From positions 1-64,000 of the forward strand of contig NZ_JAFUSK010000021.1 of the NCBI RefSeq assembly GCF_017471675.1: 64,000 nt of DNA, written 5' to 3'. Source of the DNA: Pseudobutyrivibrio sp. Its GTDB lineage: Bacteria; Bacillota; Clostridia; Lachnospirales; Lachnospiraceae. Positions 1 through 64,000 of the stretch are shown here, in pieces. A model generated the notes under the pieces. The model worked only from the letters and a program-made list of their open reading frames with translations. It searched no databases and had not been told where the DNA came from. Made by a program: the position numbers and the translations under genes. How positions within the stretch are numbered: position 1 is the stretch's first letter; each line of letters starts with the position of its first letter.

Positions 1-1
1 C

Positions 2-88
2 GTAGCTCAGAGGCTTTTTGACATGCAGGAGTACTACGATAACCTCAATAAAATACAAAAGGAGCTCATAAAAATGAGAGTGGCCTGA
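2..88 (+). CDS. C-terminal end of an unidentified protein (cut by window edge)
   Basis: An open frame enters from the left edge and stops with TGA at 86-88. The 28 visible residues (ending NKIQKELIKMRVA) look helical and charged. They are too few to assign a family. The reading frame is the only one of the three on this strand that stays open up to a plausible stop, and a stem-loop follows it. It could equally be a chance open frame. Confidence 0.4.
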   Translation, partial: VAQRLFDMQEYYDNLNKIQKELIKMRVA

Positions 89-93
89 GGAAT

Positions 94-157
94 ACAATAT
101 TAACTGAAAGATGAATTTACACACAAATATGGACTTGACTGTTCATCTTTATATTGT
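94..157 (+). terminator. Two-part stem-loop after the left-edge gene
   Basis: Arms ACAATAT (94-100) and ATATTGT (151-157) enclose AAAGATGAA (107-115) and TTCATCTTT (142-150). The downstream plus strand is T-rich but has no clean U tract, so a terminator or mRNA 3' structure is possible and unproven. Confidence 0.3.
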
Positions 158-180
158 GCTCCTTTATTTTATTCAATAAT

Positions 181-206
181 GGTTACCATACATAAGTATG
201 GTAACC
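181..206. terminator. Perfect 11-bp stem-loop at the 3' end of the 22-aa ORF
   Basis: GGTTACCATAC (181-191) and GTATGGTAACC (196-206) are perfectly complementary around a 4-nt loop. The hairpin lies 8 nt beyond the stop of the minus-strand 22-codon ORF. The U tract on that side is weak (ATTATTG), so terminator is the best but not the only reading. Confidence 0.45.
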
Positions 207-213
207 AAATCTC

Positions 214-282
214 TTAAAATGGAGTCTTTCCCCAAGAATTCATACATCCTTCCACTTTAATGATTTTAAAATCTGGTTTCAT
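214..282 (-). CDS. Tiny 22-aa peptide with Cys, Trp and Lys near the C-terminus
   Basis: This short ORF starts at ATG 282-280, is preceded by a good ribosome site (AGAAGG about 9 nt upstream) and stops with TAA at 214-216. The peptide begins MKPDFKIIK and ends VEGCMNSWGKTPF. It has no signal peptide. The basic N-terminus and the C/W/K-containing tail are the sort of composition seen in small ribosomally made signal or RiPP precursors, but I recognise no family. It diverges from the 41-aa ORF at 450 around a 21-bp palindrome, and it has its own 3' hairpin. No maturation enzyme is visible beside it; the left neighbour is cut off. It may be a real microprotein or chance. Confidence 0.4.
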   Translation of the reverse strand: MKPDFKIIKVEGCMNSWGKTPF

Positions 283-332
283 GTTCTTTCACCTTCTTCC
301 CGTTCTTATAATATTATCTTACTAACGTAATA

Positions 333-381
333 AACAGCCGACAAAGTTGTGAAATATTTTTTCACAACTTTGTCGGCTGTT
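333..381. promoter_or_regulatory. 21-bp palindrome between two divergent tiny ORFs
   Basis: The arm at 333-353 (AACAGCCGACAAAGTTGTGA and one more A) is the exact reverse complement of 361-381, leaving a 7-nt A/T spacer. AT-rich -10-like sequences lie on either side: TAATAT/TATTAT around 305-320 for the minus direction and TATTATAT around 397-404 for the plus direction. Putative -35 regions would therefore fall inside or at the edge of the arms. No poly-U tract follows on either strand, which favours an operator or an antisense/structured leader over a terminator. The regulator at 567-2369 is the obvious candidate binder (inference). Confidence 0.5.
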
Positions 382-449
382 GTAATAAAACGCTCTATTA
401 TATGATTCTCGATGCAAATAAAAATATTTTTTAAGGAGCTATTTAAAAC

Positions 450-575
450 ATGAAACAACTAAAAAAACTTATCATCATCACAACACTTATACTTACAGTA
501 ACAACTACTACAACTTCACTGAGACAATTTTTGCCTTGCAATAATGGTGATATAGATGTCGAAGATTTATTTTAA
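450..575 (+). CDS. 41-aa exported small peptide, candidate signalling-peptide precursor
   Basis: ATG at 450 follows AAGGAGC (433-439); the stop is TAA at 573-575. The protein has a basic start (MKQLKK), a hydrophobic/threonine stretch (LIIITTLILTVTTTTT) that could serve as an export signal, and a short acidic tail CNNGDIDVEDLF. This layout (K-rich start, hydrophobic leader, short C-terminal tail) is that of PapR/Phr/SHP-type pheromone precursors, which usually sit beside an HTH-TPR receptor. Here the receptor-like gene is tail to tail and overlaps by 9 bp. The promoter region includes the 333-381 palindrome. A role as a lipoprotein-like fragment is unlikely because no lipobox is present. Function is inferred from layout only. 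Confidence 0.5.
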   Translation: MKQLKKLIIITTLILTVTTTTTSLRQFLPCNNGDIDVEDLF

Positions 576-2369
576 TTCAGACATATAAAAACTTAGTTTT
601 TTATTATTACAGAAGTCACAAATTTTTGCGCAACCTAACACATCTTTGTTGAACTCAATTTTTGTGGCTTCCGTTTTTTCTGCTTCGTAGTTATTCCAAC
701 AAACATTGTATGAGGCCATATATAATCCATGAAATCTGTTTAATCTAAAAGTAGTTTTTATTATCACTTCTGAAATCTTATTGGATTCAATATATTTTCC
801 ACTATTGCCCAACATACTGGCTTCCCAATCTTTAATAAGTTCATAGCTAGGAAAATGTGAAATACGCATAGGTCCTGTAAATTCACTACAAAAATCCAAT
901 ACCTTCTTCTGCCAGTTGTCTCCATCTAGCTGTGTTGCAATATTATATAATAATACAATTTCACCTGCAGTGAGATAATAATAATCTCGATTGATAATAT
1001 TGCTTTTAATAGAGAAGGATAATGCAGTCTGTAAATTCTTAATATAAGATTCTTTATCTAGCCCTATCTCCATCTTCTGCCTTATGTTAAGCATTCGTAT
1101 TATTGCCTGCTTATTCGGTATATATCTCCTATCCAACCACTCTAATAAACAATCCATCTTAGCATAAGCTGTAGCAAAGTCCCTTTGATTGATTGCTACT
1201 CTATAATCATTAAAAATATTGATTACATTTATATCATCTGTAACTATTTGAGCTCTTCTATATTCTGCCAACAATCCCATTTTTTCAAATAGGCTCTTCA
1301 TTACAAACTGTTGTGGCTTACTTTTTTTAGCTTCTATCCTTTCTATTGTTCTCTTAGAGCATATTCCCTCTGCAAGTTTTTCTCTTGTAATACCAAGCAT
1401 TCTCCGTCTATCATGAATAACAGTAGCAATGCAGTTTACAATTGAATCTCTATAGATATATCCACTTTGCGCCATAGGTATTGTAATATCATATCTAGAA
1501 GCAAGATTATCCAAAATATCCACAACATCTTTTTCTAATAAAAGTTCATCAATATGGAATTCCAAATGACTCGCTAATTCACTTCTAGCCTTAACTATTT
1601 CTTTTAGATAATAAAAACGCTCTGTCTTTTTTAATAATTCTATAGCTTTATTTGAATGTCTCCACGCTTTATGATAATCAGCCTCTAAACCATACTTTTT
1701 TAATGTATTAAAATACGCCCACACAGCAAAAGGAAGTATCTTTGCCTTTGCTATATCCTCCAAGAAAGAATTTTCAATATATTTAATCAAATTCTCAAAA
1801 AGTTCAGCTATCTTATCAGGAGTTTTCTCATTTGCTGGCATATATAGTAACCAATTAATTACATAGTAAATCTCCACAGGTGATAACACTATTCTATCAT
1901 CAATTGTGAAAGAAACATTCTTACTCATTGTTTGATATACAGTTTTTTCGTAAAGCCTATACACTGTCTCGTCACTAGCCCCTTCATAAGCAAGTATTCT
2001 AGCTTCCACATCTAATAGGAATTGTTTTTCAACCTTATTTACCCTTTTCCAAGATTTTGAAATAGAATTGTATAGGTCCCTTGCTTCTTCCCATTTTGAA
2101 TCCTCAATTAAGAGTAATAGCTTTTCTCTATTCTCCCATCTTTCATATTCGTCAAACTGGACATAGTCTTCATACCCCTCTGACGAAACGCCAAGACGCC
2201 CCATTATTCTATTTCTCATCAGATAATCTGGCAATCTATCACCAGTCTGGATATAATGCATATTCCCCAGAGAATATAGGCCTTTTGCCAACACTTCAAT
2301 ATTTACATTCCTATATTCTCTTACTGATTCCATCAATGTATGGAAATGTATTAAATCTTTTTCGTACAT
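567..2369 (-). CDS. 600-aa regulator with two HTH-plus-helical-repeat units (RRNPP-like)
   Basis: A clear XRE-type helix-turn-helix lies at about residues 315-365 (motif ITREKLAEGICSKRTIERIE), followed by alpha-helical TPR-like sequence to the end. The N-terminal half repeats the layout: a degenerate HTH remnant at about 20-65 (the segment ending LMRNRIMGRLGV aligns with VMKSLFEKMGL after the second HTH), then helical repeats at 75-290. RRNPP receptors such as PlcR and Rgg have one N-terminal HTH and about 300 residues, so this protein is roughly double length. It probably senses a small peptide and controls its own neighbourhood; the 41-aa ORF is the candidate ligand. The start has a weak AAGGT ribosome site. 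It could instead be an orphan XRE-TPR regulator. Confidence 0.75.
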   Translation of the reverse strand: MYEKDLIHFHTLMESVREYRNVNIEVLAKGLYSLGNMHYIQTGDRLPDYLMRNRIMGRLGVSSEGYEDYVQFDEYERWENREKLLLLIEDSKWEEARDLYNSISKSWKRVNKVEKQFLLDVEARILAYEGASDETVYRLYEKTVYQTMSKNVSFTIDDRIVLSPVEIYYVINWLLYMPANEKTPDKIAELFENLIKYIENSFLEDIAKAKILPFAVWAYFNTLKKYGLEADYHKAWRHSNKAIELLKKTERFYYLKEIVKARSELASHLEFHIDELLLEKDVVDILDNLASRYDITIPMAQSGYIYRDSIVNCIATVIHDRRRMLGITREKLAEGICSKRTIERIEAKKSKPQQFVMKSLFEKMGLLAEYRRAQIVTDDINVINIFNDYRVAINQRDFATAYAKMDCLLEWLDRRYIPNKQAIIRMLNIRQKMEIGLDKESYIKNLQTALSFSIKSNIINRDYYYLTAGEIVLLYNIATQLDGDNWQKKVLDFCSEFTGPMRISHFPSYELIKDWEASMLGNSGKYIESNKISEVIIKTTFRLNRFHGLYMASYNVCWNNYEAEKTEATKIEFNKDVLGCAKICDFCNNKKLSFYMSELK

Positions 2370-2388
2370 CTATCTACCTTACTTTCAA

Positions 2389-2413
2389 ACAAGCAGCCAC
2401 TATGGCTGCTTGT
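2389..2413 (-). terminator. Stem-loop terminator after the SbcD/SbcC-like pair
   Basis: ACAAGCAGCC (2389-2398) pairs with GGCTGCTTGT (2404-2413), 5 nt past the end of the ATPase gene. On the minus strand only TTT follows, so the terminator is short-tailed. Confidence 0.6.
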
Positions 2414-2417
2414 ATCA

Positions 2418-5090
2418 TTATAGTCTACTATCATGACAGGTGAAGTACACTGTCTGACGTTCGTCGGCTATGGTATGAAGGAGTTTTAAGGACTCCTTTA
2501 TTTTTTTGTCGTCAAGATTGGTAAATGGATCATCCAAAATGAGGATTGGCTTTTCCTCTGGGTAGAGCACATCCACTAGGGCTAGGCGAGAGCAGAGAGC
2601 TACTAAATCCTGGTATCCCTGGGATAGGTACTCGGCGCCCTTGGTGCTGCCTGAATAAGTAAGCTTGATGTTAAGGTCCATATCAAGCTCGAAGTCATCG
2701 ATGGCGTAGCCGGATTTGGTGCCATCTGGGCCGTCGATTAGGCTTAAGTATTTGTGCAAGCCATTTTGAAGTGGCTGCATGTATTTGGCCTGGAAGCTTT
2801 CTCTGGCACGATTAAGGAAATCCTCTGTCTTGCCCAGGATGTCGGCTTCCTTTCTGTATTCCTTTTCCTTTACTTCAAGACGCTCTATCTGGTCTGAAAT
2901 ATCGCTTAATCGCTCTACTTCTTCTAGAGCCTGGGATAGGTTTTCCTTCTCCTGAATCAGCTGCTTGTTAAGCTCCATAATCTGCTCATCAAGCTCTGAC
3001 TGCCTCTGCTGCAAATCATCTACAGATTGAACATCCTCATTTACATCAAAGGCTGCCTCAAACTTGGCTATTTCTTCCTTTAGCTCATCAATACGTTCCT
3101 TGATTGCCTCGTACGCATGCTTCTTAAGACCTATGCTTTGTATTGCCTCAGCTCGTCTTAAAGATTCATCTACAGGGAAGCGTCTAAGTATATTTTCAAT
3201 ATCAGATGTCATTGTCTTGATGGAATTCTCATGGGCTGCAAGCTCTTCCTGTGACTCCAGATACTTGGCGTATCTATCTGCATCCTTCTTAAGCTGCGCC
3301 AAGAATTCGTATTCCCCGCCCATATCGTACAGATTGATTCCATAGCAGCTGGCAAAAGGCTGTATCTTAGTGTAAAGCTCCAACTGCAAATCAGCCAGCT
3401 CATCAAGTGTACCCTCAGCCTCCTGATGACGAGCATTTTCCTCTTCAAGCAAATGTCTGTATTGATCCAGCTTACGTCTGATTTCGTAAACATTCTCCTG
3501 CATGGTGGATGCTCTGGTAAGAAGGAAATGAGATAAGAAATCCTCACACTCTTCCTCTAGCTCCCTAAGCTCTAGCTTGCTCATTTCAAGCTCGTCTTCT
3601 TCCTGCTCTATTCTGTCCTCATAGTCAGAAGATTCCCTAAGCTTGCGCTTATGAGTACGCCTACCACTGATAATGAGGGCAAGCACATCCAAAACTATAG
3701 CTACGATGCTTACGATTTCCACTATACGGCCAATTTCGTTTGCCATATAGCCTGTAAACACTGCACCTGTAAGAATAAAAATAATCAAAAGAATAGTGCC
3801 AAGTATATGCCAAACAGTCACGGTATTTCTCTTATTAATCTTTTCATTGGCCTCCTGCTCAGCCTTAAGAGTAATTAATCTCTCATTGCTTTGGCTGATA
3901 CGTGCCTGCAAGCCAGTAATCTGAGTAGTCTGGCGCTCCACATGGGCAAGCTGTTCGTCAGTAGGCACCAGCTTATCAAAGAAAAACTTAAGCTCTGTCA
4001 GCTGCTTAGCTGATTCCTCGGAAAGCTTGGAATGCTCAGCCTTTGCTCTAAGCTCAGACAGATTAGCTGCCATCTTATTCCACATAGCAAATTCGCTATC
4101 ATCAGGAATCTTATCTAAGAATGGCTTTTCAAAGGCTGGCTCTTCCTTTTCAACATCCTCAAGCAATGCATTATATGCTCTCTCATGAACAGCCAAGTCA
4201 CGCTCAGTCTGCTCTAGCATTACAAGCTCATCATCAGATGGCACACCTACTGCAAAGAAATTATCAAGGTCTGAAATCTTTTGCTCCTCAGACAAAAGAT
4301 TTTCCTTATGGATTCGATATGCACCAAGCTCCTGCTCCTTCTTACTCTGAAGCTGAATCTGCTCTGCAAGCTTCGCCTTCTCATCGTTAAGCTTATCAAG
4401 ATTGTCCTGCTTCTCCTCAATAAGGCAGCTCATAGCCTCAACGCTCTCTTCTATGGCTGGGAGCTTTTCGTATTCCTCGCGGCATTTATTAATCTCCAGC
4501 TTAGTTCCAAAGAGCTTACCAGGATTAATCTTACTATTGCGGGTATATTCCACCCTGGCTTCCTTCACACTCTTAAGAGCCATATCGAAGTTACTGATAT
4601 CATCCCTGGCAGATGTAAGATTTCCCATCTTGGCATTCAGTGAATCAGTCATGGCTGTACCAAGAGAAAGCTGAGGAATATACACACTCTTCTCAAAGGA
4701 ATCCCTATCTACCTTAAAAAGCTCCTCACCGATATCCTCGGTGAAATCAGTACTCTCCAGTCCTGTCACATTATCATATAGTGCAAAGGTATCATCCCTA
4801 TCAGTCTTGCCAAATGTACGCTCAATACGGTACTGTCTATCCTTAACGCTAAAGACGATATTACCGCCACACAGGCTTCCATCCCAAGGCAGATAATGGT
4901 TACGCTCTAACAGCTTTTTCTTAGTATTAGGCGAATACTCAAGCCCGTAAAACATAGCCTTGATAAACACGGAAAAGGTGGTCTTGCCCCATCCATTCTC
5001 CTGCAGGATTGAGTTAAAGCCCTGATTAAAATCATATTTAAATTCTGTAATCTTGCCAAAATGGGCAATATAACAAGAGATAAGTTTCAT
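2418..5090 (-). CDS. SbcC/YhaN-like SMC-type ATPase, partner of the adjacent nuclease
   Basis: 890-aa ATPase of the SbcC/Rad50-like group. The P-loop is near residues 31-38 (ENGWGKTT) and the Q-loop near 137-144 (YIPQLSLG). Coiled coil spans about 195-420 and again 485-790. Two hydrophobic segments at about 425-446 and 457-475 sit where a Rad50 hinge would be. The signature region (LSQGYQDL) and Walker B (ILILDDPFTNLDD, about 849-861) close the head. The central membrane segments are typical of YhaN rather than classical SbcC. It starts immediately after the stop of the phosphoesterase gene, so the two are translated together. Expected role: the ATPase half of a DNA-end processing complex, probably at the membrane (family inference). 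Confidence 0.85.
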   Translation of the reverse strand: MKLISCYIAHFGKITEFKYDFNQGFNSILQENGWGKTTFSVFIKAMFYGLEYSPNTKKKLLERNHYLPWDGSLCGGNIVFSVKDRQYRIERTFGKTDRDDTFALYDNVTGLESTDFTEDIGEELFKVDRDSFEKSVYIPQLSLGTAMTDSLNAKMGNLTSARDDISNFDMALKSVKEARVEYTRNSKINPGKLFGTKLEINKCREEYEKLPAIEESVEAMSCLIEEKQDNLDKLNDEKAKLAEQIQLQSKKEQELGAYRIHKENLLSEEQKISDLDNFFAVGVPSDDELVMLEQTERDLAVHERAYNALLEDVEKEEPAFEKPFLDKIPDDSEFAMWNKMAANLSELRAKAEHSKLSEESAKQLTELKFFFDKLVPTDEQLAHVERQTTQITGLQARISQSNERLITLKAEQEANEKINKRNTVTVWHILGTILLIIFILTGAVFTGYMANEIGRIVEIVSIVAIVLDVLALIISGRRTHKRKLRESSDYEDRIEQEEDELEMSKLELRELEEECEDFLSHFLLTRASTMQENVYEIRRKLDQYRHLLEEENARHQEAEGTLDELADLQLELYTKIQPFASCYGINLYDMGGEYEFLAQLKKDADRYAKYLESQEELAAHENSIKTMTSDIENILRRFPVDESLRRAEAIQSIGLKKHAYEAIKERIDELKEEIAKFEAAFDVNEDVQSVDDLQQRQSELDEQIMELNKQLIQEKENLSQALEEVERLSDISDQIERLEVKEKEYRKEADILGKTEDFLNRARESFQAKYMQPLQNGLHKYLSLIDGPDGTKSGYAIDDFELDMDLNIKLTYSGSTKGAEYLSQGYQDLVALCSRLALVDVLYPEEKPILILDDPFTNLDDKKIKESLKLLHTIADERQTVYFTCHDSRL

Positions 5091-6173
5091 TTATATTTCC
5101 TCCCCCATTATGGCTCTAATGCCAATTTCGATAATCTTAGCCTTTTCATCCTCATCCATATCCTGAGACTGCACCAGCCTGACGAACTCGCCCTTAAGGC
5201 TCTTATCATATTTGAAGCTATCGTAATCTACTAGAGTCTTAGTTCTGTCATAACATTTTACAAAGAAATATTTATTCTCAAACAAGCGGACAAAGCGGAT
5301 AATATCAAGCTCATCATCCAGCTCTCTCTCTCCTGTCAGCACGAACTTAACCAAATCCTGGTCATCCACATCAAGCAACTGCTCCCTGGCCTTAGCTGCT
5401 ACCGCCTGTAAATCCATATCCGCAGTAACCTCTACATTAATCTCATGCAAGCGCCTAAGGGCAAATGGAATAAACTCCGATGTTATCACACCATTCTCTA
5501 CCTCCATCAGCACAAAGCCCTTATCACCTGTCTCGTCGAAGCCGCGGCCCTCTAAGCATCCCGGATAGCAATACACACCTCTATCATCCAGTGGCTCAAA
5601 CATAAACTTGTGGACATGTCCCAGTGCCAGATAATCAATAAACTTGCCCTTCAATGCCTGTGTATTGATAATCTCCGCACCATCCTTACCATCATAATCA
5701 GCCTGCTGTCCATGCAACATAACGATATTAGTAGCCGCCGAATCAAGCACCAGACGCTGAGCCATAGTAGACACATTGCTGTCATTTAGCTCCATGCCTG
5801 TAATCACTACATCCTCGCAACTATAGCTGGTCCAACCATCTGCATTAAACATATGAAAATTAGAAGGTATCTCATCTATACCCTCTTCCATAAAATCGCA
5901 TCTATCATGATTGCCCTTAAGATAATAGAAATCAATCTCAGGCGCATCTACAATCTGCTCCACAACACGCTTCTTAACATCCTTGCGGATATGCGTCTTG
6001 TCGAACAAATCGCCAGCAATCAAAATAGCCCTAACGCCGTTTTGCTTAGCAAACTCTACCATACGCTCGTAGGTTTCCACCAGCTCAATACGACGAAGTG
6101 CCGCTTGCTCTTTATCTAAATTACTTTCCATCTTGGAATCTAAGTGCAGGTCCGCACAGTGAATAATCTTCAT
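5091..6173 (-). CDS. SbcD/YhaO-like metallophosphoesterase (DNA repair nuclease)
   Basis: 360-aa calcineurin-like phosphoesterase. All five metal-binding blocks are visible: DLHLD near residue 8, GDLFD near 56, GNHD near 97, an isolated His in MLHGQ, and GHVH near 184. These define the Mre11/SbcD nuclease fold, which cuts double-strand DNA ends and hairpins together with the SbcC-type ATPase encoded next. The C-terminal about 120 residues would be the capping/ATPase-contact part. It is first in a two-gene unit with no gap before the ATPase. Its upstream region holds long-hairpin element A. Hairpin-cutting activity beside a giant palindrome is a suggestive neighbour, but this may be coincidence. 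Confidence 0.88.
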   Translation of the reverse strand: MKIIHCADLHLDSKMESNLDKEQAALRRIELVETYERMVEFAKQNGVRAILIAGDLFDKTHIRKDVKKRVVEQIVDAPEIDFYYLKGNHDRCDFMEEGIDEIPSNFHMFNADGWTSYSCEDVVITGMELNDSNVSTMAQRLVLDSAATNIVMLHGQQADYDGKDGAEIINTQALKGKFIDYLALGHVHKFMFEPLDDRGVYCYPGCLEGRGFDETGDKGFVLMEVENGVITSEFIPFALRRLHEINVEVTADMDLQAVAAKAREQLLDVDDQDLVKFVLTGERELDDELDIIRFVRLFENKYFFVKCYDRTKTLVDYDSFKYDKSLKGEFVRLVQSQDMDEDEKAKIIEIGIRAIMGEEI

Positions 6174-6300
6174 GCCATTACCCCCGAAAAAACTACGTAT
6201 ATTCTACCATATTTGTTACACCTTGTAACTATCTACTGCCCCATCTTGCCCCCAATCTTAGCCTACCTCCTGCCTTCCCTTAACCCTCCGTTGCCCCTGC

Positions 6301-6922
6301 CCCGCCTACCCCACCGCTTAATAAATTTCGGATGCCATGCCACGGGCGCTTATTTCTATAGCTTCCCGCCATCATTTGAGCAGAATCGTACATTTTCTTA
6401 ATGCTGCAAATGCCCCTTCAAGTTAGTGTCTTTTTACTGATTTTGCACTTTCAGCCTACTGTATCCCTGACACAGACACTCTTGATGTTCTAAAAAGCTT
6501 CCACATTAAAATATATAAATAATTGCATTCATATTACATTCGCTAAGTAGAATCTAAAAGCTGTTTTTGTATGTTTTCGTACCGGCTTCAAGCTCAGTCC
6601 ATTTCGCTATCAGCCTTGGGCTGCCGTCCGTGGCAGCCCATACGCAAACATTCAAAAACTGCTTTAAGATTCTACTAAGCTCATTTCAAAATCATGCAAT
6701 TATTTATATATTTTAATATGGAAGCTAGTTAGGGTATATGAGTGTCTGTGTCAGGGAGACAGTAGGCTGAAAGTGCAAAGAATTAAAAAGACTCTAACAA
6801 TCAAAGAAGGGGCATTTGTAGTATTTAGAAAATGTAGATTCTGGGATTGTGGCGGGAAGCTATAGAAATAAGCGCCCGTGGCATGGCAAAAGAAGTCCTA
6901 AATTGGCGGTGGGGCAGGCGGG
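6301..6922. repeat. Long-hairpin element, copy A (about 620 nt imperfect palindrome)
   Basis: The region folds on itself from end to end. Outer arms 6301-6317/6906-6922 match at 16 of 17 positions. Arms 6333-6371/6850-6888 are perfect over 39 bp. Arms 6496-6528/6694-6726 match at 32 of 33. Imperfect arms flanking the apex (about 6556-6573/6644-6665) continue the stem. The apex is a 70-nt segment (6574-6643) containing its own hairpin GGGCTGCC/GGCAGCCC, and this segment recurs exactly, inverted, in copy B. Partly paired asymmetric internal loops separate the arms. No ORF of substance lies inside. It fills the gap between the phosphoesterase start and the chemoreceptor stop. The remaining 127 nt to the left are C-rich and otherwise unremarkable. 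Confidence 0.9.
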
Positions 6923-6982
6923 TGGACGTAAAAATGAGGCCACCTATGGCATACATAAGTGACCCCACCTTTTGGAAATTTA

Positions 6983-9043
6983 TTATTCAGACTTTAGTCT
7001 AAATTGGCTAACTACCTTTGTAAGGCTTTCGGAGATATCGTTTTGCTTGTCGGACATTCCGTTGATTTCGATGACTGTTTCGGATAGGTTCTCAACGGAA
7101 TCCATTACGTTGCCGCTGTTGGCTGCTGTGTTTTGGGTAGCCTCGGCGATGTTCTGGATGGCATCACGTACCTCGCTCATAATTTCCTGAATTGAATCAG
7201 TCATCTGAGAAAGTTTTTCGGATGTTGCCTTGATTGATTCAGCATCCTGTCCGTATCTTTCAGCTACGTCTACGAAGTTCTTGTAGTCAGGTGTAACTGT
7301 GTCTGATACGTAATCGAGAAGGGATTTTGCATTGGTAGCAAGTCCTTCGAAGGCTTCCTGGATACCGGAGATTGTTTCCTGAATCTTGCCTACAGAATCT
7401 GATGTCTGGCCTGCCAGCTTACCGATTTCTGTAGCAACTACTGCGAAGCCCTTGCCCTGCTCACCAGCTCTGGCTGCCTCAATGGAAGCATTCAGAGAAA
7501 GTAATGTGATTTGGTCTGCAATGTCTGCAATTACGCTTGCCATTTCTCCGATGCTCTCAACAACCTTTGATTGAGCTATGCTGTCTTCAAGCTTTGTCTG
7601 GAAGCTTGTCTGTAATGTTTGAGATTTATCAAAGGCTTCCTGGCTGCTCTTTCCAATTTCAGCTGCACGCTTTTGGATATCGATAGCAAGCTCTAAGCTG
7701 CCTTTTGTTTCATCGTTAAGATTGTCTGTAGACTGAGCAACCTGGTCAACTGATGCTGATAACTCCTCTGTGGCTGCTGATGAATTCATCATGTCTGAGT
7801 TTACGTCACCCATTACATCTACAATCTTATCAAACTCTATCTTGAGCTGTTCAGCAGAAGTCTTTAGTGTACTGCTGGCTTCATTGATTTCTACAGAGTA
7901 ATCCGCAATGCTTTGGATAACCCCCTTGTTGTTTCCGTACATATCGTTAAGAGAAGAAGACATAACTGCAAGCTCATCTCTGCCCTTGATTGATAATGAA
8001 TCAATGGTGAAATCACCCTCTGCAAGGCGTGTTGCAAAGCCTTGAACCTTGCGGATTGTTTTGACTACACCACCGATACCAATTACAATTATTATGATTG
8101 CAACGATGATTGCAACAATACATACTGCAATAAGTCTGTTAATCAGCTGGTAGATAGGCTGCATAAGCTCGTATGCCTGGATGGCTACCATTAGCTTCCA
8201 GCCTGTTAAACCGATTGTATCAAAATATACTTTATAATCGTTCTCGCCATCTGAATAGCCGGTTACACCATTGGTATCAGCAATAACTGTGTTCATCATC
8301 TTTACCACTGAAGCATTGTCATCAGCTGTAAGATTTGCACCTTCCTGAACCTTAGTATCATCGTAGCCTGCTATTAAAAGACCATCAGCACCAGTAAGAA
8401 TACCTACGCCAGTCTCGCCCACCTTGATATTTCCTATGATGCTTGTGATGGCTGAGAGTTCAATATCAACTGTGACACATCCAATCTTCTTTCCACCAAC
8501 AACAATTGGAGTTGAACAAGAGGACATGATTGTTCCGGAAGTAGGGTCATAATAAGGGTCTGTAATCATTGGCTTATCACTACCCATTGCATTGGTATAG
8601 TATTCCTGAGCGAAATAATCGTACTCGGCATTGCTGTACTCCCAAGTAGTTACTGCATTACCACCATCCTTGTATACGTAAGGGCCATAATACTGCTGTT
8701 CAGGATCATAGGCGTATGGTTCAAACCAAAGACCTGAGCCTAGCACAATATCATTGGTAGCAATCATATCCTGTAGCATCTTCTCATAAGCTGCCCACTC
8801 AGTGTAGGTATAAGATGAAGCAACACTGATTGCTATAGAATTAGCCAATGTTTCTACATCCTGAAGGTAGCCTGCCACCTCTGCGCTGTTTGCTCGAAGC
8901 TCGGCCTGCATAGATTCCTGAGTCTTTCTATCTACAAGAGCCTCACTGGATGTTGCGGATATAATTGTTAGAACGATCTGAGCCAATACCAAAACCGGCA
9001 AAATCATTACTAACATTTTGGTTCCAATTTTCTTAAAATTCAT
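6983..9043 (-). CDS. Methyl-accepting chemotaxis protein with periplasmic-type dCache sensor
   Basis: 686-aa membrane receptor. The first membrane segment is at about residues 10-30 and a large extracellular dCache-type sensor spans about 35-295. The second segment ([23 protein letters not shown]) is near 300-325, followed by HAMP at about 325-380. The cytoplasmic signalling domain includes the conserved hairpin tip [20 protein letters not shown]. Ligand unknown; dCache sensors often bind amino acids or other small metabolites. The two signalling genes upstream (double receiver, hybrid kinase) lie in the same direction, but a terminator at 9155-9186 separates them, so this is a separate transcript. 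No cheA or cheW lies nearby. The protein presumably joins the chromosomal chemoreceptor array. Confidence 0.92.
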
Positions 9044-9154
9044 ATATTGCCCTCCAATGCGTAATACAGTCCCCTTAGATAAAAAAATTTTATTGCATAA
9101 ATGTGTAAAAATGTTGAAAATTCCTCATCCATACTATGAATTTTTTGCGTAAAA

Positions 9155-9186
9155 AACCACCTGGCTATAGAATTTGCCAGGTGGTT
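9155..9186 (-). terminator. Rho-independent terminator after the double-receiver gene
   Basis: AACCACCTGGC (9155-9165) pairs with GCCAGGTGGTT (9176-9186). On the minus strand the stem is followed directly by a run of T (9151-9156 on the plus strand is all A). Confidence 0.85.
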
Positions 9187-9197
9187 ATCAATTAAAT

Positions 9198-9968
9198 CTA
9201 TTGCTCGGCCTGTTTTAGGAAGATGTTCTCAATTGCATTTATAATCTTGGTCTGCATAGGTGGCTTTACAAAATAGCCTGCAGGCTTAAGATCTAAAACA
9301 GCATCTACATGCTCCTTATCAGCAATTCCTGTAAGGAATATAACTGGAACATCCTTATAATCCTCCTCAGAGCGAATCATCTCCAATGTCTTTCTGCCAT
9401 CTACAACAGGCATCTCATAATCAAGAATGATTAAATCTGGTCTATCCTGCCCCATAGCCTTCATGCATTGCGCTGCAGATGTTGCAAGTGTTACCCTGTA
9501 TTTATCCTGTAGCATGTTGCGCATATTTCTAAGCAATACTGGATTATCATCTACCACAATAATATGGCGCTTATCTGTCTCCACAACTGCATTCAGTATA
9601 GCGTCAGCATTCATGCCAAATTCCTCGCAAATGCCTCTGATGATAAGCTCTCTGGATGCCTGCTCGATGTTCTTAAATTGACCAGAGTAATAATAAGAAA
9701 TGAACATCTGCTTCTTAAGCTCTTTTCCATAAGTAAGTACTGGAAGCTGTGGATTATATTCAGAAATAGCTTCGAATATCTCCTCATGGGATATATCAAA
9801 ACCATCTATGTCCATGATTACCATATCTGGACCAAACAGTTTTAGCATACTCTTAACAATCTTTCCACTACTGGTGCACAGCTGAGTATGAAAGTGCTGT
9901 GAAAGAAAAGAATTAACGTCCGATGGTGAATCGGAACTAAAGTCCCCAACAATTAGTAGTTTTCGCAT
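9198..9968 (-). CDS. Double-receiver response regulator without output domain
   Basis: 256 aa with two receiver-like halves. The C-terminal receiver is complete: acidic pair in VVDDNPVLL near residues 140-141, phospho-acceptor D183 in ILDYEMPVVDG, Thr in FLTG and Lys in FVKPP. The N-terminal half has the same fold pattern (VIMDIDG near 50-56), but its acidic pair is reduced to GDF, so it looks like a pseudo-receiver. There is no DNA-binding, enzymatic or methylesterase domain, so the protein probably relays phosphate or acts by protein contact. It lies 10 nt downstream of the hybrid kinase, its likely phosphodonor. Confidence 0.85.
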   Translation of the reverse strand: MRKLLIVGDFSSDSPSDVNSFLSQHFHTQLCTSSGKIVKSMLKLFGPDMVIMDIDGFDISHEEIFEAISEYNPQLPVLTYGKELKKQMFISYYYSGQFKNIEQASRELIIRGICEEFGMNADAILNAVVETDKRHIIVVDDNPVLLRNMRNMLQDKYRVTLATSAAQCMKAMGQDRPDLIILDYEMPVVDGRKTLEMIRSEEDYKDVPVIFLTGIADKEHVDAVLDLKPAGYFVKPPMQTKIINAIENIFLKQAEQ

Positions 9969-9978
9969 AATATTCTCC

Positions 9979-12420
9979 TTAATTTTGTAGCTTTTCTATA
10001 TCTGCCAGTGCCTCATCGTCCTCAAGATTCATAACATGTATATTCAAATGCTCCAACCTTTCTTGAACGTCCCCCTCATAAGCAAATGACATTATTTGTT
10101 TCATATTATTATCAGCAGCCTCGGAATCATGAGTCATTATTGCCATCTTAAGCATCTCAAGAAGAGCAAACAAATCGTCCATATCCTCCATCTTTGGCTT
10201 TTCAACATCAGATGAAAGTACTGCTAATCTGGATTTCATTGAATCCATCTCTTCCAAAAGAATTGGTGTCAGCATCTTGATTCTATCAATATCCTTATCC
10301 CTGGCTGCATACTCACAGAGCTTAGCAAGTCCGCCCAGTGATGTAGCGCCTATGGTATTAGACATGCTCTTAACCCCATGCACCTTGATTCTGTAATCTT
10401 CCAATACAGATTCGTCTATACTATTATAATACCTGAGAATCTCGTCTCTTTCAAACCCGATTGAATCATAAAAATCAATTGCGGTCTGATATACCATATT
10501 AGTATCAGGAAAATGCAACAGTGCATAATCCCAATCGATTCCTTCTATATCTGGCAATTCTACCTTCTTAGAACGATGTTTTCTCGCTTCATCCTTAGCA
10601 TCTGGCTCATGATATTCCAACAGATTCTCTGGTAGGAAATCACGAATCATCTTTTCCAGCTGTGCCGGCACAACAGGCTTAGACAAAAATCCATGGAAGC
10701 CCATAGTCAAATATCTATCCTTTGCCCCTGCAATAGCATTTGCAGTAAGAGCAATTACAGGAGTTCCCAAACATCTATTACCATCCAGCGTTCCCATAGC
10801 CTTGAAGGTCTCCACACCATCCATACCTGGCATCATGTGGTCAAGGAAAATCATATCAAAATGCTGTTGCTTAATAAGCTGCAAGCACTCTGCACCACTG
10901 GAAGCCTCCTGGATTTTAACCTTGGAATCCTTAAGCAATGCCACAAAAACCTTTCTATTCATGGCATTATCATCTACTATAAGGAAGTTTGCCTTAGGCG
11001 CCTCAAAGCTCGTACTATACTCATAATTAGATGTAAGCTGCTTTAGCTTTTGCTCAAAATCACCGATAGGCTCCTTATTTACCACCTCTTGGGACAGTGT
11101 AAAATAGAATGTGGAGCCTGAACCATATACACTCTCCACCTCTAAGTTGCTTCCCATCATCTTAAGCAGATTCTGGGTAATAGTCATTCCAAGGCCTGCG
11201 CCCTCGATATTTCTATTTCTATTAACCTCTAATCTCTCAAAGGATTCAAACATTCTCTTGATATCCTCTGGCTTAATACCGATACCAGTATCCTTTACCT
11301 TAAAGGTCAAATCCACATAATTGCCAAAGCTCTTTTCACAGTCAACACTGATTTCAATATAGCCTTCCTGGGTATACTTAACTGCATTAGTAATAATATT
11401 AGTAAGAATCTGTTTAATTCTAATATCATCACCAAGCATATCACAAGGAATAGTGCTATCAATACTAAGCTTTAGCTCCAGGTTCTTTTCCTTAGCACGA
11501 AGTGTAACATTATTAAGGACATCATGCATCAAACTCATAAATGCATACTCACCCTTAACAATTCCCATCTTACCAGACTCAATCTTTGTAATATCCAGTA
11601 TATCATTAATCAGCGACAACAGATTCTGTGAAGCAGTCTTAATATCCAGCGCATACTCCTCCACTACCTTTTCTGAGGTCTCCCTAAGAATCATCTCATC
11701 CATACCCATAATAGTATTGATAGGAGTTCTTATCTCGTGAGACATATTTGCCAGGAAATTACTCTTGGCCTCCGTAGCTGTCTGAGCCTGCTTCTCAGCC
11801 TTCTTCGCCTGCAGGGTTTTCTCTAACAAATCATCGTTATTTATAGCCGCCTGCTTATACAATCTATCATAGAGGCCTCTCTGAAACTTGATAATACCAC
11901 CTATTGTAAAAGCTGTTATCATAAGAGATTGAATAACATCCAAAAATACATTTGCTCTAGGCTCCAAGCTTATTACATACTCAGGATGATAATAGGAAAT
12001 AACATAGCATCCCACTATAATAGCCACATCAGTAAGAAGCAAAAACAAAAAGTCCATGCCATCCAACAGCATAAACATAAAAATAATGCCCATGGAGAAC
12101 CAGCACACCATACCACTATTGATTCCACCTGTTACAAAAAACATAACAGGGAACAAACCAATAGCCACCGCGAAGCAAACCGCAATAGTGCTATTCTTCA
12201 AGCAATTACGGAAATTGGCCATGTAGATACACACGCCATCTATAATTATAGATACCAAGATAACAGCTGTCAGCAACCCTGACATACCACCAATTATATT
12301 CAATGGAATTGTTACAACACCACCTACGAACCCAATAATCGTAATAATATTAAACAACACCAAATCCGTTGGTAAATCCTGACTAAAAAATCTCTTATGT
12401 ATTGCTTTGAGCTTCTTCAA
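9979..12420 (-). CDS. Hybrid sensor histidine kinase with receiver and Hpt domains
   Basis: 813 aa. About six membrane segments fill residues 20-180. The dimerisation/phosphotransfer helix carries H228 in NMSHEIRTPIN. The HATPase domain follows at about 330-445 (NAVKYT, DTGIGI, GAGLGM). A receiver at about 476-590 carries D527 in FLDHMMPGMDG. A C-terminal Hpt-like domain has H681 in KVHGVKSMSNTIG. The His-Asp-His chain implies a multistep phosphorelay whose last acceptor is probably the double receiver encoded 10 nt downstream. No extracellular sensor domain is visible, so sensing is probably within the membrane. Start chosen at the first Met of the frame. Confidence 0.92.
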   Translation of the reverse strand: MKKLKAIHKRFFSQDLPTDLVLFNIITIIGFVGGVVTIPLNIIGGMSGLLTAVILVSIIIDGVCIYMANFRNCLKNSTIAVCFAVAIGLFPVMFFVTGGINSGMVCWFSMGIIFMFMLLDGMDFLFLLLTDVAIIVGCYVISYYHPEYVISLEPRANVFLDVIQSLMITAFTIGGIIKFQRGLYDRLYKQAAINNDDLLEKTLQAKKAEKQAQTATEAKSNFLANMSHEIRTPINTIMGMDEMILRETSEKVVEEYALDIKTASQNLLSLINDILDITKIESGKMGIVKGEYAFMSLMHDVLNNVTLRAKEKNLELKLSIDSTIPCDMLGDDIRIKQILTNIITNAVKYTQEGYIEISVDCEKSFGNYVDLTFKVKDTGIGIKPEDIKRMFESFERLEVNRNRNIEGAGLGMTITQNLLKMMGSNLEVESVYGSGSTFYFTLSQEVVNKEPIGDFEQKLKQLTSNYEYSTSFEAPKANFLIVDDNAMNRKVFVALLKDSKVKIQEASSGAECLQLIKQQHFDMIFLDHMMPGMDGVETFKAMGTLDGNRCLGTPVIALTANAIAGAKDRYLTMGFHGFLSKPVVPAQLEKMIRDFLPENLLEYHEPDAKDEARKHRSKKVELPDIEGIDWDYALLHFPDTNMVYQTAIDFYDSIGFERDEILRYYNSIDESVLEDYRIKVHGVKSMSNTIGATSLGGLAKLCEYAARDKDIDRIKMLTPILLEEMDSMKSRLAVLSSDVEKPKMEDMDDLFALLEMLKMAIMTHDSEAADNNMKQIMSFAYEGDVQERLEHLNIHVMNLEDDEALADIEKLQN

Positions 12421-12563
12421 TTTCCGTCACTCCAAATCTACTACTAACTTACGCACTTTCACGCATCAATTTGCGCACATACCTAAGATAAATATAATAA
12501 AATATTCCCAATCCTACAAGACTTTGCGCCCCCAAAAACGTGAAGATTTTGTGTCCTCGCCCA

Positions 12564-13252
12564 GCCCTGCCCACCTGCCCCTCTATCTGGCCTACGCCTA
12601 TGCCTCACCCATACCATCTTGGGGCGCAACGCCACTGTAGCATGGTGATTTCCCTATACTTTCTGCCACAATCGCAGAATCTTTATTTTCTAAATGCTAC
12701 AAATGCCGCTTCTTTGATTGTTAGTGTCTTTTTAATTCTTTGCACTTTCAGCCACCTGTATTCCTGGCGCAGACACTCATACACTTTATTTAGCTTCCAC
12801 ATTATAATTTATAAATAATTGCATGATTTTGGAACGAGCTTAGTAAAAGAAAAAGCGGGTTTTGCATGTTTTAGTATGGGCTGCCACGGACGGCAGCCCA
12901 AGGCTGATAGCGAAATGGACTGAGCTTGAAGCCGGTACGAAAACATTCAAAACCCGCTTTTAGCTTTTACTTAGCGAGTGTAATATGAATGCAATTATTT
13001 ATAAATTATAATGTGGAAGCTTTTGAAAACATCAAGAGTGTCTGTGCCAGGAATACAGGTGGCTGAAAGTGCAAAATCAGTAAAAAGACACTAACTTGAA
13101 GCGGGATTTGCAGCATTAAGAAAATATTAGATTCTGCTCAAATGATGTCAGAAAGTATAGGGAAATCACCATGCTACAGCCTGCGTTGCCTAGAAATATT
13201 ACGGGGGGTGAAGCATAGGCCGTAGCCCCCACCCTTTGTAGGTGGGCAGGGC
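12564..13252. repeat. Long-hairpin element, copy B (about 690 nt, inverted relative to copy A)
   Basis: Outer arms 12564-12576/13240-13252 are perfect over 13 bp. Arms 12636-12665/13149-13178 are perfect over 30 bp, and 12792-12824/12989-13021 over 33 bp. The apex 12874-12943 is the exact reverse complement of the 70-nt apex of copy A. Left-arm sequence of B matches right-arm sequence of A and vice versa, including unpaired internal-loop sequence. Where A and B differ inside stems, both strands differ, so pairing is kept. The right end reaches within a few bases of the ung stop codon; the left end lies about 144 nt upstream of the hybrid kinase. No coding potential seen. Confidence 0.9.
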
Positions 13253-13257
13253 GTAGG

Positions 13258-13932
13258 CTAGATGTTTTCGATTTGCCAGTCGATTGGGGCGAGGCCGTGG
13301 TTGGTTAGGAACTGGTTGGTTTGGCTAAAGTGTTTGCAGCCGAAGAAGCCCCTGTATGCTGAGAGAGGGGATGGGTGTGGTGCGCGAAGGATTAGGTGGT
13401 TAGGGTTGTTTAGCTTGGCGCACTTTTTGGCTGCTGGGGAGCCCCATAGTAGGAATACGATTGGGCGATCCTGCTTGTTTAGGATGTCGATTACGGCATC
13501 AGTGAACTGTTCCCAGCCAAGGCCTGCATGGCTGGCAGCCTGGTGTGCTCTGACGGTGAGTACGTTGTTGAGCATAAGAACGCCCTGACGTGCCCATTTT
13601 TCCAGGTAGCCGTTGTTTGGAATGTAGCAACCTAAATCGTCCTGTAATTCCTTGTAGATGTTTACAAGTGATGGTGGAGTCTTAACACCAGGCTTTACGG
13701 AAAAGCATAAGCCGTGGGCCTGGCCTGGCTCATGGTAAGGATCCTGTCCTATGATAACAACCTTCACGTCTTTAAGTGGGGTGAAATCAAAGGCGTTGAA
13801 AATATCGTCTGCCGGTGGGTAGACGATGTTTTCGTGGTATTCCTTTTTAACATTTTCGTAAAGTGATTTGTAATATGGCTTTTTAAATTCTGGTGTAAGT
13901 GGCTCTAGCCAATCATTTGAAATTGCTGACAT
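13258..13932 (-). CDS. ung: Uracil-DNA glycosylase, family 1
   Basis: 224 aa, the usual length of family 1 UDG. It removes uracil from DNA as the first step of base-excision repair. The water-activating loop GQDPYH lies near residue 60 ([17 protein letters not shown]). The uracil-specificity Asn lies in MLNNVL, and the leucine-intercalation loop is [12 protein letters not shown] near 185. The gene lies 9 nt downstream of niaR, at the end of the nad operon. Its stop codon touches long-hairpin element B, which may form the 3' end of the transcript. Confidence 0.97.
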
Positions 13933-13941
13933 TTAATTCTC

Positions 13942-14469
13942 CTATTGTAATATCCAATCATCTAAAGGCAGCCAGTAGCCCTTTTCTTTTAGCTCATCTT
14001 CGATGAGGTCAAGGGTGTCCTCGCTGTCGGCGCTAATCACGTGATAGTGATAGCCGCTGGTGGCAGAGCTTAGGGATTTGGACTTGCCTGATTTGATGGC
14101 TTCCATAAATTCCTTGGCAGCACGCCTGCTGCTCACGTTAAGTGGTGCCTCTAGTCTGTTGTAAAATCTATGATTAATGATGATGTTTTCTGCACATCCA
14201 CCATTGTCTACTATCGTAAATAGCTCATCAAGTATTTCATCATCAGTGTGATGGCTTTTGATAATGCGCTTGCATTTGCTCTCGGAATTGATGACGTAGC
14301 CCCTGTTGGTGGATGTAATGTCCACTCCGTTGGCACGGATAAGGGCAATGTCTGTGACGATTACCTGGCGGCTTACGTCTAAGCGCTTGGCAAGAGCTGT
14401 GCCAGACACTGGTGTATCGCATTTACGAATTATATCTATTATTTGCTTTCGCCTAGATTCTCCGTCCAT
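13942..14469 (-). CDS. niaR: NiaR-type transcriptional repressor of NAD synthesis
   Basis: 175 aa with an N-terminal winged HTH_11 domain (residues 5-60, TALAKRLDVSRQVIVTDIALIRANG) and a C-terminal 3H domain named for its conserved histidines (KSHHTDDE, IINHRFYNRL, YHYHVISA), which bind metal and nicotinic acid. NiaR family members repress NAD synthesis and niacin uptake genes when niacin is present. It sits inside the operon it would control, after nadC and before ung. The ACAATGCGATTGT palindrome in front of nadA is a candidate operator (inference). Confidence 0.93.
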   Translation of the reverse strand: MDGESRRKQIIDIIRKCDTPVSGTALAKRLDVSRQVIVTDIALIRANGVDITSTNRGYVINSESKCKRIIKSHHTDDEILDELFTIVDNGGCAENIIINHRFYNRLEAPLNVSSRRAAKEFMEAIKSGKSKSLSSATSGYHYHVISADSEDTLDLIEDELKEKGYWLPLDDWILQ

Positions 14470-14480
14470 GCTTCCTCCAA

Positions 14481-15332
14481 TTATATAGCATGTAGATTCT
14501 TCATTGAAATATCAAGGATTGGTGCTGAATGAGTAAGGGCGCCACTTGATACGTAATCTACACCGCTATCAATAATGTTTTTAATGTTTTCTTTTGTTAC
14601 GTTGCCTGAGCATTCTGTTTTTGCTCGACCATTAATTATTTTAACAGCTTCCTGCATAGTTGCAACATCCATATTGTCTAGCATGATGATATCTGCACCT
14701 GCATCTGCTGCTTCCTTAACCTGTTCAAGGGTCTCTGTTTCGATTTCTATCTTTCTAACAAATGGGGCGTAGGCCTTTGCCATCTGTATTGCCTTTGTGA
14801 TAGAGCCTGCTGCACCAATGTGGTTGTCCTTAAGAAGCACTCCGTCAGAAAGATTGTATCTGTGATTCTGACCACCACCACATTTTACTGCATACTTTTC
14901 AAAGATGCGCATGTTAGGTGTAGTCTTTCTGGTATCAAGAAGAACTGTTTTGCTGCCCTCTAATAATTGTGCTACGTCGTGAGTGTATGTAGCAATACCA
15001 CTCATTCTCTGAAGATAATTGAGGGCTACACGCTCACCTGAAAGAAGTACACGAATGTCACCCTTGACCTTTGCCATAAGCATTCCCTTTGTGACAGCAT
15101 CGCCATCCTTAACATACTTTTCTACAACTGTATTTTCATCTAAAAGCTTAAATACACGCTCATATACATCCATGCCGCAGATGATTCCGTCCTGCTTTGC
15201 AATAAGCTCTACCTCGCCAGCCTTGGCCTCTGGCATAACTGCATTAGTGCTAACGTCTTCGCTTGAAATATCTTCTCTAAGAGCCATCTTAATTAGCTCG
15301 TCTGCGTTTAGTCTCATAGTAATATCGTTCAT
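14481..15332 (-). CDS. nadC: Quinolinate phosphoribosyltransferase (NadC)
   Basis: 283 aa, normal length. It converts quinolinate and PRPP to nicotinate mononucleotide with CO2 release. Visible family motifs are LSGERVALNYLQRMSGIAT near 96-114, the Arg-rich substrate loop DTRKTTPNMR near 132, KCGGGQNHRYNLSDGVLLKDNH near 149, and the barrel segment IMLDNM near 216. It starts directly at the end of nadB (stop and start adjacent), which fits an operon delivering quinolinate from NadB/NadA to NadC. Confidence 0.97.
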   Translation of the reverse strand: MNDITMRLNADELIKMALREDISSEDVSTNAVMPEAKAGEVELIAKQDGIICGMDVYERVFKLLDENTVVEKYVKDGDAVTKGMLMAKVKGDIRVLLSGERVALNYLQRMSGIATYTHDVAQLLEGSKTVLLDTRKTTPNMRIFEKYAVKCGGGQNHRYNLSDGVLLKDNHIGAAGSITKAIQMAKAYAPFVRKIEIETETLEQVKEAADAGADIIMLDNMDVATMQEAVKIINGRAKTECSGNVTKENIKNIIDSGVDYVSSGALTHSAPILDISMKNLHAI

Positions 15333-16637
15333 TTATATTGCCTCCTTCTCGGCTCTAAGATTTGCTTCTTTTTTAATCTCACCAACTACCATTGCGTGAT
15401 AGTATTCCATGATACTTGGTAAATCCTCGTAACCATCCATGTTTACAAGGTTATCAAAATCAGCAGCCTTTTTAAAGCTTTCCTTTGCTGCAATATCAGC
15501 TGCTGCACGTTTGGCAAATACCAGGCTCTCCAACAAAGAATTGCTTGCAAGCCTGTTGCGACCATGGACTCCGTTGCAGCTGGTTTCACCAACGGCGTAT
15601 AACTGTTCCATTGTGGTTTTGCTGTCTTTGTCTACATAGATGCCACCCATAAAATAGTGCTGGGCTGGCACAACAGGCACCCATGTCTTAAGAGGATCAA
15701 AGCCTGCCTCCACACAGTGCTTGTATATGTTAGGGAAGTGGTTAAGAATTTCTTCCTCTGGAATTGGGGAGAAATCCAGCCATACATGCTCTGTTTTCTG
15801 CTCCTTCATCTTGGCAAGGATTGCATTGCTTACCACATCTCTTGGCTGTAATTCGTCTGTAAAGCGCTCACCATTCTTATCGCGAAGCACCGCTCCCTCA
15901 CCACGGACTGATTCAGATATTAGAAAGCTTCTGCCGTTTTGTCTTGTAAAAAGTGTGGTTGGATGTATCTGCACATAGTCGCAGTTTTCCAGGCGCACGT
16001 TGTGATACATGGCAAGTGCTAAAGCATCACCTGAAATATGTCTGTAGTTGGTTGAGTGTGGGTAAACTCCACCTAAGCCTCCACAGGCAAGGACAGTTAC
16101 ATCCGCTTCTATTGTGGATGTCTTTCCATCCATATCAGCCACTACTATTCCGTAGCATACATTGTCCTGGCACACCCAGTCCACCATTGTGGTGTGAGCC
16201 TTAAGGGTAATGTTTTCCCGCTCCATAGCTCTGGCTAGAAGCTTGCTTGTAATCTCTCTTCCTGTCACATCGGCGTGAAACAGGATACGATTGTTAGAAT
16301 GAGCACCTTCCTTCGTAAATACGAATTGACCATCCTTTTTTTCAAACTCTACACCGTAGCCCTCAAGGTCTTTTATTATATCCTGTGAGCTTCTAATCAT
16401 TATCTCTACGGATTCCTTGCGGTTCTCATAATGACCTGCCCGCATGGTATCTTCAAAATAAGATTCATAATCATTATCATCCCTAAGCATGCAGATACCG
16501 CCCTGAGCTAAGAAGCTGTCGCTTCCATCTAGGGCATCCTTTGAAATGCAAAGAATCTTTTTATCCTGTGGTAGGCTAAGGGCGCAGAATAGACCTGCTG
16601 CGCCAGTACCTACGATAACTATATCATAATGTTCCAT
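15333..16637 (-). CDS. nadB: L-aspartate oxidase (NadB)
   Basis: 434-aa FAD flavoprotein that oxidises L-aspartate to iminoaspartate, the substrate of NadA. The N-terminal dinucleotide motif VIVGTGAAGLFCAL (6-19) and SFLAQGGI near 42 bind FAD. HADVTGREI and the catalytic segment with RHISGDAL and HPTTLF are present. It ends shortly after the GRNRLASNSLLESLVF segment, so it lacks most of the C-terminal helical extension of the approximately 540-aa E. coli enzyme, as in other clostridial short forms. In anaerobes, fumarate rather than oxygen may be the electron acceptor (family knowledge). Confidence 0.95.
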   Translation of the reverse strand: MEHYDIVIVGTGAAGLFCALSLPQDKKILCISKDALDGSDSFLAQGGICMLRDDNDYESYFEDTMRAGHYENRKESVEIMIRSSQDIIKDLEGYGVEFEKKDGQFVFTKEGAHSNNRILFHADVTGREITSKLLARAMERENITLKAHTTMVDWVCQDNVCYGIVVADMDGKTSTIEADVTVLACGGLGGVYPHSTNYRHISGDALALAMYHNVRLENCDYVQIHPTTLFTRQNGRSFLISESVRGEGAVLRDKNGERFTDELQPRDVVSNAILAKMKEQKTEHVWLDFSPIPEEEILNHFPNIYKHCVEAGFDPLKTWVPVVPAQHYFMGGIYVDKDSKTTMEQLYAVGETSCNGVHGRNRLASNSLLESLVFAKRAAADIAAKESFKKAADFDNLVNMDGYEDLPSIMEYYHAMVVGEIKKEANLRAEKEAI

Positions 16638-16646
16638 TTTCTCTCC

Positions 16647-17555
16647 TTATAGGCTTGCCAGCTCCAACATCCTCTTAAGTGGCACCAGTGACTTTTCTCT
16701 CTTCTCTTCACTAACCTCTACAACTCCAGTATTATCTCTGAGGCAATCTCTTACCTTTTCCAGTGTAACCTTTTTCATATTAGGACAAATCTGCACAGAG
16801 CCTGCTGCATAAAACACCTTATCAGGATTATTCTTCTTAAGCTGGTAAAGAACCCCTAGCTCTGTAGAAATGATAAATTCCTTCTTATCAGACTTGGTAG
16901 CATAATCGATAATACCTGATGTGCTGCCAATGTAATCTGCAAGCTCAAGAACTGATAGCGTACACTCAGGATGAATCAGAACCTCTGCCTCAGGATGTGA
17001 CTCCTTAGCACGCTTTATCATATCTGCAGTAACTGCCTTGTGCACATGGCAGTAGCCATCGTTAAATATGAAATTCTTTTCTGGAACCTTGCTTGCAATA
17101 TACCTACCAAGATTCTCATCTGGAATGAAAAAGATATTCTTATTAGGAAGTGCCTTTACAATCTTCATAGCATTTGCCGATGTAACACAAACATCAGAAT
17201 GCATCTTAAGCTCAGCTGTAGAATTGATGTAACATACCACAGCCACATCATCATATTCTCTTCTTACTTCTTCAATGCGCTCTACCTCTGCCATGTGAGC
17301 CATTGGACAGTCAGCCTTAGGTTCTGGCAGTAACACTGTCTTCTCAGGATTCAATATCTTAGCTGACTCTCCCATAAACTGAACCCCGGCAAACACAATA
17401 GTGCTCTCCTTCAAATCAACTGCTACCTTTGCCAGATAGTAGCTGTCACCTACGTAATCAGCAATAGCCTGAACCTCATCATTAACATAATAATGGGCTA
17501 ATACTACTGCATTCTTTTCCTTTTTCAACTGTTCTATTTCTTCTACCAGTGTCAT
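16647..17555 (-). CDS. nadA: Quinolinate synthase (NadA), 4Fe-4S enzyme
   Basis: 302 aa, the usual size. It condenses iminoaspartate with dihydroxyacetone phosphate to quinolinate. AHYYVNDEVQ near 20 is the family opening. Cluster-ligand cysteines are expected among VCYINSTAEL, HPECTLSV and QICPNMKKVTLEK. The EHxxG-like and ADYIGSTSGI segments are typical. It is the first gene of the nadA-nadB-nadC-niaR-ung unit and has a strong promoter just upstream (17613-17641). Confidence 0.97.
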   Translation of the reverse strand: MTLVEEIEQLKKEKNAVVLAHYYVNDEVQAIADYVGDSYYLAKVAVDLKESTIVFAGVQFMGESAKILNPEKTVLLPEPKADCPMAHMAEVERIEEVRREYDDVAVVCYINSTAELKMHSDVCVTSANAMKIVKALPNKNIFFIPDENLGRYIASKVPEKNFIFNDGYCHVHKAVTADMIKRAKESHPEAEVLIHPECTLSVLELADYIGSTSGIIDYATKSDKKEFIISTELGVLYQLKKNNPDKVFYAAGSVQICPNMKKVTLEKVRDCLRDNTGVVEVSEEKREKSLVPLKRMLELASL

Positions 17556-17594
17556 AACATTCTCCTTCTACTCTTCAGGCTCACACCTGATATA

Positions 17595-17641
17595 ACAATG
17601 CGATTGTCAGCAAGTATACCACATGTTACGTCAGGTGACAA
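17595..17641 (-). promoter_or_regulatory. nad operon promoter with a candidate operator palindrome
   Basis: On the minus strand TTGTCA (17636-17641) and TATACT (17613-17618) are 17 bp apart. Just downstream lies the palindrome ACAATGCGATTGT (17595-17607), at about the transcription start, where a repressor such as NiaR could bind. Site identity is inferred. Confidence 0.7.
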
Positions 17642-17690
17642 GACAGTTGTTAAAACAGTGAAATCACCTAATATTTTATGCCACTAGCTT

Positions 17691-17718
17691 TTGACTTTAG
17701 AATATAAAATTGTATAAT
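17691..17718 (+). promoter_or_regulatory. Sigma-A-like promoter of the acyltransferase gene
   Basis: TTGACT (17691-17696) and TATAAT (17713-17718) are 16 bp apart, 44 nt before the ATG at 17762. The GAGGT ribosome site follows. Confidence 0.75.
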
Positions 17719-17761
17719 AAGAAGGTTGTTAAAACTATAACGTAAATAAGAGGTATTTTGG

Positions 17762-18913
17762 ATGAATAAAAACGCTTCACGAGCATCTAACTTTGAGCTA
17801 CTTAGAATTGTGGCTATGCTCATGATTATTGCTTATCATATTATTATTCACTGTGTTAATGTGCAGTTGGTAAATGCCGACTCAATCGAAAGATGGCAAA
17901 ACGGCTGGTTCAATCAGCCTATGTTTTTCAGACAGCTTTTAGGCGTAGCTCTGATGATGCCATTTGGACTTATTGGTAATTCACTATTCATAATGATTTC
18001 TGGGTATTTTCTTGCGGAAAAGGAAATAGATATTTTTAAGACTTCAAAGAAATTATTGACACAATTATTATTCGCTGCAATTGTTCTTGTAATAGCATCA
18101 ACCCACTTCATTAGTAGTGGAAGATATTTATTGCACACAAATACACTTTTCAGTTATATACGAATTCAATATTTTAATAAGATGTCCTGGTTTGTTGGGT
18201 ACTATTTCATTATCATTTTCGTTGCTTACTTAGGCCTTAACAAATTTTTAGCATCTTTGGACAGTAAAAAATATCTGGGATTTATGCTGGCAATCCTAAC
18301 CCTGTCTCAGCTAGGATGGTCTGGCTCCCTTTTAGATGATTTGGCAGGTGGGCTTCGTACGGTTGTTGTTGGTATATTCCTGTTTGCACTAGGTGGATAT
18401 ATTAAGAGATTCAATCCATTTGAAAGGGTTAGAGTATATGTATTATTTTTAATCATAATCCTTACAAATGTTTTAATTGGACTTTCCTATTACAACACCA
18501 CAAACGGAAAGATTCAGGCATATTTTTACAGTATTACAGATACAACTATAGAGCCTGCAGAATATATCCAGTATATTCCTAAGTATGAAAACTATAGCAT
18601 TGTTGTTATTATCCTTGGCATCTGCATATTCGAGCTCTTCAGAAGAATCCCTATGCCTTCTGTAAAGCTTATTAACTGGATTGCAGCTCCTACATTTATG
18701 ATTTACTTGCTTCACGACAATGGCTTTTCCTACAGTATTTGGGAGACTAATGATTGGATAACACTTCTGTACAATGACTTTTCAGGATTTGCTGTTAAGC
18801 TGCTCACTTGGGCTGTTATGATATTCGCATTTGGATTAGTTGCTTACTATATATATATGCTGCTGTTAATGTTTGTTGTAAAATGCAAGTGGCTATTCAT
18901 AAAAAGTAAATAA
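17762..18913 (+). CDS. Integral membrane acyltransferase (acyltransferase 3 family)
   Basis: 383 aa with about ten membrane segments. It opens with the family motif RASNFELLRIVAMLMIIAYH, in which the conserved Arg and His of the active site are about 10 residues apart. Members acylate (usually acetylate) sugars of cell-wall or surface polysaccharides across the membrane. There is no fused SGNH domain. It is the only plus-strand gene in this stretch, with its own promoter and a strong terminator, so it is a monocistronic unit. Its substrate cannot be told from the sequence. Confidence 0.85.
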   Translation: MNKNASRASNFELLRIVAMLMIIAYHIIIHCVNVQLVNADSIERWQNGWFNQPMFFRQLLGVALMMPFGLIGNSLFIMISGYFLAEKEIDIFKTSKKLLTQLLFAAIVLVIASTHFISSGRYLLHTNTLFSYIRIQYFNKMSWFVGYYFIIIFVAYLGLNKFLASLDSKKYLGFMLAILTLSQLGWSGSLLDDLAGGLRTVVVGIFLFALGGYIKRFNPFERVRVYVLFLIIILTNVLIGLSYYNTTNGKIQAYFYSITDTTIEPAEYIQYIPKYENYSIVVIILGICIFELFRRIPMPSVKLINWIAAPTFMIYLLHDNGFSYSIWETNDWITLLYNDFSGFAVKLLTWAVMIFAFGLVAYYIYMLLLMFVVKCKWLFIKSK

Positions 18914-18929
18914 TATAGACATTAACTAA

Positions 18930-18952
18930 GGGCTCCGATTGGAGCCCTTTTT
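18930..18952 (+). terminator. Rho-independent terminator of the acyltransferase gene
   Basis: GGGCTCC (18930-18936) and GGAGCCC (18941-18947) around a 4-nt loop, followed by TTTTT (18948-18952). It lies between two convergent genes. Confidence 0.9.
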
Positions 18953-18956
18953 CATA

Positions 18957-19208
18957 CTATTTACTTAACGCTTGTTCTATTCCTATAGCAAGCTGATCTG
19001 CACAGCTGGTGCCCTTAAATCCGCAGATATTTCCCTTCAGAATTTCTACAGTGTGTGCTGCATCAGCACCCTCTAAAAGCTTGCTGATTGCCTTTGTGTT
19101 GCCATCGCAACCGCCAGTGAATTTAACATTGTGAAGCTTGCCATCTTCCATTTCAAAATCTATCTTTCTAGCGCAAACTCCCTTTGGTGTAAAACTATAT
19201 TGTTCCAT
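18957..19208 (-). CDS. TSCPD domain protein (TIGR03905-like)
   Basis: 83 aa. The start is placed at the internal Met (MEQYSFTPKGVC) because AAAGGAGT lies 6-8 nt before it; the longer frame to 19238 would put that ribosome site inside the gene. The sequence carries VKFTGGCDGNTKAISKL and ends with the motif GTSCADQLAIGI. This small family is related to the C-terminal TSCPD domain of class II ribonucleotide reductases, and the conserved cysteines suggest metal or redox chemistry. Cellular role unknown. Confidence 0.85.
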   Translation of the reverse strand: MEQYSFTPKGVCARKIDFEMEDGKLHNVKFTGGCDGNTKAISKLLEGADAAHTVEILKGNICGFKGTSCADQLAIGIEQALSK

Positions 19209-19295
19209 TTTGACTCCTTTTTTCCTCTTCAAAAACATCTGTAACCATTTGGTTTATTATAATGGCAACAGCATATTTTATCTACCCTTTTAGAC

Positions 19296-20030
19296 TTACA
19301 TATTGTCGATAGAGTTTAACAAATCCAGATTCTTTACTTCTGTTTCTGTAAAGATATCCTCTGTAAAGTCCTTTGGAAGGATGCTTGGTGTATACCAAAC
19401 CTGTCCCATAAAATAATTGTAGATTTCTGCGTCCTTAAAAGAATAACCATGTCTTGCATAGATTTCATTCTTAGCAATATGAATCACCTCTGGTGAAAGT
19501 CCGCTGAAATCAGATGCAGAATAAACTGTCTTGTCTGTATCAAACAAATACTGGCAATAGCGTGCCACATCAGCAACACCCTTTGTATTCCAATAATCTG
19601 CAACAGCTGGCCAATATTTATTATTGTCTAGATAGCTACTTCTCTCACTTACCGCTGCATTAATCTGATCAGCAGACCAATCAGCTATGGATGGTGCATA
19701 TCCACTTGGATCAACTACTGTGATTACCACATCTGAAAAATCCTCCTCAGGCTCATCAGCAGTAGCTTCTGGCTCTGTTGCAGCTGGTGTTTCCTGGTCC
19801 TCAATGGCAACAGCCTTCTCTTCACTTACCTTAAGGCTCTTGTCCTCTTTGTTTAATAGACCATAAGTAATACATCCTGTAAGTATGCCAACAACAAGCG
19901 CCACACCAAGCTCTATCGCCCATCTTTTTGTATTTCCAGTAAGCTTGATTCCCTTAAATCCTTTTTTGTTTTTAAAAAACTTTTGCATTCCATAATGCAC
20001 ATCATCAATTAAATCTAAAAATTCTCCCAT
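19296..20030 (-). CDS. Membrane-anchored YARHG domain protein
   Basis: 244 aa. A cytoplasmic N-terminus of about 35 residues is followed by one membrane segment (WAIELGVALVVGILTGCITYGLL, about 37-59) and an acidic Ala/Glu/Pro linker (70-105). The extracellular domain includes the YARHG module near 185-240 (IAKNEIYARHGYSF, YFMGQVWY). YARHG domains are extracellular modules of unknown, possibly peptidoglycan-related, function in Firmicutes. No ligand can be assigned. It lies between the TSCPD and AlaX-like genes with gaps on both sides. Confidence 0.8.
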   Translation of the reverse strand: MGEFLDLIDDVHYGMQKFFKNKKGFKGIKLTGNTKRWAIELGVALVVGILTGCITYGLLNKEDKSLKVSEEKAVAIEDQETPAATEPEATADEPEEDFSDVVITVVDPSGYAPSIADWSADQINAAVSERSSYLDNNKYWPAVADYWNTKGVADVARYCQYLFDTDKTVYSASDFSGLSPEVIHIAKNEIYARHGYSFKDAEIYNYFMGQVWYTPSILPKDFTEDIFTETEVKNLDLLNSIDNM

Positions 20031-20103
20031 TATTCATCCCTTTTCATATATTTTTATTAACCTATTAGAGTATAACATAAAGTTTATAAATGTTACGTTT
20101 TTT

Positions 20104-21261
20104 TTACAAAGTATTTTCTATCTGATTTCTGGTAGCTGCCACATTGCCCTGAGCCATCTGCTTGCTACCACCACCTTTGGCACCAAGTAGCTCCCTCAGA
20201 CCTGTTGCTATGGCAGCGCAGTCTCTTGTTTTGCTGCCAATAACAAAATTGTAGCCATCTTCATCATTACCTGAGAAAATAGCGCACAAGCCATCATGCT
20301 TTTCTACCAGTGTGTTCACACCATCACGCATGGTCTTTGCGTCCAAATCCTCCATGAAGATTGTTACATCTGTCAAATCTGGTGAGATTGTTTCTATCTG
20401 ATTTGTAAGCATGCCTGCCTTAATATCGCATATACGATACTCTAGCTGGCGCTTATCTTCCATTAATCCAGCTACCTTTTCTGGCACCTCATCATCCTTA
20501 CAATTAAGCAATTGATAAGATTGTTCCAACAACTTCATACGTCTGTTGTAATCAGCTAGAGCCCTCAGACCACACAGGATGTATACCCTAGTGCCGCCCT
20601 TGTATTTGCCAAAGGATATCACCTTTAGCACGCCAACCTGGCCTGTAGTTTTTACGTGAGGCGCACAGCAGGCACAAAGGTCAACGCCCTCTATCTCCAC
20701 CAATCTAACAGCTCCATTTATCTCCTTTTTACTGCGATAGTTGATGGCACCAAGCAACTGCTGGTTAGGATAATAAGCCTTCACCGCCACATCTGAGGCA
20801 ATGATTTCGTTAGCTCTCTTTTCTATATAATCCACCTGCTCATCGCTAAGCTCTATATTCAAATCCAATGTAACTGTGTTATCGCTAAGATGAAATCCCA
20901 CATTGTCAGCACCATAAGTATTATGAGCAATTCCTGTAAATATATGCTCCCCTGTGTGCTGCTGCATGTTATTAAAACGATGCTCCCAATCAATCACTCC
21001 ATGAACCTCTTCCCCAATAAGAAATCCACTCAGGCAATAGTGATATATCACATCATCCTCTATCTGCACATCGATAACCTGTACTTCGTCTAATGTGCCA
21101 ATATCACTGGTCTGTCCTCCTTGCTCAGGGAAAAATACAGTCTTATCAAGCACCACTTTATAGGCTGTTTTATCTTCCAGTTTTACTTCTTCGCAGGAAA
21201 TAACCTTGCCCACAAAATCCCTGGCAAAGGCGTCCTTGTCATACAATGCTTCTGTTTTCAT
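20104..21261 (-). CDS. Alanyl-tRNA editing protein, AlaX-like long form with DHHA1 domain
   Basis: 385 aa. The N-terminal part resembles the AlaRS beta-barrel (TVFFPEQGGQTSDIG). It is followed by the editing domain with the zinc motif HTGEH near 101 and the second ligand pair in CACCAPH near 198. A C-terminal DHHA1-like domain ends GAKGGGSKQMAQGN. Such free-standing proteins hydrolyse Ser-tRNA(Ala) or Gly-tRNA(Ala) that alanyl-tRNA synthetase has mischarged. All zinc-binding residues are present, so it should be active. It lies 17 nt downstream of the asparaginase gene and may be co-transcribed with it. Confidence 0.9.
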   Translation of the reverse strand: MKTEALYDKDAFARDFVGKVISCEEVKLEDKTAYKVVLDKTVFFPEQGGQTSDIGTLDEVQVIDVQIEDDVIYHYCLSGFLIGEEVHGVIDWEHRFNNMQQHTGEHIFTGIAHNTYGADNVGFHLSDNTVTLDLNIELSDEQVDYIEKRANEIIASDVAVKAYYPNQQLLGAINYRSKKEINGAVRLVEIEGVDLCACCAPHVKTTGQVGVLKVISFGKYKGGTRVYILCGLRALADYNRRMKLLEQSYQLLNCKDDEVPEKVAGLMEDKRQLEYRICDIKAGMLTNQIETISPDLTDVTIFMEDLDAKTMRDGVNTLVEKHDGLCAIFSGNDEDGYNFVIGSKTRDCAAIATGLRELLGAKGGGSKQMAQGNVAATRNQIENTL

Positions 21262-21278
21262 ATATCATCCAATCTATA

Positions 21279-22286
21279 TTATTTGCTTTTTCTATACAGC
21301 ATATCCCTGTTGATTTCTGTGTAGAAGGTCTCTCTAAGCTTTTCTCCCGAATAGCCCATGCCCTCTATCCACATAAGCTTTGTGATGGTAGCCTCAAGTG
21401 TCATATCGTAGGATTCTATCATGTGGAAATCATGTTTAATCTGACGACCTACTTCGTACACAGTCATATTGCTACCCTCGTTTGCCACCTGAGTAGTCAT
21501 AACAGCCAGCTTATCCTGGCCTGCCCATTTATCCATCTCCTTGTAAAAGGCTTCCATCAATGTCTCTGGCATTCCACCTACGCCGAAGCTTTCTATTACG
21601 ATAATATCATAATGCTCAAAAAGGAAGCTTAGGATGCATGGATTCATACCTGGATAAAGCTTGAGAAGTGTTACCTTTTCTGACATATCAAAATAGAATT
21701 TTACCTCTGACTGCACTGGTGTTTCAGGAATATATCTAAGCAACACCCCGTCTTGAATCACTGCAAGATAAGGGAAGTTGATGCTGGAAAAAGCATTGTA
21801 GCTCTTGGCTCTCTCCTTCTTGGCACGGGTTCCACATATTACCTTGCCATCAAAAACGATGCTGACATTCTGAGAATTATCATCTGCCGCGTATATGAAT
21901 GAATCCAACAGATTAGTCTTTGCGTCAGTAACATCCCTGCTAATTGGCTTTTGCGAGCCTGTCACAACTATAGGCTTCTTGGAATCCTGTATCATATAGC
22001 TGAGGGCTGCCGCTGTGTAAGCTAAGGTATCTGTACCATGACACACTACAAATCCATCATATTTATCATAGTTTTCCTGTATCGCTTTTACGATTTTCAC
22101 CCAAAGCTCCGGTGTCATGTTTGTGCTATCGATATTCATAAGCTGGATAGCGTGCACATTACACACCTTTTCTACAGCAGGAATGTAGGATAAAATATCC
22201 TCCGCTGTAAGGCCTGGTGTTAGCCCTGATTCTGTTTGTTTTGAGGCGATTGTTCCGCCTGTTGCAATCATTAAAATATTCTTCAT
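21279..22286 (-). CDS. ansA: Type I L-asparaginase
   Basis: 335 aa. Both catalytic threonine motifs are present: ATGGTIAS near residues 8-15 and HGTDTLAYTAAAL near 83-95, with the Lys of PIVVTGSQKPI. It hydrolyses asparagine to aspartate and ammonia. No signal peptide, so it is cytosolic. Aspartate is also the entry substrate of NadB nearby, but the genes are in separate units. One base separates it from the upstream hypothetical gene. Confidence 0.93.
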   Translation of the reverse strand: MKNILMIATGGTIASKQTESGLTPGLTAEDILSYIPAVEKVCNVHAIQLMNIDSTNMTPELWVKIVKAIQENYDKYDGFVVCHGTDTLAYTAAALSYMIQDSKKPIVVTGSQKPISRDVTDAKTNLLDSFIYAADDNSQNVSIVFDGKVICGTRAKKERAKSYNAFSSINFPYLAVIQDGVLLRYIPETPVQSEVKFYFDMSEKVTLLKLYPGMNPCILSFLFEHYDIIVIESFGVGGMPETLMEAFYKEMDKWAGQDKLAVMTTQVANEGSNMTVYEVGRQIKHDFHMIESYDMTLEATITKLMWIEGMGYSGEKLRETFYTEINRDMLYRKSK

Positions 22287-22287
22287 C

Positions 22288-22719
22288 TTAGTTCTTTCCT
22301 ACTGGCACTCCAAAGATCTTTGTCTGGAAGCCGTCTAATAATGTTTCATAATCAGCATAGCTGATATTGCTTTTAAAATGCTGATTCCAGGCATCCCGCA
22401 ATGTATCGCATATACGAATTGCCTTTTCATTTTCTTCATTCTGTTGAATAGCTGGAAATACATAAAAAATCATATAATAGTTAAGGTTCATCAAATCCCC
22501 ACCGCGAACCTTACCAAACTTTTTGAATGCAGAAGTAACTTCCTCACAAAAGCTTTGTGCCTGAGTCTGTAGATTATCATCCCCTGCATCTACCAAATCC
22601 TTTAAATAGGCATAGCGATTGCTGTTAAACATCTCCATGTTACTCTGGTATGCCTTTTTATTGTTGACCTTACTAAGATTTCTAGCATCTTCAAACAATT
22701 TTTCTACATTATATCCCAT
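22288..22719 (-). CDS. Hypothetical protein, 143 aa, ahead of asparaginase
   Basis: Not recognised. The protein is soluble, largely helical and has no signal peptide or membrane segment. It opens MGYNVEKLFEDARNLSKVN. The middle (GGDLMNLNYYMIFYVFPAIQ) is hydrophobic and aromatic, and the C-terminus has DTLRDAWNQHF. It is separated from ansA by one base, so co-expression is near certain, but this does not reveal its role. Confidence 0.75.
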   Translation of the reverse strand: MGYNVEKLFEDARNLSKVNNKKAYQSNMEMFNSNRYAYLKDLVDAGDDNLQTQAQSFCEEVTSAFKKFGKVRGGDLMNLNYYMIFYVFPAIQQNEENEKAIRICDTLRDAWNQHFKSNISYADYETLLDGFQTKIFGVPVGKN

Positions 22720-22762
22720 AGTGTTCTCCTTTGAATCTATTTCTTTTAAATAGCGCTATATG

Positions 22763-22791
22763 CACTTAACTTTTTCAGACGGGAGTAAGTG
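22763..22791. repeat. Short palindromic repeat, copy 1
   Basis: CACTTA (22763-22768) pairs with TAAGTG (22786-22791) around a loop containing CTTTTTCAGACGGG. The arms and loop closely match a second copy at 49863-49902. It lies in the 102-nt gap downstream of nadE and may serve as its 3' end. Confidence 0.55.
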
Positions 22792-22821
22792 TATTTGTCG
22801 GCGGATTAATTTCACACTATC

Positions 22822-23571
22822 CTAGCTGCGCTTGTAGGCTGGCATAAGCTGAAGCTTGTGGAGGTTAGCCACGTGTTTGCGTTCGATAGATGCGATGATG
22901 TCAGCTGGGATGCCTTCCTTGTTGCCGGAGATGTATTCGTCAAGCTGTGCGTATGTGAAGCCTAGCTTATCCTCGTCAGACATTCCAGATAGACCGTCAG
23001 ATGGAGTCTTGTGAACAAGCTTTTCTGGAAGGCCTAGGTATTCGCCAATCTGAAGCACTTCTGTTACAGTGAAATCCTGAAGCAGCGATACATCGCCTGC
23101 TGCATCGCCGTACTTGGTAGAGTAACCTACATAATCCTCGGAAGCATTGCAGGTATTTACTACAAAGGATGTTACTCCCTGTCCCTGAGCTACCGCATAA
23201 AGTGTAGACATGCGAAGGCGTGGTGCAAGATTGATTCGTAAATCCGGAGTAACCTCAAATGTGTTTGCCTTTTCAAAAGTAGCAATAGCTGCATTGTAAT
23301 AATCTGTGATAGGGATAATCTCTGATGTAAGACCAAGGTGCTCTACCAAAAGCTTAGCGTCATCCAAATCGCTCATTTCACCATTTGGCATGATGATGGC
23401 TCTGATACGTTCTGCTCCGATAGCTTCCTTAAGCACTGCTGCTGTAACAGATGAATCCTTGCCACCTGATATTCCAATTACTGCCCTTGTATCTGTTCCA
23501 AATTTATTGAACCATTCCCTAGTGTATTCGATTAACTGCTTTGTCTGTTTTTCTACATTAAACTCTCTCAT
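22822..23571 (-). CDS. nadE: Ammonia-dependent NAD synthetase
   Basis: 249 aa, without a glutaminase domain. It amidates nicotinate adenine dinucleotide to NAD using ammonia and ATP. The PP-loop SGGKDSSVTAAVL is near residue 35. The deamido-NAD segments NTCNASEDYVGYSTKYGDAAGD and KTPSDGLSGMSDEDKLG are clear. Together with the separate nadABC operon it gives the de novo route from aspartate except the NadD step. The ribosome site AGAAGGAA precedes the ATG. Confidence 0.95.
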   Translation of the reverse strand: MREFNVEKQTKQLIEYTREWFNKFGTDTRAVIGISGGKDSSVTAAVLKEAIGAERIRAIIMPNGEMSDLDDAKLLVEHLGLTSEIIPITDYYNAAIATFEKANTFEVTPDLRINLAPRLRMSTLYAVAQGQGVTSFVVNTCNASEDYVGYSTKYGDAAGDVSLLQDFTVTEVLQIGEYLGLPEKLVHKTPSDGLSGMSDEDKLGFTYAQLDEYISGNKEGIPADIIASIERKHVANLHKLQLMPAYKRS

Positions 23572-23610
23572 TTTTATTCCTTCTTTCTCTCCATCGACGT
23601 TGTTAATATA

Positions 23611-24672
23611 CTATAGCGCTGCTATTAAGCGCTGTGCAATTGCCGCAAAGCCTGCATCATTAGGATGTCCTGCCAGGAATGAGCCTATCGTATATACGGT
23701 ACCGTCAGGAGCCGTATACTGGTCTCCTTCATTAAGCATATAATCAGACACTCCCTGAATATCTGCAAGACTAACATAGGTGCATCCCATTTCTGATGCT
23801 ACAGCTTTTTTTGTTTTGATTATGCTATCATATTTCCAAAAATTATCAAGCATTACGATACGTGCATTTGGGTTATATCCCCTTATGTACTTAATCATAT
23901 CTGTCAAATCTTCCTTGAAATGATTCTCATGTCCTTTAACATTTTCTCCCAGCTCGATAACAATAGTTCCATATTGATACTTGCTGATGTATTTGTCCAG
24001 ATCGTCCAATTCATAATTTCTTGTATTAGAGAATTCCCAAGAGCGAAGAGACATATAATCGTAAGATGAATATCCCTTGGCAGCTACTGTCTGATGCACA
24101 TAGTCATTCTCTGGTGCTGTTGCTCCACAGCCCCAGCCTGAGCCCCACCAATCGGCTGTAGCTGGATATAATGTAATGGAATTTCCTATAAACAATATGT
24201 CCTTTGTAGCAGATGGTACTCCAGAAATGCCAGGCATTGGTATATCTATATATTCCTCAGAAACATCATCCGGAGAAATGTATCCATAGTCACCGTTTAT
24301 CTTCATCTTGTAATAATCTGTTTCATTACACTGTGCCACCACTGATACTATCTGATCAGTGGAAAGTGTTCCGATTACCTCAGCTGCATCGTAAGGATTT
24401 TCCCTGACTATAGCTTTTGAAACAGCATAGAATGTTGTTTCCATTTCGGTAAATGTATACTCCTCAGCTTTACCTTCCTCAGCCAGTTCTTTTTCCTTAG
24501 CTTCTTCTTCCTCTTCCTGTTCCACACGTAGATGCTCTTGCCTGGCCTCTATCTTTGCCTCTTCTGCCAGCCTTGCTGCTTCTTTTTTGTTCTGCTCTAC
24601 CACAATAAATCCAAATGCAATTATTAGCGCCACTAATGAAATCCAAAGACCAATTACTATTTTCTTTTTCAA
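23611..24672 (-). CDS. Membrane-anchored SGNH hydrolase/esterase-like protein with SH3-type region
   Basis: 353 aa. An N-terminal membrane segment (6-27) is followed by a Glu/Ala-rich stalk (30-70). An SH3-like segment follows (about 78-140, IVRENPYDAAEVIGTLSTDQ). The SGNH-type domain has the nucleophile block FIGNSIT near 165, the Gly/Asn block ELGENV and the C-terminal HPND with catalytic Asp/His-like residues. It is the last gene of a surface O-acylation cluster, so it is probably the extracellular enzyme that moves or removes acetyl groups on a wall polymer. Catalytic roles are inferred from motif positions. Confidence 0.8.
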   Translation of the reverse strand: MKKKIVIGLWISLVALIIAFGFIVVEQNKKEAARLAEEAKIEARQEHLRVEQEEEEEAKEKELAEEGKAEEYTFTEMETTFYAVSKAIVRENPYDAAEVIGTLSTDQIVSVVAQCNETDYYKMKINGDYGYISPDDVSEEYIDIPMPGISGVPSATKDILFIGNSITLYPATADWWGSGWGCGATAPENDYVHQTVAAKGYSSYDYMSLRSWEFSNTRNYELDDLDKYISKYQYGTIVIELGENVKGHENHFKEDLTDMIKYIRGYNPNARIVMLDNFWKYDSIIKTKKAVASEMGCTYVSLADIQGVSDYMLNEGDQYTAPDGTVYTIGSFLAGHPNDAGFAAIAQRLIAAL

Positions 24673-24709
24673 TGTTTTTCTCCAATCTATCTTTTAATAA
24701 TAACTTCAT

Positions 24710-25981
24710 CTATTCTGAAAGTGTGTTGATTACTTTTTGTACACTAGAAAGTGCCTCGTAATCAAATCTTTCCACTGCCTCTATCACTATGATATCCGCA
24801 TTCTTAATATCATCCTTCGCACTATTCATATAATCCCTATGGATAAAGCTGCAATGTGTAAAATCTTTCGCTATATAAGGCATCATAGCTTCCCTGTAGC
24901 TATCTCCTAAGAAGCACAGCTTTTTATCAATTTGACCATTAGATGTAGTCCTGTTGATTTTAGCCTGTATGTTAAGACCATCCACCACAATATCCGGTTT
25001 ATAATCAATAAGCATTTCCGCATCATCATAAGTGATGGCAGAATCCGGCACTCCCATATAGCTATACAAATCGTAGCGCTCTGCCATGGTAGGGCCTACT
25101 ATGTACACACTTGGATCCTGGTATGGTACCCCCATTTTTTCATACAATGCATTAACACCAAACAGTGCACCTGTGTGATTCCAATGGCTGTCGTATTTGT
25201 AGTACACCTGATATCGACCTGTAGCAACCAGCTCTTCTTCCAGTGGATAAATGAAAGGTGTGGCGCAATTCGTATTTACGTATTCATATAGTTGCTGAAT
25301 CCTGCGCCATGAGTTGACAATATCCACCGTAGGCATGTACTTGTAATATACCGAGGATTTGTTTGGCGCAATGTATATGTACAGCTCCTTACCCTTTGCA
25401 TCACATATTGATTGCAGATTATTTATTTTATCTACCCAGGCCTGCATTTCCTCCTGGGATAAAACATTGGAGCCCTGGTAACATTCTATCTCGTTTTCAC
25501 CATACAAAAACAGCCAGCCATCCCTAGCAATAATTACATCATTATTAACATTTAGAGGAAAGAATTGCTCGTAAGGTGAAACCTCTTCTACTGGCTCTTC
25601 CACCACTTCCTCTTTTACTTCTGCCACCTCCTTTTTAGGCGTAGCAGGTTTTTCTTCTGGCTTATACAGCTTTGCACCTATTGCTGATTCAACCAGCTGA
25701 TATTTAGCTTCGATGGCACCATCCAGCTTATTGTACCAGGATATAAAAGTATATCTAAATGGGATTCTGTCATCCACATAGTTAGATATGCTCTCACCTG
25801 TGTTAAGCAGATTGGTCCATTCTATCTTGGCTAGCTTGCGCTTTTCAGTTTCCACCACCGAAAGCTTTTCGTAAGTGTTCTTACTAAAAATGCGCACTGT
25901 GCCGCCAGCTATCCAGGGAAACACCAGGATTGCCATGAATATCAATATGAAAATTCTGTTTTTAAATCTTGTAAAATTCAT
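24710..25981 (-). CDS. AlgJ/AlgX/DHHW-family O-acetyltransferase-like surface protein
   Basis: 423 aa. One N-terminal membrane segment (about 8-28), then an extracytoplasmic SGNH-like domain. The family motif is visible as YDSHWNHTGALFG near 265, along with a GWLFLYGENE opening and CFLGDSYREAMM with the Ser of the GDS block. A Glu/Val/Pro linker (about 105-130) precedes the domain. These proteins take acetyl groups that an MBOAT partner passes across the membrane and place them on polysaccharide. The MBOAT gene lies 14 nt upstream. The target polymer is not identified. Confidence 0.85.
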   Translation of the reverse strand: MNFTRFKNRIFILIFMAILVFPWIAGGTVRIFSKNTYEKLSVVETEKRKLAKIEWTNLLNTGESISNYVDDRIPFRYTFISWYNKLDGAIEAKYQLVESAIGAKLYKPEEKPATPKKEVAEVKEEVVEEPVEEVSPYEQFFPLNVNNDVIIARDGWLFLYGENEIECYQGSNVLSQEEMQAWVDKINNLQSICDAKGKELYIYIAPNKSSVYYKYMPTVDIVNSWRRIQQLYEYVNTNCATPFIYPLEEELVATGRYQVYYKYDSHWNHTGALFGVNALYEKMGVPYQDPSVYIVGPTMAERYDLYSYMGVPDSAITYDDAEMLIDYKPDIVVDGLNIQAKINRTTSNGQIDKKLCFLGDSYREAMMPYIAKDFTHCSFIHRDYMNSAKDDIKNADIIVIEAVERFDYEALSSVQKVINTLSE

Positions 25982-25995
25982 ATCACATACCCTGT

Positions 25996-27462
25996 TTAAA
26001 ACTGATAATAAATAAATGGATTATAAGTTCCATTCACTAAAAACAAAAGACTGACAAGCAGGATTCCCAAGGCTACTGCCATATTTCCCTTCACTGCCTT
26101 AACACTTAAATGAGCTTGTACAAACCCACCAAAGATTACTGCAAAGATAAGTGCTAATACACTCATTCCTGACAGATAAGTAAGCAGGTTTAGTATCCTG
26201 ATTCCCCCTGCAAACATCCTTGATATGAAAATCCCGGCATCCATTATATTGTCTGCTCTAAACACTACCCAAAGAAAATTCACCACAATAAATGTAAGCA
26301 GGCGGTTGAAAAACTTAATAGGACATTTCTTTAATATTGCACCAAGCCACACTCTTTCAACTATCATAAAAATGCCATACACAAGCCCCCACACTAGGAA
26401 AGTCCAGTTGGCCCCGTGCCATATTCCTGTAAGAATAAATACTATAAAGATATTGATACAGGTCTTTTTAAGACTGCATCTGCTTCCACCAAGTGGGATG
26501 TACACATAATCCCTAAACCAGGTGGATAGTGATATATGCCATCTTCGCCAAAAATCCTGTATAGATTCTGCCCTGTATGGATGATTGAAGTTTTCCTTAA
26601 AATCGAACCCGAACATCTTTCCCAGGCCTATTGCCATGTCTGAGTATCCGCTGAAATCGTAGTAAATCTGGAATGTATAGCAAATGCTTCCAAGCCATGC
26701 CACTGTCGCATCTATTCTTGCTATATTCCCATCCCAAACGTTATCTGCCACCTGTGCTAACGTATTTGCGATAATTACCTTTTTACCAAGGCCAAAGCAA
26801 AAGCGCTTAATTCCTTCCGCAAACTGGTAGCTACCTGCTGCCCTGTCTGTAAGCTGAGTGGAAATATCCTTGTAATGGACAATCGGTCCTGCTATAAGCT
26901 GTGGAAAGCAGGATATATAAAGAGCAAAATACAATACATTAGGCTGAATATCTACCTCATCCTTGTAAACATCTATAACGTAGGAAAGTGCCTGAAATGT
27001 AAAAAATGAAATTCCAACAGGCAGTACAATATTTCCAATGCCAAGGGCTCCTGTACCATTTCCTGTGAAAATTCCATTCATTCTTTCAGCAAGCTTCAAA
27101 CCATGTGCAAAAAACAGATTTTCAATTGTAGCTATAAATAGGTTGAAATACTTGAAAAAGAAAAGTAGCCCTAAGTCTGCCACGATAGCAAAGATAAGCC
27201 CCACACGCCTAACTTCATCATCATGCCTCTTCTTAGAGCACAAAAATCCTGCCCCCCAGTTAATAAAAATCACCAGAGAAATCAGGATTAGATACTTAGC
27301 CCCTCCAAATGCATAAAACAATAAGGAAAATCCAAGCAATATGTAATTAGATATTAGTATTCTTCTGTCAATCCCACCGCCTATTAGCCTAGGAATGCCA
27401 TAATAGGCAAGCAGGCAAATAGGCAGGAAAATTGTGCAAAATAATAATGAGCTGAAAACCAA
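25996..27462 (-). CDS. MBOAT-family membrane O-acyltransferase (AlgI/DltB-like)
   Basis: About 488 aa, polytopic. Start set at TTG 27462-27460 because AAGGAGAGGGAG lies just upstream and the preceding gene stops at 27464; the frame extends 7 codons further (to 27483) inside that gene. Family motifs are YYDFSGYSDMAIGLG near 275, NFNHPYRAESIQDFWRRWHISL and the catalytic His in GIWHGANWTF. It moves acyl groups from cytosolic donors to an extracytoplasmic acceptor. Downstream partners are the DHHW and SGNH proteins. Confidence 0.9.
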   Translation of the reverse strand: MVFSSLLFCTIFLPICLLAYYGIPRLIGGGIDRRILISNYILLGFSLLFYAFGGAKYLILISLVIFINWGAGFLCSKKRHDDEVRRVGLIFAIVADLGLLFFFKYFNLFIATIENLFFAHGLKLAERMNGIFTGNGTGALGIGNIVLPVGISFFTFQALSYVIDVYKDEVDIQPNVLYFALYISCFPQLIAGPIVHYKDISTQLTDRAAGSYQFAEGIKRFCFGLGKKVIIANTLAQVADNVWDGNIARIDATVAWLGSICYTFQIYYDFSGYSDMAIGLGKMFGFDFKENFNHPYRAESIQDFWRRWHISLSTWFRDYVYIPLGGSRCSLKKTCINIFIVFILTGIWHGANWTFLVWGLVYGIFMIVERVWLGAILKKCPIKFFNRLLTFIVVNFLWVVFRADNIMDAGIFISRMFAGGIRILNLLTYLSGMSVLALIFAVIFGGFVQAHLSVKAVKGNMAVALGILLVSLLFLVNGTYNPFIYYQF

Positions 27463-27463
27463 A

Positions 27464-28567
27464 TTATTCTCCCTCTCCTTCAATCATCAGCTTAGTGAAA
27501 GGTTTTGTTTTAATGAAAAATGCAACTACCTTGTCGCATACTAAAGCTCCTACAAATGTAGTGAGTGTGCAAAGCACCACCTTTACAGGGAAGCTTGCAG
27601 CCGGCAGTAGCGATTGTATTAATCTGATACTGTAGAACTGATTCAGGTAAATGAGCAGACTCATCTTGCCGCACCAGCCAAATACAGGCTTATCGAAAAT
27701 CCTATGACAAGGATTGACATCTGAAAATGTAAGAATCAATCCAACGCACATGATAAACAATGTTACAAAGCTGTACTTTGGATCAACTCCTGTTACTGCA
27801 TATCTAAGAACCAGCAAATAACAAGCCAACTCCAGCACAGCCAAAATTCTCTTGCCTGCCATAGTGAAATTAATCTTATTCAGCTGTCTTGTAAAGCTGT
27901 ATGCGCTACAGCCCAGTGCCATCTCTCCAAGTCCTCTGAGGAAGCATTTGTAGAAATGACCTGTCCAGCCATCGATTCCAGCTAGGCTATGATATTCATG
28001 GGACATATATCCTAGAACAAAAAGTGCTATAAGTGGACATACTATCTTTACAAAAACATCATAATGCTTTCTTAAGAAATACCAGAAGATAAATGTAACT
28101 ACAAGCCATACATCCAAATACCATGTAAGCTTATTTACCCAGGAGCTATCAAATCCAAAAATCTGAACAAAGAAAAGGGATGCCCAGGAATCAATAGCAT
28201 AGGCAATCCTGCCCTTAGCTGTGTTGTGCAAGAAATACCCGTTAACAATGACTGTAAGGATAATTGCAAACAGATGATAAGGGAAAACATTCTTTATCTT
28301 TTTCCACATCATCTTAGCTGTCTCGGTGCCGATATACTGGCAAGGCATATTGCTCTTAGCATAAGCACTTGCTGCAAGCAAATAGCCTGATACCAAAAAG
28401 AAAAACTCTACACCGATATACCCGTGATTAAAGAAATATATTCCTTTAATTCCGATGCTAATATTACCATCTACTGCAAAGCGCTTATGAATATGAAAGA
28501 ACAAAATCCCCAATGCAAAAATAAAACGTAAAAACTCCACCCGTCCGTTTTTTGCCTGTTTACTCAT
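27464..28567 (-). CDS. Integral membrane acyltransferase (acyltransferase 3 family)
   Basis: 367 aa, about ten membrane segments. The signature opening RVEFLRFIFALGILFFHIHK holds the conserved Arg and His. It stops 2 nt before the MBOAT start, and the PH-domain gene ends 3 nt upstream, so it is in the middle of the surface-acylation operon. Substrate unknown; with MBOAT, DHHW and SGNH neighbours a wall glycopolymer or exopolysaccharide is likely (inference). Confidence 0.85.
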   Translation of the reverse strand: MSKQAKNGRVEFLRFIFALGILFFHIHKRFAVDGNISIGIKGIYFFNHGYIGVEFFFLVSGYLLAASAYAKSNMPCQYIGTETAKMMWKKIKNVFPYHLFAIILTVIVNGYFLHNTAKGRIAYAIDSWASLFFVQIFGFDSSWVNKLTWYLDVWLVVTFIFWYFLRKHYDVFVKIVCPLIALFVLGYMSHEYHSLAGIDGWTGHFYKCFLRGLGEMALGCSAYSFTRQLNKINFTMAGKRILAVLELACYLLVLRYAVTGVDPKYSFVTLFIMCVGLILTFSDVNPCHRIFDKPVFGWCGKMSLLIYLNQFYSIRLIQSLLPAASFPVKVVLCTLTTFVGALVCDKVVAFFIKTKPFTKLMIEGEGE

Positions 28568-28570
28568 GAA

Positions 28571-28948
28571 TTAAAATTCTCCTTCATGGACATCATCTAC
28601 GTCATCCACCATGTTTTCTCTTGTGTATACTCTCTTAGCCTCACGCTGCTGCTCAACCTGAACAGAAAGCATTTCCTTAACATTAGCGGAATTCTTAATA
28701 TTCTTAATCTCAAATGTTCCAAGGCTCTTGTCAGATGAACTTACAATAATTGAGCCCACTCCAAAAATTCTCTGACCAAGGCTTCTTTTAAGCTGCAAAT
28801 CTAAGATTCTATAAAGCCTAACCTCATCCTGTGAAAGATTAAGCAAGCCTGTCTCAACAAAAAGTCTATCCTCGCTCATGCTATATTTAGTAAAGCTGAT
28901 TGGAAGACCAAAATATCTTTTTCTATCATGCCATAAAATGTTTGCCAT
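28571..28948 (-). CDS. Bacterial PH-domain-like small protein
   Basis: 125 aa. The pattern LPISFTKYSMSEDRLFVETGLLNLSQDEVRLYRILDLQLKRSLGQRIFGVGSIIVSSSD is a single bacterial pleckstrin-homology-like (bPH_2/YdbS-type) domain over residues 12-95. An acidic tail follows. No membrane segment is visible, unlike most YdbS proteins. It is first in the surface-acylation unit. The role is unknown; it may be an accessory at the membrane. Confidence 0.75.
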   Translation of the reverse strand: MANILWHDRKRYFGLPISFTKYSMSEDRLFVETGLLNLSQDEVRLYRILDLQLKRSLGQRIFGVGSIIVSSSDKSLGTFEIKNIKNSANVKEMLSVQVEQQREAKRVYTRENMVDDVDDVHEGEF

Positions 28949-29005
28949 AGTATCCTCCTAAATTATATAGATACGTTTATTATAACCAATTCCTAGAATA
29001 AAAGA

Positions 29006-29029
29006 AACCAGGGATAAATCTCCCTGGTT
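29006..29029 (-). terminator. Terminator of the ABC/GntR operon
   Basis: AACCAGGGA (29006-29014) pairs with TCCCTGGTT (29021-29029). On the minus strand TCTTTTATT follows. It lies about 10 nt past the last gene of the operon. Confidence 0.85.
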
Positions 29030-29038
29030 CCTGTAAAA

Positions 29039-29713
29039 TTAAAGACTAAAATTAACTGGTATCTTTCTAAATGTAAGCCAGTTTACAAATAGGCCTGCCA
29101 GTGTAAAGGCAAGTATGCCAAGCCATACATACAGTTGATTGTAGAATGGATTGATAAACATATCGATTATTAATGCTCTGCCATCTGCTGCACCAGATAC
29201 CGATTCGATGAAGTTTGGTCCGCCAATCATTATTACTAAAAATACGATATAATAAATCCAGTACACTACTTTACCGAACTTAAGCATTCCATTGCCTGCT
29301 GTAGCTTCAATCCAATTGAATAGGCAATATACTGCAATTGCAATTTTTAAAATTGTATTTGGAGTAAGCGACGTCGGTATTAGCATTGCGATTACTGCAA
29401 TAAATAATATCTCCGCAAGATCCGCTAACCTGCTATACAAAAACAATACTTTTCGTGTCATTCCAAAGCTCAGACCTCTAGGAACTTCATCTGCCAACAC
29501 GAAAACTTTTATAAACAAATTAATTATCATATAGCCGTATGCTATCCCCGCAACCAGTATATCCCCAAAGCTCGCCTCATCCTCAATGCCTACTTTTTTA
29601 AAAATCAATTGAAGTGTTATTCCTATTACAATCGCAAGGACTATTATGAATAGATTCCAGATTTCTCCATTCTTTTTAAGCTGCCAAATAGCTTTTATAT
29701 TATTTCTACCCAT
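29039..29713 (-). CDS. ABC transporter membrane protein, second subunit
   Basis: 224 aa, about six membrane segments and no other domain. Short loops and hydrophobic stretches (LFIIVLAIVIGITLQLIF, IYYIVFLVIMIGG) mark it as a small ABC-2-like permease of the type found with YtrB-like ATPases. It lies 9 nt after the other permease gene. Substrate unknown; related operons answer cell-wall-active antibiotics (family knowledge, not shown here). Confidence 0.75.
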   Translation of the reverse strand: MGRNNIKAIWQLKKNGEIWNLFIIVLAIVIGITLQLIFKKVGIEDEASFGDILVAGIAYGYMIINLFIKVFVLADEVPRGLSFGMTRKVLFLYSRLADLAEILFIAVIAMLIPTSLTPNTILKIAIAVYCLFNWIEATAGNGMLKFGKVVYWIYYIVFLVIMIGGPNFIESVSGAADGRALIIDMFINPFYNQLYVWLGILAFTLAGLFVNWLTFRKIPVNFSL

Positions 29714-29722
29714 GACATCCCC

Positions 29723-30370
29723 CTATCTAACCATGCTCTTTTGGTTTAGCTTATATGCCCAAAACTCGAAGAGAGCAAAGATTATGACTGCAATTATAAG
29801 TACAGCAATAATCACATAAGCACCAATTGATTCAATCCCAATTGATACGCCCGTGGCTGAAAAGAATCCAATAAATCCACCACCGCAACCAGCAATCATC
29901 GCAATGATAAATACAATCACCTTTCCATGGTTATGAACCTTATGACCAATAACTAATCCCACAGGACCCAGGGCAAAGCTAACTATACTTGAGAGTATCA
30001 TTAATAATAAATACTCATATTTATTAAAAATAGCTATTAGGATTATATATACCGCTAAATTACCTACCACTAAAGTAGCCTGCTTTATTAATTCTCCTAT
30101 GAAAATATCTTTTCTTCTGGCTCCCATCGACAGAGCCAAACTATCGTACCAATTAGGACCATAGAAGGAATACATCATATTAATCATAACCACGATAATG
30201 CAATCTACACTCATAATCATTCGAAACAGATAATCCACGAAGTGTTCCTCATCTGCCCCAAGGATAAACCATTCAATTACAAGCAAGCACTCAAGTCCCA
30301 GAACTAACCCTACTACTTTTAGCCCTTCCTTGAAATAATACTTTGCTGAACGTTTTGCAAGACTACTCAT
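29723..30370 (-). CDS. ABC transporter membrane protein, first subunit
   Basis: 215 aa, six predicted membrane segments. The start is set at ATG 30370 (MSSLAKRSAKYYFKEG), which has AGGAGG 6 nt upstream; the frame continues 7 codons further into the ATPase gene, but that start would lie ahead of the ribosome site. The protein is hydrophobic with a Gly-rich segment (AGCGGGFIGFFSATG). It pairs with the ATPase and second permease in the same operon. Confidence 0.78.
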   Translation of the reverse strand: MSSLAKRSAKYYFKEGLKVVGLVLGLECLLVIEWFILGADEEHFVDYLFRMIMSVDCIIVVMINMMYSFYGPNWYDSLALSMGARRKDIFIGELIKQATLVVGNLAVYIILIAIFNKYEYLLLMILSSIVSFALGPVGLVIGHKVHNHGKVIVFIIAMIAGCGGGFIGFFSATGVSIGIESIGAYVIIAVLIIAVIIFALFEFWAYKLNQKSMVR

Positions 30371-30371
30371 A

Positions 30372-31250
30372 CTAAGCCTCCTTCCTGCCATCTACACACA
30401 TGGCATAGAAAAGATTCTGAAGTGGCACTGGCTCAACCTGCACATCCCCATCAAATCCATCTACTGGCTCATCTGCAAGTACTGTTACCACCTTGTTTCT
30501 TCCAATGGATTCAGGATGATATGTCTTGAAATTCCTAACTGCTGCATCAACATTTGTCTCTTCTCCGCTGACACGATATGCTCTTGCAAGAAGCTCCTCA
30601 GTGTTTTCCTCAATCATAATCTGACCGTCATCAATGATTATAACCTTTTCAAATAATGATGCTGCCTCTTCAATGATGTGTGTACTGATTACGAAGGTTC
30701 TGCCTGTGGCTGCATACTCATCAATAACAAGCTTGTAGAACTGCTCTCTGGCAACCACATCAAGGCCTGCAACTGGCTCATCTAATATGGTGATGTCTGC
30801 CTTGCTTGCCATGGCAACGATGATTGTCACTGCTGAAAGCATACCCTTTGAAAGCTTGTTGATACGCTTCTTAGGATTAATATTAAATAGCTTGATAAGC
30901 TCCTTAGCATACTCCTCATCCCAGTTTGCATAGAAGGCCTTAGCCGTTCCAAGATAATCCTTTACCTTAAGTGTGTTAGGGCCAAACATGGTCACCTGAG
31001 AAATCTCTCTTGAGTAGCAAATGTGTGACAGTGCTTCCTCGTTCTCCCACACTGGCTTGCCATCTAATGTAACAGTTCCCTCTGTAGCTGGGTTTTGAGC
31101 TGTCAGGATAGAAAGAAGTGTTGTCTTGCCTGCACCATTTCTTCCAATCAATCCGTAAATCTTTCCAGCCTCAATTTCCACGTCTACATTCTTTAGAACT
31201 GTATCTTTACCATATTTCTTTACAATATTTTTTCCAGATAATGTACTCAT
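30372..31250 (-). CDS. ABC transporter ATPase (YtrB-like)
   Basis: 292 aa. Walker A GRNGAGKTTLLS near 36-47, a signature segment LSKGMLSAVTIIVAM, Walker B ADITILDEPVAGLD and a switch His in ISTHIIEEA. The signature reads LSKGM in place of LSGGQ, a common change in ABC-2 export ATPases. A C-terminal extension of about 80 residues follows. It powers the two small permeases encoded downstream, and the GntR repressor precedes it. Function is probably efflux or sensing of an envelope stress compound (family inference). Confidence 0.88.
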   Translation of the reverse strand: MSTLSGKNIVKKYGKDTVLKNVDVEIEAGKIYGLIGRNGAGKTTLLSILTAQNPATEGTVTLDGKPVWENEEALSHICYSREISQVTMFGPNTLKVKDYLGTAKAFYANWDEEYAKELIKLFNINPKKRINKLSKGMLSAVTIIVAMASKADITILDEPVAGLDVVAREQFYKLVIDEYAATGRTFVISTHIIEEAASLFEKVIIIDDGQIMIEENTEELLARAYRVSGEETNVDAAVRNFKTYHPESIGRNKVVTVLADEPVDGFDGDVQVEPVPLQNLFYAMCVDGRKEA

Positions 31251-31278
31251 ATATCCTCCTAATCTCCCATAGGGATGT

Positions 31279-31644
31279 TTAATCTGTTATCTCATCTATT
31301 AATCGCTTTAAATCATTCTTGGTAATACCGATAAGCTTAGCCTCGGTAATAAGCTTTTTTAGATAAGTCTCCTTGAAGCTCTTCTTTCTTGCTTCCATAA
31401 TCTTTTCCTTTGCACCTGCCTGCACAAACATACCGATACCTCTCTTCTTGTATAATATGTCCTTATCCACCAGTAGATTAATTCCCTTAGCCGCTGTGGC
31501 TGGGTTAATCTTATAAAACTTTGACAGTTCCGTGGTGCTAGGCACCTGCTCTTCCTCTCTTAAGATATCCCTTAATATTTCGTCCTCTATCATTTCGCTA
31601 ATCTGCAAGTAGATAGATTTATCTTCCCCTAAATTCTCTAACAC
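31279..31644 (-). CDS. GntR/YtrA-family transcriptional repressor
   Basis: 121 aa, the short YtrA type. A winged-helix domain spans residues 10-75 (EEQVPSTTELSKFYKINPATAAKGINLLVDKDILYKKRGIGMFV), with a short helical tail for dimerisation. It is first in its operon. A perfect 10-bp inverted repeat sits 24 nt upstream on top of the promoter's -10 region, which strongly suggests autorepression. Confidence 0.9.
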   Translation of the reverse strand: MLENLGEDKSIYLQISEMIEDEILRDILREEEQVPSTTELSKFYKINPATAAKGINLLVDKDILYKKRGIGMFVQAGAKEKIMEARKKSFKETYLKKLITEAKLIGITKNDLKRLIDEITD

Positions 31645-31667
31645 ATACTCACCTCCCGTAGTTCATT

Positions 31668-31717
31668 GGTTAATTACTTGTGTAATTAACCATAACACCA
31701 ATTATGTTTTCTGTCAA
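31668..31717 (-). promoter_or_regulatory. Promoter with overlapping GntR operator
   Basis: On the minus strand TTGACA (31712-31717) and TATGGT (31689-31694) are 17 bp apart. The perfect inverted repeat GGTTAATTAC (31668-31677)/GTAATTAACC (31682-31691) covers the -10 end and start region. A second imperfectly spaced repeat, AATTATGTT (31700-31708)/AACATAATT (31716-31724), spans the spacer and -35. Confidence 0.8.
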
Positions 31718-31727
31718 CATAATTAGA

Positions 31728-31761
31728 TAAAAAAATGCAACATACTATTTGTACGTTGCAT
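31728..31761 (-). terminator. Terminator of the kinase/msrA unit
   Basis: ATGCAAC (31735-31741) pairs with GTTGCAT (31755-31761). On the minus strand a run of T follows (31728-31734 is all A on the plus strand). It sits between the kinase gene and the GntR promoter. Confidence 0.85.
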
Positions 31762-31799
31762 TTCCAACACTGTTCACTTGTGTTTTTTTACCCCTATCC

Positions 31800-32537
31800 C
31801 TAGCTCATTACTTCATATTCACTATCACTATTAACCCGTAGATTTAAATCGGCCTTCTTCGAACTATGCAAAACCTCTATTGCATTTCTCATATCTGATT
31901 TTTCTACGAACTCTTTTGCCTGTTCTATAGGAGTATTTTTTGCCTTTCTCTCCACAAGCCTACTGCGCAGCATGTCTTCATTAGCTGATATAAAGATGGT
32001 GTAGTCGGCATAATCTGATAAGCTGCGCCATCCATCCTCATCTAATAGCAAATAGTTGCCCTCAAGCAGCACAATGTCTGATGTTACCTGAATAGCGTTC
32101 TCCACAGGATTATGCAGATTCCTATCGTATGTAGGCCAGCCACAGTTATCACCACTAGCCACTAGCCTTATTCTTTCTTCCAAAGCCTCTAAATCAAATG
32201 TGATTGGGGCACCCTTTATTTCTACCAGCTTAATAGTCCTACCATCTCTCACTGTGTCATGGCTAAGCAGATAATCCTGATAATGATGAAAGCCATCCAT
32301 GCCAATTGTCTGTATAGCTTTAATACCATCTGTAGTCTTTGATAAATGCTCTAGGAAATCAAGCAATGTACTTTTACCTGCTCCCGGTGGCGCCGCTAAC
32401 ATGACTAAAATTCTGCGGCCTTTTTCCTCCTGCATTTTTGTTAATCGATGCAAGAGTGGGATAAAGATTTTTTCAATATTTTTCTCACTGTAATGAGCCT
32501 GTATGTCGTACCCATTTATACATGCATTATATTCCAT
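31800..32537 (-). CDS. P-loop nucleoside/sugar kinase family protein (uridine kinase-like fold)
   Basis: 245 aa. Walker A AAPPGAGKSTLLDFLE near 50, the DGFHHYQDYL substrate segment near 83, GWPTYDRNLHNPV near 143, VLLEGNYLLLDE near 165 and an Arg-rich lid (MLRSRLVERKAK). This is the pattern of the YggC/pantothenate-kinase-like group related to uridine kinase. The phosphoryl acceptor is not known. Its start overlaps the msrA stop by one base, so the two are translationally coupled. Confidence 0.8.
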   Translation of the reverse strand: MEYNACINGYDIQAHYSEKNIEKIFIPLLHRLTKMQEEKGRRILVMLAAPPGAGKSTLLDFLEHLSKTTDGIKAIQTIGMDGFHHYQDYLLSHDTVRDGRTIKLVEIKGAPITFDLEALEERIRLVASGDNCGWPTYDRNLHNPVENAIQVTSDIVLLEGNYLLLDEDGWRSLSDYADYTIFISANEDMLRSRLVERKAKNTPIEQAKEFVEKSDMRNAIEVLHSSKKADLNLRVNSDSEYEVMS

Positions 32538-33019
32538 TACTTTCTTCTCCCCGATTCCACCATTTCCTTCTCGAAGGTCTCCGGGTTCTTCAGGTAGTAA
32601 TCCTGATGCTCTTCTTCCGCTTCGTAGAAGGATTTGAATGGCTCTAAGGCTATGTATGCCTTCTTTCCTGAGGCTTTCTCCAGTTCCTCAATCTTGCTTT
32701 TTGCCAGGGCAAGCTCTTTCTCATTCTGATAATAAATAGCAAGCGTGTAAGAGAATCCCTTATCAATAAACTGACCATCCTTATCAAATGGATCTACATT
32801 TGCAAGATATATATCTAGTAGCTTGTCGTAGGTTACATTGCTTTCATCGTACTCTAGCGCAATTGTCTCCCTGTGGCCTGTGGTCTGGCTTTTCACTTGC
32901 TCATAAGTAGGATTTACCTCGTCACCACCTGAGTAGCCGCATACCACCTTGTCCACTCCGTATATCTTGTAAATTGGTGTCACACACCAAAAACATCCAC
33001 CTGCAAAATATGCTTTCAT
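32537..33019 (-). CDS. msrA: Peptide methionine-S-sulfoxide reductase
   Basis: 160 aa. The active-site motif GGCFWC is at residues 7-12, and FYEAEEEHQDYYLKNP provides the conserved C-terminal substrate contacts. It reduces S-methionine sulfoxide in damaged proteins. No MsrB domain is fused, and resolving cysteines near the C-terminus are absent, so it probably uses another thiol for recycling. It is the first gene of a two-gene unit with the kinase; upstream is the 525-nt gap with several hairpins. Confidence 0.95.
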   Translation of the reverse strand: MKAYFAGGCFWCVTPIYKIYGVDKVVCGYSGGDEVNPTYEQVKSQTTGHRETIALEYDESNVTYDKLLDIYLANVDPFDKDGQFIDKGFSYTLAIYYQNEKELALAKSKIEELEKASGKKAYIALEPFKSFYEAEEEHQDYYLKNPETFEKEMVESGRRK

Positions 33020-33288
33020 GTTCTTATCCTCCGTTACAAACCTTTACACAAGTATATCTTTTTACCCGCAAATATCAATATAGGTTTTTGTTTTTCATCA
33101 GAAAAACAAGAACCGGACATAGACCAATATTTTCTTTTTGAGTATGACTTTTGCGCATTTTTGCAAAAATATACTCGCTGAGGTAACCTAATACACCGTT
33201 TGAGTATCTCCTGAGTGAATTTTATCAAAGTCATACTTTTCTATGCCACACCTTCATACATCTGTGGTGCTACTATCAGTATAAAAGT

Positions 33289-33315
33289 TTGACTTTTTAT
33301 TTTTTGCTCTATAAT
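33289..33315 (+). promoter_or_regulatory. Possible plus-strand promoter in the msrA-peptidase gap
   Basis: TTGACT (33289-33294) and TATAAT (33310-33315) are 15 bp apart. No plus-strand ORF follows, but the hairpin array at 33366-33444 does. Confidence 0.35.
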
Positions 33316-33365
33316 ATACTCATTTTTCCTGAAAGCAGCATTTTACCATGCTCAGAAAGTATGAC

Positions 33366-33444
33366 TTCTTGCTGACAGAACAAGGAAATTATCAGCAAGA
33401 ATCCTGCTTTGCAGGACATCAAAATAGATAAATCTATTTTGATG
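33366..33444. other. Three back-to-back perfect hairpins, candidate structured RNA
   Basis: Arms 33366-33375/33392-33401 (TTCTTGCTGA), 33402-33407/33411-33416 (TCCTGC) and 33417-33429/33432-33444 (CATCAAAATAGAT) follow each other with no spacer. A further inverted repeat, AGTATGACTTT (33141-33151)/AAAGTCATACT (33227-33237), lies to the left. The rest of the 33020-33545 gap holds no convincing gene; the minus-strand ORF at 33034-33234 has no ribosome site or recognisable sequence. Confidence 0.5.
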
Positions 33445-33498
33445 GTATTTACGATTCCCGAAAAACTGATGTTTTTCAAGAATCTATAGTTTTTTGCA

Positions 33499-33538
33499 TA
33501 AAAAACCGCTACCTGGACAATTCATCCATGGTAGCGGT
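33499..33538 (-). terminator. Terminator of the secreted peptidase gene
   Basis: ACCGCTACC (33505-33513) pairs with GGTAGCGGT (33530-33538). On the minus strand a run of T follows (33499-33504 is all A). It lies 8 nt past the stop. Confidence 0.85.
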
Positions 33539-33545
33539 AATTGTT

Positions 33546-35765
33546 TTATGCGGCTGGGTCTTCCTCCACCTCTTCCTCTGGTGTTTCTGTTTGTGTTATA
33601 GTTTCTTCCTGCTCTTGTTCTGGTTCTGTAGATTCTTCCTGTTCCGGACCCGCTCCAGTAGATTCTTCCTGTTCCTGCTCTGATTCAGTATCCTCTTTCT
33701 TAACAGGGGCATCTTTTCCATAAGGTAGATATGCCATATAAGGGTCTACTGTTGAGGTAACATAATCCACTGGTGCCCCTGATGTATTATCTCTTATTAC
33801 GTATGCTTTCCCATCTACTGATTCACCATTTAATAAAGCACCGTCTGTTGAATCAAATGGGCGTAACACTGAACCACTAACAGTACCATTTTCATCAAAA
33901 AAATGCTCTAAATAATCTAACGTAGCAACACAGAACTTTGCAGAAGCTTCATCCCCTGTAATGAATTTGTCTGTAAAGTCGTCAGCGGATTTATATATGC
34001 TTTCCCCGTTTTCATCTTTTGGAGAAACCTTTGTAATAATCTGGCTTAAATTACTACAAATCCATTGAGTCTCATCCTCTTCATCTAAATATCCATGCAT
34101 TTCTCTAAGAATAATATCAAGACCGGTTTTATATATTTCGTTATTCATTACATAGTAGCTTTTTCCATCATCTCCAATCTCATCATACCTTGCGTGGCCC
34201 TCAATGCCATATTTAGCGCGATATTCTGGGTTTTCGGTAACAAGCTCTGCAAGATACAAACAAGCAAGATAACCTGAACAATATGCACTAAGAGTGTTAT
34301 CTTTTTCATCTTTACAATATTTAAGTTGCATTTTATATTTACTATTTTGGTAGTTTGCTACCAGATCATCTAGAGAATAGCCTTTTGTATTTCCATTTTC
34401 ATCCCCTGCATAATATCCATAATATTCCTTAAAATTTGCACCCCAATACTGATATGCATTTTCTACACAAGTTGCAATTCCTTCCTCAAACCAATTTGGA
34501 TAACTCACTTCATCTGCGTAATAGCTATCTACTTCCTTTTCTTTATCGTAATATACGTAGCCAGTCATTCCTGGTCTAGTATAATCAAACATAAATCCAT
34601 GCATCATCTCATGCACAATTGTGCTGCCTAATTCTATACTCTTATCAGTCTTTAGCTTCCACAGACCATCATCCTGATAAAAAGAGTCCTCAACCGAAGA
34701 TGCATTTACAGCCACAACATATTTTATATTGCCCTTATAAATGGCCCTTTCTTGTTCTTTACCAGTTTTTTCATCAATCACTGTCTCATAACTATCCGGA
34801 TAATGAACTGCACTCACATAAGCTAACGCATTTTTCATATTTTCATATTTTATGTCAGAAAACGCCTGAGTATTTTCGTTATAAGTTAGCATTAAAGCAT
34901 CATTGTAGTAAATATAAAGTCCTGTCTCTTTTCCTAAGGCATTATCCGCCACAGCCTGAGTAAATGCTGGAAAGCTCTCAACCAACAGATTAACCGCCTG
35001 TGGCTGAACCGTATATCTTACAAGCTCAGTAAGAGCTGCAAGCTTGTCGTAGCCCATAGTTTCAACAGCCTTTTTATCACAATGCATAGCCACTAAGTCA
35101 ACGCCTGGTTCTTCTTTAGGCTGATTATTATCTGACGTATCTTTTTTAGATTCTGATGGCTGCACCTGTGCTTGAGTCTGTGCATCAGACTGGGCATTAA
35201 GCTCTTCGTTTCTTGCTGCCTGAGCTGTCTGTCTAATAAAAGAATCTACATTTGCAACACGCTCAGCAGTAAGATTTTTTCCAGCTCCATTTATTCCAGT
35301 AATAAAATTAATTCCTGTAGCTGGGTCATCTATAAATAAAAGCTCTTCTCCACCAAACAGATTATTTATATACTCAGGAAGATTTACTTTTATTCCACCC
35401 TTTACATTTACCTTAAGCTTGTATTCCTTTGGAATATATAATGCAAATACAGGGTATGCTTTAATATTGTTTGAAGCAATCTTGCAGATATTACCGTCTG
35501 CATCTACCCAAACTACTGGTATCTTCCATGTAGCGCCATTGTCTGCAATAGCTCTTGCGCTCATTGGAAGGACTTCTCCAGGCTTAGGCTCATCAATACC
35601 TACTATATTGATAGAGCTCACCTCGTTAGTAACTACAGCTGAAGCCTGGCTGTTATTGTTTCCCACCTGATTTAGTTCTACTGCACGTGCACCAATCGGT
35701 GTAAAAATCTGGCTTGCCATTGTGATAGCAAGTAATGTACTAGCAATCCTAATATGATTTTTCAT
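33546..35765 (-). CDS. Secreted zinc metallopeptidase (gluzincin-type)
   Basis: 739 aa. A signal peptide covers about 1-28 (MKNHIRIASTLLAITMASQIFTPIGARA). The zinc site is HEMMH near residue 390, with a downstream Glu helix (NWFEEGIATCVENAY) about 35 residues later, as in gluzincins. A Gln/Ser-rich low-complexity stretch lies near 190-220. The C-terminal about 55 residues are a Glu/Thr/Pro repeat (units like EQEESTEPEQEQ) with no sortase motif or membrane segment, so the protein is probably released or held by charge. The linker around 155-195 (AGKNLTAERVANVDSFIRQ) resembles surface-protein helices. Substrate unknown. It is a single gene with its own terminator. Confidence 0.82.
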   Translation of the reverse strand: MKNHIRIASTLLAITMASQIFTPIGARAVELNQVGNNNSQASAVVTNEVSSINIVGIDEPKPGEVLPMSARAIADNGATWKIPVVWVDADGNICKIASNNIKAYPVFALYIPKEYKLKVNVKGGIKVNLPEYINNLFGGEELLFIDDPATGINFITGINGAGKNLTAERVANVDSFIRQTAQAARNEELNAQSDAQTQAQVQPSESKKDTSDNNQPKEEPGVDLVAMHCDKKAVETMGYDKLAALTELVRYTVQPQAVNLLVESFPAFTQAVADNALGKETGLYIYYNDALMLTYNENTQAFSDIKYENMKNALAYVSAVHYPDSYETVIDEKTGKEQERAIYKGNIKYVVAVNASSVEDSFYQDDGLWKLKTDKSIELGSTIVHEMMHGFMFDYTRPGMTGYVYYDKEKEVDSYYADEVSYPNWFEEGIATCVENAYQYWGANFKEYYGYYAGDENGNTKGYSLDDLVANYQNSKYKMQLKYCKDEKDNTLSAYCSGYLACLYLAELVTENPEYRAKYGIEGHARYDEIGDDGKSYYVMNNEIYKTGLDIILREMHGYLDEEDETQWICSNLSQIITKVSPKDENGESIYKSADDFTDKFITGDEASAKFCVATLDYLEHFFDENGTVSGSVLRPFDSTDGALLNGESVDGKAYVIRDNTSGAPVDYVTSTVDPYMAYLPYGKDAPVKKEDTESEQEQEESTGAGPEQEESTEPEQEQEETITQTETPEEEVEEDPAA

Positions 35766-35876
35766 GCTCTCAACCCCTTTTCACTTTCCTCTTTCTTTTT
35801 TTCAATATATCACTGGGTTTATCACACTAGTGTCACATAGGTTTAATCTTTTACTATCAAACACTTCTTCTTAAAC

Positions 35877-35896
35877 TGTCCGATATGTTATGGACA
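35877..35896. promoter_or_regulatory. Operator-like palindrome upstream of the condensation/ACP/ligase genes
   Basis: TGTCCGATATGTTATGGACA is nearly symmetrical (TGTCC/GGACA at the ends, ATA/TAT inside). It lies 98 nt before the first gene of the triad and about 110 nt before the divergent peptidase. The TetR protein at the far end of the triad is a plausible binder (inference). Confidence 0.4.
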
Positions 35897-35993
35897 CTTT
35901 CTCAACATTTGTTCATTAAATGATTCAGACTCTAGCTTTGATTTTTCTAATGTGGTAGTTTTCATTGTAACAAAAAAAAGTGGAGATTTTGTT

Positions 35994-37376
35994 ATGAAAA
36001 AATACAAACTTACAGCAGCACAAAGAATGCATAACAATTGGATTAACAGATATGGCACACAGCAGGTTTCCGGCCTAAGCATCGTGGCATCACTTAAGGC
36101 TGATTTGGATTTTCAGCTTCTTAAGAAGTGTATAGAGCTTGAAATCAAGCGCTATGGCTGTATGCGAGTGCAGTTTACAAAGCCAGATAAGAATGGAGAA
36201 ATCCTTCAGTATATTGTGGAGGATAAGGAATATGATATTCCCCTCAAGGATTTATCAAAGCTTACCATGGGTGAAGCTAATAAGACAATGCAGTCATGGG
36301 CATATAACACCATTGATGGAGATGATATTCCCATGTTTGAAATCTTTCTTATGAAGCTTCCAGACGGCTACAATGGGTTCTTTCTTCACATGGATCACAG
36401 GCTAATAGATTCCTGTGGAGTTACCGTTCTTACTAACGATATTATGTCACTGTACACACATTTCAGATTCGATGCCCCTCTTCCTGATGATTTGGCAGAC
36501 TACGAAGCTGTGCTTAAGAATGATTTGAAAAAGGCATCGAATGAGAAGCGATTCTTGAAGGATAAGAAATTCTGGGATGATATGTTAGATAAATGGGGCG
36601 AGCCTGTTTACAGCGATATTGCAGGGCCTGCCACCTTAGAAGCATCCCGCCAAAAACATAACAATCCTAAACTAAATTCTGCAGATATTGAGCTTGAAAA
36701 TCTTTTTGTAGAAGTGAAGGATTACAAATTGGAGGCAGATGCAGCCAAGCAGCTATTTGATTTTTGCCAGAATCATCAGCTTTCCATGACAAACCTGTTG
36801 CTCCTTGGAATACGCACCTATCTATCAAAGGAAAACAATGGGCAGGAGGATATTTCAATCCAGAATTTCATTTCCCGTAGGTCCACCCATGATGAATGGA
36901 CCTCTGGCGGAAGCAGAACCATTATGTTTCCTTGCAGGACAGTGATTAGCCCCGATACAGAATTTTTAGATGCAGCCTATGAAATACAAAATATGCAAAA
37001 TCAAATCTACATGCATTCCAACTACGACCCAGATTTGATTTATGAAGAGATTGCAAGAAGGTATGGCACTCCTAAAAATACTACCTACGAAAGCTGCTAT
37101 CTGACTTATCAGCCTCTTCCTGTTAAGATGGAAAATCCATACCTAAAGGATATTCCACTATACTGCAAGTGGTTTGCAAATGGCGCTGCCACCAAAAAGA
37201 TGTATCTGACTGTATCTCACACTGAGGATGGTGGCATGAATTTTTCATATCATTATCAGGTGGCTGAGCTTAATGAAAAGCAGGTAGAGCTTTTCAACTA
37301 TTATTTAATGCGAATCATATTTAGAGGTATCGAGGAACCAAACCTATCAATAGGTGAAATAATAAATATCGTATAA
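35994..37376 (+). CDS. Free-standing condensation-domain-like acyltransferase
   Basis: 460 aa. Start set at ATG 35994 (MKKYKLTAAQRMHNNW), which follows TGGAGAT; the frame extends 14 codons upstream without a ribosome site. The centre has HMDHRLIDSCG (about residues 135-145), matching the catalytic HxxxD of the NRPS condensation/PapA/chloramphenicol acetyltransferase superfamily. Later segments (SIQNFISRRST, SCYLTYQPLP) also fit. Such single enzymes join an acyl group carried on an ACP to an alcohol or amine acceptor. An ACP and an AMP-ligase follow directly, forming a loader-carrier-condenser set. Product unknown. Confidence 0.8.
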   Translation: MKKYKLTAAQRMHNNWINRYGTQQVSGLSIVASLKADLDFQLLKKCIELEIKRYGCMRVQFTKPDKNGEILQYIVEDKEYDIPLKDLSKLTMGEANKTMQSWAYNTIDGDDIPMFEIFLMKLPDGYNGFFLHMDHRLIDSCGVTVLTNDIMSLYTHFRFDAPLPDDLADYEAVLKNDLKKASNEKRFLKDKKFWDDMLDKWGEPVYSDIAGPATLEASRQKHNNPKLNSADIELENLFVEVKDYKLEADAAKQLFDFCQNHQLSMTNLLLLGIRTYLSKENNGQEDISIQNFISRRSTHDEWTSGGSRTIMFPCRTVISPDTEFLDAAYEIQNMQNQIYMHSNYDPDLIYEEIARRYGTPKNTTYESCYLTYQPLPVKMENPYLKDIPLYCKWFANGAATKKMYLTVSHTEDGGMNFSYHYQVAELNEKQVELFNYYLMRIIFRGIEEPNLSIGEIINIV

Positions 37377-37395
37377 ACGAAGTGGAGGAACAGTT

Positions 37396-37635
37396 ATGTC
37401 AATTGAAAAACAATTTAAGGAATTAGTATCCCAGTACTGCCAGGCTTCAACTGATGAGCTAAAGGGTGATAGCCGATTCAGAGAGGATTTGGATTTTAGT
37501 TCTCTTGATTTCATGTCCTTTTTAGGAGAATTGGAGGACGAATTCGATATTGAGCTTCAACAGGAGCGCATAGTAAACATCCGCACTATCGGGGAAGCAC
37601 TTTCAATGATTCAGGATTTACAGGAGGCATCATAA
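37396..37635 (+). CDS. Acyl/peptidyl carrier protein
   Basis: 79 aa, the usual size of an ACP. The phosphopantetheine site reads DLDFSSLDFMSF near residues 31-42; the Ser before LD is the expected attachment point. The usual Asp in DSL is replaced by Ser (SSL), as in some specialised carriers. Acidic helices ELEDEFDIEL and a typical C-terminal helix follow. Its stop overlaps the ligase start by one base, so they are co-translated. It is unlikely to be the main fatty acid ACP. Confidence 0.88.
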   Translation: MSIEKQFKELVSQYCQASTDELKGDSRFREDLDFSSLDFMSFLGELEDEFDIELQQERIVNIRTIGEALSMIQDLQEAS

Positions 37636-39191
37636 TGGAAAATCTGCGCACTCTTTGGGAGAAAACCGCCGGCTCCTACAAACAGCTTACCGCCATCAGG
37701 TATTTGCATAAAAAGGAAATAAAAGAGGTTACCTACGATAGTTTAGATAAAATGATTAGGTTAATCCGCGGTGGGCTATACAGCACTGGAATATCTGCTT
37801 CCCATGTGGCTATCATCGGCGAAACCAGTGTCCAGTGGATAGCAAGCTATCTAGCCATAGTAACTGGTGATAATGTGGCTGTACCACTTGATGCCCTACT
37901 GCCCGCTGAGGATTTAATCGATTTATTAAATCGCTCTCATGCTAAGGTACTGTTTTTGAGTCCTAAGCTTATTAGCCTTGCAGACCAGGCTCTTAAGCTA
38001 TGCCCTAATCTGAAACAGATTTGGCTGCTTAACGATTCTTACGAACAGTTCATCCAAAACGCCAGAATTGGTACATTACCAGAGCTAATGAACCTTGGTA
38101 ATAATAAGATTGATGTGATTGCTTCTAAGCCATCCAGCCTTGCCACAATCATATTTACATCTGGCACCACAGGCAAAAGCAAGGGTGTAATGCTTACTCA
38201 AAAGAATCTATATGACAATGTGGCTAATGTGCAATATGAGGTGGCGCCAGGCTGTGTAATGATGAGTGTACTTCCTATTCATCACGCTTACTGCCTTGTT
38301 ATGGACTGGCTAAAGGGATTCTCACTAGGGTCTATAGTATGCATCAACGATTCCTTCATGCACATGGTGAAAAACATGAGCATCTTTAAGCCAGAGGTAA
38401 TACTGATGGTGCCTCTGATGATTGAATCCATATACAAAAGATTGTCAGCTAATGCCGATTTGCCTGTTGATGTTATTAAAGAAAAAATATTTGGTGGAAA
38501 TCTTAGAATCATTTTCACTGGTGGCGCTCACCTTGACCCATTTTATATTGAAGAGTTTGCCAAATATGGAGTTGATATTTTAGAAGGCTATGGAATGTCT
38601 GAGTGTTCCCCTGTAATCACTACAAACACTCCTGATAATCACAAGCCAGGCTCTATCGGAAAGCCTCTTGATAATGTGGAAATAAAAATCGAAAATGATG
38701 AAATACTAGTCCGTGGAACAAGCGTTATGAAAGGCTATTTTGAAATGCCTGCTGAAACTGAGGCAGCCTTTACAGATGGTTGGCTTCACACTGGAGACAA
38801 GGGTTATATTGATGAAGATGGCTATTTATTCATCAACGGACGTGTCAAAAATCTAATCATTATGTCTAACGGGGAAAACATTTCGCCGGAAGAGATAGAA
38901 AACAAGATTTCTCTCAACCCACTGGTTGCAGAAGTGATTATATCAGGCAACAACACAGGCCTTACCGCCCACATCTATCCTGATATGGATTATGCTAAGG
39001 CACGTAACATTAACCCTCTTGATATCAACAATGTGCTACAGGGTTTTGTTGATGAATATAACAAAGCCCAGCCAAGCTACAGGCATATTACAAGCCTTAT
39101 AGTCAGGACTGAGCCTTTTATTAGAAGCACTACTGGTAAAATCAAAAGAAATGATCCATTAAATCTCAATAAAGGGCAAGATGCCGTTTAA
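37635..39191 (+). CDS. AMP-forming acyl-CoA/acyl-ACP ligase
   Basis: 518 aa, ANL superfamily. Core motifs in order: IFTSGTTGKSKGVMLT near 178, GYGMSECSPVITTN near 318, GWLHTGDKGYIDEDGYLFINGR near 380 and the C-terminal lysine in STTGKIKRN near 506. It activates a carboxylate as acyl-AMP and would load it on the carrier protein encoded just before. The acyl or aryl substrate cannot be read with confidence; overall similarity is to fatty acyl ligases. The last 33 bp overlap the convergent TetR gene. Confidence 0.9.
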   Translation: MENLRTLWEKTAGSYKQLTAIRYLHKKEIKEVTYDSLDKMIRLIRGGLYSTGISASHVAIIGETSVQWIASYLAIVTGDNVAVPLDALLPAEDLIDLLNRSHAKVLFLSPKLISLADQALKLCPNLKQIWLLNDSYEQFIQNARIGTLPELMNLGNNKIDVIASKPSSLATIIFTSGTTGKSKGVMLTQKNLYDNVANVQYEVAPGCVMMSVLPIHHAYCLVMDWLKGFSLGSIVCINDSFMHMVKNMSIFKPEVILMVPLMIESIYKRLSANADLPVDVIKEKIFGGNLRIIFTGGAHLDPFYIEEFAKYGVDILEGYGMSECSPVITTNTPDNHKPGSIGKPLDNVEIKIENDEILVRGTSVMKGYFEMPAETEAAFTDGWLHTGDKGYIDEDGYLFINGRVKNLIIMSNGENISPEEIENKISLNPLVAEVIISGNNTGLTAHIYPDMDYAKARNINPLDINNVLQGFVDEYNKAQPSYRHITSLIVRTEPFIRSTTGKIKRNDPLNLNKGQDAV

Positions 39192-39734
39192 AAATACAGT
39201 AGTTAGAATATCAGCTATTTCTTCAGCGGGGGCTTTACAATCCTCCGCTGTCCATTTGTGAAGCACACCAAGATTAATTCCTATGGTAGCTGCTATAAAA
39301 TAAGAAAAGCTCTGATTATCCTTGATTATTCCAGAACCAACCTCACTTACCTTAGCAACATAGCGATGGAACATAAGCATAGCTTTTTCAAGAAAGCTAT
39401 CGCCTCTTGGACTGTGCAATATACTGGTCAAAAACGGATTATCCTTGGTGTAATTGCAAATAGCAAGAAAATAGGAATGGCACAGTTGCCTGTCTCCCTT
39501 GGGATGAAAGCTTTCCATCAACTCAAAAATATCATTGATAGTCTTGTCCTCTGCAGCACTTATCAGTGCAGGCACATTCTCATAGTGATTATAAAATGTA
39601 CTCCTAACAATTCCTGATTTCTTCACCACATCAGACACTGTAATTTTTTCAAACTGCTTTTCCTTGCTCAGCAGGAAAAAGGCGCCTATGATGGCATCCT
39701 CCGCTGTGCTGTATCTCTCATCTAATTCTTTCAT
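39159..39734 (-). CDS. TetR-family regulator
   Basis: 191 aa. An N-terminal HTH (residues 10-55, EKITVSDVVKKSGIVRSTFYNHY) is followed by an all-helical ligand-binding domain with a TetR_C-like pattern. It converges on the triad with a 33-bp overlap at the 3' ends, an arrangement in which the two transcripts are antisense to each other. It may control the triad through the palindrome at 35877, or respond to its lipid-like product (inference). Confidence 0.88.
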   Translation of the reverse strand: MKELDERYSTAEDAIIGAFFLLSKEKQFEKITVSDVVKKSGIVRSTFYNHYENVPALISAAEDKTINDIFELMESFHPKGDRQLCHSYFLAICNYTKDNPFLTSILHSPRGDSFLEKAMLMFHRYVAKVSEVGSGIIKDNQSFSYFIAATIGINLGVLHKWTAEDCKAPAEEIADILTTVFLNGILPFIEI

Positions 39735-39799
39735 AACTGTCTCCGTAAATTCGTAGCTGATAATATATAAGCCAGTGCGTAGCTAACAAGCTATTAAAA

Positions 39800-39895
39800 A
39801 ACCACCCTGTAGGCAACAAGCTCTAATATTTCTTAAGCGAAGCTTTCTATGCTGAGCGTAGAAATCATTAGGCTTGTAGCCGTGACTGGGTGGTT
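39800..39895 (-). terminator. Long branched terminator structure after phosphoglucomutase
   Basis: Outer stem AACCACCC (39800-39807)/GGGTGGTT (39888-39895) is followed on the minus strand by T6, as in a terminator. Inside are GGCAACAAGCTCTAAT (39812-39827) pairing imperfectly with ATTAGGCTTGTAGCC (39867-39881), and a 9-bp hairpin at 39844-39864. At 96 nt it is far larger than a simple terminator. Confidence 0.7.
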
Positions 39896-39902
39896 GTGTT
39901 AC

Positions 39903-41594
39903 TTAGCTAAATAATGGCTTTAAAGCATCAGCAAGCTTGTCTTTCATTGCCTGTGCCTCAGCAAGATCCTTACCCTTTGTAGTGAAGTAAGTCTTAATCT
40001 TTGGCTCTGTACCTGAAGGACGAACAACAACTGTGCATCCATTCTCAAGACCGTATATAAGTACGTTTGCTGATGGAAGACCAGTCTCAGCTGTGTTCTT
40101 GTAATCTGTAACCTTTGTTACAGCGATGCCTGCGATATCCTTTGGTGGGTTCTCGCGAAGCTGGCTCATGATGCCTGCCATTGTATCCATACCTGAAAGG
40201 CCTGGGAATTCGAATGAATCTACCTTGTTAAGGTAACGGCCGTACTCAGCGTAAATCTCCTCAAGACGCTGCTTGATAGAGCTTCCGATGCTGCGATAGT
40301 AAGCAGCCATCTCGCAGATAAGCATTGAACCGATAACTGCATCCTTATCACGTACATAAGGACCAGCAAGGTATCCGTAAGACTCCTCGAAACCGAAGAT
40401 GAATCTATCTACTTCTCCATCTGCCTCAAGACCAGCAATCTGATCACCAATCCACTTGAAGCCTGTAAGAACTGAACGAAGCTCTACGCCGTAGTGCTCT
40501 GCAACTGCATCTGCAAGTGGTGTAGAAACAATTGACTTAACTGCTACAGGGTTCTTTGGCATTGTGCCCTTTTCGATACGTCCTGCTGCAATGTAATCAA
40601 GAAGAAGTACACCAACCTCGTTGCCAGAAACAAGCTCATAGCTTCCGTCTGGACACTTCATAGCGATACCAACACGGTCTGCATCTGGGTCAGTAGCAAG
40701 CATTAAATCTGCGCCCTCCTTCTTAGCAAGCTCAAGGCCAAGCTCAAGTGCCTCGAAGATTTCTGGGTTTGGATAGCTACATGTTGTGAAGTATCCGTTT
40801 GGATATTCCTGCTCAGGAACGATTGTGATATCTGTGATACCAATATCGTTAAGAACACGTGTAACTGGAACTAAACCAGAACCGTTAAGTGGGCTATAAA
40901 CAAGCTTAAGACCAGCTGTCTTGCAAAGACCTGGACGAACCTGACGCTCTTCGATTGCTGCGTAGAATGCGTTCTTGCAATCATCGCCAACGAACTTGAT
41001 AAGTCCCTTCTCAACACCCTCAGCGAAAGACATAACCTTTGCACCTGTGAGGACATCTGTCTTCTGAATCTCAGCATATACGATAGCTGCTGCATCATCT
41101 GTCATCTGGCATCCGTCTGGACCGTAAGCCTTGTATCCATTATATTTAGCAGGGTTGTGTGAAGCTGTAACCATGATACCTGCATTACATTTATAGTATC
41201 TAGTAGCGAATGAAAGTGCTGGAACTGGCATAAGTGCATCGTAAATACGAACATTGATACCATTAGCAGCGAGAACACCAGCTGCAGCCTTAGCAAAAAC
41301 ATCGCTCTTGATACGGCTATCATAGCTGATAGCAACTGTCTGGTTGCCGCCCTGTGTCTTAACCCAGTTTGCAAGTCCCTGTGTAGCCTGACGTACAACA
41401 TATACGTTCATTCTGTTAGTACCTGCACCAAGGACACCACGAAGACCAGCAGTACCAAATGCAAGTGCTACTGCAAATCTGTCCTTAATCTCGTCATCGT
41501 TACCCTCAATCTTTGCAAGCTCAGGCTTTAAATCTGGATCATCCAAATCTGCTGCAAGCCAACGCTTATAATCATCATTGTACATAATATTCAT
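39903..41594 (-). CDS. pgm: Phosphoglucomutase/phosphomannomutase, alpha-D-phosphohexomutase family
   Basis: 563 aa, the long PGM2-like type. The phosphoserine loop TASHNPAKYNGYK lies near 141, the metal loop DPDADRVGIA near 302, the sugar loop GFEESYGYL near 399 and the phosphate-binding RPSGTEPKIK near 533. It interconverts glucose 1-phosphate and 6-phosphate (or the mannose forms), linking glycogen and cell-wall sugar synthesis to glycolysis. It has its own promoter and a large terminator. The ribosome site AAGGAGATGA precedes the start. Confidence 0.95.
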   Translation of the reverse strand: MNIMYNDDYKRWLAADLDDPDLKPELAKIEGNDDEIKDRFAVALAFGTAGLRGVLGAGTNRMNVYVVRQATQGLANWVKTQGGNQTVAISYDSRIKSDVFAKAAAGVLAANGINVRIYDALMPVPALSFATRYYKCNAGIMVTASHNPAKYNGYKAYGPDGCQMTDDAAAIVYAEIQKTDVLTGAKVMSFAEGVEKGLIKFVGDDCKNAFYAAIEERQVRPGLCKTAGLKLVYSPLNGSGLVPVTRVLNDIGITDITIVPEQEYPNGYFTTCSYPNPEIFEALELGLELAKKEGADLMLATDPDADRVGIAMKCPDGSYELVSGNEVGVLLLDYIAAGRIEKGTMPKNPVAVKSIVSTPLADAVAEHYGVELRSVLTGFKWIGDQIAGLEADGEVDRFIFGFEESYGYLAGPYVRDKDAVIGSMLICEMAAYYRSIGSSIKQRLEEIYAEYGRYLNKVDSFEFPGLSGMDTMAGIMSQLRENPPKDIAGIAVTKVTDYKNTAETGLPSANVLIYGLENGCTVVVRPSGTEPKIKTYFTTKGKDLAEAQAMKDKLADALKPLFS

Positions 41595-41625
41595 CTCCTT
41601 GTTTTGCTAACTTAAAACTCCTTTA

Positions 41626-41654
41626 ATTTTAAGTTTTTAGGTTAGGCATGTCAA
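41626..41654 (-). promoter_or_regulatory. Promoter of phosphoglucomutase
   Basis: On the minus strand TTGACA (41649-41654) and TAAAAT (41626-41631) are 17 bp apart, about 32 nt before the ATG. The leader contains the weak inverted repeat CTTAAAA/TTTTAAG. Confidence 0.75.
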
Positions 41655-41664
41655 CCAATGTATG

Positions 41665-42942
41665 TTAAAAACAATTGGATATCAAATACAATGACCCTGC
41701 TATGCACACAACCTCTGCCTTTTCCTTGATGTTATCAAGTGTTATATCATCTGACAGCACAGCTGCATCTATGCCTCTGGTACGAATCATCTCGGCTAGC
41801 TTTTCTGGTGGCATGGTTCGAGGGTTTGGCACTGCCAGCGTGTAGCATCTATCTGCAATAGGAAGCAGTGTGTCTAGGATGATGTCTACTTCCTTGTCGG
41901 CTAGGATGCCAAGTACGAATGTAATCTTCTTGCCCGGGAAATATTCTTCTAAGGACTGGCGAAGGACTGTGGCTCCTTGTCTGTTATGGCCTCCGTCTAT
42001 GATTACAGGAGGGTTGTCTGAAAGTAGGGTAAACCTTCCAAACCACTTCGTATTTGCGATACCTCTTCTAATGGCTTCTTCCGTGATTGGATAGCCCTTT
42101 TCCCCAAGCTTACGGGCTGCTGCAATAGCTACAGCTGCATTATCTATCTGATAGGTACCAAGCATGGTAGTTTCATAATCCATGCCATCTGATGTAATAA
42201 ATCTCTGTCCGTGTATATCTCTATTAATTATTTGGCTTGCTTTTACAATTTCAAGGCTGACTGATTGTTTGGCGCATACTTCTTCAAGCACATGTACAAC
42301 CTCTGGCTCCTGCTTGGCACTTACTACAGTAGTACCTGACTTTATTATCCCAGCTTTTTCTGTAGCAATCTCAGTAAGTGTGTTTCCAAGAATAGTCATG
42401 TGGTCGTAACTGATAGGAGTGATAACCGATACAAGTGGTGCAGGGATCACATTAGTAGTGTCCATCCTGCCACCCATACTCACCTCCAGCAGCACCAGTT
42501 CACATCCCATTTTTATAAAATAAATAAAAGCCATCACTGTCAAAAACTCATACTCACTGACAAAAATCCCTTCATTAGCAAGCTCATCATAGGCTGGCTT
42601 TACCTGAGAAAACACCTCTGCAAAATCTGCGTCTGAAATATCCCTTCCGTTCACCCTAAACATCTCGTTATATCGATACAAGAAAGGTGAAGTAAAGGCA
42701 CCCGTAACAACGGATGCCTCATTTAAAATATTAGCCAAATATGTAGTGGTGGAACCCTTGCCATTAGTTCCGGCTATATGTACATATTTAAGTTTATCCT
42801 GAGGCCTGTTAAGCTTTTCTAAAAGTGCCAGCTCCGCATCTAATGAGAAGAAATCCTTCTTCACACCACCATCAGCTGGTGGTGTAAAATGTGGCATACT
42901 CTTGAAAAAATCCACAGCCTCTTTATAGCTATATTTCATCAT
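41665..42942 (-). CDS. folC: Folylpolyglutamate/dihydrofolate synthase
   Basis: 425 aa, Mur ligase-like. The P-loop is HIAGTNGKGSTTTYLANIL near 50. SMGGRMDTTNV and the ISYDHMTILGNTLTEIATEKAGIIK segment near 185 are characteristic, and the C-terminal ligase part has IIDGGHNRQGA near 318. It adds glutamate to folates and keeps them in the cell. Its start overlaps the folT stop by 4 bp (ATGA), so uptake and retention of folate are translated together under the same THF riboswitch. Confidence 0.95.
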   Translation of the reverse strand: MMKYSYKEAVDFFKSMPHFTPPADGGVKKDFFSLDAELALLEKLNRPQDKLKYVHIAGTNGKGSTTTYLANILNEASVVTGAFTSPFLYRYNEMFRVNGRDISDADFAEVFSQVKPAYDELANEGIFVSEYEFLTVMAFIYFIKMGCELVLLEVSMGGRMDTTNVIPAPLVSVITPISYDHMTILGNTLTEIATEKAGIIKSGTTVVSAKQEPEVVHVLEEVCAKQSVSLEIVKASQIINRDIHGQRFITSDGMDYETTMLGTYQIDNAAVAIAAARKLGEKGYPITEEAIRRGIANTKWFGRFTLLSDNPPVIIDGGHNRQGATVLRQSLEEYFPGKKITFVLGILADKEVDIILDTLLPIADRCYTLAVPNPRTMPPEKLAEMIRTRGIDAAVLSDDITLDNIKEKAEVVCIAGSLYLISNCF

Positions 42943-43457
42943 ACTGCTAATCTCTTTATTCCTACCTTTTCAAGTGAATTAAGCACAGCATACATAATCA
43001 CAGTATACACAGGAATCATGATAAGCTCCTTTGGAAGGCGTGTGACGATTGCTGCAAGATAACCGTTCTTTAGATAAAGAAGGCTTAGCCAGTAGCTGTT
43101 CATGATTGTTCCTACAATAAATGTGTGCACTACCTGAGCCGCAAAAATCCTAGGTAGTGTACACTTCTTACCATGAAGCATTACGCCAAAGATGATACCA
43201 CTCATGATTCCACTGATAGTAAAGCCTGGGAAAAATGGGCCTGTAGGCTTAACCAGATATCCTCCGATATCTGTAAGTGCACCTACCACTCCTGCCACAC
43301 CTGGTCCAAACATCATACCAGCAAGGGCAATTGGAATAGAACCGAATCTGATTTCAATCAACTGATTGATAGGCAGCTTAAAGAAGCCTAGGACGATGCC
43401 TACTGCTGTAAGCATAGCTGCAACTGTGAGTGTCTTTGTGTTCATTAATTTTTTCAT
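42939..43457 (-). CDS. folT: Folate ECF transporter substrate-binding subunit (FolT)
   Basis: 172 aa, six membrane segments. The family signature is GPGVAGVVGALTDIGGYLVKPTGPFFPGFTISG (about residues 51-83). FolT binds folate and docks onto the shared ECF ATPase/EcfT module, which is encoded elsewhere. It heads the folT-folC operon. The 5' leader contains a THF riboswitch and a hairpin covering the AAGGAGG ribosome site, so it should be turned off by tetrahydrofolate. Confidence 0.93.
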   Translation of the reverse strand: MKKLMNTKTLTVAAMLTAVGIVLGFFKLPINQLIEIRFGSIPIALAGMMFGPGVAGVVGALTDIGGYLVKPTGPFFPGFTISGIMSGIIFGVMLHGKKCTLPRIFAAQVVHTFIVGTIMNSYWLSLLYLKNGYLAAIVTRLPKELIMIPVYTVIMYAVLNSLEKVGIKRLAV

Positions 43458-43462
43458 AAAAA

Positions 43463-43506
43463 ATACACCTCCTTTGCAGTTTCCTTTTCCTACAATGAAG
43501 GTGTAT
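43463..43506 (-). promoter_or_regulatory. Ribosome-site hairpin, expression platform of the THF riboswitch
   Basis: ATACACCT (43463-43470) pairs with AGGTGTAT (43499-43506). In the transcript the 3' arm includes the AAGGAGGTG ribosome site and is followed by TTTTT, so it can hide the ribosome site and may also terminate. Confidence 0.7.
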
Positions 43507-43526
43507 ATAGCTTACCTTACTATGTA

Positions 43527-43621
43527 GCAGCGGGATGCGAATTTAAAACCGCGGTAACATCCTTCGTCCATCTGCCAACTCCCTGTGCAAACGGCACTTA
43601 ACGCTTTAAATTCTACTCTGC
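43527..43621 (-). promoter_or_regulatory. Tetrahydrofolate (THF) riboswitch
   Basis: Read on the minus strand, the conserved order of the folT-type THF riboswitch is present: AGAGTAG at the start, GCGTTAAGTG, GGATGTTACCGCGG, and CGCATCCCGCTGC at the end. GCAG/CTGC close P1, and GAATTTAAA pairs with TTTTAAATTC in P2. It lies 70 nt before folT, the gene this class normally controls. Confidence 0.9.
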
Positions 43622-43709
43622 ATTTGTCTAATTAATTGTCTCGCCTACAGTATAAGATTAGCTATCCTTTAATGCAATAGAAAATATTATTTTTTGCTAT
43701 AAAATAAAT

Positions 43710-44675
43710 TTATTCCTCCAAAAAAAGCTTTACTGTATTAAGGATTGCTTCCCTGTTCTTTCCTTCTAAATAATACTGAGACAACTCATCCTTATGGTAT
43801 TCCGCTATAGATCCGCTTGTCCCTTTTTCCAACAGTTCTGTAAAAAATCTCTCCCAACTAAAATATATTCTAGAATCAATATAATCTTCTGGTGTTTCCA
43901 ATATTTTTTGCAAATCATTAATATCTACTACTTTTGATTTCAAGATAAGCCACTCAAAGGATTCTGGTAAAATCAATCCTATTTTATATCCCATATCTCT
44001 AAGCTGAAGGATTTTATCTATAAAAGCTCCAAATGCAGCTCCATCTGCTATAACATAACAACCATCTTTAGTATCTAGTGACAATATTTTTTTATAAATG
44101 TTCGCATTTCCATCTGCGCTTATGCAAGAAATGTCGGGAACAGCTACTGAATAAAACTGGTAGCCTGATTTACTATCTTCAACTATTAAACACTTTGCCG
44201 ATATTTTTTTATTTTCAACATCATCATACAAAGGATAAAATTCATTATATACACGTTGCGGAAAATTGTACTTACCAGAATTTCTTATACCATAAACTTC
44301 GTTTACACTATATGGCAGACATTTAAGATAATCACGCGTTATAAGCACATAATAGTTTGATGTATTTTTTATTACACTGGCAAACTCCTTCGTTTTAATA
44401 AAACCATAATCCTCATCAATGAAAATAATAGAGTCTGAGACAGATTTAATTGCTTCCTGCCAGCTAATTAACCCATCAGCATATACCACACAAGGAACAT
44501 CAGACTCTACTTTGACACCTGTTCTCCCCTGGAATCTAGCAAATTGACTAAGCAAATCAATCAATGTGGTCTTTCCTGTTGCACTATCACCTCGAATAAC
44601 CGTAATATTCCTTTTGATATCAAACTCATATTTTATTTTTTTCGTCTCTACTATAATATGGTGACTTCCTATCAT
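43710..44675 (-). CDS. P-loop ATPase-like protein, partner of the DUF4869-like gene
   Basis: 321 aa. The N-terminal P-loop GDSATGKTTLIDLL is near residue 29, and SIIFIDEDYGF near 83 is a Walker B-like strand. The C-terminal 150 residues are not recognised. No membrane segment. It overlaps the stop of the upstream gene by one base. Pairs like this recur in Clostridia (my recollection of DUF4869 neighbourhoods), but their job is unknown; toxin-antitoxin or defence roles are possible. Codons are AT-rich compared with folC and pgm. Confidence 0.65.
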   Translation of the reverse strand: MIGSHHIIVETKKIKYEFDIKRNITVIRGDSATGKTTLIDLLSQFARFQGRTGVKVESDVPCVVYADGLISWQEAIKSVSDSIIFIDEDYGFIKTKEFASVIKNTSNYYVLITRDYLKCLPYSVNEVYGIRNSGKYNFPQRVYNEFYPLYDDVENKKISAKCLIVEDSKSGYQFYSVAVPDISCISADGNANIYKKILSLDTKDGCYVIADGAAFGAFIDKILQLRDMGYKIGLILPESFEWLILKSKVVDINDLQKILETPEDYIDSRIYFSWERFFTELLEKGTSGSIAEYHKDELSQYYLEGKNREAILNTVKLFLEE

Positions 44676-45124
44676 TATAAGACCTCATCTATAACATTTA
44701 ATGCTGCAAGAGTAAATTCTTTTTTATCTTTATATATGCTATTTGTGTTCAAAAGGCATATTTCAAAATCATTTATTTCTTCAAATCTCATAGCATAGCG
44801 TAAGGTAACTGTAATATCTTCTTTTTGACCAATTTTTTGAAGCCATATTGCACAATTATCTCCACAACTAGTTGCATCGAAAACAAGAGTTGGATTCTTA
44901 TATATTGAAATAAGTGTTTTAACTCCACCAGATAATTTTTCTGGCGGAATAGCCCCTAAAACACTGCTTTCAAAAACTTCCCCTTCTTTATAGGATGTTT
45001 TATCAACATCTCTTACCATATCCTGCACAAATGTATCTTCGAACCATTCTTGTTCATAGTTATTATTAAACCAAGCTGGTCCATAAAGATTTTCTTCCAC
45101 TGTTCCATAAAATATTTTCAGCAT
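44675..45124 (-). CDS. DUF4869-like protein
   Basis: 149 aa, first of a two-gene unit. It has the pattern MLKIFYGTVEENLYGP, then AWFNNNYEQEWFEDTFVQDMVRDVDK, then LGAIPPEKLSGGVKTLISIY and ATSCGDNCAIWLQKIG, which I recognise as the DUF4869 family. No catalytic residues are assigned in that family. Soluble, with no signal peptide. The start ATG at 45124 is preceded by AGAGGTGC. Function unknown. Confidence 0.7.
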   Translation of the reverse strand: MLKIFYGTVEENLYGPAWFNNNYEQEWFEDTFVQDMVRDVDKTSYKEGEVFESSVLGAIPPEKLSGGVKTLISIYKNPTLVFDATSCGDNCAIWLQKIGQKEDITVTLRYAMRFEEINDFEICLLNTNSIYKDKKEFTLAALNVIDEVL

Positions 45125-45222
45125 ACAGCACCTCTTTATTACATCTTCACTGTCTTATAGTTTATTTTAGTTTGATGCTAAAATCAATAAATCCTAGATT
45201 TTTGTTTTTCGCTATAAATAGA

Positions 45223-45251
45223 TTGTGCGCAATTTATTTTTAGTGTATACT
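45223..45251 (+). promoter_or_regulatory. Promoter of the alcohol dehydrogenase gene
   Basis: TTGTGC (45223-45228) and TATACT (45246-45251) are 17 bp apart; AAGGAGGAGGG precedes the ATG at 45285. Confidence 0.7.
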
Positions 45252-45284
45252 TGCCTTAGTTATTTATAAGGAGGAGGGCTTATA

Positions 45285-46460
45285 ATGGAAAATTTTACAT
45301 TTTATTCACCTACATTCTTTTCCTTTGGTAAGGGAATGGAAAATGAAGCAGGTAAATTGGCAAAACGCTTTGGGGCAACAAAAATCCTTATCCACTACGG
45401 TTGTGGAAGCGTGGTGCGCTCAGGACTTTTGGATAGAGTAAAAAAATCTCTTGATGAAGAAAATCTGCCTTTTGTTGAACTAGGCGGTGTGCAACCAAAT
45501 CCTAGAAGCGGCCTGGTATATAAGGGTATTGATTTGTGCAAAAAAGAAAATATAGATTTTGTCCTAGCTGTTGGCGGTGGAAGTGTTATTGATTCTGCAA
45601 AAGCAATCGCAGCCGGCACTTGCTATGATGGAGATTTTTGGGACTTTTATTCAGGAAAATATATCGAAGAAGCTATACCTATCGGAACAATTCTAACTAT
45701 CGCTGCCGCTGGTAGCGAGGGTAGCCCTGATTCTGTTATTACAAATGAAGATGGCATGTATAAGCGAGGTGCTTCTGGAGATGCCATCAGACCTAAATTT
45801 AGTATTCTAAATCCTGAGCTTACCCAGACACTGCCTCCATATCAGACAGCCTGCGGTATTACTGATATTATGGCGCATTTGTATGAAAGATATCTTACCA
45901 ACACAAAGGAAGTAGAGGTCACTGATAGACTTATCGAAGCACTGCTTCTTACGATGATTCATGAGGGTCCACGAGTAATCGAAGACCCTAACAATTATGA
46001 AGCACGAGCTAATATTATGTGGGCTGGTATGATGGCGCACAACAACTCTGTAGGTGTAGGTCGCAGCCAAGACTGGAACAGCCACGATATTGAGCATGAG
46101 CTTTCTGCCAAATATGATTGCGCCCATGGCGCTGGCTTAGCTGTCACCCTTCCAGCAATCTTTACCTATGTAATGAAGCATGATGTAATGAGATTCGCCA
46201 AGGTTGCCACACGTGTATGGGGATGTCAGATGGATTTTGATAACCCAGAGGCAACTGCCAAAGCTGGTATCGAGGCACTGCGCAATTTCTACATATCTAT
46301 TGGCATGCCAAAGAATTTTGATGAGCTTGGTGCAAAGAAAGAAGATATTCCACAGCTTGTTGATACTTTATGCGATGGCAATGGACGTCCTGGCTATATC
46401 AACGGATTTGTAAAGCTTGATAAAAATGATTGCACGAAGATATACGAATTGATGATTTAA
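45285..46460 (+). CDS. Iron-containing alcohol dehydrogenase (butanol dehydrogenase-like)
   Basis: 391 aa, group III metal-dependent alcohol dehydrogenase. The cofactor segment LAVGGGSVIDSAKAIAAG is near 95. Metal ligands are in DIMAHLYERYL near 195-205, and H residues lie in HDIEHELSAKYDCAHGAGLAV near 266. It resembles the NADPH-using YqhD/BdhA type that reduces aldehydes to alcohols at the end of fermentation or in aldehyde detoxification. Monocistronic, with clear promoter and terminator. Substrate range cannot be read from sequence. Confidence 0.92.
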   Translation: MENFTFYSPTFFSFGKGMENEAGKLAKRFGATKILIHYGCGSVVRSGLLDRVKKSLDEENLPFVELGGVQPNPRSGLVYKGIDLCKKENIDFVLAVGGGSVIDSAKAIAAGTCYDGDFWDFYSGKYIEEAIPIGTILTIAAAGSEGSPDSVITNEDGMYKRGASGDAIRPKFSILNPELTQTLPPYQTACGITDIMAHLYERYLTNTKEVEVTDRLIEALLLTMIHEGPRVIEDPNNYEARANIMWAGMMAHNNSVGVGRSQDWNSHDIEHELSAKYDCAHGAGLAVTLPAIFTYVMKHDVMRFAKVATRVWGCQMDFDNPEATAKAGIEALRNFYISIGMPKNFDELGAKKEDIPQLVDTLCDGNGRPGYINGFVKLDKNDCTKIYELMI

Positions 46461-46483
46461 AACAGTTTTAATCTATCATAAAA

Positions 46484-46517
46484 ACGCACTCAGGCATTTG
46501 CCCGAGTGCGTTTTTTT
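46484..46517 (+). terminator. Strong terminator of the alcohol dehydrogenase gene
   Basis: ACGCACTCAGGC (46484-46495) pairs with GCCCGAGTGCGT (46500-46511) with one mismatch, followed by TTTTTTT. Confidence 0.92.
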
Positions 46518-46587
46518 GACCACCCACAATAAGTTTACTTAAAAATACTAAGAAACTTAGTATATTCACTGAATATGGCCCCGTAAA

Positions 46588-48213
46588 CTATAAAATATCA
46601 TTAATAATTAAATGCTTATCCATAATCTTACATTCTTTATTGCATAAATACCTGTATTCTTGTGAATGTGAAATAAGGATAATAATTCTTCCATTGAATT
46701 TATCCCTTATATAGGTCATTATATCTTTTCCAGTTTCAAAATCAATAGAGTTAAAAGATTCATCTAAAATCAACACATCAGGATCCATTAATATTGTTCT
46801 AGCTAAAATTATTTTTTGAGCATCTCCCCCCGAAATGTTAGCACGGTTTTCTTGTATTTCAGTATCTAAGCCTAAATCTATTATCTTACCCATAAATGGT
46901 TCTGCGTATAAGTTATCTAAAACATCATCCGAGTAGTGCTCTCCTAAAGTAATATTATTAATTATAGAGGTTGGTAGTAATTCTGTTTTTTGTGAAATGT
47001 ACAATATTTTTTTTCTTACATCCTCATTGTTTATATCTTTTATATCATAATTATTAATCTTTACTCCATCATTTAGATTTAATTTCGCAATCATTTTTGC
47101 AATTGTTGATTTCCCACGCCCAGATTCGCCTGTAAGAAAAACGATATCCCCAACATCAAATTTTGCAAAGACATCGGCAAGTAAAATATTATCTTCATAA
47201 CCAATACTTTTAGATTCTATTTTTATTTCATTTACATGCTCGATACGTACATTACCATTTGATTCTAAGTTATATCTTAAATCTATATCTACAAAATCTA
47301 GTGCACCAGCTAGTTCTCGCATATCGATTTGTAGATTAAGCATATCACTAAGTGACGAATAGTACATATCATTAATCAACATCAAAAATGCCAAATCACC
47401 AAAAGAAATAATTTTTGTTCCAAAATATATAACAATAATAATGTATGATGCATTTTTTAAGGTAGATGCAATAAAATCCAAAATCACACACACATCCATT
47501 GCATATTGATTTCCTTTTTTTTCAGCATTTAATACACAATCAAAGTTATTTACTATTAAATCTTTGATTCCCTTCTTATCTGCTAATTGTTTCATATTTT
47601 CTGGGCTTGAAACTATTACTTTTAGATTCTTCTTACAAATAGCTCTCTTTGTTTGCAAATCTTTGCTTAGCAGAGTTAACCTCGATTTTTCTCCGTTCAA
47701 GAGTTTTTTGAACCCAATATATTGCAATGGTATTTGAATTAAATAAAAAATAAATAATGTTTTATTAATTGTGAATATTAAGCATAGTGCAGTAATGCTT
47801 ATTATCACTGAAACTAATAAACCAGTTAAAGAAGCAGAAAAAAAATTAAATACAGTTTGAACAGTATTTTCAATTCGTTCCATTATATATGTCGGTTCCT
47901 TATCTTGAATCGCGTCATAATTCATGTGAAAGAATTCATTGTATAGCTTTTGAAATTCATTTTTTTTAAATTTTAATCCAAACCAAAATTTAAATCTATT
48001 TTGCATGAATTTAAATAAGTATAAGCCAAATAATACGCATGCATATTTAAATAATGTCTTTAAAATGCTTGTACTATTATAAATATCATTTAATCCATTT
48101 TTTAATATTACTGGTCCAGCAATTGATAAAACACATACAGCGAGCAAAAGTACTATATTGATAAATAATTCTTTATAATATTGCTTTAAAAGTTCAATAG
48201 AATATTTTTTCAT
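46588..48213 (-). CDS. ABC exporter (membrane plus ATPase) of a RiPP cassette
   Basis: 541 aa. About six membrane segments in residues 1-290, then an ATPase domain with Walker A GESGRGKSTIAKM near 360, signature ISGGDAQKIILAR near 460 and Walker B DVLILDESFNSID. It has no N-terminal C39 peptidase, so it would export a peptide processed elsewhere or cleaved after export. It lies 3 nt downstream of the radical SAM enzyme. Base composition is strikingly AT-rich compared with the flanks, consistent with transfer from outside. Confidence 0.85.
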   Translation of the reverse strand: MKKYSIELLKQYYKELFINIVLLLAVCVLSIAGPVILKNGLNDIYNSTSILKTLFKYACVLFGLYLFKFMQNRFKFWFGLKFKKNEFQKLYNEFFHMNYDAIQDKEPTYIMERIENTVQTVFNFFSASLTGLLVSVIISITALCLIFTINKTLFIFYLIQIPLQYIGFKKLLNGEKSRLTLLSKDLQTKRAICKKNLKVIVSSPENMKQLADKKGIKDLIVNNFDCVLNAEKKGNQYAMDVCVILDFIASTLKNASYIIIVIYFGTKIISFGDLAFLMLINDMYYSSLSDMLNLQIDMRELAGALDFVDIDLRYNLESNGNVRIEHVNEIKIESKSIGYEDNILLADVFAKFDVGDIVFLTGESGRGKSTIAKMIAKLNLNDGVKINNYDIKDINNEDVRKKILYISQKTELLPTSIINNITLGEHYSDDVLDNLYAEPFMGKIIDLGLDTEIQENRANISGGDAQKIILARTILMDPDVLILDESFNSIDFETGKDIMTYIRDKFNGRIIILISHSQEYRYLCNKECKIMDKHLIINDIL

Positions 48214-48216
48214 TTT

Positions 48217-49458
48217 TTATCTCTCTTCAAAATTTATTGTTTCCAAATAATGTTTAGATTCCAATTTAGCGTATTTACAATAATCCTCGTCCATAGACAA
48301 AATATCTCCAGTTTTATTATAGCAAACAGCTTTACATGGTCCACCACATATGTATTTATAGCTACATGATACACAATGTGAATCAGTTGTTACATCATTA
48401 TCCATGAACAATTTTGTTATTTTATTTTTTTCAATTTTTTCAAACCATTGTGAATCAAAAATATTTCCCAAACAGTACACATCGTTTATCATAGCTTGAC
48501 AAGGGAAAATATTACCATCGGAGTTAATTGCAATAACTTCGTAGCATGCGTTACATTTTGCAATTTTAAAATATGCATCAAATGAATGTTTTGACATTTG
48601 CAAATAACTAGTAGGGTACATACATTTCTCATTCCTTTTTGTAGGTTGCAACGGAAGAGGATCAACCGAATGAAAGCCTTGAGAAATAAAAAACTCTTTA
48701 AAATCTGCATATAAATTTTCATTCTCGCAGCTAACAACAGGTTTAATAGTAATCTTCTTTCTATATTTATCTTCATATGACATAATATTATTCAAGATAT
48801 TAAATGATTTCGAGTTCTTTCTTGTTTTAGCATTTTCGATTTCATCAATAGCATCCAAACTAATGTCAATATGATATGCAGCCTCTACTATTTTACTATC
48901 AATTTTAATTGTAGAATTTGTCATCAGATGAACTTTAAAATCATTTTTATTTGCAAATAAAACTAACTCACTTATATCATTTCGAAGCATTATTTCACCA
49001 CCGGTAAATACCAAGTAATCAAATCCATGTTCCTTCAACGATATTATTATTTCTTTCCATTGTTTTGTAGTCAGCTCTCGTGTTTTTCCAATGTTATCTT
49101 TATCATAACAATATGTACAATTAAGATTACATCTTTGGGTCAAATGAATATAGGCTTTATGTGGAATAAACTTTCTATAATTCTGGTATATGTTTTTAAA
49201 ATCAGCTTTTTTATAATTATCAAATGAATCAAATAAAATCTCGTTAAGCAACAATACCCTAAGTAATTCTTTCATGTCCGAGTCAACATTGCAATCATCA
49301 CCATCATGCGCCTCTAATCTAGTAATTAGTTTTGAAAATAAATCAACTCCCCTATTATCTAGACCAAATATTTTATTCAAATATGTGCTATAAATTATAT
49401 TTAAACCCTCATTGTTTTTTAACATCAAAAATTTTTCATCAAACCCATATATTTTCAT
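48217..49458 (-). CDS. Radical SAM/SPASM peptide-modifying enzyme
   Basis: 413 aa. An N-terminal region of about 95 residues may bind the leader (PqqD/RRE-like position). The radical SAM cluster motif CNLNCTYC has cysteines at 110, 114 and 117, followed by FTGGE near 150. The C-terminal SPASM region has many cysteines (CNACYE, FPCQAM, CVSCSYKYICGGPCKAVCYN, DYCKY), enough for two extra Fe-S clusters. Enzymes of this layout make radical crosslinks in ribosomal peptides. The start overlaps the precursor stop (ATGA), tying the two together. The chemistry is not deducible; see the precursor. Confidence 0.9.
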   Translation of the reverse strand: MKIYGFDEKFLMLKNNEGLNIIYSTYLNKIFGLDNRGVDLFSKLITRLEAHDGDDCNVDSDMKELLRVLLLNEILFDSFDNYKKADFKNIYQNYRKFIPHKAYIHLTQRCNLNCTYCYDKDNIGKTRELTTKQWKEIIISLKEHGFDYLVFTGGEIMLRNDISELVLFANKNDFKVHLMTNSTIKIDSKIVEAAYHIDISLDAIDEIENAKTRKNSKSFNILNNIMSYEDKYRKKITIKPVVSCENENLYADFKEFFISQGFHSVDPLPLQPTKRNEKCMYPTSYLQMSKHSFDAYFKIAKCNACYEVIAINSDGNIFPCQAMINDVYCLGNIFDSQWFEKIEKNKITKLFMDNDVTTDSHCVSCSYKYICGGPCKAVCYNKTGDILSMDEDYCKYAKLESKHYLETINFEER

Positions 49459-49625
49459 GCTGCTATTTTTTCCTCTCTCATTAAAGGAACTCCAGCTTTC
49501 GCTGGAGTTCCTTCAGTTTTCATATAAGCAGTGCCACCAAAACTACCCGCACTACCACCACATGCCGCCTGAATCTCTTGAGTATTCATTTCAGGCATAA
49601 AAAATTGAAATTTCTTTTCTTCCAT
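49455..49625 (-). CDS. RiPP precursor peptide, 56 aa
   Basis: Too short for ordinary gene finding. ATG at 49625-49623 follows TGAGGAGG. The leader MEEKKFQFFMPEMNTQEIQ runs into AACGG, similar to double-glycine leaders. The C-terminal part SAGSFGGTAYMK followed by TEGTPAKAGVPLMREEKIAA has no Cys, and its only aromatics are one Phe and one Tyr. The single Cys (residue 22) lies at the leader boundary. Its TGA overlaps the start of the radical SAM gene. The segment encoding GTPAKAGVP (49487-49512) is also a perfect DNA hairpin (GGAACTCCAGC/GCTGGAGTTCC), which may limit read-through or set the ratio of precursor to enzyme. Confidence 0.85.
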   Translation of the reverse strand: MEEKKFQFFMPEMNTQEIQAACGGSAGSFGGTAYMKTEGTPAKAGVPLMREEKIAA

Positions 49626-49830
49626 AAAACAACCTCCTCAAACATATAAGCTACCGATATACTACTTTAATATTTAATCACAAATGTATGTCTTTTTCTT
49701 GTATGAATCGTGAATTATTCCACGTTTCCAAAGGCTTCACGTAATCCATTACTGTTCTGGAATACTAAATTCAATTCTAAAAGTTTGCAATCGTTGTATA
49801 CTTAATGGCATTTATCTGCTTAACAACCAC

Positions 49831-49902
49831 CTGAAAAAGTGCATTTTCTATGAACTTTGTAGAAATCCACTTAACTTTTTCCAGAAGGCGATAAGTGGAT
49901 TT
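49831..49902. repeat. Short palindromic repeat, copy 2, with a degenerate neighbour
   Basis: AAATCCACTTA (49863-49873) pairs perfectly with TAAGTGGATTT (49892-49902); the loop has CTTTTTCCAGAAGG, like copy 1 at 22763. Just left, CTGAAAAAGTGCATTTTCTA (around 49833-49852) is an inverted partial match. The gap 49626-50036 otherwise holds the precursor's upstream region and a terminator; no gene seen. Confidence 0.55.
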
Positions 49903-49995
49903 GGGAGATTTCTAAAACCCGCTTAACATTTAGCATATCCATCCTACCCACAGGATTTATTATCTAAATATACTATCAGTATGACACTACTAAGA

Positions 49996-50031
49996 AAAGA
50001 CCTATTTGGCATTTATCCCAAATAGGTCTTT
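49996..50031 (-). terminator. Terminator of the arabinoglycan operon
   Basis: AAAGACCTATTTGG (49996-50009) pairs with CCAAATAGGTCTTT (50018-50031). It starts 6 nt past the stop of the surface protein, and T-rich sequence follows on the minus strand. Confidence 0.85.
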
Positions 50032-50036
50032 CTATA

Positions 50037-53000
50037 TTACTTATTGCCCTTTTTCAATGCTTTTGTAAAAACTACATATCCGCCACTTACAAGAATTAGT
50101 GCCAGTGCAATGAGTATTAATATCAGAATTGCATTACTATCTTTTTTCTCGCCTGTAGTAGGTGTTTCTTCATCAGATATGATTTCTTCTGATAGCTCAT
50201 TATTCTCTTCTAATGTGTTCTCAGCTGAATCTTCCAATGTAGAATCTTCACTATTTTCTAATTTCTCATCTACACTGCTTTCAGCTTCAGGCTTTTGCTT
50301 AGAGCTATTAGCTGCCTTTACCTTATCAGTTGTTTTAGCAACTTTATTGTTTCCAGCAGCAGGTACCTTAGGAGTATCAATTACTGTGATGTCCTTTGCT
50401 GGGCTTGCAGCTTTGTTTACCTCATGATTAACTGGTGTGGTACCTGTGCTTCCGCCTTGTGATGGCTTGAAAGGATTAACAGGATTAATGATAGGCTCCT
50501 TTGTTTTTGCCTCTTTTATCTTGCCCTTTGTTAACTCATCTGTAAGCTTAACATATCCGCAGAAGCCGCCTGTCATGTCAACAAAGCTTATTCCATCCAC
50601 CGCTGCAAATACAGGATTTGGATTGTAGCTGTAGTTTGAATCGTAACCAGTATCATTGATATCCTTTACTAATCTAGCTTTCTTGTCTAATGATTTTTCA
50701 GTGAAATCATATTCGCAAAGCTTTTCTGGAAGCTTATCAGCGTTTGCCACCTTAATCTTGATATCATCAGATGATGAAAGTTCTCCATCCGATACTGTGA
50801 GTGTAAGCACGTAGCTACCAGCTTGGTTAAAGCTTACATCTGTGATTGCCTGATTATCCTTATCGATAGCAACTGCTGCATTATCTGGCTTGCTCTTTAC
50901 TGTCCACTTGTATTCTAATGAAGAATTAGGATATCCATCATCAATAGCAGATGCTCTTAGTCTTGTAGTTGCAATAGCACCTAAAAGTAAGTTTGTTCCT
51001 TTAGCTTCTTCTAATTCTGTCAGCTTTTCCTCTAGCACTACTTCATCTGTTGTAACTTTCAGCTTAGAATCCTCTGCTGTAATTGATTCCACTTCATCTG
51101 TGTTTTCCTCTGTTGTTTCAGCATCTTTTTCAGTAGCTTCTTCATCAGGTACTTTACTAGCTTCTTTGATATCAGAGTCTTTCTCTTCTTTCTTTTCTTC
51201 TGACTCCACATCCTTTTCTAGCAATTCTTCCACATCTTCCTTTTCTAGCTCTTCAAGCTCTTCTTCCACTGGCTCACCACCTAGAACTGCCCATTCAATT
51301 ACACCTACGCCAGAATTATTAGCTTCCTTTTTGTTTAGCTGAATTCTTAATCCATCAGTCATAACTGGCTTGAATGATGTTACATTATACTTATCCTCTT
51401 CCAGACCAAAGCCCGATGCATCCTTTACTTCTTTCCAATCATCACCGTCCTTGTAACTAATGGTGTAATTCTTAGGGAATTGAATTCCCACTACTTCCTC
51501 AGAATCATTATCCTTCCAGAAGTAAATAGCCGATTTGTTAATGCTTATTTTTTTATCCCAGGTGTATGTAATGGTCTCGTATTCTGATGTGTTACCCCAC
51601 GAACCATAGGCACCAGTTGTTGGCTTTTCCATGGATGCTGAGGATGACACGCCATCATTTACTGCACCTAATGTTTCCCAGCTAGAAACATAGCTTGTTG
51701 AAACTGAAGCATCTAAAGCCAAATTGATATCCATATCAAGCGCGGCAATGGCATCGTTAAGTCTGTCGGTCATCTCATCTAATTCTTTTTGAGACACACC
51801 CATCTTTGTAACCAATTCCTTAGCCTCTGCCAAAATAGACTTCATATCAGCATATCCTGATTTAACAAAGAAGGAATCAACCTTTTCAGCTCTTGAAATA
51901 GCACTATTTAATCCAGACTTATCAACAGCGCCTTCCTTAAATCCGTATACTTTCCACTCAATTACGCCACAGCCTAATGTCTTAGGATTGATGGTCATTC
52001 TAAGAGATGTGGTCTGTATTGGCTTGATTGTTGTTCTGTTGTATTTATCAAGCTCTGTTCCAAGACCTTCCACTATCTCGCATTCCTTCCATTGGCCGCC
52101 TTCAAGATACTCTAGCTTAACAGCTGCTGGTGAGAAATTACCACCATTATCCTTGAAGTAATATGCATCCTGACCTGTGATGATAACCTCATCATCCCAT
52201 GTGTATGTTACCCATGCTGGTGCGCCCTGTGCACCCCCTAGCCAATTGTGCCATACACCATGGGATGTATCGTTTGATGCCGATGGATCATATCCATCGT
52301 TTAATCCTGCAACACCACCTAAATCCTGTGGTGTGTCTACAATAGCTGTTGGAGTAGCATAAGCTGCAAGATTCACCTCTTTACCGTCAACTACAACAAC
52401 ATTAGCTATAGCCTTAACAGTAGATTTATCTACTGAACCTTCTACAGTAAACACGCCCTTGGAGCTATAAGCTTCTGCCGAAACCTCATCCCATTTTACT
52501 TCCACATTTCTGTAAACACCATCAGAATATAAGGCGCTAACTTCTTTAGGTAATGAAGGGGCTTCGTTTATCTTAGTAACAACTGCTGAATCCTTAATTG
52601 ATACTATTTCTCTATCTGCTAAATCACCAAATAGCTTTGAAACTTCTTCTTCATCAAATGCTTTTGAATACATACTAAAGCCTTTGATTTTTCCATTTAA
52701 AAAGCTAATAGATTCCTCGTGAGAGCGTCCCAGATAATTTCTCTGAGCATCTCCCATCTTCGAAAATACGAATCCAGAATCCAATGTAGCTATTTTGTCT
52801 CCATCAAGATAAACAACAATCTCGCCCTTATCATTTGTCAGTACAAGCTTCTTATCATATTCTGGAGATATCGCATATACGGTATCCACAGTATTTAGCT
52901 TTTTAGATTTCATATCTGTAGCAGCAAGGCTAAGCTGATTGTTTCCCTTGAAGCTTACATACAAGTAGTTTTCATCTAAATCACCAAATTCGATAAGTCT

Positions 53001-56000
53001 TGTTCCATTCTCCTGATTTGCAGAAAGATTGAAGTCAATGACTATTGTAGCCTCATCTATTCCATCTACCTCTGGAAGATATGTTTCAATATCATTACCT
53101 GCATCTACAATTGGAGCTGTGTTCTTTGCAGCTGCTCCAATCTTAAATTCAACCTCTGATGTATCTTTCTTTCCAAGAGGAACAGAAACTGTCACAGTCT
53201 GATTCTTTGCTGCCTTAAATGTTCCATGAGCTTTACCATCAACCAGGATTGTGTAGCTGCCATCTGCAAGTCCTGTTAAATCAATGCTTGTATTATGTGC
53301 TGTTTTTTCAAGATTTGTTACAGTAAGCTTTACATCACTGCAATCTTTAGCAATTTTCGCATTTACGTATCTGTCTCTATCTAGCTCTACATAGCAACCA
53401 TCATCTATCAGGTTTAATCTGGTGTTCAATCCGTCAAGAGGCTTTATAGAATAACTGTCTCCATTATCAACCACATTACAGCCGTAACCAAATAAACCAA
53501 ATACTGGGTCTGTAGCAACATCTGCAGATAAAATCTGAAGTGCTCCAAAGAGACCCAAATCTGCTTCACCAGCCATCTGTCTCCAGCCGTTGTGAATCTT
53601 TCCACCTCCAGTTCCCTGTCCGCCTAGATTTCCCATTTCGCTTTGATAAGTCCAGGCAACTGTGCCTATATTCTCTGGATCTGCATCTATTTGACCAGAA
53701 TTGATGCATGTAAGATTTGCAAGCTTTGCAGCATAATTAACTCTTTCTGCCTCGGCAGAATCTACTGAATTTAATCCATTATTTTCAAGTCGCAAATAAT
53801 CATCCATGCAGTATCCTGCCAGAGCTGCTGTATACTGGAAGTTCCACCAGCTTTCGCCACAGATAGTGGTAGGATTAGCGTAGTGATACCACACTGGCTG
53901 AAGTCCTCTACATGCCCTTGTTTTCAAATCAATCTTTTGCATCATGCTTAGGGCATTAGCTTCATCACTTCCAAGATTTAGCTTAGCAAGAGTATATACA
54001 GCTTCCTCACCAGTATTGTCATAAGAATACTCTGAGCCATAAGGATATTTGGTGCTAGAGAAATTCTTATACTTTCTTGCCATAATATCTTCAATCTCGG
54101 CTGCCTCATCGGTATATCCTTCTGCCTTTAAGGAGGCGATAATATCAGGTGTAGTAAGCTCGCCCATTACACCTGTTGACCAGTTGTAATATACGCCGTC
54201 TGAATACAGAGCCTTCATTATGTTGTATGCTCTAAGTAGATAGGTATCTTTATCTTCAATGTACTCTACAATGTCAGGATATTTGCTGGCAATCTTGTAC
54301 ATTGAATAGTAGGTGTTGTAGATGTGAGGATATGCATAGCCACGGTATGTAGGAGTATCGTTTGGCTCCTTCATTTGGAAATCGTGGATAAGGTAATCCT
54401 CCTGATGCTCCTGCATAAGTCCATGCCATATAGCAGTATCCAGGTATTCATCAATAGCAGTAATTTCCTTTGCTACAGGGATGTAAACATTCTTTTCAGC
54501 GATATATTCACCGTGGGTCAATCCCCAATCATCGCCCCAGCCCCAATAGCCATTGAAAACACCGCGCTTTGATTTGGTGTCCATCATCCAATCGTCAAAT
54601 ACCTTATCATATAGCTCGCCTTCAGCATCCCACTGGGTCTTATCTACCATAAACTGAGAGTGAGTGTTCAAAGCCTTGCTTACATCATCCATGATATAGA
54701 ACTGCAGCTCAGTTTCCTTTGTTCCATTGTCATAGGAAACCACTACATCATTCTGACCTAAATCATCAAAGGCAATATCGTATATATGATATTGTTCTCC
54801 ATCGATTAGCTTTGTAGATTCGTACTTCGCATAAGTGCCAGCTTCGCTTTTTTCACATGGAAGATTGTTGCTGACACTATTCTTATTATCATCAAATAGA
54901 TTCAACTCATGAGGACATTTGATACTTACCTTCAAATCCTTGGCATCATATTTCGTATGAAGATACATTTTGGCTGGCATGTTTTTAGCAAAGGTCATGC
55001 CTGGAACTGCCACAGCATCTACAATTCCCTCTTCATAAAGGGTAGACTTCATATCCTCTTCATTATCAACTGGACTAAAATCAAAAGAATACTTCTTTGA
55101 CTCGCCCTTCTTTAGCTTTAATGATGTGTTATCAAGGTAACCACGATTAGTTTTCTTTATAACATCTGAATGGATGTAGAAGACGTTCAAACCACTTGCC
55201 CATCCATCCTGGTCCTGACACCATGATTTTTCGTTAGCTGCTCTTTCCTCAACTCTCCAGTGATCCTGATACTCAAAGCTGGCATCCGTTGCGTCATCTG
55301 GAGTAAATAATACATACTGTCCCTGTCCACTAGGGCGTGTAGCATATATGTATGAAGAATTCTTTCCCACAAAGCTGTGGTCTACTACTCTTGTTTCGTA
55401 GATTTCATCTCCACCAGACCAGTATTCGTTAAATGTAATAGGAAGTCCTAAATCTCCTACTGTAAGAACTTCATCGTTCTTGTTTTCTATTTCGATGTCC
55501 CACTTTATCCTGTCATTAACAAGAGTATAGGTTTCCTTTACCTGATAGTCTTTTATTCCTTTAGCTTCAGTCGCATTCCCGCTGTATGTAACTATTACCT
55601 TGTTATCCTTAAGAGTGATGGTTCTATCAGAGTCGGACTGGCTTGTGTATCCTTCCCTATATTCACCATCACCAAATTTAGTTGCAAGCATCAGCTCACC
55701 CATCCATTGGTGGGTGCTGCTAGCCCCCTGAGCAGGAGCATTTTCTTCGTTCATCACATAGTTTGTAGGATATTTATCTCCCACTATATACAGCTTTCTA
55801 ATCTGGCCGTATTTTCCTATGTTTACAGAGAAATAATCATTGGATAATGTATAACTTCCATCTGCTTCCTCTGTGGTCTTTGTTTGACTAGTTGCCTTAT
55901 CTTCCTTAGCCAGCACATCGATTGTCCCCATACTCCCTGGCAAAGTTGTAAATGCTGTAATCGTAGCCAGTGCAAGCGACAGAACCTTTTTCTTCATTCT

Positions 56001-56012
56001 CGTGTTTGACAT
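50037..56012 (-). CDS. Giant surface protein: DUF5695-like catalytic-type region, LamG/PKD pieces, F5/8C-like modules, C-terminal anchor
   Basis: 1991 aa. Signal peptide 1-36. A large N-terminal region (about 50-900) resembles DUF5695; it is rich in Trp (NGYWGWGDDWG, ICGESWWNF) and probably glycan-active. Residues 964-980 are the start of a PKD domain, joined at 981 to the second part of a LamG domain (to about 1135). A group 4 Ig-like segment (1140-1210), two discoidin-like modules (1211-1357, 1430-1578) and a FIVAR-like helical pair (1362-1425) follow. A Glu-rich linker (1580-1670) leads to the missing PKD remainder (1671-1755) and the LamG start (1763-1824). A Pro/Ser/Glu stalk, TPTTGE near 1950, one membrane segment (1960-1983) and a Lys tail fit sortase or membrane anchoring. 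It is last in the operon, 30 nt after GH127. It probably binds and releases arabinose-containing glycans (inference). Confidence 0.85.
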   Translation of the reverse strand: MSNTRMKKKVLSLALATITAFTTLPGSMGTIDVLAKEDKATSQTKTTEEADGSYTLSNDYFSVNIGKYGQIRKLYIVGDKYPTNYVMNEENAPAQGASSTHQWMGELMLATKFGDGEYREGYTSQSDSDRTITLKDNKVIVTYSGNATEAKGIKDYQVKETYTLVNDRIKWDIEIENKNDEVLTVGDLGLPITFNEYWSGGDEIYETRVVDHSFVGKNSSYIYATRPSGQGQYVLFTPDDATDASFEYQDHWRVEERAANEKSWCQDQDGWASGLNVFYIHSDVIKKTNRGYLDNTSLKLKKGESKKYSFDFSPVDNEEDMKSTLYEEGIVDAVAVPGMTFAKNMPAKMYLHTKYDAKDLKVSIKCPHELNLFDDNKNSVSNNLPCEKSEAGTYAKYESTKLIDGEQYHIYDIAFDDLGQNDVVVSYDNGTKETELQFYIMDDVSKALNTHSQFMVDKTQWDAEGELYDKVFDDWMMDTKSKRGVFNGYWGWGDDWGLTHGEYIAEKNVYIPVAKEITAIDEYLDTAIWHGLMQEHQEDYLIHDFQMKEPNDTPTYRGYAYPHIYNTYYSMYKIASKYPDIVEYIEDKDTYLLRAYNIMKALYSDGVYYNWSTGVMGELTTPDIIASLKAEGYTDEAAEIEDIMARKYKNFSSTKYPYGSEYSYDNTGEEAVYTLAKLNLGSDEANALSMMQKIDLKTRACRGLQPVWYHYANPTTICGESWWNFQYTAALAGYCMDDYLRLENNGLNSVDSAEAERVNYAAKLANLTCINSGQIDADPENIGTVAWTYQSEMGNLGGQGTGGGKIHNGWRQMAGEADLGLFGALQILSADVATDPVFGLFGYGCNVVDNGDSYSIKPLDGLNTRLNLIDDGCYVELDRDRYVNAKIAKDCSDVKLTVTNLEKTAHNTSIDLTGLADGSYTILVDGKAHGTFKAAKNQTVTVSVPLGKKDTSEVEFKIGAAAKNTAPIVDAGNDIETYLPEVDGIDEATIVIDFNLSANQENGTRLIEFGDLDENYLYVSFKGNNQLSLAATDMKSKKLNTVDTVYAISPEYDKKLVLTNDKGEIVVYLDGDKIATLDSGFVFSKMGDAQRNYLGRSHEESISFLNGKIKGFSMYSKAFDEEEVSKLFGDLADREIVSIKDSAVVTKINEAPSLPKEVSALYSDGVYRNVEVKWDEVSAEAYSSKGVFTVEGSVDKSTVKAIANVVVVDGKEVNLAAYATPTAIVDTPQDLGGVAGLNDGYDPSASNDTSHGVWHNWLGGAQGAPAWVTYTWDDEVIITGQDAYYFKDNGGNFSPAAVKLEYLEGGQWKECEIVEGLGTELDKYNRTTIKPIQTTSLRMTINPKTLGCGVIEWKVYGFKEGAVDKSGLNSAISRAEKVDSFFVKSGYADMKSILAEAKELVTKMGVSQKELDEMTDRLNDAIAALDMDINLALDASVSTSYVSSWETLGAVNDGVSSSASMEKPTTGAYGSWGNTSEYETITYTWDKKISINKSAIYFWKDNDSEEVVGIQFPKNYTISYKDGDDWKEVKDASGFGLEEDKYNVTSFKPVMTDGLRIQLNKKEANNSGVGVIEWAVLGGEPVEEELEELEKEDVEELLEKDVESEEKKEEKDSDIKEASKVPDEEATEKDAETTEENTDEVESITAEDSKLKVTTDEVVLEEKLTELEEAKGTNLLLGAIATTRLRASAIDDGYPNSSLEYKWTVKSKPDNAAVAIDKDNQAITDVSFNQAGSYVLTLTVSDGELSSSDDIKIKVANADKLPEKLCEYDFTEKSLDKKARLVKDINDTGYDSNYSYNPNPVFAAVDGISFVDMTGGFCGYVKLTDELTKGKIKEAKTKEPIINPVNPFKPSQGGSTGTTPVNHEVNKAASPAKDITVIDTPKVPAAGNNKVAKTTDKVKAANSSKQKPEAESSVDEKLENSEDSTLEDSAENTLEENNELSEEIISDEETPTTGEKKDSNAILILILIALALILVSGGYVVFTKALKKGNK

Positions 56013-56042
56013 TTGTCCCCCTTAATTCTCCTTTCTACTACA

Positions 56043-57995
56043 TTAAAACTTCTCCTTCATCCAAACTAACATTTCTTCGTTCTTCTTTCTGTTTCCCCAA
56101 TAGCAATAAGGGATGGCTGTTAATTTCACCTCCTCAAAATCACTTTCCACTTCACCATATAATTTACCAGAATCCCATCCTTCTTCTTTTATCCTTTGAG
56201 CATTGAATGTTATTCTAGTTGTTCCCCCTAAGATGTTATTGTCAAATTCTTCCTGTAGTTTTGTTTTACCGGACACAAAAATGTTGGCTAGATTTTCCCC
56301 ATTATCTACCTGTTCTAAGGCATACACTAATGGTCCTTTCATGATTGCAAGCTTGCCCACATCCGCTCTTACCTTTGGGTTGGAATGTATAAATCTTGCA
56401 GGCATATCAAACTCAAAGCTTACATACATACTTGTACCAGACAAGGACACACTGATGTAGCCTTTATCCTGTTTCATATCAAGCCCTGCTCCACTAACGC
56501 TGATTTTTGGATTCTTTGCATAATAAGGAATTCTAAGTGCAAGCATTCCTACCATTTGTTCATCTGACTCTACATGAACTGATACTTTACCATTCCAAGG
56601 AATTTCACTTTTTATATCCAGTCTGACTTCCTTGCCTGAAACCTCTGCCTTTATCTGAGATGATACATACATATTCAAATAAATCTTATTATCAGATGTA
56701 TATGCTATATACTGTCCCAAAGATGCAAGTGTTCTAGCTATATTAGGTGGGCAGCAGGCCACGCCAAACCATTTCTGTCTCTCGCTTTTTACATGAAGAC
56801 GCGAGGTGTGATCCATGCATGCAGCTGGCCATACTTCCAGCGGATTTACATAGAAAAATCCCTTGCCGTCCATAGCAATGCCCGACAACACTGTGTTGTA
56901 TAAAGCTCTTTCCACCTCATCAAAATATGCTGCCTCCCCTGTGATTTCACCCATTCTTTTTCCAAACATGGCCAGTCCAATGGATGCGCAGCTCTCAGAA
57001 TAATTACAATCATTTGGCAGATCATAATCGGTTGTAAATCTTTCCAACCAGCCTGATGAACCAATGCTTCCTGTTACATACATTCTTCTGTGAACCATAT
57101 CATCCCAAAGTGTTTTGCATGCATCTAAGAGCTCCTTATCATTTGTCTCTACTGCTACATCTGCCATTGCGCTGTACAAATATGCAGCTCTAACAGCATG
57201 GCCTTCTGCAGTCTTTTGCTCCCTAACTGGAAGATGAGACTGGCTATAGCTTGGGTCGTAATTAGCAAATTCAGAAAAGATTCTCTCAAAATCAGGTTGC
57301 TTTTCTTCTTCAAGAAAATAGTTATCTCCTACACCTCTTATATCAATAAAGTGCTTTGCCAAATCAAGATACTTTTTAACACCTGTAGTTCTGTATAGCT
57401 TTATCAGTCCTACTACTACCTCTCGATGGCCAGGGTATCCGTGGCAATTGCCCTCTTCCTTACCAAAGACATTACACAACAAATCTGCCAAGCGGCATAC
57501 TACGTCTATAATTTTTCTTTTGCCTGTAGCTTCATAATAGGCAACTGCGGCTTCCATAAAATGCCCTGCGGTATATAATTCATGGCCCTCGCAAAGATTC
57601 TTCCATTTCTTATCAGGTGCATTGATGATGAAATATGTATCAAGATATCCGTCCGGCTGTTGCGCTTTTTCAATCAAATCTATAGCCTCGTCTGCTAAAG
57701 CCTCTAGCTTCTCATCCCTGCCGTATGCTGATAGATAAAAACCTACAGCCTCCAACCATTTAGCTAAATCAGTATCCTGAAAAACTGCACCTTCAAATTT
57801 GCCGTTAGATAGACCTGCTGCTATCTTGAAATTTTCGATACAATGACTGGTTTCCACATCCTCTAGCCTGTCATTTAACACATCCCACTGATATGGAATA
57901 ATCACATTACCAACTAAGTCTCTATATTTGTTGAAAAAACCATCTGTAATCTTGATATCACTTATTGGTATTGAAGAATTTGCTTTGAATTTCAT
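56043..57995 (-). CDS. GH127 beta-L-arabinofuranosidase
   Basis: 650 aa, no signal peptide, so intracellular. It matches the (alpha/alpha)6 GH127 fold of the bifidobacterial enzyme HypBA1, which removes beta-1,2-linked L-arabinofuranose from hydroxyproline-linked arabino-oligosaccharides of plant extensins. The catalytic set aligns: E318 (acid/base-type Glu in GWLERF), E334 and C336 (SESC), and C414/C415 (ACCPPN), of which the first is the expected nucleophile and the others bind zinc. The C-terminal beta domain (about 445-650) is complete. It is 9 nt after the permease gene. The substrate is probably beta-arabinobiose or a short arabinoside that the ABC importer brings in. Confidence 0.93.
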   Translation of the reverse strand: MKFKANSSIPISDIKITDGFFNKYRDLVGNVIIPYQWDVLNDRLEDVETSHCIENFKIAAGLSNGKFEGAVFQDTDLAKWLEAVGFYLSAYGRDEKLEALADEAIDLIEKAQQPDGYLDTYFIINAPDKKWKNLCEGHELYTAGHFMEAAVAYYEATGKRKIIDVVCRLADLLCNVFGKEEGNCHGYPGHREVVVGLIKLYRTTGVKKYLDLAKHFIDIRGVGDNYFLEEEKQPDFERIFSEFANYDPSYSQSHLPVREQKTAEGHAVRAAYLYSAMADVAVETNDKELLDACKTLWDDMVHRRMYVTGSIGSSGWLERFTTDYDLPNDCNYSESCASIGLAMFGKRMGEITGEAAYFDEVERALYNTVLSGIAMDGKGFFYVNPLEVWPAACMDHTSRLHVKSERQKWFGVACCPPNIARTLASLGQYIAYTSDNKIYLNMYVSSQIKAEVSGKEVRLDIKSEIPWNGKVSVHVESDEQMVGMLALRIPYYAKNPKISVSGAGLDMKQDKGYISVSLSGTSMYVSFEFDMPARFIHSNPKVRADVGKLAIMKGPLVYALEQVDNGENLANIFVSGKTKLQEEFDNNILGGTTRITFNAQRIKEEGWDSGKLYGEVESDFEEVKLTAIPYCYWGNRKKNEEMLVWMKEKF

Positions 57996-58004
57996 TTGTT
58001 CCCC

Positions 58005-58838
58005 CTATGCCTTTACTGCTCCGTTTGTAAGTCCACTAACAATATACTTCTGCATGAATATGAATATCAATACTATTGGGAAAATTGCTACAAGTCCAAA
58101 TGCCATTGTTGCGTTCCAAAGTGTCTGATACTGCTGCACATAATTGTATATGTTTGATGTGATAGGTCTCATATTAGGATCTGTCATGAATGTGATTCCA
58201 TAAATCAAATCGCCCCATGCATACACAAATGAGAACACCGCTGCTACAATCACACCTGGCTTTGCAATCGGCAACATTATTTTAAAAAATGATGTTACCG
58301 GATTGCAGCCATCTATTGCCGCTGCCTCGTCTAGCTCCTTTGGTATAGAAAGGAAATAAGTACGAAGAATGATGATTGAGAAGGGAATTCCCAAAGTCGC
58401 ATCTGCAAGGATTGGCGCTAAGTAATTATTTAATAATCCCACTTTTGAAAACATAATATAAAGTGGTGTTAATATAAGTGTTGATGGAAGCATCTGCATC
58501 ATTAAGAAAAACAGTATGAGAAGCTTCTTTGAATTAAATCTAAATCTTGCTAGTCCGTATGCTGCTGGTATAGATAATACTGTTGATATTATCATTGAAG
58601 AAAACGCTATTAAAAAGCTATTCTTAAAGCCCTTCATTGTTGCTGATGATTCAGAAAACTGGCTTTGGAAAGCTTCTAGTGTAAGGTTTTTAGGCCACAG
58701 TGGAGTAGGAACCTGGAAGATTTCCACCTGAGTTTTAAGTGCTGTAACAATCATCCAATATAGAGGAAACATAAGAATAACGAATATCACCACTCCAATG
58801 ATAAAGCTTATGGTGTTTTCTTTTCTTTCTCTTTTCAT
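58005..58838 (-). CDS. Sugar ABC transporter permease, MalG/AraQ-like
   Basis: 277 aa, six membrane segments. It has the ATPase-contact EAA loop (PKELDEAAAIDGCNPVTSFFKIMLPIAKPG near 190-220). Carbohydrate uptake family 1 (CUT1). It lies 1 nt from the other permease gene. No ATPase gene is in the operon; a shared MsmX-like ATPase elsewhere is the usual solution. The substrate is inferred from GH127 next door. Confidence 0.93.
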   Translation of the reverse strand: MKRERKENTISFIIGVVIFVILMFPLYWMIVTALKTQVEIFQVPTPLWPKNLTLEAFQSQFSESSATMKGFKNSFLIAFSSMIISTVLSIPAAYGLARFRFNSKKLLILFFLMMQMLPSTLILTPLYIMFSKVGLLNNYLAPILADATLGIPFSIIILRTYFLSIPKELDEAAAIDGCNPVTSFFKIMLPIAKPGVIVAAVFSFVYAWGDLIYGITFMTDPNMRPITSNIYNYVQQYQTLWNATMAFGLVAIFPIVLIFIFMQKYIVSGLTNGAVKA

Positions 58839-58839
58839 C

Positions 58840-59754
58840 CTACATTACCTCCTCTTCTGCGTTTATTAGCTTGATGTAGAACATTCCTACTACAAATAGA
58901 ATTAAAAATAGAATGTTTGCAGAAGCTGCGCCCTTACTAAATTCAAACTGTTCAAATGACAGCTTGTAAGCGTATGTTGAAGCCAATTCTGTTGCATTGA
59001 TTGGTCCACCCTTGGTCATAACCCACACCAAATCAAATACCTTAAACGTATATACGAATCCAAGTGTAAGCACTGACATAATAGCTGGCTTAATCACTGG
59101 AATTGTTATCTTAAACAAAGTCTGAAGCTTATTGGCCCCATCGATTTTTGCACTTTCATAAATATCTGCCGGTACAGTTGTTAGACCTGTAAGCAGTAAC
59201 ATCATATTAAAAGGAATTCCAATCCAAATATTCGCAACTACAATAGCCACCATAGCAGTTGGGCCATTCAATAGCCAATCAACAGGTGTTTTAATAATAT
59301 GCAATTGCATTAATAGCTGGTTTGCTATACCTCCTGAGCTTGCAAAAATAAACTTAAATAAAAGACCTGCTACAGTAACTGGAAGCAACCAGGATATCAT
59401 TGTTGCACCTCTGAAAAATGCTGATGCTGGGAACTTTTTGCTAAATAAGAATGCAAGTATAAATCCAATAATAAACTGGAAAAAGATTGAAGCTACAGTA
59501 AATATTAAAGTATTCAAAATAGCACGGCTCATTACAGAATTAGCGTCTGTAAATAACTCTACATAATTTGAAAGACCTATAAATTCCTGTGCCTCAGGTC
59601 TTGAAAAATTAAAGACATTAACATTCTTTAAACTAAGAATGATATTTGAAATTGTGGGATATCCAACAAAGATAAGCATATAGATTACTGCTGGAAGAGA
59701 AAACAAAAATCCCATTTTCCCTGGTCCATTCAACTTCTTTTTTCTAGAAATCAT
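58840..59754 (-). CDS. Sugar ABC transporter permease, MalF/AraP-like
   Basis: 304 aa, six membrane segments, with the EAA loop ADIYESAKIDGANKLQTLFKITIPVIKPA near 205-235. It pairs with the MalG-like permease to form the channel. A terminator-like hairpin (59781-59808) stands between the binding-protein gene and this gene, so less permease than binding protein should be made. Confidence 0.93.
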   Translation of the reverse strand: MISRKKKLNGPGKMGFLFSLPAVIYMLIFVGYPTISNIILSLKNVNVFNFSRPEAQEFIGLSNYVELFTDANSVMSRAILNTLIFTVASIFFQFIIGFILAFLFSKKFPASAFFRGATMISWLLPVTVAGLLFKFIFASSGGIANQLLMQLHIIKTPVDWLLNGPTAMVAIVVANIWIGIPFNMMLLLTGLTTVPADIYESAKIDGANKLQTLFKITIPVIKPAIMSVLTLGFVYTFKVFDLVWVMTKGGPINATELASTYAYKLSFEQFEFSKGAASANILFLILFVVGMFYIKLINAEEEVM

Positions 59755-59780
59755 AACATCCCTCCAAAATAACTATTTCT

Positions 59781-59808
59781 AAAAATGGCGGGGAATTACT
59801 TCCCCGCC
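59781..59808 (-). terminator. Internal attenuator between binding-protein and permease genes
   Basis: GGCGGGGAA (59787-59795) pairs with TTCCCCGCC (59800-59808) and is followed on the minus strand by TTTTT. It lies 13 nt past the binding-protein stop and would let only part of transcription through. Confidence 0.85.
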
Positions 59809-59820
59809 AAATGTTAATTC

Positions 59821-61092
59821 TTACTTAACGGCATCAACTGCTGCCTGTGTATCCTTTGCAGCCTGATCTGGCGACTTAGCAAGTGTAAGTACTTCCTGGA
59901 AACCAGTCTGAATTGCATTTGAGTATGAAGGCCAAATTGGTGAAGGTCCTCTTGGAATAGAAGTTTCAAGCTGTGTAATGAACTGTGCCTGAATAGGATC
60001 ATCTGTCCAATAGCTATCCTTAGCTGCCTCTGTCTTAGGTGGGAATGAACCATACTGCTTCATTGCATCTACCATAACATCTGTCTGATTGTAGTACTCA
60101 AGGAATGCCTTAGCACCATCCATATTATCCTTCTTTACAGCGCCCATGTTTTCACCACCAAGGATAGATGTAGCCTGGCCGCTTGAAGCATCCTTCTTAG
60201 GAAGAACTGTTACCCCATAGTTCATATCAGGAGCATCTGCTTCAATACCAGGAATCTGCCATGGACCATTCTGCATCATGGCAATGTTTCCTGCTTTCCA
60301 GTTATTACATACATCTGTCTGAGCCCAGTTTACACACTCTTTAGACCAAGAGCCGTCGTTAATCATATCCTGCATAAGCTGATATGCATCCTTGCCACCT
60401 TCAATATCTGTGTAAGAACCACCAGCTGTATATAACCACTGTAGGCACTGGAATGTACCCTCGTCTGTTCCGATTGCTGCATTACCAAAGCCTGTTACGC
60501 CATAATCTGTAAGCTTCTTAGCCATCTCATGGAATTCATCCCATGTAGTGTTCTCATCTGGATAAGGAACCCCTGCATCATCAAGAATATCCTTGTTATA
60601 GAAAAGAGCTGTACAGTTTGTAGCAAATGGAAGGCCATAGTGTTTGCCGTCCATCATTGTAGAATTCATTGGACCTTCAAGATATTCTGACCAATCTATG
60701 TTGGCATCTGAAATATCTCCAAACAAATCCATTGCTATAAATGATGACATGTCGCATCCATCAAGAATAACTACGTCTGGGAGCTCACCAGATGCAATAC
60801 CAAGCGTTAACTGTTTTTCATAATCAGCAAATGGTACATATGTATGACTTGCTACGAACTCATCCTGTGATGAATTGAATCCATTAATAAGTGATTCCAT
60901 CATCTTTTTCTGAGCATCTGTCTCAAAGTAATCCCAAATAACTACCTCTTGCTTGTCTCCTGCCTGTGCTGTCTGTGTTCCTTCCCCTGAACCAGTTGCT
61001 TCTGTTCCACTTCCTGAGCTGCCGCAGCCTACCATAAGTGACGCTGCCATTGCACCTGCTAATGCCATTGATACGGCTTTCTTAAATCTCAT
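59821..61092 (-). CDS. Extracellular solute-binding lipoprotein of the ABC importer
   Basis: 423 aa, family 1 solute-binding protein. Lipoprotein signal with the lipobox LMVGC (Cys 23), then a Gly/Ser/Thr linker (24-45). The binding-protein signature includes YGLPFATNCTALFYNKDILDDAGVPYP and MQNGPWQIPGI. It delivers sugars to the two permeases encoded just downstream. Its leader has a strong two-tier hairpin before the ribosome site. Ligand inferred to be an arabino-oligosaccharide. Confidence 0.93.
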   Translation of the reverse strand: MRFKKAVSMALAGAMAASLMVGCGSSGSGTEATGSGEGTQTAQAGDKQEVVIWDYFETDAQKKMMESLINGFNSSQDEFVASHTYVPFADYEKQLTLGIASGELPDVVILDGCDMSSFIAMDLFGDISDANIDWSEYLEGPMNSTMMDGKHYGLPFATNCTALFYNKDILDDAGVPYPDENTTWDEFHEMAKKLTDYGVTGFGNAAIGTDEGTFQCLQWLYTAGGSYTDIEGGKDAYQLMQDMINDGSWSKECVNWAQTDVCNNWKAGNIAMMQNGPWQIPGIEADAPDMNYGVTVLPKKDASSGQATSILGGENMGAVKKDNMDGAKAFLEYYNQTDVMVDAMKQYGSFPPKTEAAKDSYWTDDPIQAQFITQLETSIPRGPSPIWPSYSNAIQTGFQEVLTLAKSPDQAAKDTQAAVDAVK

Positions 61093-61107
61093 AAAAAACC
61101 TCCCTTC

Positions 61108-61157
61108 GAATACTTACCATGAGATACTTTGTATCTCCTTTGTTTATATAAGTATTC
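61108..61157 (-). promoter_or_regulatory. Two-tier hairpin in the leader of the binding-protein gene
   Basis: GAATACTTA (61108-61116)/TAAGTATTC (61149-61157) enclose GAGATAC (61121-61127)/GTATCTC (61131-61137). It ends just before the AAGGGAGG ribosome site and has no U tract. It may be an mRNA-stabilising 5' end or a processing site rather than a terminator. Confidence 0.6.
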
Positions 61158-61223
61158 TAAGAGAGGTTTTGATTTTAAAAAATTCTAATAAATTAAAAAA
61201 GGTGGAAAAAATTCATCCTAATT

Positions 61224-62426
61224 TTAGTTCAAGGTTTTACCTGCCGCTTCATCTGGTGTTAACTCTCCAGTCACTACATCTGCAAAGTTCTTAGGTAATT
61301 GCTTGGATATTCTGGAATATCCCTCTATTCCTGTGCGAGGAATTGCATAAGTCATTTGCTGACTAATAATTTCCAGCTTAGGATTATCCACTATTATCTT
61401 ATTTGCAGATTTTATTCTGGATGGAAGCAGATTTGCTTCGCTGCAGAATCTTTCCGTTCCGCCCTGTTCCATGCAATATTTTATAAACTCAATGGAGCCT
61501 TCTACATTTTTACCTTTGATTATTCCTAAATTTTCTCCACCTAGTATTACTGCATTTCTTTTATTCATAGGCATAGGTGAAAGGCCATAGCTAATTCCTG
61601 CTTCATCTAGCATAGGAAAAACCCATGGTCCGTTTTCCATCATAGCTATATCCCCTTCTATAAATCTTCTTGCAATATCTGTTTGGCTGTAGTTAAGACA
61701 ATCCGCCGGCATACAGCCATCTTTTATAAGTCCTGCTAAATAATCATAGGATTCACTGATTGCTTCCCTGGTAAGCTGTGTATCAGAATCAGAGGCAGCC
61801 ATCACCCATGACAATAACTGAAATGAGCCTTGCTCAGAATCCATGGCACTCATCAAAAATCCATAGGTACCATCTTTTGATAATAGCTTTGCTGTTTCAC
61901 TAAGCTCATCCCAGGTTTTAGGTGGTGTAACACCTGCCGCCTTTAACAAATCACTTCGATATATCAAACAAACATTGTTGCTGTTAAACGGAACTCCGTA
62001 GTATTTATCATTGTATTTGATAGTATCTACAGATGCCTCATAATAATCTGTATCTAGATTAAGGGTACTGGCATACTCAGATATATCTTCAAACATATCC
62101 AGCTGAATGAATTTTTTCATATCAGGATTATCAATAATTACCACATCTGGAAGCTCTTGTTCTGTATATGCCCTGGATATTTTCTTGTCAAATTCTGTCA
62201 TTGGAACATATTCCCATGACACCTGATATTTGTCCTGGCTTTTGTTAAAGCTGGCTGTTAACTTATCCAGCCCATTAGCCTGTGCTTCTGTTTCATAGTA
62301 AGACCATATCAACAATTGTTCTTTTTCATCAGGTGTGTTTTCCACATCAGAAGTACTTCTTCCACAGGCTGTATTTGTAATTGCCATGCACATAGCCAGT
62401 GTTATTAGTTTCAGACCTTTTTTCAT
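61224..62426 (-). CDS. Second solute-binding lipoprotein, paralogue coupled to the response regulator
   Basis: 400 aa, family 1 solute-binding protein with lipobox NTAC (Cys 21). It is clearly related to the protein at 59821-61092; both share a WSYYETEAQ/WDYFETDAQ-type start, then YGVPFNSNNVCLIYRSDLLKAAGVTPP and MENGPWVFPML. Its start overlaps the response regulator stop by 4 bp, so it is made with the sensor system rather than with the importer. It may be a binding protein that presents ligand to the histidine kinase, or an alternative receptor for the importer (inference). Confidence 0.9.
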   Translation of the reverse strand: MKKGLKLITLAMCMAITNTACGRSTSDVENTPDEKEQLLIWSYYETEAQANGLDKLTASFNKSQDKYQVSWEYVPMTEFDKKISRAYTEQELPDVVIIDNPDMKKFIQLDMFEDISEYASTLNLDTDYYEASVDTIKYNDKYYGVPFNSNNVCLIYRSDLLKAAGVTPPKTWDELSETAKLLSKDGTYGFLMSAMDSEQGSFQLLSWVMAASDSDTQLTREAISESYDYLAGLIKDGCMPADCLNYSQTDIARRFIEGDIAMMENGPWVFPMLDEAGISYGLSPMPMNKRNAVILGGENLGIIKGKNVEGSIEFIKYCMEQGGTERFCSEANLLPSRIKSANKIIVDNPKLEIISQQMTYAIPRTGIEGYSRISKQLPKNFADVVTGELTPDEAAGKTLN

Positions 62427-63910
62427 CTTTCTCTAAACTCCTTAGGCGATACTCCCTCTATATCCTTAAATACTCTATTAAAGTATTTGGTATCTGTAAA
62501 ACCTACCTGTTCTGCAATCTCGTATATTTTCAGATTGCTACCTGTAAGCAGGCGCTTAGCATGACTTACTCTAAACTCATTTACAAATGCAGAGAAATTC
62601 TTATTCATTTCTCTATGGAAAAGTGTGCTTAGATATTCTGGGGTTATAGACAAATAATTTGCTACCTCTTCCTGGGAAATCTTGTTAGCATAGTTTTCTC
62701 TAATGTAGGCAATAGCCTTTAATATAGTATAGTTGTGAATATCATCACGGGTCGCTTCACCAGCAAACACTACTGCTGCTGCCTCGTCTAAACATCCCTT
62801 TATTTCAGATAACAGCTTTGCCCTTGATATCTTTTCTACTGTATCTAATTCCCTAAGCTGCCTGCCTTTATCAGGCCATATTTTAATGGCCAGCTGCAAA
62901 ATAAAACCTGCAAGAGTTTGATATGCAATTCTTACAGAATATGGATCGTAGGCTTTTCCTATGAAACCTTTGGCAAAGCCTTCACTCCATTTTTGCCAGC
63001 CTTCCTCATCATTATTCACAAGTATTTTTTCTATTTCTTTTTCAGTATCTTTACTATATTTATAATCCGTATATACGATATCTGTGTTACCCTCTATTAC
63101 AATTCTGGTATCTAACATTTCCCCATACAAAAATTTCTTATCAGATTGAAGAGCAATATCCTTTAGCTCCTTCAAGCTGGACAAGCTTGCCACATACCAT
63201 ACCGAATCCTTTAGGCAATCAACAACATCTATTCTGCGGTCAAGCATGTGTACTATCTCTTCATCAGATGAATACTTGCCGGTAGACTTATCATAAAGCA
63301 TGAACAAATCCTTATTATCTTCAGATACATACAAGCCCTTATATTCCTTAAACTTTTCCATAACGGTAGTCTTGTCAAAGCATCCTCTTGTGCTATATCC
63401 TCTTAAAAAGCATAATTCATATCCTTTTGATAATTCAAAAATCCGCTCAGCCTTGCCTATGTTTTCATCATTGTTTTCAAGGGCTCCTGAAACTATTGCT
63501 CTAATATAAGATGCAGGATCAGCGTCTATTCTAGTGGCTTCTGCACTAATCTTGGCAGAGATGGATTTTAGCACCCCGTCTACCGCATCCACGGTAATCG
63601 GCTTAAGCAAATAATCATCAGCTCCGCAGGTGATAGCACGCTTGGCATAATCGAATTCTGCATAGCCTGTAAGTATTACGCTATGGCATTTTATCTGGCG
63701 ATTTTTTATTTCTTCTAACATCTGTAATCCATCCATCTCCGGCATCTTAATATCTGTAAACACCAAATCAGGATGTAATGTAATTATTGCTTCCAGCCCC
63801 TCTTTACCATTCTTCGCCTTGGCAATTACATCATGTTCCCCATAGCTAGATAATAATCTGGATAACCCATTTCTTATTTTGATTTCATCTTCAACTATAA
63901 CTATATTCAT
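62423..63910 (-). CDS. AraC-type response regulator (YesN-like)
   Basis: 495 aa. The N-terminal receiver (1-120) has the phospho-acceptor in LVFTDIKMPEMDG (about residue 55) and Lys in LLKPI. A long middle region (125-385) of unassigned fold follows. Two AraC helix-turn-helix motifs close the protein (ISQEEVANYLSITPEYLSTLFHREMN and IYEIAEQVGFTDTKYFNRVFKDIEGVSPKEF). YesN-type regulators activate glycan-use operons. It should act on a promoter in this operon or elsewhere; the kinase lies 2 nt upstream. Confidence 0.93.
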   Translation of the reverse strand: MNIVIVEDEIKIRNGLSRLLSSYGEHDVIAKAKNGKEGLEAIITLHPDLVFTDIKMPEMDGLQMLEEIKNRQIKCHSVILTGYAEFDYAKRAITCGADDYLLKPITVDAVDGVLKSISAKISAEATRIDADPASYIRAIVSGALENNDENIGKAERIFELSKGYELCFLRGYSTRGCFDKTTVMEKFKEYKGLYVSEDNKDLFMLYDKSTGKYSSDEEIVHMLDRRIDVVDCLKDSVWYVASLSSLKELKDIALQSDKKFLYGEMLDTRIVIEGNTDIVYTDYKYSKDTEKEIEKILVNNDEEGWQKWSEGFAKGFIGKAYDPYSVRIAYQTLAGFILQLAIKIWPDKGRQLRELDTVEKISRAKLLSEIKGCLDEAAAVVFAGEATRDDIHNYTILKAIAYIRENYANKISQEEVANYLSITPEYLSTLFHREMNKNFSAFVNEFRVSHAKRLLTGSNLKIYEIAEQVGFTDTKYFNRVFKDIEGVSPKEFRER

Positions 63911-63912
63911 AC

Positions 63913-63999
63913 CTACTCACACTCACTTTTTGGAATATATAATGTAATCTCAGTTCCGATTTTCTCCACACTATTAATATTCCAATGAGCCATTCCTCC
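63913..63999 (-). CDS. C-terminal end of a sensor histidine kinase (cut by window edge)
   Basis: Only 28 residues are visible: GGMAHWNINSVEKIGTEITL then YIPKSECE. The Gly-Thr-x-Ile/Val-x-Leu-x-Ile-Pro ending is that of the HATPase domain of YesM-like kinases. The stop TAG is 2 nt before the response regulator start. Partner kinase of the operon. Confidence 0.75.
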   Translation of the reverse strand, partial: GGMAHWNINSVEKIGTEITLYIPKSECE

Positions 64000-64000
64000 G

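Follow-up and report, generated by a model that had tools for sequence, protein, structure and literature searches.

The window, i.e. the whole stretch of 64,000 nucleotides analysed here (Pseudobutyrivibrio sp., assembly GCF_017471675.1, contig NZ_JAFUSK010000021.1, positions 1 to 64,000), carries two giant hairpins, A and B, in opposite orientation. The paired span of element A runs from 6303 to 6920 with approximate ends, and the RNA at its apex is read from the minus strand. It is flanked by a Metallophos gene, which is followed by an AAA_23 gene, and by a methyl-accepting chemotaxis gene. We take the Metallophos gene to be sbcD and the AAA_23 gene to be sbcC. These sbcC-/sbcD-like genes (2418-6173; domains by Pfam) directly adjoin element A, and their products presumably have a hairpin-nuclease role. 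Element B has a hybrid histidine kinase gene on one side and a uracil-DNA glycosylase gene on the other, and overlaps the end of the stop codon of the latter; its RNA is read from the plus strand. B had originally been delimited at 12564-13252; empty sites in other genomes put the borders of the whole insertion at about 12558-13259 (± 5 nt) instead. The reading frames across the arms of A and B are short and merely mechanical. Elsewhere in the window a THF riboswitch was detected at 43526-43622 on the minus strand (84.2 bits).

Folding of 6300-6920 (A) yielded -372.1 kcal/mol (z -36.2) and of 12590-13252 (B) -374.2 kcal/mol (z -28.9); each beat 20 of 20 dinucleotide shuffles. As originally predicted, the 70-nt apex of B (12874-12943) and 6574-6643 in A are exact reverse complements of each other, and identity extends for 3 more nt on the right. 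The predicted match of the left arm of B with the right arm of A was also recovered as two inverted pairs, 6362-6665/12852-13155 (304 nt, 91%) and 6670-6859/12659-12848 (190 nt, 87%). The outer stems of A and B match each other only loosely, and each is self-complementary. In A, 6333-6371 pairs with 6850-6888 over 39 bp without a mismatch, as had been claimed; the perfect stem of 30 bp claimed for B turned out to be one of 34 nt with 1 mismatch (12635-12668 with 13146-13179). The sequence of the outer stem of B differs in both arms in the orthologous copy of genome G006 (L110).

An Rfam RNA at the apex

A cmscan search of Rfam identified both apices as TwoAYGGAY RNA (RF01731) above the gathering threshold of 43 bits, at 6532-6690 on the minus strand in A (71.4 bits, E 5e-10) and at 12828-12985 on the plus strand in B (64.6 bits, E 1.8e-8). 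With this identification a reading of the apex as an orphan RNA was dropped. Two AYGGAY sites, ACGGAC and ATGGAC, are present in A and in B. Among 98 copies from the genus the first GGA was found in 97 and the second in 55 (96 and 14 in a cruder hairpin test). A passage in Gardner and Eldai (2014; PMC4333381) proposes that TwoAYGGAY binds CsrA. A table in Weinberg et al. (2010; PMC2864571) rates it as probably an RNA and as probably neither cis-regulatory nor a riboswitch; in contrast, the Rfam type of RF01731 is cis-reg. In their passages on this family, PMC7657543 and the Rfam 15 paper (PMC11701678) only remark that covariation lengthens the TwoAYGGAY helix or adds pairs. In the parts of the open-licence literature covered by our search nothing was found on TwoAYGGAY inside a palindromic mobile element, and no paper in the open-licence literature searched named both Pseudobutyrivibrio and 'inverted repeat'.

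A csrA gene is present in 28 of the 29 genomes of the genus; the single miss, G015, is a genome of 81% completeness. The apical RNA may be a CsrA binder, with which the presence of csrA and the GGA counts are compatible without being proof. In one instance csrA was encountered about 370 nt from a TwoAYGGAY copy, at G008:C1:229517-230200.

Distribution and palindromic build

RF01731 was matched in 27 of 29 Pseudobutyrivibrio genomes, with at least 252 matches in all and at least 49 in G008. At a lax threshold the window's own genome yields 15 matches, of which 13 exceed the cut-off, and similarity to B reaches 13 of its contig ends within 15 nt. Because contigs end in or beside hairpins, short-read assemblies probably undercount them. 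The 98 copies, from 26 genomes, were taken by score and genome, i.e. not at random, among the at least 252 matches listed; copies at contig ends (L035, L037-L041, L052) were excluded. In 80 of the 98 the palindrome is at least 500 nt long, and the median span is 641 nt. With respect to genes, 32 copies are antisense, 26 sense, 24 lie between convergent and 5 between divergent genes, and 11 could not be assigned.

Large palindromes were also searched for in 1,597,405 bases of G008, without the RNA as a starting point. Of 42 palindromes above the score, 37 contain RF01731 among the matches listed; the other five comprise one TwoAYGGAY-like apex (by eye), one masked apex and three other hairpins. 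Conversely, 37 of the 38 RF01731 matches listed for the scanned stretches sit in large palindromes. At the level of the bacterial family, a match was obtained in 65 of 397 genomes (58 of 334 genera). In the other genera the arms were shorter than 320 nt at 25 of 30 loci (one per genome, best-scoring); the longest three measured 675, 430 and 392 nt.

Ends, target duplications and empty sites

Common ends emerged from close paralogs: intact copies run GTTACTATTCAC...GTGAATAGTAAC, a 12-bp terminal inverted repeat. The end 12-mer was counted 145 times, in 27 of 29 genomes, compared with 58 occurrences of a backwards control, so that single end hits can be due to chance; for the recurring inverted GTGAATAGTAAC pairs chance is a less likely source. 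Such inverted pairs occur at two spacings, about 600-750 bp (the giant hairpins) and about 192 bp (a second, smaller element). The 192-bp element (L274-L277, L280) has the same 12-bp ends and, by eye, seemingly copy-specific self-complementary stems; in L276 its two hairpins appear, again by eye, in swapped order.

An 8-bp target duplication was apparent in 38 distinct end-delimited elements, drawn from the larger and the smaller size class (3.87 of 8 positions matching vs 2.59 after shuffling, sd 0.22); up to 2 mismatches per end were allowed, and a few of the 38 may therefore be spurious. The duplication is exact in two elements (L045, L088) and matches at 7 of 8 positions in three more. In the same set no comparable excess was seen for duplications of 5-7 or 10 bp, and only a small one for 9 bp. 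For L030, an element of the window's genome, G013 offers a clean empty site, and the duplication reads ATTTATTT/AATTATTT; a flank search for L279 did not yield an orthologous empty site. Of the 18 genomes examined, three (G000, G006 and G013) carry element B and 15 lack it. Its empty site reads GTGTCCT/AAATATTTTC in G024, G004 and G023, compared with GTGTCCT/CGCCC...GTAGGCT/AGATGTTTTC in the window (slashes mark the junctions). Upstream of sbcD, 14 other genomes were examined, in which the next gene varies. Seven have a palindrome there, of the kind of A in G006 and G013 and with other apices in G004/G023, G002/G003 and G010, and seven have none; in G024, one of these, a deletion may be the reason.

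The 12-bp terminal inverted repeat and the 8-bp duplication of intact copies indicate insertion by a transposase. Intact ends, target duplication and empty sites mark the family as a MITE-like mobile element. An intact terminal repeat was sought at the ends of A and B and not found, and the 8-bp duplication is known from other copies; A and B may be read as old copies of the same family. Because paralog similarity often stops near ± 240 nt, we considered whether the core had been inserted, in nested fashion, within other hairpins. This reading was dropped since in aligned copies the conserved landmarks and the terminal repeat continue outside, and since at the empty sites B is missing as a whole.

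The arms change together

The four arms of A and B were aligned. Changes in both arms were found in 17 columns compared with 2 columns of a cross control pattern; of the remaining columns 30 kept the same mismatch in both elements, 76 had other changes, 168 were invariant and 36 gapped. Next to this single comparison, 95 within-genome pairs of paralogs (67 copies from 12 genomes, with no more than 15 pairs from any one genome) showed 3916 both-arm differences vs 221 in the cross control, with 2932 shared mismatches and 6300 other columns; these comparisons are mutually non-independent and the copies were picked by score. The original prediction that the arms had changed together was borne out at both scales.

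The outer stem is most conspicuous. At 220-260 and 260-300 nt from the centre the median pairing of an arm with its own other arm was 0.80 and 0.62, respectively (95/98 copies). Against another copy the values dropped to 0.30 and 0.28 (opposite arm) and to 0.36 and 0.28 (same arm); random pairing is 0.25 and 0.20. Some copies are nevertheless related in the outer stem, with 6 of 397 same-genome pairs above 0.8 identity over 73 nt; 241 of the 397 could be aligned locally over 35 columns or more at 60%, a figure that stands without a random control. The paired bases of the outer stem are 61% G+C, with a C-rich 5' arm and a G-rich 3' arm. Covariation is real, and it is strongest in the outer stem: there the copies resemble each other hardly more than expected by chance, yet each pairs with itself.

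Orthologous copies mostly decay, and some are rewritten

Nine pairs of orthologous copies displayed 226 one-arm and 38 both-arm changes. Of the latter, 34 were confined to two pairs, locus B (14) and L145/L147 (20), and 32 were at least about 212 nt away from the centre. In the other seven pairs, which include L033/L116 and L027/L046, possibly not orthologs as the flank check failed on the side tested, 4 of 179 changes were compensated. This indicates that arm copying is not continuous and that most standing copies decay.

At locus B the flanks of G000 and G006 differ by 2.4%; 13 of the 14 both-arm changes fell into the outer stem zone, and 17 changes affected one arm. Five genomes were searched for a donor of the G006 stem besides the locus and its orthologs, and none was convincing (a 26-nt match of 92% exists in G004). 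Four related copies in G007 were compared in all six pairs. Summed over the pairs, the core had 5 both-arm and 91 one-arm changes, stem 1 had 14 and 50, and stem 2 had 35 and 42; two different perfect pairs were present in 3 of 32 variable columns of the core and in 16 of 42 of the stem. Here, runs of adjacent bases had changed in both arms (CCC>TAA, CAG>ATT, GC>AT), and a 1-nt deletion was present in both arms. Compared with G000 and G013, G006 has the RNA of locus A on the opposite strand relative to sbcD, and the interior there is inverted as judged by eye. At one locus in G027 and G028 the outer arms were kept and the core was different. As read from these sequences, the rewritten stem of B, the multi-base changes in G007 and the inversion at locus A support arm-to-arm copying as a probable process in the outer stems.

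Could pairing be set in the propagating lineage alone? Transposition would need hairpin or cruciform DNA, so that copies without paired arms would leave no offspring, ordinary selection in that lineage would bring about the compensation without any copying between arms, and resident copies would simply decay. That resident orthologs mostly lose pairing one arm at a time agrees with this, as do the internal mismatches which copies have in common while their stems vary (the 2932 columns above). However, locus B and L145/L147 have both-arm changes between orthologous copies, and adjacent multi-base changes in both arms are hard to obtain stepwise. We consider this account rather unlikely.

Mismatches in the arms

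Another explanation would be a functional host RNA that comprises the entire hairpin and is selected for its fold, and the strong covariation is what this would produce. Read in the sense of the TwoAYGGAY RNA, the mismatches comprised 483 G.U and 475 A.C, i.e. no overall excess. Within 80 nt of the centre, at the Rfam apex, G.U prevailed over A.C (89 vs 41), an RNA-like excess which fits a host RNA; beyond 80 nt the numbers were 394 and 434, which does not. Single 40-nt bins lean either way (80-120 nt, 77 vs 41; 120-160 nt, 75 vs 125; 160-200 nt, 64 vs 22; 200-240 nt, 16 vs 56), as is expected where related copies share identical mismatches. In the outer stem A.C exceeded G.U (98 vs 62; by copy 34 vs 16 with 32 ties, of 82). 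This is not what RNA selection on the TwoAYGGAY strand would give; a bias of the other strand is possible. Among double changes transversions outnumbered transitions (1210 vs 707), which is in favour of copying at the DNA level; single changes were split into 535 and 545, respectively (the pairs overlap). Further, pairing is freely lost in most fixed copies, the orientation to flanking genes is mixed and copies are present or absent at given loci, all of which speaks against a host RNA and makes it improbable. With G.U about equal to A.C and orthologs mostly uncompensated, selection on an RNA fold of the arms is not supported. Thus, of the original proposal that structure is maintained either by selection on a fold or by copying from arm to arm, the second part finds support in the outer stems and the first finds none in the arms.

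Search for a mobilising transposase

No mobilising transposase was found at 30 loci with the end motif. Likewise, in one genome (1.6 Mb, 8 long end pairs) none was enclosed among the genes checked, i.e. 10 of the long frames of five pairs by Pfam and those of three pairs by eye. Mobilisation of the hairpins by IS4-family insertion sequences, which occur in the genus, is highly improbable: one copy, L273, is placed between GTTACTATTCAC and GTGAATAGTAAC, but its relatives end in CAATGTCATTWAGTTAA-type repeats and occupy hairpin loops, terminator-like ones included, with duplication of the loop, and the family was found in only 8 of 29 genomes (E <= 1e-20), so that after reading of ends and targets this partner was rejected.

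IS4-family copies with CAATGTCATT-type ends reside in terminator-like hairpin loops (L286, L288, L290), and in G028 two (L297, L299) are inserted in the first TwoAYGGAY hairpin loop, in each case with the loop duplicated. In G013 the two ends of one giant hairpin enclose an IS110-family transposase gene (L272, 1020-2228). IS66-type elements, a candidate source of the mobilising transposase, generate an 8-bp duplication and have ends starting with GTAA.

Discussion

The data are probably best explained by A and B being old copies of a MITE-like element, the arms of which are kept paired by propagation of structured DNA together with template switching, while resident copies decay. In the family a TwoAYGGAY RNA sits in the middle of a near-palindrome, mostly of 600-750 bp; the element would be a non-autonomous, non-coding MITE-like transposon of Pseudobutyrivibrio, on which a transposase would act in trans. 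In the propagating lineage only well-paired, structured DNA would be passed on. In the long perfect outer stems replication would also switch template between the arms and copy clustered changes across; the same process could invert the interior of the hairpin. Copies that are fixed and no longer move would lose pairing arm by arm, and the arms would not be kept for an RNA function. We favour this combination of template switching between arms and selection in the propagating lineage, in which the mechanism of stem rewriting is deduced. The faster change of the outer stem compared with the core and the flanks is not accounted for by template switching alone.

A more far-reaching proposal can be put forward only tentatively. 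The family may represent a class of bacterial mobile DNA that rewrites its own long paired stems. Its hypervariable, self-templated outer stem would be remade from one copy to the next and at times in situ, with conserved loops as its limits and a structured RNA at the apex; complementarity and not sequence would be constrained, and DNA copying between the arms would do the rewriting.

What are the implications? TwoAYGGAY, so far an orphan Rfam family, gains a genomic home and a means of spread. The many natural copies make it possible to ask whether selection or template switching underlies compensatory change in hairpins. Covariation of arms is usually read as a sign of a functional RNA. Here, strong covariation in a mobile palindrome is accompanied by mismatches that lack a G.U preference, which calls for caution in covariation-based RNA discovery. 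Lastly, genomes with an sbcD-like gene (29 of 29) carry such matches, at least 49 of them in G008.

How does the family compare with known systems? The window copies score above the gathering threshold of RF01731 and have the two small hairpins with GGA loops; however, the model covers about 160 nt, whereas here the apex is mounted on palindromic arms of 600-750 nt in the centre of a mobile element. With bacterial MITEs the family shares the non-coding and multicopy nature and, in intact copies, the terminal inverted repeat and the target duplication; it differs in being almost wholly palindromic, in the structured RNA inside and in the copy-specific self-complementary stems. Like REPINs/RAYT (PMC3116915), it is extragenic, hairpin-forming, non-autonomous mobile DNA; it is much longer and has 12-bp terminal repeats and an 8-bp duplication. 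Template switching has been reported (PMC8604942, PMC8794818) to homogenise arms, invert spacers and maintain hairpins. Signs of arm homogenisation, of multi-base compensatory change and of spacer inversion, known from template-switch mutation at inverted repeats, are seen here. Those studies deal with RNA genes and yeast coding DNA, whereas here hundreds of bp of a bacterial mobile family are concerned. The element is of a known kind, MITE-like, and is unusual in its palindromic build with an Rfam RNA at the centre; the rewriting of paired stems is the surprising part.
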